A stretch of DNA of 45,955 nt from a virus: positions 1 to 45,955 of the IMG/VR virus record IMGVR_UViG_3300042453_000938; one strand, given 5' to 3'. The notes beneath the pieces were generated by a model. That model had not been told where the DNA came from. It saw nothing but the letters and a program-made list of their open reading frames with translations, and ran no database searches. Shown piece after piece: positions 1 through 45,955 of this stretch. A program made the position numbers and the translations under genes. Within the stretch, counting starts at the first letter, position 1. Each line of letters opens with the position of its first letter.

Positions 1-130
1 AACGGATGCTAACGGATGCTAACGGATGGTAACGGGTGGTAACGGATGCTAACGGATGCTAACGGATGGTAACGGGTGGTAAGGGGTGCTAACGAGTGGT
101 AACGAGTGGTAACGAATGCCAAGGCGAGTC
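1..130. repeat. Tandem decamer array, left end (13 units)
   Basis: Thirteen consecutive 10-bp units of the form AACGnnTGnT (for example AACGGATGCT, AACGGGTGGT, AACGAGTGGT). Bases 1-40 and 41-80 are two identical copies of a 40-bp block made of four units. The array runs into the first codons of the small terminase gene at 116. Bases 10-135 recur exactly at 45830-45955, so this is the right-hand part of one array that spans the junction of a circular or end-redundant genome. Each + strand unit begins with TAA across the unit boundary, so the array cannot be translated on that strand. Its position upstream of the terminase genes makes a packaging-recognition or protein-binding array the likeliest role, by inference. 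Confidence 0.9.
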
Positions 131-523
131 AAACAGCCTCACGGAGGTGAAACAAATCAATGGTTGCCGGGAGAAAGCGGCAATCCGAATGGCCGTCCTC
201 GCAAGTTGGTCAGCAGCGTACTTAAAGGCATGAAGGAAGCGGGTGTGGAACCCGTGAGCGCAATACAAGTGGCCGAGGTGATGGAAACAATGCTCAATGC
301 GACCAAAGCGGAACTCGTCGCCACCGCACAAGACGAGACACAGCCGTTCCTTCTACGCATCACAGCGAAGGAACTGCTGTCAAAGCAAGGCTGGTTCGTT
401 CTATCATCAATGTTAGACCGCTCTCACGGCAAGCCTTCACAACGCTCATCGGCAGACCTATACACACAAGCGGACAGGCGCACAATCATTGAGTTGCCAA
501 ACGGGCTATCGATTGACCTCTAA
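116..523 (+). CDS. terS: Terminase small subunit-like protein (DUF5681-type N-terminus)
   Basis: 135 aa. Residues 16-30 read WLPGESGNPNGRPRK, the hallmark of the DUF5681 domain often found at the start of phage small-terminase-like proteins. The rest is mixed helical sequence, as expected for a DNA-recognition subunit. It directly precedes the large terminase gene, which supports the role of choosing DNA for packaging. The start codon lies inside the last decamer of the tandem array, so the putative recognition repeats and the gene for the recognising protein are contiguous. There is no Shine-Dalgarno sequence. The first 10 bases of the gene are repeated at the far end of the contig, as expected for a closed molecule. 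A general DNA-binding role is the alternative. Confidence 0.65.
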   Translation: MPRRVKQPHGGETNQWLPGESGNPNGRPRKLVSSVLKGMKEAGVEPVSAIQVAEVMETMLNATKAELVATAQDETQPFLLRITAKELLSKQGWFVLSSMLDRSHGKPSQRSSADLYTQADRRTIIELPNGLSIDL

Positions 524-525
524 TG

Positions 526-540
526 TTCGGGAAACCCGAA
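526..540. promoter_or_regulatory. 15-bp palindrome TTCGGG-AAA-CCCGAA
   Basis: Perfect 6-bp arms around a 3-bp spacer in the 33-bp gap between the small and large terminase genes. The same palindrome with spacer TTA occurs at 27893-27907, and a one-base variant at 39603-39617. As DNA it resembles an operator for a dimeric regulator; as RNA it is a short hairpin. No function is proven. Confidence 0.5.
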
Positions 541-556
541 AGAATGTACGTGTTCT

Positions 557-1951
557 ATGGGCGTAACCGCTACAATCAACAACGAGACGAACCCCAAACA
601 GGTGCAAGCGTTCACGCGCCTGATGGAGATGGTGGCGTACTACGAGGGTAGGCGGAAGAACACATTGCCCAAGAACTACAAGCCGAAGCCGCACATGACC
701 AAGAGGCAATTCTTCTACGGTGGCGGCATCCGTGGCGGCAAGACGTTCTTGTATTTGATTGTGCTGGTGTTGCTTGCAAAGCGGTATCCGAAGACCCGTT
801 GGCACATCGTTCGCGCCTCTATGCCCGACTTGACGCGGAACACGGAGCCAAGCCTGTTGAAGATATTGGGTGACGCTGATGTGACGTGGAAGCGAGGCGG
901 GTTGGAATACCACGTTCAATTCAGCAACGGGTCACGCATCTACTTCATGTCCGAGAACTATGCGCGTGACCCCGACCTCAATCGCTTCAAAGGGTTGGAG
1001 ACGAACGGCTTTCTACTTGAACAAGTGGAGGAGTTGCGGCAAGAGACATACGACAAAGCATTGGAGCGCGTGGGCAGTTACTACGTTGAAGACATGCCTC
1101 CGCCAATCGTGCTTGCCACATTCAATCCCGCGTTCAATTGGGTCAAAGACATCATCCACGACCGATGGATGCAAGACCCTGACAGCGTTCCGTTTGACTA
1201 CACTACAGCACTCGCCAAGGACAACGCGAAGGTGACCGAGGAGCAATGGGAGCAATGGAAGAACCTTGACCCAGCCACATATGCGCGCTTCATTGAAGGT
1301 CTGTGGGAAGCGGACTTGAAAGGTCGCTTCATGTACGGCTTCGATGAGAAGAAGCACATTGCTGCCGTGGAGTATGATGCGCAATGGCCGCTGTTCATCA
1401 GTTTCGACTTCAACGTAGACCCAGCGTGTTGCATCTTGTTTCAGACAGACCAAGAGACGTGGTTCCACATCATTGATGAGGTTCGCCTTGAGAACGCGGA
1501 TACCCCGACCGTGTGTGATGCCATCAAGTTGAGGTATGCACATCTTCAGCCGGAGATATACGTCACGGGTGACGCAAGCGGCATAGCAAGGATGAGCGGG
1601 TTGCGCAACCATTTGAGTCAGTACAACGTGATAGCCAACGAACTTCAGTTGAGTGATGACCGCTTCGTGTTGTCAGCAAGCAATCCGGGCATCAGCGACA
1701 GCCGTATGTTCTGCAACTCCGTGTGGACACGCTTTCCGAAGGTGCGCATACACCCGCGATGCAAGTGGACGAAGCACGATTTGAACTTCGTTGAGATCAT
1801 GCGAAGCAGCGAAGGCGAGGTTAAGATTAAGAAGACGGGCAAGTTGAAGCACGCTCCTCTTGGCGCGGAGAGTATGGGCCACTTGCTTGATTGCACGCGA
1901 TACGCCATGCACAACACGCTCTTCGACTTTGTCCAATTGCCGAAGAGTTGA
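557..1951 (+). CDS. terL: Terminase large subunit
   Basis: 464 aa, a normal length for TerL. The N-terminal ATPase shows a Walker A-type motif GGGIRGGKT at 55-63, a hydrophobic strand ending in acidic residues (GFLLEQVEEL, 151-160) as Walker B with catalytic glutamate, and the coupling motif ATFNP at 187-191 followed by W195. The C-terminal nuclease has SFDFNVD at 282-288 and GDAS at 338-341, giving the metal-binding aspartates D284 and D339. The protein would translocate DNA into the prohead and cut it. It follows the small subunit by 33 bp. An alternative in-frame start further upstream is not needed. Confidence 0.93.
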   Translation: MGVTATINNETNPKQVQAFTRLMEMVAYYEGRRKNTLPKNYKPKPHMTKRQFFYGGGIRGGKTFLYLIVLVLLAKRYPKTRWHIVRASMPDLTRNTEPSLLKILGDADVTWKRGGLEYHVQFSNGSRIYFMSENYARDPDLNRFKGLETNGFLLEQVEELRQETYDKALERVGSYYVEDMPPPIVLATFNPAFNWVKDIIHDRWMQDPDSVPFDYTTALAKDNAKVTEEQWEQWKNLDPATYARFIEGLWEADLKGRFMYGFDEKKHIAAVEYDAQWPLFISFDFNVDPACCILFQTDQETWFHIIDEVRLENADTPTVCDAIKLRYAHLQPEIYVTGDASGIARMSGLRNHLSQYNVIANELQLSDDRFVLSASNPGISDSRMFCNSVWTRFPKVRIHPRCKWTKHDLNFVEIMRSSEGEVKIKKTGKLKHAPLGAESMGHLLDCTRYAMHNTLFDFVQLPKS

Positions 1952-1965
1952 CGTGATACCTTGCG

Positions 1966-2136
1966 ATGATGAACAGGCGATACGTTGATAGGCCAATGGA
2001 GTTCGTGGCACGCGTCACGCCCGAACCCAACGAATGCTATCCGTGCGAGGTCTACGAAAAGGTCGTGGCTCTGCAAACGATTGAAGAAGGTGTTGAGTAC
2101 GATGTCGTGTATACGGTGGTGCTGTGCTTGAATTGA
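1966..2136 (+). CDS. Small hypothetical protein (56 aa)
   Basis: A short open frame starting MMNRRYVDRP fills the space between the large terminase and the next gene. It begins 15 bp after the terminase stop and ends 5 bp before the next ATG, as expected for tightly packed phage genes. It contains a CYPC pair (two cysteines three residues apart) and a beta-rich, acidic second half ending in VVLCLN. No family is recognised. Support is the tight fit to its neighbours and the frame open across the whole gap. Confidence 0.5.
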   Translation: MMNRRYVDRPMEFVARVTPEPNECYPCEVYEKVVALQTIEEGVEYDVVYTVVLCLN

Positions 2137-2141
2137 ACGCT

Positions 2142-2744
2142 ATGGACAAACGAACGTGGACAGACCAATACGGGGTGGAGCATGAGGCGTCGCTCATGTA
2201 CACCGACAGCAAGGGAAGCAAGTGGTACGCCTTCGACAAGCCCTTGGCAATGCCAGCGGCACGCGCTGTGAGCGCGGAACTCGCGGCTGAATGGGCATTG
2301 ATGAACTTCACCCCTGCTGACTTGCTGGCCTACATCAACAAGATGAAGGAGATGGGCAACAAGGGTCAGGTGGTTGATATGTTCGGAACGCTACACTACA
2401 TGGAGCAGCGTGTGCAATGGGCGATGGAGGCGAGAAGCATGCTTGAACTCGCGAAATGCTACTTCGTGATGGATGATGAGCCGTTGCAGATGCAGACGGA
2501 GAAGCATGATGAATTGAAGGAGGCGAGGTGGAAGGAAGACCCGGAGTGCCGTGGTTTTTTTTTGCGGCAAGCATTCGTCATCACCAAAGGCTATTCGGGC
2601 TTCTCCGAGATAGACATCCAAGACTATTTGAAGGCGCAGGAGGTGATACATCTGCGCAGGGTCGCGGAGGACTTGAGAAAGCAAGAGCCAAGCGGAGGTG
2701 GAGGTGGGCGCAAGAAGTTCTTTATGAAAAGAGGGAGGACTTGA
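2142..2744 (+). CDS. Putative tail assembly chaperone, main frame
   Basis: 200 aa, taking the ATG at 2142 just after the previous stop; a GTG at 2124 is in frame but overlaps that gene. The C-terminus is glycine- and lysine-rich (GGGGGRKKFFMKRGRT). Position is the main clue: it sits directly before the tape measure gene, where siphoviruses encode gpG/gpT-like chaperones that coat the tape measure during tail assembly. A second frame downstream (2759-2902, minus-one relative to this one) stays open through the end of this gene, as in the classic frameshift arrangement. A run of nine T at 2555-2563 (codons GGT-TTT-TTT-TTG) is slippery, but it lies mid-gene. The function is inferred from context only. 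Confidence 0.5.
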   Translation: MDKRTWTDQYGVEHEASLMYTDSKGSKWYAFDKPLAMPAARAVSAELAAEWALMNFTPADLLAYINKMKEMGNKGQVVDMFGTLHYMEQRVQWAMEARSMLELAKCYFVMDDEPLQMQTEKHDELKEARWKEDPECRGFFLRQAFVITKGYSGFSEIDIQDYLKAQEVIHLRRVAEDLRKQEPSGGGGGRKKFFMKRGRT

Positions 2745-2758
2745 ATGCGCAAGCGTTC

Positions 2759-2902
2759 ATGGTGTGCAAACGGCTACCAAGTGAGGTTGACAGATTGTTG
2801 GGTGGCACGGCAGAGAACTACTATCAAACCGTGAGTACCTTCGTGCGGCTATCCGACTTGCAACAACAGGCGAGTGAGGTAGACGATAACGATGGCGGTT
2901 GA
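2759..2902 (+). CDS. Minus-one-frame extension or small ORF before the tape measure
   Basis: 47 aa if it starts at ATG 2759 (MVCKRLPSEVDRLLGG...). The frame is open from 2528, so it overlaps the end of the upstream gene without a stop and could be reached by a minus-one ribosomal shift rather than by its own start. It ends 11 bp inside the tape measure gene. This is the position of the 'T' half of a G/GT chaperone pair. A purine-rich stretch AGAGGGAGGA at 2730-2739 lies ahead of the overlap and resembles a Shine-Dalgarno sequence, unusual in this genome. No family recognised. Confidence 0.45.
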   Translation: MVCKRLPSEVDRLLGGTAENYYQTVSTFVRLSDLQQQASEVDDNDGG

Positions 2903-5900
2903 GAACATCATATTCCGCATCACAACCGAGGTCACCGACAAGGAAGGCCCGGTTGTACTTGCCGCGTCAATAGAGAAACTCGACAAGGAGTACACAGACG
3001 CGCAGAAGAAGGTTACCGCCTTCAACAACGAGGTCAACAAGGGAGCAACAGGCGCGAACGCGTCCGCGCAAGCCGCGAACAACGCGGCTAAAGGCGCACA
3101 GACCCTTGGCAATACGGTTCAAGGTGCCGCGAATGGTATGCGCGGGCTTGGCGCGGCAACACAAGGGGCCGGACAAGCCGTGAACAACACGGGCGCAAGC
3201 GCACGCAAGGCGGCTCAAGACATGGGGAACCTTGGCAAAGCGTCCAAGGAAACGGGAGGCATCATTGCCGAGAGCGTGAAGCAGTTTGCGCAATTCTTTG
3301 CAATCGATGCAATCGTTCGCGGAGTGTTCAACACCATCAGCGGTGGCGTTGACAGCATCATTGAGTTCGACGATGCTCTTGCTGAACTCTCGTCCATCAC
3401 GGGCGCAACCGGAACAGACCTTGACTTCCTTCGTGAAGCGTCAATTCGGTTCAGCCAAGAGACCACGGTGGGGGCATCCGACGTAGCCAAGGCATTCACG
3501 GCCATCGGCAGCGCACGTCCTGACCTATTGAAGAACAAGGAAGCGTTGTCGGAGGTGACGCGTGAGGCTATCACGCTATCCGAAGCCGCCAAGATTGACC
3601 TTGCAACGGCTGGTGCGGCAGTTGCTGGCGCGTTGAACCAATTCAACCTTCCCGCTTCGGAGAGCGGTCGCATTATCAACGTGCTTGCGGCTGGCTCACT
3701 TGAAGGCGCGGCCAATATCAGCGAGGTAGGTGAGACGATTGACAAGGTCGGAACCGTGCTTGCGGCCAACAACGTCACCATTGAGCAAGGCGTTGCCCTG
3801 ACCGAAACATTGGCGGAGAAGAACTTGAAAGGTGCGGAAGCGGGAACGCAGTTAAGGAACATCGTTCTCCGCCTTGTACAATCCGGCAAGGGCTTCGTAG
3901 ATGGGCAATTCAACATCAATGCGGCACTGGAACAGACGCGAAAAGAGTTTGAAGGCATACAAGACCCCGTGAAGCGTGCGGAAGCACAGGTCAAACTATT
4001 CGGCCTTGAGTCCGTGACGGCAGCGAACATCCTTCTGAACAACACAAGCACATTTGAACGCCTCACGACAGCGGTTACGGGTACAGATGTGGCATACAGG
4101 CAAGCCGAGACGAACAATGCTACGCTGGCGGCATCGTTAGCCAAGTTGGGCAACGCGGTTGAGAACGTCTTTCTTGGCTTTACACAAACATCATCCGTAG
4201 CGGGGCGTGCCATCAATTTCCTTGCGGAGAACCTTGAAAGCATCGTTAAGGTTGTCGGGTCGGGTATAATTGCCTTTACCGCTTATCGCGCCATTGTGGC
4301 GAGTTTGCTTGTTCTGAAGAAGGCATATCAGGCAACCGTAGCCGCTGTCACCGTTGTGAAGCGGCTGTATACTATTGCGACCACCAATGCTGCTGGCGCA
4401 ACCCGTGCATTGAATATCGCAACGAATGCAACACCGTGGGGCTTGCTGATTGGCGGTATTGCCGCTGTGGTGAGTGCGCTCGTGCTGTTCAATGACGAAA
4501 CGGAGAAAGCAAATAAGAACCAGAAAGACCTCAACGACAAGACGAAGGAGGCAATTGCGCTTCGCCTTCGGCTTGCGACAGCAGGGGCGGACGTGAATTC
4601 GCAAGTCAATGCAAGGGCGGCATTAGATACCGAACAACTCCAAGCCCTATCAGCAAACATTGACCAGCAGATAGCCGAGTATGACAGGCTTGCCGTTGAG
4701 GTCGCTGGCAAAGAAACTGCGTCAGCGGGTGCCATCGAAAAGGCGCGAGAAGAACGCAACCAAAAGATATTGGAACTGGAAAAGGAACTTGCAACGGAGC
4801 AAGACCAATTGCGGAGGTTTGATATTCAATTGCAGATTGACAATTTGAAAGATGCCGCATCGGATAGGCGAGAGGTAACGCGTATAGCAGGAGTAGCCAT
4901 TACGCTTGACGAAGCGACACAGAACAAGAAGCGTCTCGAAGGTCAAAAGAAGTTGGTGGAAGACACCTTGAAGGAACGCAAGAAATTAGAGGGCAAGGGA
5001 ACAGGAACGACAAGCGACAAGGCGGCAGAAACACCAGCCCTTGCCGGAAGTATTAAAGCGTTGCAAGACGAGCAAAAGAAACTTCAGAACATCTTGACTG
5101 ACAAGGTGAAGATTGGAAGCGAGGAGTTCAACAAGGTTCGCGACCAATACATTGATGTCACCAAGCGATTGAAGGAAGCGCAAGACCTATTGGGTGAGAA
5201 GGAGGTATTCCCGGCAGGGTCATTGAATGCTTTGAACGCTGAATTGCGCACGCTCAAGACAGCATTGGATAACCTACCGGGAGATGCGACCAACTTTGAT
5301 GAGGTATCCGCGAAAGTCAAAGTATTGCAAGCGGAGATTGACAAGTTGAACAAGAAGATTGCGGGGGCGGACGAGGCCGACCCCAAAGCAAGGCTCAACC
5401 GCTTGCAAGAAGAGGAGCGCACAACATTGGCCTTCGCTGACCTTGACCAACAAGCCAAGGTCACGCTGGCGCAGAACGCCAAGGCATCACAAGACGAACT
5501 TGACAAGATTGAACGCGATGGAAACCGAGAGCGTTTGGTTCTTCAGTTAGACTTTGCTCGGAGAAAGTTGGAGATATTGCAAGCATCAGGCATTGCCACG
5601 GAGGATGACATAACAGAGCAGACCAACAGGGTGAGGGAACTTGAAGCAACGCTGAACCTACCCGCCTCGAAACCAAAGAGCGATGCGGATATACGGAGAG
5701 AGTACGTTGCCGGGGTTGCTGAAGACGCGCAGAAGATTGCACAACTTGGCATAGACGCGTGGAAGGCATGGTCAGACGCTCAACAGCAATCGCTCGACCT
5801 TCAGATACAAGCACAGGAAGGCAGGGTACAAGAGGCGCGTGAACTTGCCGACAAGGGCAACGCAACGGTGCTTGAGCAAGAGAAGAAACGTCTTCAACAA

Positions 5901-6485
5901 CTCAACGATGAGCGAAAGCGTGCCGCTCGTCAGAGCCTTGCCATTGCGCAACTTGAAGCCGCTGCTGCCGGAGCGGTTGCCATTGCCCGTGCTGCGGCAG
6001 AGGGAGGTGGCTTCTTGACTGCGGTGACCATTGCATCCACAATCATTGCGTTGACGGCAGGCCTTGCGCAGGCGCGTGCGCTCACAACATCATCCATACC
6101 AGCGTTCCGCAAGGGTGGTAGTGCAGATTGGTCGCGCCTTGGCGGATACACAGGTTCGGGAAATCCCGACAATATCTCCAATGTTCTTGGGGGAAAGCCG
6201 TACATCTACCACGCAAATGAATACATCATGCCGCATGAAGTCGTGAGCGTTGGAGACAACAAGCGTTGGCTTGAGCAAATCCATCGCGGACGCGTAGACA
6301 TTGGCAAGATGCTTGGCAAGAACAAGGGCGTGAAGATTGGTATTGATGGTGACCGAGGTGCTGACAGGATTGTGAAGGCGATTGAGTCACAGCCGCGCAC
6401 GTCCGTGTACATGGACGGAGAAGGCATCAGTATGCTTGTCCAAGGCCACATCCGCAAGACCAATATGCTCAACACCCGCAGATGA
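2892..6485 (+). CDS. Tail tape measure protein (TP901-type core)
   Basis: 1197 aa, the longest gene. The N-terminus (about residues 1-120) is a heptad-like Ala/Gly/Asn-rich helix. Residues roughly 130-420 carry the TP901-type core, with stretches such as AAGAVAGALNQFNL and LKGAEAGTQLRNIVLRL. Two hydrophobic segments follow (around 450-500 and 515-535, PWGLLIGGIAAVVSALVLF). Long coiled coils run from about 550 to 1010, then another hydrophobic Ala-rich helix and a globular end. The role is to set tail length and possibly to form the DNA channel in the host membrane. Using the usual rule of about 1.5 angstrom per residue, the tail would be near 180 nm. Its start overlaps the preceding small frame by 11 bp. 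Confidence 0.92.
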   Translation: MAVENIIFRITTEVTDKEGPVVLAASIEKLDKEYTDAQKKVTAFNNEVNKGATGANASAQAANNAAKGAQTLGNTVQGAANGMRGLGAATQGAGQAVNNTGASARKAAQDMGNLGKASKETGGIIAESVKQFAQFFAIDAIVRGVFNTISGGVDSIIEFDDALAELSSITGATGTDLDFLREASIRFSQETTVGASDVAKAFTAIGSARPDLLKNKEALSEVTREAITLSEAAKIDLATAGAAVAGALNQFNLPASESGRIINVLAAGSLEGAANISEVGETIDKVGTVLAANNVTIEQGVALTETLAEKNLKGAEAGTQLRNIVLRLVQSGKGFVDGQFNINAALEQTRKEFEGIQDPVKRAEAQVKLFGLESVTAANILLNNTSTFERLTTAVTGTDVAYRQAETNNATLAASLAKLGNAVENVFLGFTQTSSVAGRAINFLAENLESIVKVVGSGIIAFTAYRAIVASLLVLKKAYQATVAAVTVVKRLYTIATTNAAGATRALNIATNATPWGLLIGGIAAVVSALVLFNDETEKANKNQKDLNDKTKEAIALRLRLATAGADVNSQVNARAALDTEQLQALSANIDQQIAEYDRLAVEVAGKETASAGAIEKAREERNQKILELEKELATEQDQLRRFDIQLQIDNLKDAASDRREVTRIAGVAITLDEATQNKKRLEGQKKLVEDTLKERKKLEGKGTGTTSDKAAETPALAGSIKALQDEQKKLQNILTDKVKIGSEEFNKVRDQYIDVTKRLKEAQDLLGEKEVFPAGSLNALNAELRTLKTALDNLPGDATNFDEVSAKVKVLQAEIDKLNKKIAGADEADPKARLNRLQEEERTTLAFADLDQQAKVTLAQNAKASQDELDKIERDGNRERLVLQLDFARRKLEILQASGIATEDDITEQTNRVRELEATLNLPASKPKSDADIRREYVAGVAEDAQKIAQLGIDAWKAWSDAQQQSLDLQIQAQEGRVQEARELADKGNATVLEQEKKRLQQLNDERKRAARQSLAIAQLEAAAAGAVAIARAAAEGGGFLTAVTIASTIIALTAGLAQARALTTSSIPAFRKGGSADWSRLGGYTGSGNPDNISNVLGGKPYIYHANEYIMPHEVVSVGDNKRWLEQIHRGRVDIGKMLGKNKGVKIGIDGDRGADRIVKAIESQPRTSVYMDGEGISMLVQGHIRKTNMLNTRR

Positions 6486-8212
6486 TACGCCTATACGTCA
6501 ACAACGTCCTTGTGCCTGACTTCGATATGGACGGGGCGCAAGACATCACAACGAGCATTGATGTTGAGACAGAGGATGGCGAGAGCATCAAGAAGTCAAT
6601 CACCACGAACATCACGTTCTACGGGGAAACCTACGAGTACATCAAAGCGGAGTTGATTGACCCGGCAGATGGCCTGTTGCGTGAAGTGCCATTCCGTGTT
6701 GAGCACGTTTGCGAGGACGAGGCGGTGACCGTGTTCGTCGGTGTCATACAAGGGCAAACGATAGCATGGTGTGAAGGCGAATGCCGCGTTGAATGCACCG
6801 CTGTGGAGAAGACCCCGCAGAGCCTGATGATGGACTGCCTCAAGAGCCGCACGGTGTATGCCGGGCTTGAGGATGAGGCGCACCCTCGCATCACATATTG
6901 CGATGAGATAAGGCCGGATTGGTTGCACATTACGCTGCTCATCATTGCCCAGATATTGCAACTCGTCATCTTCAATTTTCTGACCCCGGTTTTCTACACC
7001 GTCATTGCCTTCGTGACAGTTCTCAATTTGATAATCGACTTCATCAACCTCACGGGTGCTGGCATTGATAACATTGACTTTGATGGCGACGACGAAACGA
7101 ACACCTTGCAGGAGTTCAATAACTGGGCGGAACAACTTGCCGAACGCATCATCGGCTGTGGCCGTATGCACCCATCAATGCTTATCAGGCGCATCTATCA
7201 ATACCATTGCCAACAATGCGGAGGTTCTTTCAATTCAAGCATCTTTACCGACCCATCAAGTCAATACTTCAACACGGTTCTGTTCAATGCGCAAGTGAAG
7301 AAAGGAACGCGTGAAGAAAGCGGCTCATTGATAAGCGAGAACCTTCCGGTGATGTCTCCGGTGTCGTTGTTGAACAAGTTGAAGACGGTGTTCAATGCAA
7401 GGTATGCTGTGCGCACAATTGCGGGTGTTCCTACGCTGGTCTTTGAGCGCAAGGATGCAATCGTTACAACGAGCGTGTGGGTTGACCCAATGGTGTTGAA
7501 GGCGGAAGGAAGGCTTGTTGATGGCTTGTGCTACGAATGGGACACAGATGCGCTTCCGGCATACTTGAATTGCGGATACAGCGAAGACCCTTTGGATGAA
7601 CCCGGCAACGAGGCGCGGAGCGTATATCGAGACATCGTTGAATGGAACCTTCCATTCAATCCAGCGCAGAAAGGCGCATCAGAAATACAATTTGAGTTCG
7701 GCATGAGCCGCAACAGGCGCGATGGGTATGAGATTGACACTTTGGACAGCGTCCTTTTCTGGCCTCCAATGGTTGCCGCATCCAATGAATACGGCAACGC
7801 GTTGCTGTTGTCACGCGGCCTTGCGGCATTGCCGAAATTGCTGATATGGGATGGCGCATACCCGCGGGGAGGAGTGCAGAACCAATACGTTGCTTACGGA
7901 AGGCCACCGGAGATGAACTTCAATTATCCTTTGCACTTCAACGAATGGAACTGCGCCCCGAACACATCATACCCAAGCAACGCTCCCGGCAAGAACCTCT
8001 ACGGAAGGTTTCATGCAATCGACAATCCAAAGTTGCTCAACACAAGGCGCATCAGGTTCAAGTTTGAGTTCGAGTTCACGCAAGCGCACATCACCTCCAT
8101 AGACCCGTTTGCCGTTGTTCCGTTGCCAATTGCCGGAGGCATCAACGGATACATCACGAACATCACAATCAACCACAAAGCGGGAACTATCTTGGTCTCC
8201 GGAAAAGCATAG
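6482..8212 (+). CDS. Tail tip/baseplate-type structural protein with hydrophobic hairpin
   Basis: 576 aa, ATG overlapping the tape measure stop. The place right after the tape measure is that of distal tail or tail-hub proteins. The N-terminal 140 residues are beta-rich with cysteines. A very hydrophobic double segment at about 148-190 (ITLLIIAQILQLVIFNFL, VFYTVIAFVTVLNLIIDF) could span a membrane as a hairpin, which is unusual for a tail-tip protein and would suit one that inserts into the host envelope. The rest is soluble and rich in aromatic residues. No family can be named by eye. An ordinary transmembrane protein is unlikely given the large soluble domains and operon position. Confidence 0.55.
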   Translation: MIRLYVNNVLVPDFDMDGAQDITTSIDVETEDGESIKKSITTNITFYGETYEYIKAELIDPADGLLREVPFRVEHVCEDEAVTVFVGVIQGQTIAWCEGECRVECTAVEKTPQSLMMDCLKSRTVYAGLEDEAHPRITYCDEIRPDWLHITLLIIAQILQLVIFNFLTPVFYTVIAFVTVLNLIIDFINLTGAGIDNIDFDGDDETNTLQEFNNWAEQLAERIIGCGRMHPSMLIRRIYQYHCQQCGGSFNSSIFTDPSSQYFNTVLFNAQVKKGTREESGSLISENLPVMSPVSLLNKLKTVFNARYAVRTIAGVPTLVFERKDAIVTTSVWVDPMVLKAEGRLVDGLCYEWDTDALPAYLNCGYSEDPLDEPGNEARSVYRDIVEWNLPFNPAQKGASEIQFEFGMSRNRRDGYEIDTLDSVLFWPPMVAASNEYGNALLLSRGLAALPKLLIWDGAYPRGGVQNQYVAYGRPPEMNFNYPLHFNEWNCAPNTSYPSNAPGKNLYGRFHAIDNPKLLNTRRIRFKFEFEFTQAHITSIDPFAVVPLPIAGGINGYITNITINHKAGTILVSGKA

Positions 8213-8214
8213 CC

Positions 8215-11121
8215 ATGCCATACTCTTGCACCGTCGTATCATGCACGTTCAAGAACCTCTCCGCAGAGGACTTGGGCGTGAAGACGAATAGCAACAGCGA
8301 TGCCTCCATAGGCGCGAAGGTGCAGATGGAGTTGGAGTACACATCAAGCGAAGACATTGCGCCATCAAGGATACGGTTCAACCCAACGCTATTCACACCA
8401 TCGTTGCCGCTTGTTGACCCTGTCAGCACCATTGCGGGATATCAGGTTGAGGTTGATGCCGCAGCGATGATTGGAGATGTCATTGCATTGCCGTTTGCCA
8501 CGGGTTCGGCTTATGAAAGTTGCAATCAGAACGTAGAGGCGGAACTTGAGATACTCGACACAGACCGCGCTGTCATACGCTTCACGTTCGTGATGACAAT
8601 GGACTTGAGTGCGGCCATCAACGGCACATCATTGCCAAACGAGAAGCGGTTGCTTTCCGTTCATCGCTCTGCTGTGACGATGTTGCCCACAGCATCGCCA
8701 CAAAGCGTGTATCTCTTCGACAATCGTGGCGTGTATTCGTTCATCCGTTTCCAAAGCGCATCAGGCGAGTTCTTCAACCTACGGCATTGGCAACCTTACG
8801 AGTCGCGGTGGTATGCAAAGGGCTTGCCGAACAACACCGTCAATCCGCCACAAGCAGAACTATCAACAGGCTACGGGCATGTGTTCGAGTTGAAGCGCGG
8901 TGGGGAGGTTGTCACCACGTTGAGCGTGTATGAGCCTACGGAGGTGTCGCTGTACCTCGTTGACCAATCACCTTCGCTTGCCGTAGGACAGACGTTCTAC
9001 GCGTATTTGATTGACAATGCCGCAGGGAACAACCTCGCAACATTCCAACAGCAATACGGGTGCGAGACATACGGGAGCGAGGTTGAGTTCGGAACAACGA
9101 CCGATGGCGATGACCTTGGCGGCAATCTGATTGGCATGACCGCGTGCTATGATGCGGTCACGCATCTATCAACCCCTTCCATTCGTCTGCGCTTCAAGGT
9201 TGGCACAGCACTCGATGCTTCTCGCTCGTATTCAATCATCGTTGTCGTGTGCGGCATTCCGGACGTTGGCAACGACACGTTCACCAACTCGTTCATCCTG
9301 TACAACATCGCGGCCAACGGAGTTCCATCCGCTCCGCCATTGGACAGCACCCACTTTGAAGGCTCAATCAATGACTACAACACCGACAGCGGCACGGACA
9401 ATGTGATATCAACCGTGGTTGACCACTTGCGCTGTACCGTGCGCGTGAACCGAGCGGCATACGATGCGTTGCCGCAATCCGTATTGCTTGGTTCCACGTG
9501 GAACGATGGCATGCGCAGTATCGTTGTGAAGGTCATTGACGAAGCGACGAACCTCACGATATGGGAGAACACCTACACCAAGATTGGCGGTGTGTGGGGA
9601 GGCAACGGCACGAACATCGTACAGGAGGTGCTTGATGGGCCGATGAATGAGTACTCAATATGGCTTCACACGGCATACCCCAACATTGGCGGCAACCCCG
9701 ATTTCAGCAACGCAAGCATCAAGGTGCTGTGGGCCTTCGTTGTTGAGTTTCCGGATGTTGACAATTGGCGCGTGGAGTATCGTTATCCACAGCGCGTCCT
9801 TGTCAACGGCTACGGCAACTTCACGAAGGTCATTGAGAGCATTGAATTGATTGACTATCCTACGGGGATGCCGCTGACCAATCTATGCCAAGGCGACATA
9901 GCAATGGTCAAGGTCGTGCTTGACCAGACGCAAGACAACGATGTTGATTGGAACATCCGTGTGAAGTACGCCTACGAGCCATACGGGTTCGTCAGCAACA
10001 ACGATGTGCGGCCAAGCAACACTCCCGAAGAAGAGTCATACGCAGGGATGTTCGCACAACTCGACCAACCGGAGTTCAGCCTTGTTCCGGCAACCTTTGA
10101 GAACGTCGATGGTGTTCTGCAAGCCGCCTTCCTCTTTGATTACAGCAATGTGCCGATAGGTCAGAAGCCTTGCATCTACGTCATTGCCGAACCCGTTGAT
10201 GGCTTGTGTCCGGAGCCAATCATCAACCTTGCGGTGGCCGTAGATGACTGCATCAACAGCGTCTTCACCATCGAGATTGACGTAGCCAACAGCGAGGTAT
10301 TCATTGTCGAAGGCTTGGCGTACTCAATCAACAACGGGCCAGTCATCAATGATGTTTCCGGCCCGAACTTCTACATCATTGGGCCGTTCAATTGCACTGA
10401 CACCGTCAAGGTTGAGGTTATGCGTAGCGGTGACGGGGCCTGTCACTACGACCTTGGCTCATTCGCCAGCGGTTGTGGGCCATGTTGCGACTATCCGAAC
10501 ATGCCAACGATGACCAACGTGCTGTATTGGTGTACGGCTGACGAGCAAGCGGGTCTTGAGGCAGGGTCATCACCCGGAGACACGTTCCTGATACGCGACT
10601 TGCTCAACTCTTCACCTCCCGGTGCAACGCTGTTTGAGCAGAACACGGGCAACAAAGCAACGTGGAACGGCTCTTCGTGGGACATTGAGGTGCTTGCGCC
10701 CGGAACCGTGGTGTACATCACATCAGCAGGGTCAAGCATCAACGACTATGACAAGTACTTCGTTGTTCGCGGTGCGGCAAACGGCACGGCATTGTATCCA
10801 AGCGGCAAGTTCGCCCGTGAATGGCTCTATCCCGTGCGCGATGGCGATAGCGACCCCGCTGGCGGACACAAGGCAATGTCCATAAGCACCTACACGAACA
10901 TCTACGCGGATGAGAATGACTACAGCGAGTGCCGCGTTGGAACCATTCAAGTGTACTCTCCGTTGCTGTCGGTTTGGATTGACCTTGAAACCGCAAGCGA
11001 AGAGAACCTGATGACGGTCGGTGCAATAGATCACGACAACATCGACACCCGTATGGCGTGGTATGGTGGGCCAACGGGTACGTTCTTCCAAGGCTATTCA
11101 CGCGAACGCTTCTTTGTCTGA
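8215..11121 (+). CDS. Large tail tip/fibre-type structural protein
   Basis: 968 aa, beginning 2 bp after the previous stop. The sequence is almost entirely beta-type (frequent Val, Thr, Asn, Tyr and Gly with few long helices), suggesting several immunoglobulin- or carbohydrate-binding-like modules. A cysteine cluster CGPCCDYP lies near residue 755. The size, the position after the tape measure and tip genes, and the composition fit a tail-tip or receptor-recognition protein. No enzymatic motif was seen. I do not recognise the family. Confidence 0.5.
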   Translation: MPYSCTVVSCTFKNLSAEDLGVKTNSNSDASIGAKVQMELEYTSSEDIAPSRIRFNPTLFTPSLPLVDPVSTIAGYQVEVDAAAMIGDVIALPFATGSAYESCNQNVEAELEILDTDRAVIRFTFVMTMDLSAAINGTSLPNEKRLLSVHRSAVTMLPTASPQSVYLFDNRGVYSFIRFQSASGEFFNLRHWQPYESRWYAKGLPNNTVNPPQAELSTGYGHVFELKRGGEVVTTLSVYEPTEVSLYLVDQSPSLAVGQTFYAYLIDNAAGNNLATFQQQYGCETYGSEVEFGTTTDGDDLGGNLIGMTACYDAVTHLSTPSIRLRFKVGTALDASRSYSIIVVVCGIPDVGNDTFTNSFILYNIAANGVPSAPPLDSTHFEGSINDYNTDSGTDNVISTVVDHLRCTVRVNRAAYDALPQSVLLGSTWNDGMRSIVVKVIDEATNLTIWENTYTKIGGVWGGNGTNIVQEVLDGPMNEYSIWLHTAYPNIGGNPDFSNASIKVLWAFVVEFPDVDNWRVEYRYPQRVLVNGYGNFTKVIESIELIDYPTGMPLTNLCQGDIAMVKVVLDQTQDNDVDWNIRVKYAYEPYGFVSNNDVRPSNTPEEESYAGMFAQLDQPEFSLVPATFENVDGVLQAAFLFDYSNVPIGQKPCIYVIAEPVDGLCPEPIINLAVAVDDCINSVFTIEIDVANSEVFIVEGLAYSINNGPVINDVSGPNFYIIGPFNCTDTVKVEVMRSGDGACHYDLGSFASGCGPCCDYPNMPTMTNVLYWCTADEQAGLEAGSSPGDTFLIRDLLNSSPPGATLFEQNTGNKATWNGSSWDIEVLAPGTVVYITSAGSSINDYDKYFVVRGAANGTALYPSGKFAREWLYPVRDGDSDPAGGHKAMSISTYTNIYADENDYSECRVGTIQVYSPLLSVWIDLETASEENLMTVGAIDHDNIDTRMAWYGGPTGTFFQGYSRERFFV

Positions 11122-12350
11122 TGGCAACACCTTCTCCAATACCTCTGACCATTGTTGAGATTGAGAACCCGCGCCTTGCTGAAGAGGCACGCGAGTTCTT
11201 CGCTGTGACGGAGGTCGTTTGCTTGCCGCGCAAGTTCCCTTGCCTGACGGTGGAAGACAACCCGGTGTACGGGGACGATGACACCTTCGCGTGCCAAACA
11301 GGATGCGATGAGGAGCCGTTCATGTTCATCGTAGAGCCTGACGACACGATACAGATACAATTCCAACTGCCTGACCAAGTCAACGAAGACCCGCAAGACC
11401 CTGACAGCGGTTGGTACAACAATGCGGAGGATGAATACTTCATCCGCCTTGAGGTCTTGGACAGCGCAAACACTGTGGTGTTCGATGGCTTCATCAGCGA
11501 GATTGCGGACTCATGGTACGTTGGCGCAAATGAAGACGGCATCACGGTTCAGTATGTGAACATCAACGTCAACAGGTTGCTTGAAGAGATAGGAACTGAC
11601 TGCTTCTACTTCCGCGCCACCGTGTTGCTTGGCGTTGGTGACTACTTGTCGGTAAACCGCGCTGGCCCTGCGCTTCCGGCTGGCCCTTGGCCTATTGGCT
11701 TCCGATACTTCCTTAATGCTGGGCTGGAGCAAGGGTACATCTACGAATGGGGCTCAAGCGGGTGGTTTCAAATACGTCCTCCGTTCGTTGATGGTGAATG
11801 GATATACATCGCGTCATTGGGTTCGTTCTTTGCCTACAACGAAGCATTGGAGGTGTGGGAGATACAGACAGGAACGCCTCCGGCAGATGAAGAGGCCTTC
11901 CAATACTTCTACACCATGTCCTACCGCGTTCGCAAGTGTGACGAACCCGTGGTGCGGTTCAGCGCAACATTGCGCGGTGTTGATTGCATCGGGTTCCTAC
12001 ACGACATTCCGGACATACCACTTGGCGGTGGCGAAGGTGGCCCGTTCCAATGGGACTTCAAGGTTCTCGGTTCGTGCGAAACAATCAAGTTGAATGCGCA
12101 GAGGGAACTGACCAAGAACAACAGGCTTGTGTCCGTGCGCGAACGCATGAGCGCACAGGTGAGGACGATTGGGATGCCGAAGAGTGTGGCCTACGTCATT
12201 CGCGCAATCCTTGCATCCAAGGAGTTCTACATTGATGGAGTGCAATACCATGAGGCTGGCGAACTTCAGCGGAACAACGATGTTGGAGAACATTGGTGGC
12301 TTGACTTTGAGGTGTCGAGAACTGATTGTGACACCTCAACAACATGCTGA
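11121..12350 (+). CDS. Tail structural protein, probable tip or fibre component
   Basis: 409 aa from the ATG at 11121, which overlaps the previous stop (TGATGG); an earlier in-frame start lies inside the upstream gene and is less likely. The protein is beta-rich and acidic, with phrases such as EWGSSGWFQIRPPFVDGEWI that resemble collar or carbohydrate-binding repeats in phage fibres. It is the last gene of the first tail block, followed by a gap of about 120 bp. It probably acts with the 968-aa protein in host contact. The role rests on context only. Confidence 0.45.
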   Translation: MATPSPIPLTIVEIENPRLAEEAREFFAVTEVVCLPRKFPCLTVEDNPVYGDDDTFACQTGCDEEPFMFIVEPDDTIQIQFQLPDQVNEDPQDPDSGWYNNAEDEYFIRLEVLDSANTVVFDGFISEIADSWYVGANEDGITVQYVNINVNRLLEEIGTDCFYFRATVLLGVGDYLSVNRAGPALPAGPWPIGFRYFLNAGLEQGYIYEWGSSGWFQIRPPFVDGEWIYIASLGSFFAYNEALEVWEIQTGTPPADEEAFQYFYTMSYRVRKCDEPVVRFSATLRGVDCIGFLHDIPDIPLGGGEGGPFQWDFKVLGSCETIKLNAQRELTKNNRLVSVRERMSAQVRTIGMPKSVAYVIRAILASKEFYIDGVQYHEAGELQRNNDVGEHWWLDFEVSRTDCDTSTTC

Positions 12351-12359
12351 AGAGTGAAG

Positions 12360-12367
12360 TATATTTG
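12360..12367 (+). promoter_or_regulatory. Bacteroidota-type minus-7 box TATATTTG
   Basis: TATATTTG matches TAnnTTTG, the minus-7 element of Bacteroidota promoters, and lies in the 119-bp gap before the 189-aa structural gene. No clear TTG/TTTG occurs 19-21 bp upstream, so this is half a promoter match. A start site about 7 bp downstream would give a leader of about 95 nt that carries the conserved element at 12422-12461. Confidence 0.4.
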
Positions 12368-12421
12368 CCGTGTACACGATACCCCGTGTGCGTGGCGCAA
12401 GCCTGATATCTTGAGGGCAAT

Positions 12422-12461
12422 CGTTCACCCTGATGAATAGAACGAGCAACCTTCAAACCTT
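12422..12461 (+). promoter_or_regulatory. Conserved 40-nt leader element, copy 1
   Basis: This element begins CGTTCACCCTGATGAATAG and aligns over about 40 nt with 19374-19413 upstream of the major capsid gene. The shared pattern is CGTTCA-CCTGATGAA, A-ACG-GCAAC, then A-rich sequence ending CCTT. It ends 8 nt before the ATG at 12470. Two copies ahead of two presumably abundant virion proteins suggest a translation enhancer or regulator-binding leader. Confidence 0.5.
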
Positions 12462-12469
12462 CAAACACA

Positions 12470-13039
12470 ATGGCATTTTGCGGAACTGGGTGTGCAAGCC
12501 CCATCCCACAGGTTGTTGGTGCCGCGTGCAAGATTGTTACCCGCCCTGCTGGCTTTGACCGAGTCATCTTCAAGCGGTGTGACTACACCTTCACGAACAT
12601 CACAGACCTCAATGAATGGGCAGCAGCCCTTGCGAATGGCGACATCGGTTCAACGGGCCGAGTACTTGGAAGCAAGCCGAAAGGCTCTGCGACCAAGAGG
12701 CGCGTTGCATCGTGCTTGCCCGAGCGAACCACCAACTACACGCGCACGTGGAACTGGAAGGACAGCAATGCTGACTTGGACACGCTGACGGAGTACGACT
12801 TCTATCAGCACATTGACGAGAACCAAGACACGCTGAACATCGCTTTCCTGACGTGCGATGGCCTGTTGTACGGCTTCTTCCCCGACTATTCCCTTGACGT
12901 GGATGACACGCGCACGGAACCCAATGACGAAGATGCGGTCATTGAGTGCGTGGTCGAGGTTAAGAGCCGCCTCATCAGCAAGCCTGTAAAGGTTCCCGGC
13001 CTTGCCGAAATCCTTGCAACGACCGAAAGCGGTTCGTAA
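12470..13039 (+). CDS. Probable major tail (tube) protein
   Basis: 189 aa starting MAFCGTGCASPIP. It has its own upstream gap, a promoter-like box and a leader element shared with the major capsid gene, which argues for an abundant structural product. The size (about 21 kDa) and mixed beta content fit a tail tube protein, and no other gene in the window is a better candidate. It contains several cysteines, unlike most tube proteins. It could instead be a head decoration or tip protein. The assignment rests on context and expression signals. Confidence 0.4.
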   Translation: MAFCGTGCASPIPQVVGAACKIVTRPAGFDRVIFKRCDYTFTNITDLNEWAAALANGDIGSTGRVLGSKPKGSATKRRVASCLPERTTNYTRTWNWKDSNADLDTLTEYDFYQHIDENQDTLNIAFLTCDGLLYGFFPDYSLDVDDTRTEPNDEDAVIECVVEVKSRLISKPVKVPGLAEILATTESGS

Positions 13040-13049
13040 CCTTCAGTCT

Positions 13050-14951
13050 ATGGCGTTCGATATCAACCGATACGTTCAAGACTTCTTCAACCTCCCCAGC
13101 CCACCTCTGCAAGAGAAGTGGGTTGGGGAGTACGAAGCAGTCAGCGTTCACGTCAACGGCATCGTTCCGGTGAAGTTGATTGAGACACGAAGGCCATACG
13201 AGGACGAGGACATTGCGCTGTACCGCAGGGCGAACTATGAGCCTGTTACCAAGGGGCCGTTCGCACGGTTCAACAGCGACTTGAGCCGCGTATTCAGCGG
13301 TTCACAAGTGAGCGTCAACGTGAACAACGATGACCTCCAAGAGTACATTGAGCAGAACAATTTTGACGGCATGGACTTGCGCTCCTATTGGAGCCGCAAG
13401 TTGTGCAAGCGCATGATTGTTGACCCCAATGGTGTGCTTGTTCGTTGGGTTGATGTTGTGCCGGATGCACCCAACGCTCAAGTGCAGCCTCAATTGGTGA
13501 TGGTGTTGAGCAAGAACATCAAGCACCTGACAGAAGACGTTCTTTCGTGGGAGTCCGAAGAGCGCAGCGAAATCCTTGTGCAGACACGCGATGGGAGCGA
13601 GTTGCGCAATGAAGGGGTGGTCTACAACATTGTGGACAAGGTCAACTATTACAAACTGCGGCAGTACGGGCGCAAAGAAGACGCTTCGTTTGAACTGCTC
13701 ATTCACTATCCACACCGCCTCAACCGCCTACCAATTGACACGCTTGGCGGTGACGAGATTGTGATGACCGACACCCGCACGAACAAGGACAACGTGTGGT
13801 TTCAGTCATTCGTGTCCAATGCATTGCCTTACGCGAACGAGTGTGTTCGTCAATGGAGCGACCACCAAGGCGTATTGGTCACGGCTGGCTTCCCCTTGCG
13901 CGAGGTTGAAGGCATTGATTGCGCCTACAAGGGATGCCACAACGGATACATCACCGAGAAAGGATTGCACGATGAGGTGACGCGCAAGACGTGTCCATCA
14001 TGCAAGGGGCGTGGCAAGGTTGCTCCGTTTGGCCCCTACGGGGTACTCATCAGGCGCAGGGCTTCGATGCTTGAAGGCCAAAGCGGAGGCTCTGACCGAG
14101 ACATGGTCAAGTTCATCAACCCCGACCCAAGCATCCTTGAGTTTGGCAACAAGACGTGGCGTGAATACAAGGCCGACCTTGAGAAGGAGTTGAACCAACT
14201 CTTTATCGATGAGGCGCAGAGCGGAGTTGCCAAGAACATAGACCGTGAGCATAAGGTGGCTAAACTCGATACAATCGGGTATCACCTTTACATGGTGCTG
14301 ATGAAGCGCACGTTGATTGACCTTGCTGAACTCATGTTCTACGGCATCGGAGAGGTTGACATTGAAATCAACCTTCCGCCCACGTTCATTGTGCGAAGCG
14401 AGTCTGACTTGACTGCGGAGATGCAAGCATTGAAGCAAGCGGGTGCGCCATTCTCTATGGATGGCATGGTGTGGATGGAGTTCGTTCGCAAGCGGTTTCC
14501 GGGCCAAACGGCAACCATCAAGATGATTGAGGTGTTGAGCGACTATGATGTGCTGTTCGGTATGAGCGATGAGGACATTGTCGCACAGCGAGCGGGTGGC
14601 ATCATTGATGACGTACTTGTACGAAGGCATACTCTTGCCCATGCCGCGCTCAAGCGTCTTGTGCGCGAACTTGGAGCGGAGGTGTTGTATCAGGACAACA
14701 TCTTTGACTTGATTGACGACAAGGTTGAGGCGTTACTGCCAGCCGCACGATTGGAAGACGTGAGCGAAGTGGAGTCACCCGGAGCGGAGGAGGATGACAA
14801 CACAGAGATGATTGACGGTATTGTGGCAATGCTTCGCAGGATTGCTGATGCTGACAACCGCATGGCATCAGCAGAGGCAAGCCTTTCAGACTTTGAGGCG
14901 GAAGGAATTGCTATTGACCGTGACGAGTTCATGCAACGCGTAATGGCATGA
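13050..14951 (+). CDS. Portal protein with zinc-binding insertion
   Basis: 633 aa from ATG 13050; an in-frame start at 13002 lies inside the previous gene. The length, the position directly before a MuF-type minor head protein, and the helical stem-like region (about 360-470, including EYKADLEKELNQLF) fit a portal protein, the dodecameric ring through which DNA enters the capsid. C291, C296, C315 and C318 form a CxxxxC...CPSCKGRG cluster like the DnaJ zinc centre, an insertion most portals lack. The C-terminal 150 residues are acidic and coiled. I could not verify the portal fold itself; the assignment combines size and synteny. Confidence 0.7.
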   Translation: MAFDINRYVQDFFNLPSPPLQEKWVGEYEAVSVHVNGIVPVKLIETRRPYEDEDIALYRRANYEPVTKGPFARFNSDLSRVFSGSQVSVNVNNDDLQEYIEQNNFDGMDLRSYWSRKLCKRMIVDPNGVLVRWVDVVPDAPNAQVQPQLVMVLSKNIKHLTEDVLSWESEERSEILVQTRDGSELRNEGVVYNIVDKVNYYKLRQYGRKEDASFELLIHYPHRLNRLPIDTLGGDEIVMTDTRTNKDNVWFQSFVSNALPYANECVRQWSDHQGVLVTAGFPLREVEGIDCAYKGCHNGYITEKGLHDEVTRKTCPSCKGRGKVAPFGPYGVLIRRRASMLEGQSGGSDRDMVKFINPDPSILEFGNKTWREYKADLEKELNQLFIDEAQSGVAKNIDREHKVAKLDTIGYHLYMVLMKRTLIDLAELMFYGIGEVDIEINLPPTFIVRSESDLTAEMQALKQAGAPFSMDGMVWMEFVRKRFPGQTATIKMIEVLSDYDVLFGMSDEDIVAQRAGGIIDDVLVRRHTLAHAALKRLVRELGAEVLYQDNIFDLIDDKVEALLPAARLEDVSEVESPGAEEDDNTEMIDGIVAMLRRIADADNRMASAEASLSDFEAEGIAIDRDEFMQRVMA

Positions 14952-14955
14952 ACCA

Positions 14956-16797
14956 ATGTCCCTGTATCAACTCGTCAACGAGAACCAGCGCATAGCCGAA
15001 GATGGCGTGCGGCAGTTGCAAGGTCGCTTCAAGCGGCTTGAGCGCGACATGCTTTCTCAACTGAAGGAGTACCTACGCCAACTTCCAACGAAGGGCGGCA
15101 AGATTGTAATGGATGAGACCAGCACACGCGTGCTGAACCAACTCAATGGTGTGCTTGGTGAGACCTTGCGCCACAAGGATGTGCGTGATGCAATACGTGG
15201 CCTGTTGCCGGAGTTCGACAAGATTGCGGCCAACGTCATCACAATGCATGGCGAAGAGAGCGGGTTGAAAGTTTCGCAATCGTTGCTCACGGACACGCGC
15301 AACCGAATGGTGCAGATGACATCCGACAACATCATCTCCAGCGGTTACAACGCAAGGTTTGCTGACCCCGTGCGCAAGGTGTTATTCAATCACATCAATT
15401 TCGGGGCTGGCATCCTTGACACGGAGAAGGCATTGCGGACAATCATTGCGCCCACTGACGGCAATGGAGCATTGACGCGTTACGTTGGAGGTGTTGCGCG
15501 TGACTCGTTCCATCAGTACGAAGGACAGACGCATAAGCAGATTGCGGAACTCAACGGATTGAAGAATTGGAGGTATGTTGGGAACATCGTCACCACTACG
15601 CGACCGCAATGCAGAAGGTGGGTCGGCAAGGATATCATCCTTGGCTCTGAACTTGAGGACGAGGTGAGGTGGGCGCGAAACAATGGAAGCGGTTGGATAC
15701 CCGGAACAGATGTTGCGCTGTGGCCCATCAATCGCGGTGGCTATAACTGCCGTCACAAGGCGATACCAACACGAAGGGGCGAAGGAGGAAGGCCACAGCA
15801 ACAACCGACACAGCAACCACAACCCGCACCACAACCAACCCCTGCACCCGCGCCTACACCCGCTCCTACACCCGCGCCTGTGCCAGCCCCTGCGCCACCA
15901 GCAATGCCAAGGTTACAGCGCAGAACACCACTTCAACAGCCTGTCATACCTCAACCCGTAAACCAACAACAAACCGCACCTGCGGTAAGGCAATCGAACA
16001 AGCCGCAAATAGACCAAGAGAGGTTCTTGGGCGCACGCAACGAAGCAATGAATGCCGCCTACGCGGAAGCCTGTGCAAATCAAGACGGCATTGTTGATGT
16101 GATGCGGAAGAATAACACGGTACACGGGTTCTTGAAACCGGGAGAGGAATTGGGCTCCCGCAAACTCAAAGGCAAAGTTGAGAAAGGCAATCCGACCGCG
16201 ATTCATGGCACCCTCGGCAAAGCGAACGGAATGGCGATGATTAGTAAGGCGGGTGTTGTTACACGATTGCCCGATGACCACACGGTAATTCTCAAGGGTT
16301 ATGACAATGACATGGCCGAGTTTCAACGCGATGTGGAGGCATGGGGCAAGAAGGTCTCCAAAGGCGATTATTGGGTGTCTGGAGATGGCAATATATGGAT
16401 GGAAGGTAAGCATCTTGGCAGACGCGATAGGACAGGCAAACCAAGAATATGGAGCGCAAGCACCATTGGCAGACGAGTTGAGAAGAATGTAATAGGCACG
16501 GTGACTCACGAGAACGCGCACATCATACATTTTGAGGTGGACAATCCTGTTGTGGTTGCCGGGGAATGGAGTCCCCCCCTTATGGAGAAGCGAGCGCGGT
16601 TATGGGGAATAAATTTGGCTGACTCCCCAACGCTGTACGGAGAAACTAATTGGCATGAATTCTGGGCAGAGTCCTTTGCCTGTTACGTTCATGCTCCCGA
16701 ATGGTTCCGGAAGGAATATCCCAAAGCACATGGCTTCTTTGAGGATATGTTGAAGGCGTATGGCATAGACAAGAACACAATCACACAATACCGCTGA
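14956..16797 (+). CDS. MuF-type minor head protein fused to a zincin-like metallopeptidase
   Basis: 613 aa. Residues 1-275 form the MuF-like head-morphogenesis part: helical, ending with the family signature around QCRRWVGK and GGYNCRHKAIP. A linker of Pro/Ala/Thr/Gln repeats (about 283-320) follows. The C-terminal domain contains HENAH at 518-522, a zincin HExxH motif, and WHEFWAESFACY at 566-577, which resembles the E-x-x-x-E helix supplying the third zinc ligand in anthrax lethal factor-like gluzincins (E568 or E572). MuF proteins are packaged in the head, and C-terminal effector domains on them are known. The peptidase may be injected with the DNA or may mature capsid proteins. Confidence 0.75.
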   Translation: MSLYQLVNENQRIAEDGVRQLQGRFKRLERDMLSQLKEYLRQLPTKGGKIVMDETSTRVLNQLNGVLGETLRHKDVRDAIRGLLPEFDKIAANVITMHGEESGLKVSQSLLTDTRNRMVQMTSDNIISSGYNARFADPVRKVLFNHINFGAGILDTEKALRTIIAPTDGNGALTRYVGGVARDSFHQYEGQTHKQIAELNGLKNWRYVGNIVTTTRPQCRRWVGKDIILGSELEDEVRWARNNGSGWIPGTDVALWPINRGGYNCRHKAIPTRRGEGGRPQQQPTQQPQPAPQPTPAPAPTPAPTPAPVPAPAPPAMPRLQRRTPLQQPVIPQPVNQQQTAPAVRQSNKPQIDQERFLGARNEAMNAAYAEACANQDGIVDVMRKNNTVHGFLKPGEELGSRKLKGKVEKGNPTAIHGTLGKANGMAMISKAGVVTRLPDDHTVILKGYDNDMAEFQRDVEAWGKKVSKGDYWVSGDGNIWMEGKHLGRRDRTGKPRIWSASTIGRRVEKNVIGTVTHENAHIIHFEVDNPVVVAGEWSPPLMEKRARLWGINLADSPTLYGETNWHEFWAESFACYVHAPEWFRKEYPKAHGFFEDMLKAYGIDKNTITQYR

Positions 16798-16991
16798 TGG
16801 ACTTTGTCGAACTCTTTCAAAGGGTATCTCGCGAAACGGAAGCAGCCGTTATCGCCAATGATATTGCCGAGTTGAAGCGAATACAACGCTTCATTGATGA
16901 TTATGAGGGCGAGTTGCCCGATACGGGGTTCGAGTTCTTCAACTGCATGCTCACTTCGGAACAACTTGCGGAGGTATATGGAGAAGATTGA
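16797..16991 (+). CDS. Small acidic hypothetical protein (64 aa)
   Basis: It starts MDFVELFQRVSRETEA with an ATG overlapping the stop of the MuF-peptidase gene, so it is translationally coupled to it. It is acidic and mostly helical. It also overlaps the next gene by 14 bp. No family is recognised. Because it is coupled to a gene with a toxin-like domain, an inhibitor or immunity role is possible, but nothing in the sequence proves it; a lysis-cassette role is equally open. Confidence 0.6.
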   Translation: MDFVELFQRVSRETEAAVIANDIAELKRIQRFIDDYEGELPDTGFEFFNCMLTSEQLAEVYGED

Positions 16992-17379
16992 TAGACTCAT
17001 GCGCGGCATACAGATGCTCCACGTTGTTGCCATCGTGGTCATCGTGGCAACAATCATTCTTGTGCTGCTTGAAGTTGCCCCAAAGGACGTTGAGCCGCCC
17101 ACATCGAAACAGGCGCAACGGCACTACGACAACAGTCAACATTTACAAGTTAGCATTGACTCTTTGGCCCGTGTGAACGCGGAACTTGAGAGGGTATCTT
17201 CGTTGTATGAGGACAGCCTACGCTCCATTGATGCGCGGTATGCTCCGCATCGTGCGCGTGTGCGCAATGCCAATGCTGATGGCCTTCGCCACATCCTCGA
17301 TAGCCTTCGCGCAGGGTACGTTGTCAACCGCGAACGATACCGTGTGCTTCTCGACAGAAGAATTGAGGTTGATAGTTGA
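16978..17379 (+). CDS. Membrane-anchored coiled-coil protein, inner-spanin-like
   Basis: 133 aa from ATG 16978 (MEKIDRLMRGIQ). One transmembrane segment at about residues 13-34 (HVVAIVVIVATIILVLLEVA) is followed by a polar helical region with heptad character and many Ser/Arg residues. This is the architecture of Rz-like inner-membrane spanins. A second gene starts inside it in another frame and encodes an exported protein, recalling the nested Rz/Rz1 arrangement. The neighbours are a lysis-associated DUF5675 protein and membrane proteins. Sequence identity to known spanins was not established. Confidence 0.5.
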   Translation: MEKIDRLMRGIQMLHVVAIVVIVATIILVLLEVAPKDVEPPTSKQAQRHYDNSQHLQVSIDSLARVNAELERVSSLYEDSLRSIDARYAPHRARVRNANADGLRHILDSLRAGYVVNRERYRVLLDRRIEVDS

Positions 17380-17650
17380 GAACGTAAGCACAGGCAACGA
17401 AGCCTTGGAGAAGTATGATGCGCTTGTGCGGCTCTACGGCATCAACGCCATTCGACTCAAGAACGAGTCGGCCAAGGCGGAGAAACTTCAACGTGCGAAG
17501 AACGAAATGGAAGCCGCCTTCAAGGAGCAAAAGACGCTGACCGACTTGTGGCATGGTGCATACTTGAGCCAGCGCAGAGGAACGAAGCGTTGGAAGGTCG
17601 CATCCCTTTTGTTTGGTGGAGTGATGATTGGTTCAATCCTTACCCAATAG
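17240..17650 (+). CDS. Exported coiled-coil protein with C-terminal membrane segment (spanin/lysis-like)
   Basis: 136 aa from ATG 17240, nested in the second half of the upstream gene in another frame (140 bp overlap). Residues 1-24 form a signal peptide with an AFA/Q cleavage site. The middle is helical with heptads (NEALEKYDALVRLYG, AEKLQRAKNEMEAAFKEQ). The C-terminus (about 118-136, KVASLLFGGVMIGSIL) is hydrophobic and could anchor it in a membrane. No lipobox cysteine is present at the cleavage site, so it is not a canonical outer spanin. An envelope-spanning lysis role is inferred from layout. Confidence 0.5.
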   Translation: MLRIVRVCAMPMLMAFATSSIAFAQGTLSTANDTVCFSTEELRLIVENVSTGNEALEKYDALVRLYGINAIRLKNESAKAEKLQRAKNEMEAAFKEQKTLTDLWHGAYLSQRRGTKRWKVASLLFGGVMIGSILTQ

Positions 17651-17651
17651 C

Positions 17652-18092
17652 ATGGAACTGCGCACCAAGAAGATGCATGAGTCAAACGACTGCACCATCA
17701 GCCGCTTGTTCATCAACGGGATACCGTCATGCTTGGTCTTGCAAGATGGCCCAAGGCTTGTGAAGGTGTATGGCGAAACCCGCATACCGCAAGGTCGCTA
17801 CGAGTTGAAACTCCGCAAGCACGGAGGCTTCCACGCGAGGTATCAACGCAAGTATGGCGAGTGGCACAAGGGCATGATTGAGTTGATGAATGTGCCTGAC
17901 TTCAAGTACATCTTGATACACATCGGGAACGACAACACACACACCGCAGGGTGTCTCCTTACAGGCACAACGAACGTCAACAGCAAGTGCTACGTCGGTT
18001 CAAGCGAAAGGGCATACAAGGCCATCTATCCCACGATAGCGGAGTGGCTTGATGGCGGCAAGCGTGCTTTCATTACAATCGATTACAAGTGA
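17652..18092 (+). CDS. DUF5675 family protein, lysis-associated
   Basis: 146 aa from ATG 17652, 1 bp after the previous stop; an in-frame TTG at 17628 lies inside that gene. The phrases KVYGETRIPQGRYELKLR, YILIHIGNDNTHTAGCLL and a C-terminal SSERAYKAIY match the DUF5675 pattern, including the conserved histidine, asparagine and cysteine. Such proteins commonly sit in phage lysis modules and may act on peptidoglycan, but the biochemistry is unsettled. It closes the lysis cassette; the next gene has its own promoter. Confidence 0.7.
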   Translation: MELRTKKMHESNDCTISRLFINGIPSCLVLQDGPRLVKVYGETRIPQGRYELKLRKHGGFHARYQRKYGEWHKGMIELMNVPDFKYILIHIGNDNTHTAGCLLTGTTNVNSKCYVGSSERAYKAIYPTIAEWLDGGKRAFITIDYK

Positions 18093-18093
18093 G

Positions 18094-18123
18094 TTGCATC
18101 GGTCTTTGATTGGTGTACATTTG
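18094..18123 (+). promoter_or_regulatory. Bacteroidota-type promoter TTG-N19-TACATTTG
   Basis: TTG at 18094-18096 and TACATTTG at 18116-18123 are separated by 19 bp, matching the Bacteroidota minus-33/minus-7 promoter form. The box lies in the 47-bp gap after the DUF5675 gene, 17 bp before the next ATG. It would drive the scaffold/capsid block. This is the best promoter match seen in the window. Confidence 0.6.
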
Positions 18124-18139
18124 CCGAAACCGAACTCCA

Positions 18140-18433
18140 ATGGCGAAGAAAGAAACCACCACTCCCGTTAGCAAGATGACCGTGAAGAAGCCGCGCAAGA
18201 CGGCTATCAAGGTCTATGAAGCATCGACTCCTCCACAAGCACCGAAGGCGGAAGCACCCAAGCCAGCGTCCACGGCTGTCGAGGTGTATGACCACGTTGC
18301 CAAGAAGGAGTTGAAGATGGGCAAGAGGCAATACGAAATCCTTTCAAAGACCACCTACACCGAAGGCCGGAGCAAGTTCCTGCGCTACACGTTGGGAAAC
18401 GTCAAGAAGGCGGCAATCACGAAGAACGATTGA
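18140..18433 (+). CDS. Small basic hypothetical protein before scaffold
   Basis: 97 aa from ATG 18140; an in-frame TTG-type start at 18110 overlaps the promoter. The first half is Lys/Pro/Thr/Ala-rich and probably disordered (MAKKETTTPVSKMTVKKPRK). The second half is more structured (KELKMGKRQYEILSKTTYT). It lies between the promoter and the scaffold gene, so it is probably a head-related or nucleic-acid-binding accessory protein. No family recognised. Confidence 0.6.
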   Translation: MAKKETTTPVSKMTVKKPRKTAIKVYEASTPPQAPKAEAPKPASTAVEVYDHVAKKELKMGKRQYEILSKTTYTEGRSKFLRYTLGNVKKAAITKND

Positions 18434-18474
18434 CCGCCTCGCGCCCAAGGAAACGCTGTAATGTGTGTTGACAC

Positions 18475-19311
18475 ATGAAGAAACTACAGGAACTGCTCAA
18501 GAAGATTGGTCTATCCGACCAACACATCAGCACCATCTTGAAAGAGGATGCTGACTTTGATGTTCAAGAGGTTGCCGAAGAGGTGACACAGAACATCCAA
18601 CAAGCCTTGGAGAACGATGATGCGTTCATCAGCAAGTTGAAGGGCAATTGGTCGGGCGAGGTATTGTCAAGCAAGGAACGATACTTGGTGAAGGCCAGCA
18701 AAGGGTTGCTGACCCAACAAGAACTTGACGGCTTGCCGAAGCAAGACCGCTTCAACAAGGTGATTGATTTGCTGATGGAGAAGATGTCCGCCTCCGCGCC
18801 AAACACCGATGCGGACAAGGAAATCCAACGTCTGCGGCAAGAGTTGCAGACGCGTGATGAAGCCATCCGCAACTACAAGGACGTTGAACTCCCTGCCGCG
18901 CTGAACAAGGCGGCTGAAGTGGAAGCAAACTTTCAGATACGCAACTTCATTGCCAAGGCAACCGGAGCGAAGAAGACGGTGTTGCCGCTTGAGAAGACCA
19001 TTGACTTGCTCTATGGCGATGCCAAGGAGCAATACGACCTCAAGTGGAACGCAAAGCAGAAGCAAGTCACCGTCTATCAGAAGGGCAAAGACTTGCTTGC
19101 ATACGGAGACAAAGACAAGTCCAAGCCGCTGGGCATTGATGATATCATTCCGTCCATCGGTGAGGCGCAAGGATACTTTGTCAAGAACAACGCGAATGAG
19201 GGCGAAGCAACCCAAACCGTGGTGGCAAGGTCTACCGATGTGAAGAAGGCAAAGTACGCTCTACCCGGTCTGGACAAGGCGCGAAAGCACGTTGAACAGA
19301 CAGGTAGTTGA
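18475..19311 (+). CDS. Putative capsid scaffold protein
   Basis: 278 aa, highly charged and helical. The N-terminus MKKLQELLKKIGLSD and a coiled-coil stretch at about 105-145 (DADKEIQRLRQELQTRDEAI) are typical of phage scaffolding proteins, which line the prohead interior and leave before packaging. The C-terminus is basic (LDKARKHVEQTGS), as in scaffolds that touch the capsid shell. The gene directly precedes the major capsid gene. The composition and synteny agree well, though no sequence signature proves it. Confidence 0.72.
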   Translation: MKKLQELLKKIGLSDQHISTILKEDADFDVQEVAEEVTQNIQQALENDDAFISKLKGNWSGEVLSSKERYLVKASKGLLTQQELDGLPKQDRFNKVIDLLMEKMSASAPNTDADKEIQRLRQELQTRDEAIRNYKDVELPAALNKAAEVEANFQIRNFIAKATGAKKTVLPLEKTIDLLYGDAKEQYDLKWNAKQKQVTVYQKGKDLLAYGDKDKSKPLGIDDIIPSIGEAQGYFVKNNANEGEATQTVVARSTDVKKAKYALPGLDKARKHVEQTGS

Positions 19312-19329
19312 GCCGAGGGTATGCGGCTC
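19310..19329 (+). terminator. Short hairpin at the end of the scaffold gene
   Basis: GAGCCG at 19310-19315 pairs with CGGCTC at 19324-19329 across an 8-nt loop; the scaffold stop codon sits at the foot of the stem. ATTTG follows, so there is only a weak T tract. It may attenuate read-through or protect the scaffold mRNA and thereby set the scaffold-to-capsid ratio. Confidence 0.4.
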
Positions 19330-19373
19330 ATTTGAGGTCGGCCCAACCTGAATGAAGGGCATTGGAGGTGATG

Positions 19374-19413
19374 CGTTCAACCTGATGAAAAGGACGCGCA
19401 ACTCAAAAACCTT
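19374..19413 (+). promoter_or_regulatory. Conserved 40-nt leader element, copy 2
   Basis: It aligns with 12422-12461: CGTTCAACCTGATGAAAAG here against CGTTCACCCTGATGAATAG there, then GACGCGCAACT and an A-rich tract ending CCTT. It ends 6 nt before the major capsid ATG. A partial echo of its centre (CAACCTGAATGAAGGG) occurs just upstream at 19344-19359. Confidence 0.5.
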
Positions 19414-19419
19414 TAGGCT

Positions 19420-20469
19420 ATGGCCTCAATTCAACTTGAAGAACTCTGTACCACGGTACAGCAGAAACTGTCGGAACTTGCCGGAGACAACTATCCGGCA
19501 ATGAAGCGTGAACCCACGGGCTTCCTTGATGCTGTGGTGAGTGATGTGAACCGAAGCGGTTACACCACCACCTATATGCACGATGATGGCGGTGGCAAAC
19601 TCATGCGCGTAGTGCGCGAATGGGCGCAACCCATTCCTTACACCGATACGGTGGACGAGGAGCAATCCGTGTGCGAAAGCGGCACGGAGGAAGGTCGCAT
19701 CTTGGACGTGGTGGAAATCACCCAGTACACGGGTAGCCGTGTGATGGAGTTCACCGAGGCCGAGTTGCGCAAGTATTGTGAGCAACCCAGCGAGGTTCAG
19801 ACGATGCGTATCGCACAGCACATTGGTGGCGTGATGCGCAAACTGAACCAGAAACTGATTGCTCAATACCTCACCCAAGTTGGGTATAGCCCGATGGGTC
19901 AAGCACCGGGAACCGTCACGCTGAACATGCTTTACAACGATGGCGTGACCGAGCAACTCATCCCTGATGGCGAGGTGAAACTGATGGAGGACATGGCCGA
20001 CATTGGCATTGTTCGTCCCATCGTTGTTGGCAGCGGGATTGTGTCTCGCTATGCGCGTCTTGCAGCAATCGGTTGTTGCAATGACTACGGACAGGATGTG
20101 AGCAACCTTACGGGTTCGTTCGCATTCTACCGCGATCGTGATGTAGAGATTGTTGCTGATGGCGAACCAACGGGCGCGATTATCGTTTGGAACCCCGGAG
20201 CCGTTCAACTGTCTACCTACAACAAGTATCGTGGTGAGTTCCGTCGGGTTGTGGAGAACCACTACGCTCACGACACGATGGTTGACCCCGTGACGGGCCT
20301 TACGCTGGACATGAAGTGGAAGTACGATGACTGCGCTGAAAAGTGGCGGTTGCAGTTTGGCGTACACCATGAACTGCATCTGCTGCCGGCTGACATGTTC
20401 AAGGCTGCGGACGAGCGGTACAAAATCAACTATGCCTTCCTGTATCAGGGTGGCGTGCTGACCCCGTAA
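19420..20469 (+). CDS. Major capsid protein
   Basis: 349 aa, the expected size for an HK97-fold shell protein. It follows a scaffold-like gene, has its own leader element and is followed by a strong hairpin, all typical of the most abundant virion protein. The sequence has an N-terminal helical arm (IQLEELCTTVQQKLSELAG), mixed alpha/beta domains, and a beta-rich C-terminus (KWKYDDCAEKWRLQFGVHHELHLLP). No cleaved N-terminal pro-domain is evident. I infer the role from context and composition rather than from a diagnostic motif. Confidence 0.8.
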   Translation: MASIQLEELCTTVQQKLSELAGDNYPAMKREPTGFLDAVVSDVNRSGYTTTYMHDDGGGKLMRVVREWAQPIPYTDTVDEEQSVCESGTEEGRILDVVEITQYTGSRVMEFTEAELRKYCEQPSEVQTMRIAQHIGGVMRKLNQKLIAQYLTQVGYSPMGQAPGTVTLNMLYNDGVTEQLIPDGEVKLMEDMADIGIVRPIVVGSGIVSRYARLAAIGCCNDYGQDVSNLTGSFAFYRDRDVEIVADGEPTGAIIVWNPGAVQLSTYNKYRGEFRRVVENHYAHDTMVDPVTGLTLDMKWKYDDCAEKWRLQFGVHHELHLLPADMFKAADERYKINYAFLYQGGVLTP

Positions 20470-20482
20470 CCCAAACGAGCGC

Positions 20483-20531
20483 GAGGCCGGAGCAATACTT
20501 TGCCCTTGGAGTGATGTTGCGCTCCGGCCTC
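20483..20531 (+). terminator. Long-stem hairpin after the major capsid gene
   Basis: GAGGCCGGAGC at 20483-20493 pairs perfectly with GCTCCGGCCTC at 20521-20531 (11 bp) across a 27-nt loop. No T run follows (AACCTCTAAC). It fills the 82-bp gap after the capsid gene. It may be a partial terminator or an mRNA 3' end protector that keeps capsid transcript levels high. Confidence 0.6.
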
Positions 20532-20551
20532 AACCTCTAACAAGCATTGCC

Positions 20552-20797
20552 ATGCCAACAAACGAAGTACTGCGCAACGCAATCCGCAAGGCACAGCCGA
20601 TGAAGCGTGCCGCCACATTCAATGTGTCAGCCATCGGCAAGCGTTCGGTGGCTTACGAAGGAAGGCCAAAGGTCTACGTTGCAAAGCGGGTTGACCCGAA
20701 GACGGGCAAGACGGAAGAACGCTATGGCACGCGACCTTTCAAAAGTCGGTTCACAATGGAAGGCATTGACACGCCCAAACCAATTAAGAAGCGATGA
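20552..20797 (+). CDS. Small basic hypothetical protein (81 aa)
   Basis: Very basic (MPTNEVLRNAIRKAQPMKRA at the start, TPKPIKKR at the end), with a predicted beta hairpin in the centre around KRSVAYEGRPKVYVAKRV. It starts 20 bp after the capsid hairpin and overlaps the next gene by 4 bp. It could bind DNA inside the head or act as a small structural subunit. No family recognised. Confidence 0.6.
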   Translation: MPTNEVLRNAIRKAQPMKRAATFNVSAIGKRSVAYEGRPKVYVAKRVDPKTGKTEERYGTRPFKSRFTMEGIDTPKPIKKR

Positions 20798-21210
20798 ACA
20801 TTCAATTCAAGAGCCTTCACTTTTCTTTGTGGAACCCTGCCGTTGAAGCGGTTGAGGCATTGAAGAAACACCGCGTGGTGGCAAGTGTTGTTGGCGATGG
20901 GTCACGCGCAACAATCAATGTCCTTGTTGCGCCCAAGAACCTCGATACAGCAACGCTCATCAACAAGGTGTTGACCAAGATTGCGCAACGGTACTCCGGC
21001 AAGAATGTTGACCTTGCGGTAAATGGCACTCAACTAATTCTTGACAAGCCTTCAATTGCGAAGGTTGCGAAGGTTGAGAAGCCTGTTGCCAAGGTTGCCA
21101 AGAAGGCCGCAACCAAGAAGAAAGACAAGGTCGAGGATGAGAAGCCGGAGCCAAAGAAACGAGGTGGACGCAAGACCAAAGAACTGACCGATGAACCTCC
21201 CGTGCATTGA
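20794..21210 (+). CDS. Hypothetical head-region protein with Lys/Ala-rich tail
   Basis: 138 aa, ATGA overlap with the previous gene. Residues 1-85 form a compact alpha/beta domain. Residues 86-138 are a low-complexity basic tail of repeated Lys-Val-Ala units (AKVAKVEKPVAKVAKKAATK) that resembles histone H1-like or packaged DNA-binding tails, ending acidic-basic mixed. It lies between capsid and neck genes. A role in DNA condensation in the head is possible but unproven. Confidence 0.55.
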   Translation: MNIQFKSLHFSLWNPAVEAVEALKKHRVVASVVGDGSRATINVLVAPKNLDTATLINKVLTKIAQRYSGKNVDLAVNGTQLILDKPSIAKVAKVEKPVAKVAKKAATKKKDKVEDEKPEPKKRGGRKTKELTDEPPVH

Positions 21211-22183
21211 TGGTTTCATTGTTCCAAGGACGTTGTGTCCGGGTGTCCCCGTAGCAACTCCAAAGAGCGGCTTGTACGTTGAAGACTTGCCCGGTTTCAG
21301 CACGGTTAGCCTTGCCGCTGTTGAGCCGGGCAAGTACCTTACGGCACAAGCATTCATTGATGAGAAGATGAGGGCAGCGGGTCAGATGATACTTGACCAA
21401 CTGCGAGTGCATCTTGGGCAGTACGTTCAAGAGGCGCAACCTCGCGAGAGTGGCACGGTGGGCAGTTTCGACACCAACACATTGGCTGGTGCGGCCACGA
21501 AGCGAGGAGTTCAAATACGAGTAGACGGAGGTGCGCTGACCACGCCAATGGTTCCGCGTGTGTGGCTGAAGTGTGAAGATGACATTGCAGACCTTGTGCT
21601 GAAAGTGTCAGACGGCTACACGACCATTGAACACACGATAAGCGTGGTGGGTGGCGGTGTCGAGAATGAAGTGTGGCTCAACTTTGAAGGCCGCAACAAG
21701 ACGGTTCAAGTGTGGGTTGAGGACATTCGTTTCAAGCCGTTCACAGGAACCGCGAAGGGAACCAAGTTCTTTTCGTCATGCACCACTTGCGGACACTACT
21801 ACCATTCAGCCTATCGTTTCATTGCGGGAGGTGGATGGGACGGCACAACCGAACTGACAACGCTCCTTGGCATTCGTGCGGAGGTCGTGGTGATGTGTTC
21901 CCTTGAGCCAATTGCTTGCATCTTGATGAAGCGATTTCGCTGGGCTGTGCTGTATCAATTTGGTGCGCTTGTCCTACAAGAGTGGCTTGCTTCGAGTCGC
22001 GTCAACTACTTCAGCATTCACAGCAAGGATTGGGCGGCAGCATCCTTGGAAAAGTGGGAGAGCGTTGACATCCCGAAGCACATGAAGCCACATCTCAAGA
22101 CGTTGGCCGCATACGTCTCGCAGATGGACGAGCATTGCATTGAATGCGGTGTTGGAGTCGTGTACGCTCATTCACATCCTTGA
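21191..22183 (+). CDS. Hypothetical head/neck protein (330 aa)
   Basis: It overlaps the previous gene by 20 bp. Residues 35-80 look like adaptor or head-completion sequence (FIDEKMRAAGQMILDQLRVHL). The centre is beta-rich, and residues about 205-215 hold SCTTCGHYYH, a cysteine pair with histidines that could bind metal. The C-terminus ends with another Cys pair (HCIECGVG). It sits where phages encode connector proteins between capsid and tail. Not recognised by family. Confidence 0.5.
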   Translation: MNLPCIDGFIVPRTLCPGVPVATPKSGLYVEDLPGFSTVSLAAVEPGKYLTAQAFIDEKMRAAGQMILDQLRVHLGQYVQEAQPRESGTVGSFDTNTLAGAATKRGVQIRVDGGALTTPMVPRVWLKCEDDIADLVLKVSDGYTTIEHTISVVGGGVENEVWLNFEGRNKTVQVWVEDIRFKPFTGTAKGTKFFSSCTTCGHYYHSAYRFIAGGGWDGTTELTTLLGIRAEVVVMCSLEPIACILMKRFRWAVLYQFGALVLQEWLASSRVNYFSIHSKDWAAASLEKWESVDIPKHMKPHLKTLAAYVSQMDEHCIECGVGVVYAHSHP

Positions 22184-22187
22184 AACA

Positions 22188-22304
22188 ATGGCGAAACTGA
22201 AACGACCGACCGGATTGAAGGTTGTGACCTTCACCAAGAAAGCATCACAGCCGAAAGCCGCTCCCAAGAAGCGCACTACGGCAAGAGGGTGTTCCCGATG
22301 CTGA
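22188..22304 (+). CDS. Tiny basic peptide (38 aa)
   Basis: MAKLKRPTGLKVVTFTKKAS followed by a Lys/Pro/Arg-rich end with two cysteines (GCSRC). It begins 4 bp after the previous stop and overlaps the next ATG by 7 bp, as real genes in this operon do. About one third of its residues are basic, so it might bind DNA. The very short length makes the call uncertain. Confidence 0.4.
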   Translation: MAKLKRPTGLKVVTFTKKASQPKAAPKKRTTARGCSRC

Positions 22305-22534
22305 CGCTTCAATTCCTTGCATCCAATGAGGGCTTGCTCATCATCAATGCGGCATTGCTCTCCATCGTTGCGTTCTTTCTAAAGTTGGCCGTTGACGTTG
22401 CGAAGCGTGCGCTTGATAGCATCCACAGCATGCTGGTCACTCAAGCGGAACAGAGCGAAGTGCTGAAAGCACACGCCAATGCAATTGACAGGCACGAACG
22501 TGCATTGGAGCGCATATTGACCGAACGTGGGTGA
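22298..22534 (+). CDS. Small single-span membrane protein with coiled coil
   Basis: 78 aa from ATG 22298; an in-frame GTG at 22289 is possible. A transmembrane helix at about residues 10-30 (GLLIINAALLSIVAFFLKLAV) is followed by an amphipathic helix (SEVLKAHANAIDRHERALERI). The layout resembles small holin-like or hemolysin XhlA-like phage proteins. It lies within neck genes, away from the lysis cassette, so its role is uncertain. Confidence 0.5.
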   Translation: MLTLQFLASNEGLLIINAALLSIVAFFLKLAVDVAKRALDSIHSMLVTQAEQSEVLKAHANAIDRHERALERILTERG

Positions 22535-22548
22535 TGTAACTTGCGCTT

Positions 22549-23169
22549 GTGGCAAACATCACACCAAAGCAAGCGGTTGGCCTCCTTCGCGGGATAACCG
22601 CAGGGCTTGAAGCCGCTTTGGAGGCTGAACTGCCGCTTGCCTTGCTTGACATGGAGGCGGACATCAAGAGGCGCATCTTCCTGAACGGCCTTGATGCCAA
22701 CGGCACCAAGATTGGGTCGTACTCCACAGAGCCTATCTACGTCAGCATCAAAGGTGCCAAGAAACGATACGGCAGTCAGATACCCACGAGCAAACTCAAG
22801 GGCAAGGGCAAGGCCGACAGCAGCAAGAGCAAGTTCAAGAACGGCAACAGCAGAAGGAGCCAATACTTCAAAGATGGCTATTCGGGCTTCCGGAAACTGA
22901 TGGACAGGGATACCAGCACGGTAAACCTTGACTTGACAAGCAATCTACAGAACAGCATTCTCACGGGAACCAACGGCAACATTGGAACAATCGAGTTCAT
23001 TTCCGGCAATCTGAAGACCGGAGACGTTGATGGCCAAACGCTTGCCGGATACTTGGAAGAGCACTTTGGCGACAAGAAGATATTCAGCGCGTCACAAGGC
23101 GAAGTAGATTTGCTCAACCAAGCATTGGAGCAAGCCGCCAACGAGTACCTTCAACGCTTTCTGCCATGA
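22549..23169 (+). CDS. Head-tail completion-type protein
   Basis: 206 aa with a GTG start at 22549; no ATG fits. Residues 10-45 form a helix (LEAALEAELPLALLDMEADIKRRIF), followed by NGLDANGTKIGSYS, a pattern seen in HK97 gp10/Mu gpG-type tail-completion proteins (helix, then NG-x-x-x-x-G). A Lys/Ser-rich loop follows. It overlaps the next gene by 4 bp. The position between capsid and fibre genes supports a connector role. Confidence 0.5.
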   Translation: MANITPKQAVGLLRGITAGLEAALEAELPLALLDMEADIKRRIFLNGLDANGTKIGSYSTEPIYVSIKGAKKRYGSQIPTSKLKGKGKADSSKSKFKNGNSRRSQYFKDGYSGFRKLMDRDTSTVNLDLTSNLQNSILTGTNGNIGTIEFISGNLKTGDVDGQTLAGYLEEHFGDKKIFSASQGEVDLLNQALEQAANEYLQRFLP

Positions 23170-23690
23170 TAGACGCGATTGTTGCCAATGTTGCCGCGCA
23201 GTTGACCGCAAAGGTTCATTGGATTGTTGAGGTCAAGAGCATTGGCCGTCAAGACCCAACGGGAATACTTGTGAAGGAGGATGGCGAAGAGTGGATAGGG
23301 ATTGATGACCGATGGCTTGGGCGGATGTACATACGTTTCCGCGATGGCGCGGAGATGACGTATGCGGATGCGCGGGTCACAAGCGCACCAAACATCAGCG
23401 TCACAGCCAAGATGCGTGCTGTGTTCATGCACAACTGCAAGAACGAACTTCAAGTATCGCGCTGGTTGACCTATACGCTTGCGGATGCGCGTGGCTATGA
23501 TGAACTGCGCTATCGGACAATGCTCAAGGCATCAAGCACGGACAAGCAATACATCTTTAAGGAAGAGACGAAGAGGCAAGAGGGCATGAAGAACAACGAC
23601 CTACGCCTCATCTTGGTTGACTTTGACATCGTCTATCGTGACGCTATCGTGCTGACCAACGACTGCATCCCTGACTGCCATGAGTGTTGA
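23166..23690 (+). CDS. Hypothetical connector/tail terminator-like protein
   Basis: 174 aa, ATGA overlap with the preceding completion-type gene. It starts with a helix (MIDAIVANVAAQLTAKV) followed by beta strands and a long charged middle (RMYIRFRDGAEMTYADARV). Small proteins in this slot usually join head to tail or cap the tail tube. The C-terminus is cysteine-rich (DCIPDCHEC) and overlaps the next gene by 11 bp. No family signature seen. Confidence 0.45.
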   Translation: MIDAIVANVAAQLTAKVHWIVEVKSIGRQDPTGILVKEDGEEWIGIDDRWLGRMYIRFRDGAEMTYADARVTSAPNISVTAKMRAVFMHNCKNELQVSRWLTYTLADARGYDELRYRTMLKASSTDKQYIFKEETKRQEGMKNNDLRLILVDFDIVYRDAIVLTNDCIPDCHEC

Positions 23691-24147
23691 TTGCCTCGAC
23701 TGCGCGGAGTGCCTCAAGACCTACGACATTGGCACGATTGATTGCGGTGACGGCTATGCCGAGATGCCAATGACTCCGGCCATGACCGGAACATACACCG
23801 CTGTGTTTCGATACTTGGGCGTACTCATCCCGTTTGAGTTTGAAGGAACCGCTGGTCAGCCATTGCTCGTTCCCATTACGGGCGTGAACGAGAATATGCG
23901 CCACACCATCTACATCGTTGACCCCGATGGAGACAAGGTGTTGTGGGGCGTGTACGATTGCTTCCGCTTCGTGCTGAACAAGGAACTCACGCCAACACGT
24001 TTCAGCGTTCCGTGTTCGCCATGCCCATCAACGGAAGGTTGCCTGTTCACGTTGGCAATCATAGTCAATGGCGAAGAGCAGAGTCCAATTGAAGACCTTG
24101 ACCCGTGCGAGGAGAACACGATTGACCTCAACATCACAATAGAGTAG
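23680..24147 (+). CDS. Cysteine-rich beta-structured virion protein
   Basis: 155 aa. The N-terminus has five cysteines in 21 residues (MSVDCLDCAECLKTYDIGTI, then DC) and a second group CSPCPSTEGC lies near 108-117. The rest is beta-type (TGTYTAVFRYLGVLIPFEFEG). It precedes the collagen-like fibre gene by 1 bp. Disulfide- or metal-stabilised fibre adaptor is a reasonable guess. Family unknown. Confidence 0.45.
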   Translation: MSVDCLDCAECLKTYDIGTIDCGDGYAEMPMTPAMTGTYTAVFRYLGVLIPFEFEGTAGQPLLVPITGVNENMRHTIYIVDPDGDKVLWGVYDCFRFVLNKELTPTRFSVPCSPCPSTEGCLFTLAIIVNGEEQSPIEDLDPCEENTIDLNITIE

Positions 24148-24148
24148 A

Positions 24149-25306
24149 ATGGCAACGGCAACATTGAATGTGACCACGTCATTGGCCGATGACTCCGTCA
24201 CCAACGCCAAGTTGGACAATGTTGCGGAAGCAACTTTCAAAGGGCGCACGGACGGGAGCGGAACGGGTGACCCGCAAGACATGGATGCTGACGATGCCAG
24301 CGACATTCTTGATACAGCCACAGACCCGTTTGTGAGAACATCATTGGTTGGAACGCTTGTCGGCCCTGCTGGCCCTGCTGGCCCTGCTGGCCCTGCCGGA
24401 GCGGACGGAGCGGACGGGTTCGGCACAGCGTACTATGGACAATGTTCTCGTCAGTCGAGCGGTACAATCAACATCGGAGCGGCTGGAACCTATCAAAGCA
24501 CAGGGCTGTCGGCTACGTTTGATGCCAACGCGTTCGGTGTTGCCCTTGGAACAACTGACACGTTCGCGCTCAAGAACACATCTGCGCAGACAATTTTCGT
24601 TGAGGTGTACGGTAGCGCAGATATTGATGCGGGGAACAACAAGGTGTTGGGCATCAAACTTGCGAAAAATGGTGTGCCTATCGACGAAACGGAGTGCCGT
24701 GCCGCAACAGGAACCAATGCCACGTTCGCCAAACTAATCACCAATTGGATGATTAGCCTTGCGCCCAATGATGAGGTTGCTATGTATGTCACCAATCATA
24801 CAAGCACGGGCAACATGACCTTGCTTCGTGGGAGACTCGTTGCAAACACCGTAGGTAGAGAAGGAGACGTGTTCGGGTCAACACTCATCAACTACACGGG
24901 CGGCTTACAGAATACCAATTCAAACACGCTTGTGGATGTTCACGCGTCCACGGAGGTTGTCATTCCGGCCGCTGGCGAGTATGAGGTTGAATATGCCGTG
25001 ACATATTCCACAGCGGCAACAGCGGTTGGAATATGGCTTTCGATTGATGGCACCGCAACGACCAGTTACATCACAGGCGTTGTTCAATACGAGACACAAG
25101 CCGGAGACCGAGGCATAGGGCAGTTCGCGGCTTACAACGGAGGGCGAGTCTCTCCTTCTTCGCTTGGGTCAAATTGCTTGGGCATTGTGCAATCGCGCAT
25201 CATAGCCACATCATCGGGTGTTGTGTGGTTGCGATATGCCTCCGAAGTGAACGGACAGAACGTGAGCATCAACAACGTAATTGGGCGCATCAGGCGCATC
25301 AAATGA
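24149..25306 (+). CDS. Collagen-like tail fibre / receptor-binding protein
   Basis: 385 aa. Residues 72-90 hold collagen-like Gly-x-y triplets (GPAGPAGPAGPAGADGADG) that probably form a trimeric helix joining an N-terminal attachment part to a C-terminal beta-rich head. The C-terminal 260 residues contain two similar jelly-roll-like portions (INIGAAGTYQSTGLSATF and VVIPAAGEYEVEYAVTYS), as in C1q/TNF-like phage fibre heads. The triplet region is encoded by a 9-bp tandem repeat (GGCCCTGCT, four copies), which could vary in length. It probably binds the host surface. Confidence 0.65.
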   Translation: MATATLNVTTSLADDSVTNAKLDNVAEATFKGRTDGSGTGDPQDMDADDASDILDTATDPFVRTSLVGTLVGPAGPAGPAGPAGADGADGFGTAYYGQCSRQSSGTINIGAAGTYQSTGLSATFDANAFGVALGTTDTFALKNTSAQTIFVEVYGSADIDAGNNKVLGIKLAKNGVPIDETECRAATGTNATFAKLITNWMISLAPNDEVAMYVTNHTSTGNMTLLRGRLVANTVGREGDVFGSTLINYTGGLQNTNSNTLVDVHASTEVVIPAAGEYEVEYAVTYSTAATAVGIWLSIDGTATTSYITGVVQYETQAGDRGIGQFAAYNGGRVSPSSLGSNCLGIVQSRIIATSSGVVWLRYASEVNGQNVSINNVIGRIRRIK

Positions 25307-25728
25307 TGGCTACGCTTGCACACCTCTTGTTCTTTGCTATCGGCACGGGCTTGTTCGTTGACTTGCTCTTCTTCGCGATGGGTGACCCCAACCACGGTGA
25401 GGTGGCGCGTGGTCGCATATTCAGTCGTTGGGGTGAGTACGTCTTGATGCGGACTGAATATCGAGCGCACGACATAGAAGTGGAGCGCGAACGAAGGACG
25501 GTTGAGCATTATGAACGCGGTGGTGATGGCTTCATGCCCGTGTACAACCCCGTGAATTGGTGGAAGATGCTTGTATGCCCCAAGTGCTTCAACGCTTGGG
25601 CAACGACGATTGTGTTCTTCGTGCTTTTCCTCACATCGGACATGAGTATGTGGTGGTTGGCCGCAATCGTTCCCTTCCAAGGCTTCAGCAACATTGCCTT
25701 GGCGATTGCTGGAAACACGCGCCAATAG
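25303..25728 (+). CDS. Membrane protein with CPKC motif (DUF1360-like)
   Basis: 141 aa from ATG 25303 overlapping the fibre stop. Hydrophobic segments at about 4-25, 88-108 and 112-130. LVCPKCFNAWATTIVFFVL at about 89-107 resembles the CxxCxxxW membrane motif of DUF1360 proteins, which are also found in other phages. The middle is charged and cytoplasmic-like (EVERERRTVEHYERG). The function is unknown; it could alter the host membrane. It ends the late block. Confidence 0.5.
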   Translation: MMATLAHLLFFAIGTGLFVDLLFFAMGDPNHGEVARGRIFSRWGEYVLMRTEYRAHDIEVERERRTVEHYERGGDGFMPVYNPVNWWKMLVCPKCFNAWATTIVFFVLFLTSDMSMWWLAAIVPFQGFSNIALAIAGNTRQ

Positions 25729-25743
25729 AGCCTTTTAAGTTAT

Positions 25744-25776
25744 TTTGCAAGGGCGCATTCGTTCTTCGCACCTTTG
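25744..25776 (+). promoter_or_regulatory. Putative early promoter TTTG-N21-CACCTTTG
   Basis: TTTG at 25744-25747 and CACCTTTG at 25769-25776 are spaced 21 bp apart, a near match to the Bacteroidota promoter (CA in place of TA in the minus-7 box). It is the only gap of note between the late block and the replication block and would start about 10-19 bp before the regulator gene. Confidence 0.45.
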
Positions 25777-25794
25777 CCTCCTAAATCAAGAGGC

Positions 25795-26076
25795 ATGGAA
25801 CGATTACAGATTGACGAACTCATCTTGGCCGAATGGCGCAAGGCGGGTGGAAAGAAGAAGTCCTATGGGGAAATAGGTGATGCGGTCTTCAAAGGAGAGC
25901 GCACAAGGCTCAAGAAGCCGTTGGCGAAGGCGAAGCCAATGGCTGACAAGCGCAAGTCGGAACTGATTGGGGCGTGGAACCGTGGCGGGGCAATGGCCGC
26001 TCTGCGCCCTCGTCACCTCATCCGCCTTGCTGAATACTTCAACGTCACGGACATCAAGCAACTCATTACTGAATAA
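25795..26076 (+). CDS. HTH-like DNA-binding regulator (93 aa)
   Basis: Taken from ATG 25795; a start at 25774 would lie in the promoter region. The C-terminal third, RPRHLIRLAEYFNVTDIKQLI, resembles the end of an XRE-type helix-turn-helix fold. The centre is very basic (RTRLKKPLAKAKPMADKRKS). As the first gene of the replication module behind a promoter-like site, it may control early transcription, perhaps by binding the TTCGGG/CCCGAA palindromes. That link is speculative. Confidence 0.5.
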   Translation: MERLQIDELILAEWRKAGGKKKSYGEIGDAVFKGERTRLKKPLAKAKPMADKRKSELIGAWNRGGAMAALRPRHLIRLAEYFNVTDIKQLITE

Positions 26077-26079
26077 CCA

Positions 26080-27012
26080 ATGGAGAACAACAACACACCC
26101 ACAACACAGCACAGCGCATTAGACGTGTTCAATCCCGTCAAGGAGCGTTGCGTTCAACTCTTTGGAACGGAAGCAAGGTTCGTTCGCGAGGCAACTCTAT
26201 TGCTTCAAGTATTACACGACAAGCCCGAACTACAGGCCGCGACACGGCAAAGCATCGTCAGCGCGATGCTTCGCATTGCTTCAACGGGACTGACAATCAA
26301 TCCCGTTGCCAAGGAGTGCTACATCATTACCCGCAACACCAAAGTGCGTCAGCCTGACGGCACAGAGCGTTGGGAGAAGCGGTTGGCTATTGAACCGAGT
26401 TACATCGGCTTGATGCGCCTTGCTACCGACACGGGTGCTGTGCTTGGCTTTGAAACACAAGTGGTATGGCAGGGTGACCAATTCGATTTCGACCTTGCGC
26501 AGAAGAAGCCCAGCGTACACAAGCCGTATTGGGTGGTTGGCAATGAACGCGGAGAATTGCGCGGTGTATACGGCATTGTGACCCTGCGCGATGGAAGCCA
26601 ACAACCGGAGCAAATGGGTGCTGATGAGATTGAACTCATCAAGAGCAAGAGTGAGTCAGTGAGGGCACAGCGCAAGGCTATTGGCGAAGGCAAGGCAGCG
26701 GCTCCTACGGTGTACGATGAATGGCTTGGCGAGATGGCGCGAAAGGCTCTTGTGAAGCGACTGCAGAAATGGGTTCCAAGGAGTCAGACGAGCCTACCTT
26801 TTCTGAACGCGATTGACGTTGACAACGAGGGCTTCGACCTTGCGCCACAACGTGATGCTACCTCCGTGTTGAAGAGGCGTGTTGTGGAGGCTCTTGAGCG
26901 TTACAACGGCCTTGACAAGGATGACATTCGTGAGATGTGCCAAGAGAAGGCCATCGCGGGTGAGTTCACAGAAGAGTTTGGCCTCAACATCCTCAAGCAA
27001 CTTGAGCAATGA
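26080..27012 (+). CDS. recT: RecT family single-strand annealing protein
   Basis: 310 aa. The core shows RecT features: LLQVLHDKPELQAATRQS, SAMLRIASTGLTINP, followed by a beta-rich region (ECYIITRNTKVR, LAIEPSYIGLMRLA) and VVGNERGELRGVYGIVTL. It would anneal single strands during phage recombination and recombination-dependent replication. It is followed, with a 4-bp overlap, by a YqaJ-type exonuclease, the usual partner that makes the single-stranded DNA. The acidic C-terminus (EEFGLNILKQLEQ) is typical of protein-interaction tails. Confidence 0.93.
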   Translation: MENNNTPTTQHSALDVFNPVKERCVQLFGTEARFVREATLLLQVLHDKPELQAATRQSIVSAMLRIASTGLTINPVAKECYIITRNTKVRQPDGTERWEKRLAIEPSYIGLMRLATDTGAVLGFETQVVWQGDQFDFDLAQKKPSVHKPYWVVGNERGELRGVYGIVTLRDGSQQPEQMGADEIELIKSKSESVRAQRKAIGEGKAAAPTVYDEWLGEMARKALVKRLQKWVPRSQTSLPFLNAIDVDNEGFDLAPQRDATSVLKRRVVEALERYNGLDKDDIREMCQEKAIAGEFTEEFGLNILKQLEQ

Positions 27013-27671
27013 GGATAGATGTTCAACAAGGCACGGCTGAATGGTTTGCCGCTCGTATGGGCATGGCGACAGGCAGCGAATGGAAGAAGGCCATGACCGG
27101 AGTGAAGGAGTGGTCTGACACGGCAATGGGTTACGCCATGCAACTTGCGGCAGAGCGCATTGGCGGTGTTGATGAACACATTGAGACACCAGCGATGGCG
27201 CGTGGGAGTGCGCTTGAAGCGGATGCCCTTGACCGATATGAGGAGATGCGCTTCACCAAGGTGATGCGCGGCACGTTTCACGTTCACGATACGCTTGCGC
27301 TTGCTTGTTCGCCTGATGGAGAATTGCCTGATGGCATCATTGAGGTGAAGTGCATGAAGGCAAGTAAGCACGCGGCTGTGTGGCATGGAAACACTTGCCC
27401 CGATGAACACGCGACACAGGTTCAATTCAACCTTTGGATAACGGGTGCGGGATATTGTGACTTCGTCAGTTACCATCCCGGTGTTCCGGAGCGTCTGCAA
27501 CTCTGCGTCATACGAGTTGAACGCGATGACAAGGCAATTGCCGCTATTGCCGAACGTGCGCAGAGGTTTCTTGCGCTTGTAGACAGCATCAGCGCGAACC
27601 TTGGCGCAAGCGCATGGCGTCCGTCACACACTCAATTGAATGCTGATGTCATACAAGGGCTTGCACGCTGA
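27009..27671 (+). CDS. YqaJ/lambda exonuclease-like recombinase nuclease
   Basis: 220 aa. It has the fold order of YqaJ nucleases: QQGTAEWFAARMGMATGS at 6-23, GSALE at 66-70, SPDGELPDG with D103, and IEVKC with E112 and K114, the D...ExK active-site pattern. The enzyme would degrade double-stranded DNA ends 5' to 3' and load RecT. The ATG overlaps the RecT stop and the C-terminus overlaps the next gene by 32 bp. Confidence 0.9.
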   Translation: MRIDVQQGTAEWFAARMGMATGSEWKKAMTGVKEWSDTAMGYAMQLAAERIGGVDEHIETPAMARGSALEADALDRYEEMRFTKVMRGTFHVHDTLALACSPDGELPDGIIEVKCMKASKHAAVWHGNTCPDEHATQVQFNLWITGAGYCDFVSYHPGVPERLQLCVIRVERDDKAIAAIAERAQRFLALVDSISANLGASAWRPSHTQLNADVIQGLAR

Positions 27672-28332
27672 TACGGGCTATGGCATCGTACACAAGGACG
27701 TTGCTCTTTTCAGCAACCTTACGATGAAGGCGCGTGGGTTGTACGCGATATTGGCGTGCTGGCCTCAATCAGAGCGGTTGAGTATTAGCGCGGTGCTACG
27801 CATTGTTCCGGACGGACGCGATGCGGTCACGAATGCTTGGCGCGAACTGCAAGAAGCCGGGTTGATAGGGCCAAAGAAAAGTGGCGCAAATGTTCGGGTT
27901 ACCCGAAAGATGCACGCACCGAAAGAAGTCCTCAAGCCGAAGAAAAGCGATGCTATTTTTGGGGTAATCCCAAAGAAGCACGTTGCGCCTCCCTTAATAG
28001 TAAGTACTACTAATGAGTTAGAACTTATTAGTAATACTGAAAGCGAACGCGTCAGCATTCTTCGGAAGAGTAGTGTGGGATGCTTTGAAGCGTTCATGGC
28101 GTTGAAGGTTGCGATTGATGCGGATGCCGCTGGTGTTGATGTTGAACACTACTACAACGCCATACTTGAGTGGAGCAACAAGAAGAACAAGCAACTCCGC
28201 ACCGCGCACGGATGGGTTGATACAATCAAAGGTGCCATCCGCAGAGACAAGCAAGCGGGTAGGCTGAAGATGAAAGGCCACGAAGAGGCGCAACACGATG
28301 ACCAATTACGTTTCTTACAACTTGGGCGATGA
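27640..28332 (+). CDS. Replication initiator-like protein (winged-helix N-terminus)
   Basis: 230 aa; starts at 27640 or 27646 are both possible. The N-terminus GYGIVHKDVALFSNLTMKARGLYAILACW follows the pattern of phage O/DnaD-type replication proteins (GYGxxxKxVMxD...LxxxAKxxYxxL), then a winged helix (SISAVLRIVPDGRDAVTNAWRELQEAGLI). The middle is basic and disordered, and the C-terminus is helical with a Lys/Trp-rich end. The gene contains a TTCGGG-TTA-CCCGAA palindrome and an AT-rich inverted repeat, recalling the lambda origin inside O. It should recruit the host replisome. Confidence 0.6.
   Translation: MLMSYKGLHADTGYGIVHKDVALFSNLTMKARGLYAILACWPQSERLSISAVLRIVPDGRDAVTNAWRELQEAGLIGPKKSGANVRVTRKMHAPKEVLKPKKSDAIFGVIPKKHVAPPLIVSTTNELELISNTESERVSILRKSSVGCFEAFMALKVAIDADAAGVDVEHYYNAILEWSNKKNKQLRTAHGWVDTIKGAIRRDKQAGRLKMKGHEEAQHDDQLRFLQLGR
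27893..27907. promoter_or_regulatory. 15-bp palindrome TTCGGG-TTA-CCCGAA
   Basis: Perfect 6-bp arms, 3-bp spacer, inside the replication initiator-like gene and about 100 bp before the AT-rich inverted repeat. It is the same element as at 526-540. A weaker relative, TTTGGG-GTAAT-CCCAAA, lies at 27958-27974. Possible operator or initiator-binding site. Confidence 0.5.
28003..28038. repeat. AT-rich interrupted inverted repeat within the initiator gene
   Basis: ACTAATGAGTT at 28009-28019 and AACTTATTAGT at 28022-28032 are inverted repeats with one G/T mismatch, flanked by AGTA (28003-28006) and TACT (28035-28038). The segment 27993-28040 is far more AT-rich than its surroundings. Together with the nearby palindromes it is a candidate replication origin inside the initiator gene, as in lambda. 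Confidence 0.5.
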
Positions 28333-29186
28333 CACAACTTGCACAACGCACACCAAGCCCCGCTCGTCTCTTACAGGCGTGTGAAGAGAGCGGCATACAC
28401 GTCACATCCATTGAGCGCAAGATGCTCAAGGGAGCGGCCTACAACAAGATTGCGGACACGCCAACGAATGTGTTGGTGCAAGACGCAAGAGCCATCATTG
28501 CCAACGTGATGCGCGACCTTGGAATAACGCGTCAACCGGATGCCTATGATGGAGCGCGGTTTGTTGACATTCTGAAGGAGTACTTCGCATACATGACCAT
28601 CGTTGACGTGAAGCAAGCGTTCGAGATGTTCGTGATGGGCGAGTTGGATGACGTGTTACCAAGAGGCAAGGATGGAAACGGGTTCCAACACTATCAGCAA
28701 TTCAGCGTGTCGTTCTACACCAAGGTGTTGCAAGCATATCGAAGCAAGCAACTGCAATCTATGAGGAGCGTTGAAGGACGCGTGAACCTTGCGTTGGTGA
28801 AGGAGACGGAGCGGAAGCGCGACAAGTCACAGGATAGGCGCGAGGTGCTTCGTATCCTTGAAGGGGTGGCAATGTCCTATGCGCGTGGAGATGAGCCGTT
28901 GTTCGTGATGACGGCATTGGCTGAAACAGCGTTCAAGCATGCTGGCCTACTGCCGAAAGACATCATTCCAAGCGAAGCGGACATCATCGCGGCACGCCAA
29001 TCATTGAGCCGCAACAAAGACCAATCGGTCAACAGCGGCTTCAAGAACGCTATGGCAAGCGGACAGATGAACGATGACCTTTACGCGGCAGGGGCAAGCA
29101 TCGCTGCCAAGCGGTTGTTGCGGACATCGTGCGAGGCATTGGGCGAGTGTGGGGTCAAAGAACGCTTCCGCCTCATCAATGCGTAA
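28329..29186 (+). CDS. Hypothetical replication-module protein (285 aa)
   Basis: The ATGA overlap with the initiator-like gene suggests coupled expression and shared function. It is largely helical: residues 55-110 (NVLVQDARAIIANVMRDLGI, FVDILKEYFAYMTIVDVKQA) and 150-215 with a basic stretch ETERKRDKSQDRREVLR. No Walker motifs are present, so it is not a helicase loader of the DnaC type. It may be a non-ATPase loader or replisome adaptor. Family not recognised. Confidence 0.5.
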   Translation: MTQLAQRTPSPARLLQACEESGIHVTSIERKMLKGAAYNKIADTPTNVLVQDARAIIANVMRDLGITRQPDAYDGARFVDILKEYFAYMTIVDVKQAFEMFVMGELDDVLPRGKDGNGFQHYQQFSVSFYTKVLQAYRSKQLQSMRSVEGRVNLALVKETERKRDKSQDRREVLRILEGVAMSYARGDEPLFVMTALAETAFKHAGLLPKDIIPSEADIIAARQSLSRNKDQSVNSGFKNAMASGQMNDDLYAAGASIAAKRLLRTSCEALGECGVKERFRLINA

Positions 29187-29220
29187 GGCGTGGAACAGCA
29201 CCTTGAAGCAAGGTGGCCCA

Positions 29221-29553
29221 ATGAAGCGCACAGCATTCAAGAAGGTGCGCAAGGCAAGCGGAGAGCGTGCTTTGTTTGAGCGGCTGTATCTTGGATGCCA
29301 AGGAAGAAGCGAGGTCAGCGGTTTGCCTCTCTTGCCTCCATCACATTCAATGTTCCACGCACAAGGTTCGCACCTATTGCCGAAAGGAACGCATCCCGAA
29401 CTGCGCCTTGAGCCTTGCAACATCGTGATGGTCACGGTTGAGGAACACAACGCGTGGCACGGTACGGGTGACAAGCGCAAGTTGATTGCGGTCAACATTG
29501 GATGGAAGCCCGTTGTTGAACGCTACGAAGAACTCAAACGCACGAACCCATGA
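29221..29553 (+). CDS. HNH/NinG-like endonuclease
   Basis: 110 aa from ATG 29221; an ATG at 29179 adds 14 residues and overlaps the previous stop. The pattern EVSGLPLLPPSHSMFHAQGS, then HLLPKGTHPELRLEPCNIV and EEHNAWHG, follows HNH-type nucleases (His, then PELRL..NI, then EHxxWH) such as NinG/Rap-like recombination endonucleases. It lacks the usual zinc-binding CxxC pairs. It lies among recombination genes and overlaps the next gene by 4 bp. Confidence 0.55.
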   Translation: MKRTAFKKVRKASGERALFERLYLGCQGRSEVSGLPLLPPSHSMFHAQGSHLLPKGTHPELRLEPCNIVMVTVEEHNAWHGTGDKRKLIAVNIGWKPVVERYEELKRTNP

Positions 29554-30197
29554 AGTTTGTCAAGAATGTGAAGTATTATCGGGGCATCGTGTATGAATGG
29601 AACTTACCGACAGGAACGACTTGTCCGTTTGCGATGGAGTGCAAAGTCACGGTTGATAGGCTGACGGGCAAGTTTGACGTGAAGCAAGGTCAGTACAGAT
29701 GCTACGCGGCTAACCCGGAGAGGTTCCCCGGAGTGCGCGAACATCGGTGGAACAACTTTGAATACGCGAAGAACGGAGGGCATCCAATACCGCCAAAGGA
29801 GGCCAAAGCCATTCGCATTCACGCGGCTGGCGACTTCTTCAATCAGGCGTACTTCGATGCTTGGTTGTTGGTTGCGCAGTTGCACCCGAAGATTGAGATG
29901 TGGGCGTACACCAAGTCCTTGAGATATTGGGTCAATCGTTTGCCGGAGATACCGCGCAACCTGATACTGACAGCGAGTTATGGGGGCCGTGAAGACCACT
30001 TGATTGACGAGCACAACCTCAAGAACGTGAAGGTGTACGCACGTTCAGAGGATGTTCCTTCCGACCGACCTATTGATACCAACGATGATTGGGCAAGGAC
30101 ACCGGATGTGAACTTTGCCTTGCTCGACAACTTCAAACGAACCAAACGAAATGAAACGAAGGACAGCAGTTCAAGAACCGCCATTCAAAACAGGTGA
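29550..30197 (+). CDS. GP88-like phage protein
   Basis: 215 aa. The start TTCPFAMECKV resembles the conserved cysteine region of the GP88 family (C-P-x-A-x-x-C). EAKAIRIHAAGDFFNQAYFDAWL followed by PKIEMWAYTKSL matches the family core (RIHxSGDFFxxxYxxxW and YTKS). The family is common in phages but has no established function. The 3' end overlaps the next gene by 47 bp. Confidence 0.72.
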   Translation: MKFVKNVKYYRGIVYEWNLPTGTTCPFAMECKVTVDRLTGKFDVKQGQYRCYAANPERFPGVREHRWNNFEYAKNGGHPIPPKEAKAIRIHAAGDFFNQAYFDAWLLVAQLHPKIEMWAYTKSLRYWVNRLPEIPRNLILTASYGGREDHLIDEHNLKNVKVYARSEDVPSDRPIDTNDDWARTPDVNFALLDNFKRTKRNETKDSSSRTAIQNR

Positions 30198-30378
30198 TAC
30201 CTTGGATGTAAGCAGATGGAACAATCAGACGCGGTACAAGTGGATTGCTGAACCTTGCATTGCGCTCAACGTAGTTCACAGCGCAAGGTTCCTCACCAAC
30301 TATGGCGTCACGGTCAAGATGATTGATGGTGACTTCAGAACATTGGACAGCGGATGGTTTCAACACATACAGCAATGA
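30151..30378 (+). CDS. Small beta-rich hypothetical protein (75 aa)
   Basis: From ATG 30151 (MKRRTAVQEPPFKTGDTLDV). The core GDTLDV...GVTVKMIDGDFRTLD is reminiscent of small SH3-like barrels. It overlaps the GP88-like gene by 47 bp and the RusA gene by 4 bp. The chained overlaps support it being a true gene of the recombination block. Function unknown. Confidence 0.5.
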   Translation: MKRRTAVQEPPFKTGDTLDVSRWNNQTRYKWIAEPCIALNVVHSARFLTNYGVTVKMIDGDFRTLDSGWFQHIQQ

Positions 30379-30812
30379 CGGTGTATTCATTCATGCTCGA
30401 CGTTGCTCCGTTGCCAACAACGAACCGCAACATGATTGTTCATCCGAAAGGAGGAAGGCCAATGGTTGTCAAGACACCCAAGGCGAAGCAGTGGATGGAG
30501 CAAGCCGTGTGGTTGATGCGCGACTTCCGCAACAAGCAGATGGCACGCTCAATTGATGAGCGTGTTGCCGTTTGCGTTGACATCTACAGGAGGTCAGAAA
30601 GCGGAGACATCGACAACTACGCCAAAGGAATACTTGATGCCTTACAAGCATCGGGCATCATCAAGAACGACCGTTTGGTTGTAGAGTTGACCCTGCGCAA
30701 ATGGACAGACCGCAAGCGACCAAGGTATCACATCACGATATCCACATTGGGCCACGCCATCGTTGATGAACTTCCATTCGAGAGATACCCCAGCACAGAT
30801 GAGCAACAATGA
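30375..30812 (+). CDS. rusA: RusA-type Holliday junction resolvase
   Basis: 145 aa from ATG 30375. The motif GDIDNYAKGILDALQASGII followed by KNDRLV, with D78, D80, D88 and D99, carries the aspartates used by RusA to bind metal and cut Holliday junctions. The N-terminal half (PLPTTNRNMIVHPKGGRPM) also fits the family. It would resolve recombination intermediates made by the RecT/exonuclease pair before packaging. Confidence 0.92.
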   Translation: MTVYSFMLDVAPLPTTNRNMIVHPKGGRPMVVKTPKAKQWMEQAVWLMRDFRNKQMARSIDERVAVCVDIYRRSESGDIDNYAKGILDALQASGIIKNDRLVVELTLRKWTDRKRPRYHITISTLGHAIVDELPFERYPSTDEQQ

Positions 30813-31020
30813 GTTCGATTGGAACCCGCAATCCATTGATGAATGGGCGTGCTATTGGAACGGAATGCACCTTCATGCCAAGGCTGATGGCCGATGGTGG
30901 GTGATGACTGATGCCGGAGACATCTGCACGTCAAGCGACCAGCAGACACCGGGACGAGACGTACAGGAGGCCATGCAACGCGCACAACGGGTAGCCGTTA
31001 TCCTCAAAGGATGCAAGTGA
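30799..31020 (+). CDS. Small hypothetical protein (73 aa)
   Basis: From ATG 30799, overlapping RusA by 14 bp, and itself overlapped by the next ATG. Rich in Trp (WNPQSIDEWACYWNGMHLHA, RWWVMTD), acidic N-terminus and a helical end (EAMQRAQRVAVILKG). No family recognised; the place suggests an accessory to recombination. Confidence 0.5.
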   Translation: MSNNEFDWNPQSIDEWACYWNGMHLHAKADGRWWVMTDAGDICTSSDQQTPGRDVQEAMQRAQRVAVILKGCK

Positions 31021-31427
31021 TGGCAACTATTATCACCAAGTGGGAGCGCGGCACATTCACGAATACCAAGTTGCGCGAAGCACTCAACAACGCGGATGGG
31101 GAATGGTTGGAGGTGACCGTGCGGAAGGCACGTTACAAGCCGATGCCATCAAGCCACAGATACTATCGTGGCTACCTTTTGCCTGTGTTGTGCCAAGCAA
31201 TGAATGAAGCAGGATGCGAGGTTGAAGGTAGGCGCATAGATGTTGAATGGCTCCACAAGCATCTGAAGGCAATGTTTGCTGTGCGCACGGAGAGCCGTGG
31301 AGATGACTTCGTTCACATCATTCCAAGTTGCGCGGAGATGGACAAGCAACAGATGCGCGACTACATCATGCGTGTTGAGCGGTACGCTGTTGATGAATGG
31401 GGTTGCCAAACTATGGACATCGAATGA
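31020..31427 (+). CDS. NinB-like recombination protein
   Basis: 135 aa from ATG 31020 (TGATGG overlap). The order of features resembles lambda NinB: a first helix, then EVTVRKARYKPMPSSHRYYR with aligned basic residues, VEWLHKHLKAMF, a strand ending IIPSCAEMDK, and a final helix with DEWG. NinB-like proteins bind single-stranded DNA and aid RecA- or RecT-type recombination. The neighbours (RecT, RusA) agree. The match is structural and moderate. Confidence 0.45.
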   Translation: MATIITKWERGTFTNTKLREALNNADGEWLEVTVRKARYKPMPSSHRYYRGYLLPVLCQAMNEAGCEVEGRRIDVEWLHKHLKAMFAVRTESRGDDFVHIIPSCAEMDKQQMRDYIMRVERYAVDEWGCQTMDIE

Positions 31428-32122
31428 AGGCTCTCTACATCCTTGGCACAGGAAGCGGTTGGGCCAACAACGAGATACGCTATTCCTTGCGATCACTTGA
31501 AGAATGCACGGAGGTGAGCGAAGTGGTCATTGTTGGCGCGAAACCGCCTTGGCTCAAGAACGTGCATCACATTGCTTGTCGCGACATGGGCCGTAACAAG
31601 TTGCGCAACACGATAGAGAAACTCCGCGTGGCTTGCGTGAGCGGACATTTGAATGAGCCGTTCTTGCGAATGAATGATGACTTCTTCTTCCTTCAGCGAC
31701 ACATCTCGTTCCCGCTCTACGCAAAGAGGAGGCTGGCGGATACGGTAACGCGCGACAAGGGCAAAGAGGGGTATTACTACAAGGCCACGCGCAACACGCT
31801 TGCGATGCTTACGGAACACGGCATCAACAACCCGTATGACTACAGCATCCACTTTCCTCTTGTGATGGAAAGCGAAAAGGTGTTGGACGTGTTGAGCAAA
31901 TTTCCGCCCGAAGAACACGGGGCATACTTGTTCGGAACCGTCTACGCGAACCTCCACAACAACACCAAGCCTATCATTCGTCCTGACTTCAAGGTGTGGG
32001 CGTGGAAGGATGAGTTCGCCTTGAGTTCGTTCGTCAGCACAGACAACGGAGCGGTGATGCAAACATCCTTCCGTGAATGGATTGCCACAAGGTTCCCGAA
32101 GCCATCACGCTATGAGCGATAG
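31424..32122 (+). CDS. Stealth-like sugar-phosphate transferase
   Basis: 232 aa from ATG 31424 overlapping the previous stop. NNEIRYSLRSLEE at about 16-28, VVIVGAKPPWLKNVHHI and FLRMNDDFFFL follow the CR2 region of Stealth proteins (ELRYSLRS, WL near H, NDDFF), which transfer hexose-1-phosphate in capsule synthesis. HFPLVMESEKVLDVL and the later WAWKDEFALSS fit CR3/CR4-type positions. It might change the host surface or modify phage DNA or protein with a sugar phosphate. Confidence 0.6.
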   Translation: MKALYILGTGSGWANNEIRYSLRSLEECTEVSEVVIVGAKPPWLKNVHHIACRDMGRNKLRNTIEKLRVACVSGHLNEPFLRMNDDFFFLQRHISFPLYAKRRLADTVTRDKGKEGYYYKATRNTLAMLTEHGINNPYDYSIHFPLVMESEKVLDVLSKFPPEEHGAYLFGTVYANLHNNTKPIIRPDFKVWAWKDEFALSSFVSTDNGAVMQTSFREWIATRFPKPSRYER

Positions 32123-32131
32123 ATTGGCGGC

Positions 32132-32485
32132 ATGCTGGAACACTTGAACCTCACACCGGGAGCAATCATCATCATGTTGCTCTCCATCATCATCGTTGAA
32201 GGCGGTAGGCTTGTTGCAAGAGCAAGGAACAACCCAGCAAAGCGACAACGCCTGTCCGTCAAAGTGTGGATGAGCGATTGGGTCAATTGGGCCACTCTTG
32301 CCCTCAACTTGCTCACGTGCTTTGTGCTATTGAGCGTTCGCGAAAGCATCGCAGAGTTTGGCGGAATGACTATTGGCGACCATCAACGCTTTGACTTGTT
32401 CTTTGCCGCGTTGATTGGAAGCGGTTCGCAGGGTATGTGGAAGATTGTCCTGAAGGCGGGAGACGTATTGTACGCAAAGAAGTGA
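32132..32485 (+). CDS. Small three-span membrane protein, holin-like
   Basis: 117 aa. Hydrophobic segments at about 8-24 (GAIIIMLLSIIIVEGG), 50-69 (WVNWATLALNLLTCFVLLSV) and a weaker one at 88-106 (FFAALIGSGSQGMWKIVLKA), with a basic loop between the first two (RARNNPAKRQRLSVK). The size and topology fit phage holins, although the recognised lysis cassette lies elsewhere. It closes the recombination operon before a long non-coding region. Confidence 0.5.
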   Translation: MLEHLNLTPGAIIIMLLSIIIVEGGRLVARARNNPAKRQRLSVKVWMSDWVNWATLALNLLTCFVLLSVRESIAEFGGMTIGDHQRFDLFFAALIGSGSQGMWKIVLKAGDVLYAKK

Positions 32486-32720
32486 AGGATGCCCCTATAC
32501 AATAAAAATTGACGTAAGCAACTTTATTTTTAGGTGTAGTTAAGAGTTTTGGGAAGGTCGGAAACCTCAATAAATACATAGTATATAGAGTGAGGCCCAT
32601 CTATAAGCCCATTCAACACAAGCATTAAACGGCAAATCCGTCTGAAAGGCCAGTAAATACAGGGAGAGAAAATTATTTTAGGTCGCACGCTTGTTTATTG
32701 CGGTATTAGCCCTACATTAG
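32486..32720. other. AT-rich intergenic segment
   Basis: No supported gene lies between 32486 and 33065. The first 235 bp are clearly richer in A/T than the rest of the genome (for example TACAATAAAAATTGACG, TTTATTTTTAGG, AATACATAGTATATAGAG, AAAATTATTTTAGG). There are TTGAC-like and TATA-like strings but no full promoter match. It could hold promoters for the 33-38 kb operon or serve as an unwinding region for replication. Confidence 0.5.
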
Positions 32721-32721
32721 G

Positions 32722-32744
32722 GCCGTTGTCGTCACGGCAACGGC
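32722..32744 (+). terminator. Hairpin GCCGTTG/CAACGGC with following CTCTTTA
   Basis: GCCGTTG at 32722-32728 pairs with CAACGGC at 32738-32744 across a 9-nt loop, followed by TCTTTAAAT. This resembles a rho-independent terminator with a weak T tract and could end the upstream operon, or be the first stem of the structured RNA that follows. Confidence 0.5.
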
Positions 32745-32765
32745 TCTTTAAATACTGTATCGCCC

Positions 32766-33034
32766 GACTAAACGAATGGGCCCCGCTGGCAGTAGCAGTG
32801 AATGCTCCGCCTTGCACGTAGACCACAGCGCAGATATCCTTGGAAACGTGCCCAGCCGTGGAGGGTTTAGTCAATGGGTGAGACAGGTTGGCCAATACGA
32901 GAATAGCGAACTCGTAGCTGATGCCGCTCCATCAAACCATATTAGGTGTGAGGCCATCAGCGGGATGAGAAAGTAGCAATCTACCATAGCGCAGTCAGGA
33001 AGAAAGTCAGGCGGTTCGAGTCCGCCTCTGCGCT
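32766..33034 (+). ncRNA. Candidate structured non-coding RNA with long-range pairing
   Basis: Several complementary segments nest in order: GACTAAA 32766-32772 with TTTAGTC 32866-32872; GCACGT 32814-32819 with ACGTGC 32846-32851; TACGAG with CTCGTA in 32902-32922; and GCTGATG with CATCAGC in 32920-32962. The loop of the GCACGT hairpin holds AGCGCAGA (32827-32834), perfectly complementary to TCTGCGCT at 33027-33034, which would form a pseudoknot. The 3' end is a tRNA-like T-arm. No open frame of quality lies here. The concentration of complementary segments suggests a functional RNA, but it was not folded by computer. Confidence 0.45.
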
Positions 33035-33036
33035 CA
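32988..33036 (+). ncRNA. tRNA-like minihelix 1 (acceptor stem plus T-arm)
   Basis: AGCGCAG (32988-32994) pairs with CTGCGCT (33028-33034). Between them are a 14-15-nt linker and a perfect T-arm: stem GGCGG/CCGCC at 33010-33014 and 33022-33026 with the loop TTCGAGT. CA follows the 3' strand. There is no D-arm and no anticodon arm, so it cannot decode codons. It ends 30 bp before the next start codon. A second element of the same design is at 34983-35029. Confidence 0.65.
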
Positions 33037-33065
33037 CAGGTCGCACAAGTGACCCAACAACGACA

Positions 33066-33581
33066 ATGAACAACCTCACAGCCCTCCTTCAGCAAGCCAC
33101 TCCTTCCATCGTGAAGCAGTACAAGAACCGCGTTCACTACACATACGAGAACCTCGTTCGTGTGATGGGCGGCACCAACTTCAACAGCGTCTACAACCGC
33201 AAGGAAATCTTTCAATTCCGCGCAATCGCTGGTTGCCTCATCAATCGTCAACAATCCAATTTGGGATGCGCACCATCTGACTACCGCGTTGATGAACAGC
33301 GCATCGATGAAGTTGCAGCACGCCATGCAGAAGCAACCATCATTGAATGGGCGATGAAGATTACCGCCAAGGTGAACGAGTTGACCAACCATGAAGTGTT
33401 CGCGATGGACTCAACCTCCTTCACGATCCGCGGCCATCGCAACGGCCATGCCGTTGTGATTGAGCAGCAGATGATTATCAATGTATCAAGCCGGGGCATC
33501 CTGTTCAATCAGTTCCCCGCCCGTATCTACGTCGATGGCAAGTTCATCAGCGAAGCCAAGTACAAGACGATGTTTGCATAA
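33066..33581 (+). CDS. Hypothetical protein (171 aa), first gene of the CA-leader operon
   Basis: The start MNNLTALLQQATPSIVKQYK follows a leader CCCAACAACGACA. The first half is helical with many basic residues; the second half is beta-rich (VFAMDSTSFTIRGHRNGHAV, FPARIYVDGKFI). It stands just downstream of tRNA-like minihelix 1. It does not overlap its neighbours, unlike genes outside this region. Family not recognised. Confidence 0.55.
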   Translation: MNNLTALLQQATPSIVKQYKNRVHYTYENLVRVMGGTNFNSVYNRKEIFQFRAIAGCLINRQQSNLGCAPSDYRVDEQRIDEVAARHAEATIIEWAMKITAKVNELTNHEVFAMDSTSFTIRGHRNGHAVVIEQQMIINVSSRGILFNQFPARIYVDGKFISEAKYKTMFA

Positions 33582-33615
33582 CCACCACCAGCACCAACCT
33601 CAACACCCACAAACA

Positions 33616-34056
33616 ATGGCAACTCAACTCCGCCTTCAAATTCGCATTGAAGCAACACAGGCCAACTCCTCAACGAGTGAGCGCAGGGCATATCGAGAAT
33701 TGATGCTCAACAGGCGTGGCCGTCACTCGTTGGATGCAACGATTGAAATGCTGACAGCCTTGCGTGATGCAACCAGCCTATACAACAGGGAAGCCTATAT
33801 CACGGTAGGCTCCTTGAACCAATCATACGCTGACGAGGCTAACGCGGCCAACAGCAACAGCGATGATGCTCAAGCCCCAATGCCGCGTCTGCAGAACAAT
33901 GCTGCAGTCCTCCGACGCCTCGATGAGGTTCACGCAATGTGCACCCGTCTGTTGATGCCGGAACCAATCAGAACCCTGCCAAACGCTGATGACGCTATGG
34001 CGGTCTTGAACCTTGACAACCTCGACCAAGCGTTCATCAACAACGAAGACATTTGA
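33616..34056 (+). CDS. Hypothetical helical protein (146 aa)
   Basis: From ATG 33616, preceded by CAACACCCACAAACA; the frame extends upstream to 33481, but that part is a low-quality overlap with the previous gene. Sequence is helical with Ala/Asn-rich middle (NAANSNSDDAQAPMP) and Leu-rich end (NNAAVLRRLDEVHAMCTRLL). It lies immediately before the amidoligase gene and could be a partner or substrate. No family recognised. Confidence 0.55.
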   Translation: MATQLRLQIRIEATQANSSTSERRAYRELMLNRRGRHSLDATIEMLTALRDATSLYNREAYITVGSLNQSYADEANAANSNSDDAQAPMPRLQNNAAVLRRLDEVHAMCTRLLMPEPIRTLPNADDAMAVLNLDNLDQAFINNEDI

Positions 34057-34096
34057 TTTGAATTGACCCAACAACACCCACAACACCCACAACAAC

Positions 34097-34975
34097 ATGA
34101 GCAACGCGAACAACCTTCCCGCACACGTAGAGTTCACCACACACACCGGGATGAACGGCTATCACAGCATGGTCGGACGTAGGATGGACAATGTGAACGA
34201 CAGCAACCCGTACCGCATTGGATTTGAGGTTGAGAAGATGAATGTCACCGCCAAGAGCCTGATTGAGGCTCACGAACCTTTGGCTCCCGGATGGGTGGCA
34301 GAGCGTGACGGTTCGCTTGATGGTGCTGGTGCTGGCGGCTATGAACTCATAAGCCCCGCCTACAACATCTGCTTCCAAGAGCGCATCAACACGGCACTCG
34401 AAGCAATGGCAACCTTCATTGATGCGGAACCCGCTAACAGAGCGCACGCCAATGCTTGTGGCGGACACATTCACATCAGCGACAGCCGTGTCACAGCGGA
34501 TGCCTTGGCTGACCGCATCAAGCCGTTGTTCCCATTGCTGATGGTGATGTATCCCACCCGCCTTCGCAACGCCTACGTGAATTGCAACAAGTTCGGCTAC
34601 ATGAAACGTCGGACTGGTAACAAGTATCAGCCGTTCTACATCCGCTCCAGCGAAATCGGCAGAACGATAGAGTTCCGCATCTTCCCGCACGTCAAGAGCG
34701 TGAAGCAACTCAAGTGGCGTATGCGCCTCATCTGTTACTTCCTCAACGCTGCGAAACACGGTTCATTGACCTTCGATTGGATGGCGAAGGAATTGATGAA
34801 CAGCGGAAGCGGCTTGTGCGCTATCCTGTCGGAAGTATACACCCAACAGGAACTGAAACAGAAGGCCACGATGTATTGGAGCGCAGCGGCATTCTTCTTC
34901 ACGGACAGGCCATTGCACGAGGTTGTACAGCCTGTGTTTGGCGCGGCACGGATGAACAGGACGCCAATTTACTGA
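34097..34975 (+). CDS. COOH-NH2 amidoligase (glutamine synthetase-like fold)
   Basis: 292 aa. The family motifs appear in order: GFEVEK at 42-47 (metal-binding E44, E46), ERDGSL at 69-74, GYELISP at 81-87, CGGHIHIS at 121-128 (H124, H126) and IEFRIFP at 191-197 (E192, R194), plus a helical region with RLRNAYVN. Amidoligases of this family use ATP to join a carboxylate to an amine, often making unusual peptides or amide tags. The gene lies about 700 bp upstream of a GATase/GGCT fusion, a known association in phages. The substrate is unknown: peptide, polyamine, or modified DNA base. Confidence 0.82.
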   Translation: MSNANNLPAHVEFTTHTGMNGYHSMVGRRMDNVNDSNPYRIGFEVEKMNVTAKSLIEAHEPLAPGWVAERDGSLDGAGAGGYELISPAYNICFQERINTALEAMATFIDAEPANRAHANACGGHIHISDSRVTADALADRIKPLFPLLMVMYPTRLRNAYVNCNKFGYMKRRTGNKYQPFYIRSSEIGRTIEFRIFPHVKSVKQLKWRMRLICYFLNAAKHGSLTFDWMAKELMNSGSGLCAILSEVYTQQELKQKATMYWSAAAFFFTDRPLHEVVQPVFGAARMNRTPIY

Positions 34976-34982
34976 CAAGGCT

Positions 34983-35029
34983 GGGGGCGATGGTCGGCCT
35001 CGCGGGGTTCGAGTCCCTGCGCCCCCTCA
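34983..35029 (+). ncRNA. tRNA-like minihelix 2 (acceptor stem plus T-arm)
   Basis: GGGGGCG (34983-34989) pairs perfectly with CGCCCCC (35020-35026). The linker is 13 nt, and the T-arm is CGGGG/CCCTG (35003-35007, 35015-35019; one G/T pair) with loop TTCGAGT. A discriminator-like T and CA follow. The D and anticodon arms are absent, as in minihelix 1, with the same loop sequence. It begins 7 bp after the amidoligase stop. The T-arm and acceptor form the minimal substrate recognised by RNase P and RNase Z in tRNA precursors. Confidence 0.68.
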
Positions 35030-35076
35030 ACAACACCGCACCGGACGGCATCCGGCAATCATCAACACCCACGACG

Positions 35077-35412
35077 ATGAAAGAACGCGAAGAGTACTTG
35101 CGCATACGGAAGCAAGCAACCTACGACCAAGGCGCACCCGATAGGCGTGAGCAATTCGATGCCCGTGTGCGCACGGCACTCGGTAGCGGAGTACACACAC
35201 CACAACGATGGGTTGAGGTGGCACGTGCAACGGCAGTACGTTGCGGACGATGTGCTGGCACGGGGATGTTCATCACGGGCATGGTGAACGGACAACCCGT
35301 TGGCAACGGAGGGCAATGCTTTCGTTGTCGCGGCAAGGGCAAGCAGACATACGCTGACGGCAAGCGCAACATGGCCTATGACCGTCACCTCATTGACACC
35401 ATCGGCCTCTAA
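35077..35412 (+). CDS. Small zinc-finger protein with DnaJ-type CxxCxGxG motifs
   Basis: 111 aa from ATG 35077. The frame is open upstream through minihelix 2 into the amidoligase gene, but translation probably begins here after the leader CAACACCCACGACG. Two motifs, CGRCAGTG and CFRCRGKG, near residues 71-97 form one DnaJ-like zinc centre. The N-terminal 60 residues are charged and helical (MKEREEYLRIRKQATYDQG). It may bind nucleic acid or be a chaperone-like adaptor. Confidence 0.6.
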   Translation: MKEREEYLRIRKQATYDQGAPDRREQFDARVRTALGSGVHTPQRWVEVARATAVRCGRCAGTGMFITGMVNGQPVGNGGQCFRCRGKGKQTYADGKRNMAYDRHLIDTIGL

Positions 35413-35425
35413 CACCAACACGACC

Positions 35426-35602
35426 ATGAAGACCTACACCTTCCGTTGCATAGTGACCACGCTGATGTGGGACACCGTAGACCGCATCAGCCACCACGTT
35501 GACATTGTTGACACCATCGATGCCGTGAGCGAGGAGGAGGCGCGACACGCGATGTACGAGACCTACGACCCCATCGTCTCTGTTCGCATAGAGCAGCAGT
35601 AA
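35426..35602 (+). CDS. Small hypothetical protein (58 aa)
   Basis: From ATG 35426, 13 bp after the previous stop and preceded by CACCAACACGACC. The start MKTYTFRCIVTTLMW and the pattern EEEARHAMYETYDPI suggest a small alpha/beta fold like other phage proteins that begin with a strand and end with a helix. Followed by a strong hairpin. Function unknown. Confidence 0.5.
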   Translation: MKTYTFRCIVTTLMWDTVDRISHHVDIVDTIDAVSEEEARHAMYETYDPIVSVRIEQQ

Positions 35603-35613
35603 GTAGACACACA

Positions 35614-35637
35614 GCCCCCGGCAATCGTGCCGGGGGC
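35614..35637 (+). terminator. Strong GC hairpin (10-bp stem, 4-nt loop)
   Basis: GCCCCCGGCA at 35614-35623 pairs perfectly with TGCCGGGGGC at 35628-35637 around loop ATCG. AATCATC follows rather than a T run. It is placed between the 58-aa gene and the GATase/GGCT gene and may end transcription, stall polymerase, or mark an mRNA 3' end. Confidence 0.6.
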
Positions 35638-35659
35638 AATCATCAACACCCACAAAGCA

Positions 35660-36673
35660 ATGTGCATCATCATCGACAACGCAGACAAGAAGACGATTGC
35701 CGAAGCAATCATTGAACGGAGCGCAAGCATCAACAAGGACGGCTACGGGCGCATTGACCTACGCACAGGCAAGGTCATCCGCACCCTCAACATTAACGAA
35801 GCCAAGCGTCTTTGCGCAGAGCGCATTCCAGCGGTGCATCACTTCAGGTACGCAACCGTAGGTGGCAAGGGCATCGACAACGTCCATCCCTTTGAATTGA
35901 GGGGCGGATGGTGGATGATGCAGAACGGCACGGTGAGCGGTCTAGTCACCCGCAAGGGAGAAAGCGATACGGCATGCCTTGCGCGGATGCTGGCGGACAA
36001 CGTGCATCACGACAACTACGCCAACGCATTGAGCATCTACGACTCAAGGTTCATTCTTGCGCACCCGGAACACGGAACCTTGCGCATCGGCAAGTGGCAC
36101 GAACACAACGGCATCTACTACAGCAAGGACAACGTGTTGCCGGAGGAGACAGAATTGCTTGCGGTGTACGGCACGTTGCGCAAGGGCTATCACAACCACA
36201 GGCTGATGCACGGGTCAAAGCACATAGGCAACGGATTTACGGCAGAGCGGCACAGGATGCACGGAGAGAGCATCCCATTCGTGTTGGAGGGCGATGAGGC
36301 AGGGGTGGGCGGCAATGTGCGCGTGGAGGTGTATGAGGTTGCGGCCACAGCGTTGAAGGGCGCGATTGATAGCCTTGAGGGTCATCCGAAGGTGTACACA
36401 CGGAGGAAGACGCACGTGGTGCTTGATGAAGGGCGCACGATTGAATGCTGGCTGTACTTCTACGACCATGCGCCTCTGCCCAACACGGTGTTCTACACGG
36501 ACTACTCTTTGCGCAGGGCGCATAGGGTCGTTCAGAACACTCCAAAGTATTCCACGTGGAACTTGTTCCGCAAGGCGACACCGAAGCCGCCCTGCCCAAC
36601 GTGCGACACGGCATTGGCCGACTATGACGATTGGTGGTATTGCGAGTCGTGCCACCACGCACGGGTGAAGTGA
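35660..36673 (+). CDS. Fusion: class II glutamine amidotransferase, GGCT domain, zinc ribbon
   Basis: 337 aa. ATG 35660 is chosen because Cys2 then becomes the N-terminal nucleophile of an Ntn-type class II amidotransferase. Supporting motifs are NKDGYG 25-30, HFRYATVG 61-68, HPF 76-78 and MQNG 87-90. Residues 166-275 form a gamma-glutamylcyclotransferase (AIG2-like) domain with VYGTLRKG at 169-176 and the catalytic-type glutamate E240 in LEGHPKVYTR. The C-terminus has a zinc ribbon with C312, C315, C328 and C331. It may supply ammonia or transfer groups for the amidoligase upstream, while the cyclotransferase removes glutamyl groups as 5-oxoproline. The triple fusion is unusual. Confidence 0.82.
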   Translation: MCIIIDNADKKTIAEAIIERSASINKDGYGRIDLRTGKVIRTLNINEAKRLCAERIPAVHHFRYATVGGKGIDNVHPFELRGGWWMMQNGTVSGLVTRKGESDTACLARMLADNVHHDNYANALSIYDSRFILAHPEHGTLRIGKWHEHNGIYYSKDNVLPEETELLAVYGTLRKGYHNHRLMHGSKHIGNGFTAERHRMHGESIPFVLEGDEAGVGGNVRVEVYEVAATALKGAIDSLEGHPKVYTRRKTHVVLDEGRTIECWLYFYDHAPLPNTVFYTDYSLRRAHRVVQNTPKYSTWNLFRKATPKPPCPTCDTALADYDDWWYCESCHHARVK

Positions 36674-36681
36674 GATTTGTT

Positions 36682-36704
36682 TTGCTCAACATCGGCATGA
36701 GCAA
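36682..36704 (+). terminator. Hairpin TTGCTCA/TGAGCAA after the GATase/GGCT gene
   Basis: TTGCTCA at 36682-36688 pairs with TGAGCAA at 36698-36704 over a 9-nt loop. A preceding TTTGTTTT is on the 5' side and no T run follows, so terminator activity is doubtful. It sits in the 78-bp gap before the DUF932 gene. Confidence 0.4.
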
Positions 36705-36751
36705 CCGACGCAAGGTGGCGCGTAGCCCATCATCAAACACCCACATTCACA

Positions 36752-37900
36752 ATGAATGTAGAGTTGAACAACTCAACACGCAGAGACCTCCGGAGCGTTG
36801 TTGAGCGCAAGGTGGCGAGAGCCATCGAGACAGGAGGCACGCACGCTTACGAAGCGTGGGAGCGCATGAAGGAACAGGGCCGGATGATGGAAGATTGGCT
36901 TGTGCCGCTCAACAAGGGCGGACGAGTATGGTTCCATCGTCCGGATGTTGACGGAGCGCACGTCAACATGATTGCAACGGAGGCAAGCGGCCATGAACTC
37001 TTTGCCAAGCCGATGCACCGCAATGCTGTTGAGCAATTGGGCGGGAGGCTGAACATACCCGGTGTGTGGCTTCGTAACGTAGTGCATGGCCTCGATTGGG
37101 AGCGCGGCATGGCTACTTCGATGCTGAATGAGTATGCGCATCACGCTACTGAAACGAATGCGCTCATTCGCTCCGTTGGTGGCGAGATACGGGCGGTGTT
37201 GAGCGACCGATACAAGCCGCTTGATACGGTTCCCGTGTTCGGGTCATTCTTGACCTCTGCGTATGCGCGTGGCGGCAAGTTGTACGATGGCGCGTTGACT
37301 GACCTCAACTCCTACATCGAGGTGTTGATGCCGGAGGTTGTTGATGTTCCGGTCGGCAACGACCACACGTTGCACATCGTGTTCGGAGCGCGTATCAGCA
37401 CCAGCGACTTTGGGCGCGGGTCGCTTGAGGTGCGTGGCTTCTACGTTCAAGGCGTGTGCATGAATGGCATGGTGCGTCACAACGCTTTGCGGCAAGTACA
37501 CCTTGGCAAGAGGCAGACGGATGGCGGTGACATCTTCACGAACGCCACGCGGCAACTGCAATTGGACACCATCAAGGCGGAAGTGGCTGACGTGACGGAA
37601 CACCTGTTGAGCCTTCCGTATCGCGAGGAGACGATACGCTTGATACAACGGGCTGTGGGCATCGAGGTTGATGTTCAGCGGGAGGTCAAGAAACTCAAGA
37701 CCTTTGGCTTGCTTGAGTCGGAGATACTCGAGATTGATGCGATACTCCTTGCCGGACGCTTGGAAGACGGGGTGGTTGGAAGCCCGTCTGCTTGGAAGGT
37801 CGCGCAAGGCGTGACTGCGATGGCACGCGACAAGGATGCGACACGCAAGCGCGAGGTTGAGGTGATTGCGCATGAATACCTCACCTCGATGATGAACTGA
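36752..37900 (+). CDS. DUF932-like phage/plasmid protein
   Basis: 382 aa with leader CATCAAACACCCACATTCACA. The segment IRAVLSDRYKPLDTVPVF at about 147-164 and the later GVCMNGMVRHNALRQVHLG (about 228-246) match the pattern of DUF932 proteins found on plasmids and phages, whose role is unknown though some help plasmid maintenance or anti-defence. It ends just before a strong terminator, closing the CA-leader operon that began at 33066. Confidence 0.65.
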   Translation: MNVELNNSTRRDLRSVVERKVARAIETGGTHAYEAWERMKEQGRMMEDWLVPLNKGGRVWFHRPDVDGAHVNMIATEASGHELFAKPMHRNAVEQLGGRLNIPGVWLRNVVHGLDWERGMATSMLNEYAHHATETNALIRSVGGEIRAVLSDRYKPLDTVPVFGSFLTSAYARGGKLYDGALTDLNSYIEVLMPEVVDVPVGNDHTLHIVFGARISTSDFGRGSLEVRGFYVQGVCMNGMVRHNALRQVHLGKRQTDGGDIFTNATRQLQLDTIKAEVADVTEHLLSLPYREETIRLIQRAVGIEVDVQREVKKLKTFGLLESEILEIDAILLAGRLEDGVVGSPSAWKVAQGVTAMARDKDATRKREVEVIAHEYLTSMMN

Positions 37901-37908
37901 TGAAAAGG

Positions 37909-37933
37909 GCGGGGCGGCATGGTGCCGCCCCGC
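37909..37933 (+). terminator. Rho-independent-type terminator after the DUF932 gene
   Basis: An 11-bp GC-rich stem: 37909-37919 (GCGGGGCGGCA) with 37923-37933 (TGCCGCCCCGC) around a 3-nt loop TGG. TTACTCTTTAA follows, a moderate T tract. It is the best intrinsic terminator seen in the window and separates the CA-leader operon from the small-gene region. Confidence 0.75.
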
Positions 37934-37962
37934 TTACTCTTTAACCTTCAAACAACACGGAC

Positions 37963-38187
37963 ATGGCAGACGAACTCTTCAATCAGATTGCGGACTTCAC
38001 ACGTTCACGCTTCAAGAGCGATATCATGCGCAAGGCCTTGGAAGATGTATGGCTACACGGGAACCTTGACAAGCGCACATCGCTTGAGAATGTGGCTCTT
38101 GATGGCACCGTTCTGAAGTACGACAACAGGCTGACCCAACAGGTGTATAACGCTCTTGAGGTTGCACGCAAATATGGTGACCAATGA
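37963..38187 (+). CDS. Small hypothetical protein (74 aa)
   Basis: Starts MADELFNQIADFTRSRFKS after the leader CTTCAAACAACACGGAC. Helical and mixed charge. Its C-terminus overlaps the next gene by 4 bp. No family recognised. Confidence 0.55.
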   Translation: MADELFNQIADFTRSRFKSDIMRKALEDVWLHGNLDKRTSLENVALDGTVLKYDNRLTQQVYNALEVARKYGDQ

Positions 38188-38429
38188 AGAACGAACACAT
38201 GATACGAGCGGAGATAGAGAGCCGCCTTGGCTTTGAAAGGGCCATACATCGCGACACGTTGAACCAACTTGGCTTTCGGTTCACGGACGAACACGACTTC
38301 GTGCAAGAACACGGCAAGAATGTGGACACCTGTATTCGTCTTGCCGCTATCCTGTTGGAGTACGCGGTTGATTTACGGAAGGCAACACCCAAACACTTTA
38401 CCGATGAACAGAATGGAGGAAAGGCTTGA
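38184..38429 (+). CDS. Small hypothetical protein (81 aa)
   Basis: ATGA overlap with the previous gene. Predicted helices surround a short beta pair (LGFRFTDEHDFVQEHGKNVD). Acidic overall. Overlaps the next gene by 26 bp. No family recognised. Confidence 0.5.
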   Translation: MKNEHMIRAEIESRLGFERAIHRDTLNQLGFRFTDEHDFVQEHGKNVDTCIRLAAILLEYAVDLRKATPKHFTDEQNGGKA

Positions 38430-39030
38430 ACGCCTCGGCATTGTAGGCTACTTGATTGAGCGCAACGGGCCACGCTTCTACATTGAGCGTGTGCGCGGAC
38501 GCGTGCAATTGATTGACAGCACGCGCACATCACAACGGGCGTACATTGACCTTGTCACCTACGCGCCACACTGCACAACGTCGAGCGATATCAACAACCG
38601 CTATTGGTGCATGGAGCGCAACGAAGAGGTGGAGCGCAAGTTGATGCCCATTGCGCGGTACTTGCGGATGATTGGGATGACGAGCGATGCCAAGCGACCC
38701 GTGTACTCACACCAGCGATGGGTTTACACAAGGCTGCACCAAGCGGGTATTCGATGCCACATTGAGCGCAAAAGGATTGTTCTCGACCACACCACGATAG
38801 GAGGGATACTGCCTGTCAGCATCAAGCCGTTCGTGGCTCTTGAGGCGGAACACGAATGGAGCACACCGATGCAATCGCAACGTGAAGTGGAGGACGCGTT
38901 CGGCTTGTCGCAAGGCGTAAGACTCCGGGTGGACAACGCTGGCCGAATGACCTTGTCGCTGGCGCAAGAAACAATCAGCGAGATCGAGCCAATCATAGGC
39001 GAAGTGAAACAAGTCATAACCATACCCTGA
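38404..39030 (+). CDS. Hypothetical protein (208 aa)
   Basis: From ATG 38404; ATG 38413 is an alternative three codons later. The frame is open upstream to 38269, but that part overlaps the previous gene. Arg-rich, alternating strands and helices (LIERNGPRFYIERVRGRVQL, LHQAGIRCHIERKRIVLDH). The last residues (EIEPIIGEVKQVITIP) end at a TGATGG overlap with the next gene. It might bind nucleic acid. Not recognised. Confidence 0.5.
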   Translation: MNRMEERLERLGIVGYLIERNGPRFYIERVRGRVQLIDSTRTSQRAYIDLVTYAPHCTTSSDINNRYWCMERNEEVERKLMPIARYLRMIGMTSDAKRPVYSHQRWVYTRLHQAGIRCHIERKRIVLDHTTIGGILPVSIKPFVALEAEHEWSTPMQSQREVEDAFGLSQGVRLRVDNAGRMTLSLAQETISEIEPIIGEVKQVITIP

Positions 39031-39191
39031 TGGCAAACTCTGATGACCTCCTTGGGCCTGACCCACAAGACGAGTATTGCATTGATTGCGAGCATAGACC
39101 CGCTGTGCGCGGTGCGCTCTGCTATCAATGCTGGATGGAAACCTTTGACGAGAACAACGAACCCAATAACCAACACGAACATGGAGCGTAA
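39030..39191 (+). CDS. Tiny zinc-ribbon protein (53 aa)
   Basis: Its ATG overlaps the previous stop (TGATGG) and its end overlaps the next gene by 11 bp, which supports it as real. It contains YCIDCEHR and LCYQCW, two CxxC pairs 11 residues apart, as in small zinc ribbons; the end is acidic and Asn-rich (FDENNEPNNQHEHGA). Possibly a regulator or adaptor. No family named. Confidence 0.55.
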   Translation: MANSDDLLGPDPQDEYCIDCEHRPAVRGALCYQCWMETFDENNEPNNQHEHGA

Positions 39192-39579
39192 GGCATTCAT
39201 TCTCTTCGCGCAGACGAACCCGTACCAAGCCAATCGCGACTCATTCTTCAGAGGGCGCACCAAGGTGGCTGCTGGCATCGACTACGTGACTCAAGACCAC
39301 GCCAATCTGTTGTTGATGCAAGATTGCCTCACGGAGAGCGACAACTACACCGCGACCGAAGACGGACGCATTGTGCGCTACCTTGATGATGCGCCATTCC
39401 CGAAGTATGCGGTCATCATGGAGCGCGGTGCGCTGGCCTATGAACACGATGGCAAGGTGTGGTGGTACTGTGACATTGAAGAGTGCGATGACGAGGAGAT
39501 TGGCATAGCCATTGATTGCCGGGTCATCAACGAGAACGACTTGAAAGGAACCAAACACGAAGTGAAAGATGCGCTGTAA
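39181..39579 (+). CDS. Hypothetical protein (132 aa)
   Basis: From ATG 39181, preceded by AACCAACACGAAC; frame open upstream to 39043. Acidic, beta-rich second half (YAVIMERGALAYEHDGKVWW, DIEECDDEEIGIAIDCRVI). Overlaps the next gene by 11 bp. No family recognised. Confidence 0.55.
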   Translation: MERKAFILFAQTNPYQANRDSFFRGRTKVAAGIDYVTQDHANLLLMQDCLTESDNYTATEDGRIVRYLDDAPFPKYAVIMERGALAYEHDGKVWWYCDIEECDDEEIGIAIDCRVINENDLKGTKHEVKDAL

Positions 39580-40036
39580 ACACAACAAACTCAAAGCAAT
39601 TCTTCGGATAACCCGAAACATTGCGCTCTGCCTTTTCACGTCATCCGCTGTGGCGCAGAACACTACTTCAATGATGATAGAGTTGGGGTACGAAGTAGAC
39701 CCAACGCTTCAGTACGAAGGCACGTGGAGCAAGAGCGGTGACAACACGGTTGCCTATATGCAAGCGTCCACGATGTACGGATACAAGCAACTCCTTGATG
39801 CGTGGAGCAAGTTGAAGGTTCAACTTGATGAGAAGTACGGAGAGGGCGAACGGGTGCGCAGCGAAGTCCAAGCGTGTTCCTATTGCGGAGCGGCAACGGA
39901 CTACTCGAATTGGCACACCTCCATACAGGCCGGAAGCGCATGGATAGACATCGCTGATGACTACGATGCCATTCAATCAAGATTGGTGTTGAAGGCCACA
40001 AGCAAGGGGTACTTCCTGTTGTTCATCGCACCGTGA
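39569..40036 (+). CDS. Exported hypothetical protein (155 aa)
   Basis: A basic N-terminus (MRCKHNKLKAILRITRN), a hydrophobic core IALCLFTSSAVA and an AVA/Q cleavage site at about residue 29 form a plausible signal peptide. The mature part has mixed alpha/beta character and a CSYCGAATDYSNW cysteine pair. An exported phage protein could act in superinfection exclusion or at the envelope. A TTCGG...CCGAA palindrome lies inside the signal-peptide coding region. Confidence 0.5.
   Translation: MRCKHNKLKAILRITRNIALCLFTSSAVAQNTTSMMIELGYEVDPTLQYEGTWSKSGDNTVAYMQASTMYGYKQLLDAWSKLKVQLDEKYGEGERVRSEVQACSYCGAATDYSNWHTSIQAGSAWIDIADDYDAIQSRLVLKATSKGYFLLFIAP
39603..39617. promoter_or_regulatory. Variant palindrome TTCGGATAACCCGAA
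   Basis: Third occurrence of the TTCGGr-nnA-CCCGAA element (one base differs from the perfect arms at 526-540 and 27893-27907). It lies 34 bp inside the exported-protein gene. The shared spacing and the shared A before CCCGAA argue for a common binding factor. Confidence 0.4.
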
Positions 40037-40049
40037 GTACATTCGCGGC

Positions 40050-45955: not shown

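Follow-up and report, generated by a model that had tools for sequence, protein, structure and literature searches.

The window analysed here, which is the whole of a virus record of 45,955 bases, is a tailed phage, marked by its terminase and portal proteins. When the terminase was compared with those of cultured phages, the best match was a Bacteroides phage with 27% identity, and a prophage search with the same protein, aimed at finding a host, returned none. The close relatives of the window are two partial contigs with 76 and 67% identity over a 1197-aa protein, and neither covers 30-38 kb of the window. By our reading of the ORF listing, the likely genes are on the + strand. The region considered here carries a 171-aa gene of unknown function (33066..33581, +, start codon at 33066), an amidoligase-like gene of 292 aa (34097..34975, +; Pfam Amidoligase_2, E 0.0013, below the cut-off), the gene for a 111-aa protein with CxxC repeats (35077..35412, +) and a GATase/GGACT gene (35660..36673, +; Pfam PF06094, E 4.2e-19), which served as the module anchor and whose start was taken at ATG 35660, the ORF listing having GTG 35627. 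The module consists of an amidoligase and, a few genes on, a fused GATase/GGACT gene; it is also present in MW202828 and in phage C75C1 (OQ984151), and the amidoligase-like gene of the window was aligned with its MW202828 homologue, which likewise precedes a GGACT gene. A 10-bp intercistronic hairpin (35614..35637, +) lies directly before the GGACT gene, and a further strong hairpin of the window is found at 37909-37933.

Two minihelices between the genes

Two tRNA-like elements, each with a T-arm bearing a TTCRANY loop on a 7-bp acceptor (in #1 with a 1-nt register shift), lie on the + strand of this region. Minihelix #2 (34983..35030) starts 8 nt past the stop of the amidoligase-like gene, and its end is followed, after about 46 nt, by the likely start at 35077. 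It has the acceptor strands GGGGGCG (34983-34989) and CGCCCCC (35020-35026), the latter followed by T-C-A with T73 at 35027 and C74 at 35028, a 13-nt linker (34990-35002) opening with ATGGT, and the T-arm CGGGG-TTCGAGT-CCCTG (35003-35019), which includes one G.T pair. Minihelix #1 (32988..33037) stands at the end of a 580-nt gap ahead of the 171-aa gene, with the acceptor strands AGCGCAG (32988-32994) and CTGCGCT (33028-33034), then CAC, a 15-nt linker (32995-33009) with GG at 32998-32999, and the T-arm GGCGG-TTCGAGT-CCGCC (33010-33026), followed by one extra T (33027). The pairing and loop that the initial annotation had given for both elements hold as stated, except that the extra T leaves #1 with six acceptor pairs when it is read in strict tRNA register (GCGCAG/CTGCGC, with a T.T mismatch at 7-66 and T73, at 33034, facing A-1; C74 is 33035).

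When the window was scanned for 5/5 T-stem pairs, 7/7 acceptor pairs and a linker under about 33 nt, exactly these two elements were recovered, and 0 were recovered from 20 first-order Markov shuffles (forward strand). By pairing, T-loop and architecture, both minihelices are not products of chance. The D-arm and the anticodon arm are missing in both, with a linker of 13-15 nt instead. This absence had been claimed from the beginning, and it is borne out by the short linkers, by ARAGORN, which called 0 tRNA genes on the window, and by Rfam, which at gathering gave nothing at #1 or #2 and left the tRNA model (RF00005) unmatched. The placement in non-coding gaps also stands, with both elements between ORFs and on the same strand as the flanking ORFs. 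The linker is more than a featureless spacer and keeps a GG common to the whole class described below.

Other known RNAs were considered and rejected. For a full tRNA with an intron, a permuted tRNA or a tmRNA, the intron, relaxed and tmRNA options of ARAGORN gave chance-level calls only, and the one intron call at default stringency to end at #2 implies an intron of 2.9 kb spanning coding genes. An HDV-like ribozyme was considered for its similar stem order and dropped for want of an Rfam match and in view of the conserved T-loop. Under relaxed Rfam settings, #2 covers the mascRNA-menRNA model (RF01684) from end to end (33.4 bits, E 0.00026; gathering score 42.5) and #1 does not match it. The mascRNA and menRNA are tRNA-like elements in long RNAs, cut by RNase P and RNase Z. 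They are eukaryotic non-coding RNAs, and the fit below gathering implies no homology.

The MFE folds of #1 and #2 both give the T-arm/acceptor stack, with z-scores of -2.16 and only -0.41, respectively, so that folding energy alone would have missed #2. A longer RNA ending in #1 and pairing with GCGCAGA near 32829 is possible by eye; the region of this possible RNA has a modestly strong fold (z -2.43), and Rfam gave no match near 32829.

Relatives, consensus and covariation

Alignment of the GGACT protein led to 58 loci (55 viral and 3 bacterial), and a scan of these loci for tRNA-like stacks revealed many compact minihelices, several with an ATGGT linker like that of #2. The scan was then applied to both strands of 50 phage records, covering most of each (2,401,222 bases), where it found 14 matches with linkers of at most 30 nt, 11 of them with a linker of 10-13 nt; one shuffle of the same DNA gave 4 matches with linkers up to 30 nt. 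Among the 14, the G044 match, with a 6-nt linker, resembles a fragment of some longer tRNA-like element, and G029 and G051 each contribute one with a linker of 29 and 18 nt, respectively.

The 11 copies with 10-13-nt linkers share their setting. All are on the module strand, from -4001 to +1162 of the GGACT start, a zone making up near 11% of the scanned DNA; the chance figure of 1.8e-12 for this placement was computed with 12 elements, bounds set after seeing the data and related records, and calls for caution. Ten of the 11 are overlapped by no same-strand ORF of at least 60 aa, and in the remaining one (G036) the overlap is with two short ATG/GTG/TTG frames. In most copies, 12-31 nt separate the element from the upstream stop and 19-90 nt from the next start; the exceptions are G015 (stop 88 nt before) and G062 and G063 (start about 178 nt after). 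Each genome carries one or two copies. Odd tRNA-like genes were also seen nearby in relatives.

From these copies, the class consensus is a 6-7-bp acceptor, a 10-14-nt linker with an invariant GG, a 5-bp T-stem, a TTCGANT loop and N73-C74. The linker GG and C74, neither of which was required by the scan, are present in 14/14 aligned copies, including both window copies, and C74 is present in all 34 tRNA-like matches listed, once L118 and L140, spurious rows whose linkers are 94 nt long, are left out. Position 73 varies (T, G, A) among the aligned copies, acceptor sequences differ freely, and a full GCCA is encoded in 2 copies. Since MAFFT had placed several acceptor strands out of register, 9 cleanly aligning copies of the 14 were chosen for a covariance model (R1), all from other phages and with no window sequence. 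In 1.29 Mb, R1 found #2 with 24.0 bits (E 0.0066) and matched #1 at 32989-33037 with 18.8 bits (E 0.21); #1 is the weaker of the two window members. It further identified copies in G055 (38.4 bits), in G048 (31.7 bits) and, weakly, in G022 (17.4 bits).

The stems have changed in a compensated manner. Over 18 aligned matches, 93.3% of the pair cells are paired against a shuffle mean of 56.6%, and both-side changes occur in 11 of 12 pairs. These counts are partly circular because the scan itself demanded pairing, and syntenic copies therefore are the better evidence of covariation. For example, between G023/G024 and their syntenic counterpart L074, an acceptor pair changes from A-U to G-C and one T-stem pair appears as G.U, A-U and G-C, and between the syntenic copies of G062 and G063 a U-A becomes a G-C. 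Directly after GGACT, four phages (G036, G045, G048 and G055) carry four differing yet paired acceptors. Compensatory changes in homologous phages, which had been named as a check on the cleavage-mark idea, are thus present in syntenic copies and favour it. Pair 7-66 is open in 12 of the 18 copies, which is unusual in a tRNA-derived RNase P substrate.

Judged from sequence, minihelices #1 and #2 belong to an apparently undescribed RNA class, one of the options originally raised, and the finding of both by R1 supports it. Such elements were not described in the open-licence literature that we searched, most subscription papers being outside the search. No orthologues of #1 or #2 were found, as the search gave no close relative spanning 30-38 kb of the window; no minihelix occurs near relatives of the 171-aa gene, and an exact-pattern scan of viral contigs for #2 gave none.

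Hammerhead ribozymes and hairpins in the same gaps

A strict search for type III hammerheads in the 50 records gave 68 matches in 34 records and 0 in shuffled DNA. All 68 are on the gene strand, and 66 lie between -4841 and +1573 of GGACT; the other two (G033) are that near only if the record is circular. With Rfam model RF00008, 24 loci yielded 3 at gathering; in 5 loci, 12 reached E<=0.001, every one of these on the + strand. The sister elements meet the criteria of type III hammerheads, namely the RF00008 model, the core CUGANGA...GAAA and stems I-III. No hammerhead was found in the window phage.

The gap after the amidoligase, where #2 sits, is the slot in which sister phages carry hammerheads. 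Among 43 informative records, this gap holds a hammerhead in 25, a tRNA-like element in 5 (four compact, one with a 29-nt linker), neither in 13 and both in 0. This mutual exclusion has P 0.009 if the records are independent, which they are not, and the evidence is modest. For the gap after GGACT, the tally over 48 records is 10 with a hammerhead, 4 with a minihelix (two detected by the script and two by R1) and none with both (P 0.38, not significant). Minihelix #1 is outside both compared slots. Judged by these sequence matches, the intercistronic slots of the minihelices are shared with self-cleaving ribozymes in relatives, which applies to the slot of #2 and not to that of #1.

Both designs are commonly preceded by a hairpin, which ahead of the minihelices of other phages is most often GTGTCTTYAAAGACAC. 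On the module strand, GTGTC-N6-GACAC was matched 419 times, and 46/50 records contain it; close to the module, a hammerhead core often comes next. In 14 of 16 other-phage copies, the minihelix is preceded at 0-6 nt by the end of a hairpin of at least 6 bp (control mean 0.42), and for 63 of the 68 hammerheads one of at least 5 bp lies upstream, the median distance to their cut being 9 nt. The order is stop, hairpin, element, with the hairpin starting at or near the stop codon, so that in both designs the expected cut falls just behind the hairpin. At both window copies such a hairpin of at least 6 bp just upstream is missing: #2 has no upstream hairpin, and the one ahead of #1, GTAG-CAAT-CTAC, is weak with its 4 bp and was read by eye (the hairpin script chose another). 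Without an upstream hairpin, and without hammerheads in this phage, the case of the window copies rests on class membership and on the slot of #2. Small hairpins lie downstream of the window copies, before the next start codons: GGTCG-CACAAG-TGACC after #1 (33039..33054, +; by eye and paired in the fold too) and CCGGA-CGGCA-TCCGG after #2 (35041..35055, +; by eye).

Proposed cut marks and rival explanations

We propose that both minihelices are cis-acting cut sites in polycistronic phage mRNA, a reading to which we assign a probability of roughly 0.7, with no transcript or cleavage data at hand. Each minihelix would fold as a minimal tRNA, with an acceptor/T-arm stack of about 12 layers and then N73-C74. 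At the elbow of tRNA, a GG and the T-loop come together through G18-Psi55 and G19-C56; the linker GG probably closes the T-loop in the manner of G18-G19, a contact that is inferred. Host RNase P, likewise an inferred enzyme, would cut 5' of the acceptor, a few nt past the upstream stop, and N73 may be followed by a second cut, made by a 3' tRNA nuclease. In tRNA the 3' end touches RNase P, a contact for which C74 would be suited. The cuts would free the upstream and downstream mRNAs and an RNA of about 45 nt, and the genes of the amidoligase/GGACT operon would thereby get separate stability and translation, an effect on expression that is again inferred. In related phages, the type III hammerhead would cut itself in the same gaps, and the preceding hairpin could cap the new 3' end. 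Among the options of the initial annotation, comparison with other phages favours cleavage punctuation, through the gene strand, the intercistronic position, the compensated pairs and the hammerhead slots, although neither cleavage nor the action of RNase P has been shown. For the wider statement that natural, anticodon-less minimal tRNAs of about 45 nt are interchangeable with hammerheads as cut marks of phage mRNA, in which cleavage is inferred, we consider the odds only slightly better than even.

The stacks might instead remain uncut as structured 5'/3' ends, shielding mRNA from exonucleases or tuning translation of the next gene. This would fit the stable stems beside stop codons, which most copies have at 19-90 nt ahead of the next start. 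However, a plain hairpin would suffice for such a role, and neither the conserved T-loop, GG and C74 nor the exchange with a self-cleaving ribozyme is explained, which makes this explanation unlikely. Less plausible still is a trans-acting mini-tRNA that is released, matured, CCA-tailed and charged and that feeds an amino acid to the amidoligase/GATase/GGACT pathway. The 10-13-nt-linker copies of the 50 records are indeed all near the amidoligase/GGACT module, C74 is present and two copies encode the full GCCA. Against it, a hammerhead takes the place of the element in sister phages, one strong copy lies in a head-protein operon with no module seen over the 3 kb inspected, and the freely varying acceptors and position 73 speak against a single synthetase identity. 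Amidoligases are considered to act on free substrates with ATP, which also counts against charging. Neither aminoacylation nor a decoy function, both suggested at the outset, received positive support, and a single synthetase is at odds with the free variation of the acceptor stems and position 73.

It is very improbable that the elements are remnants of attachment sites or decayed tRNA genes. BLAST of the elements against cultured phages gave partial matches only, several under tRNA genes, and stretches of phage DNA, in several cases the 3' end of a tRNA, do match the T-arm and acceptor 3' strand; odd tRNA-like genes nearby in relatives would also suit decay. But the acceptor 5' strand is retained and co-varies, most copies keep a linker of 10-14 nt, GG and C74 never vary, and the elements are always on the gene strand in tight gaps. 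Decoys for a host defence acting on tRNA, or for RNase P itself, can hardly be credited: the elements hold only the recognition half of a tRNA, but a genome has just one or two of them, placed in gaps that hammerheads also use, and they offer no anticodon for an anticodon nuclease to cut.

The proposed cut marks resemble several known systems. In mitochondria, tRNA structures serve as cut marks, the tRNA punctuation. Armless mitochondrial tRNAs are reduced tRNAs as the minihelices are, and the D-loop seems dispensable for RNase P (PMC4919913); the minihelices differ in having no anticodon and in lying in phage operons. An acceptor with a T-stem-loop is a known model substrate of RNase P (AT1, pMini), of almost the same architecture in the available text; AT1 and pMini are laboratory constructs, whereas the minihelices are natural, carry a D-loop-like GG and often have a 7-66 mismatch (PMC11143913). 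For clustered prophage hammerheads, Perreault and colleagues proposed a role in making separate mRNAs and demonstrated cleavage both in vitro and in E. coli (PMC3088659). Those clustered intergenic phage and prophage hammerheads appear, from the portion of the paper at hand, to occupy the same kind of slot; the minihelix is not a ribozyme and would need a host enzyme, and no tRNA-like substitute for hammerheads was seen in that portion (PMC3088659). Theta (HDV-like) ribozymes by phage tRNAs, as far as the accessible text goes, indicate that phages of Bacteroidota and Bacillota combine ribozymes with tRNA processing; they are linked to real tRNAs, whereas the minihelix replaces a ribozyme between protein genes (PMC10879173).

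If the cut-site reading is true, a phage could have, at one and the same gene border, either a self-cut or a cut that depends on host RNase P, and the 3' ends of its mRNAs would be sensitive to the tRNA-processing capacity of the host. Mitochondria-type tRNA punctuation would then exist between phage protein genes, with marks among the smallest natural tRNA-like elements, and the swap of a ribozyme for a host-enzyme site at one position would provide a natural experiment as well as a natural test of the minimal RNase P substrate. In addition, the R1 consensus can be a search handle for cut mRNAs in uncultured phages. R1 was run on 198 bacterial genomes from the phylum of G064 (the genome of locus L105, a MAG titled Cytophagales), with 7 matches at E<=0.01. 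By eye, five are 3' halves of ordinary tRNAs, one is an apparent tmRNA end and one is true (L251). This last match is a strong compact copy within a phage head-protein operon, with no amidoligase module in the 3 kb inspected, which suggests that the class is not bound to that module.

Hairpin repeats and the gap before the first minihelix

The palindromic hairpin GTGTC-N6-GACAC was present in 46 of the 50 phage records, with 419 sites on the strand of the module (the amidoligase gene, a few further genes and the GATase/GGACT gene). In MW202828, GTGTCGTTAACGACAC was used repeatedly, mostly at intergenic sites. The hairpin observation covers locus L043 in addition to these 50 records. The long gap 5' of the first tRNA-like minihelix (window 32600-33060) folded somewhat more strongly than shuffled sequence (z = -2.43), and it may contain a larger structured RNA or a leader.

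Additional tRNA-like elements outside the window

A second set of tRNA-like genes was observed near the module, at loci including L123, L146, L148, L151, L154, L177, L179, L192, L197 and L218. Their acceptor is mostly AGTCAGG/CCTGACT or a near variant, their interiors span 18-77 nt, they often lie 3.4-5.4 kb 3' of the GGACT gene, and many seem to be without a normal anticodon arm. Across the 58 loci, just 3 genes were called by ARAGORN. A 161-kb phage carries a tRNA-like stack on its minus strand (L039, around 9511) for which no confident tRNA call was obtained; all 7 bp of its acceptor are paired, its interior measures 100 nt, and the terminal GCCA is encoded. At L047 (around 16009, minus strand), the 3' half of a tRNA gene was recognized by eye in the absence of the 5' half, and it is perhaps a phage attachment site.

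A hint at the hosts, and a likely DNA hypermodification island

The module with two hairpin-hammerhead ribozyme units (L105:90 and L105:2308) lies on a contig from a MAG titled Cytophagales, which hints at Bacteroidota as hosts. Separately, window 41431-45589 is likely an island for DNA hypermodification, encoding a ParB-like protein, an amino acid:DNA transferase (ADDT), an FkbM methyltransferase, a Tet/JBP-type oxygenase and, with weak assignments, an FAD oxidoreductase and a P-loop protein.
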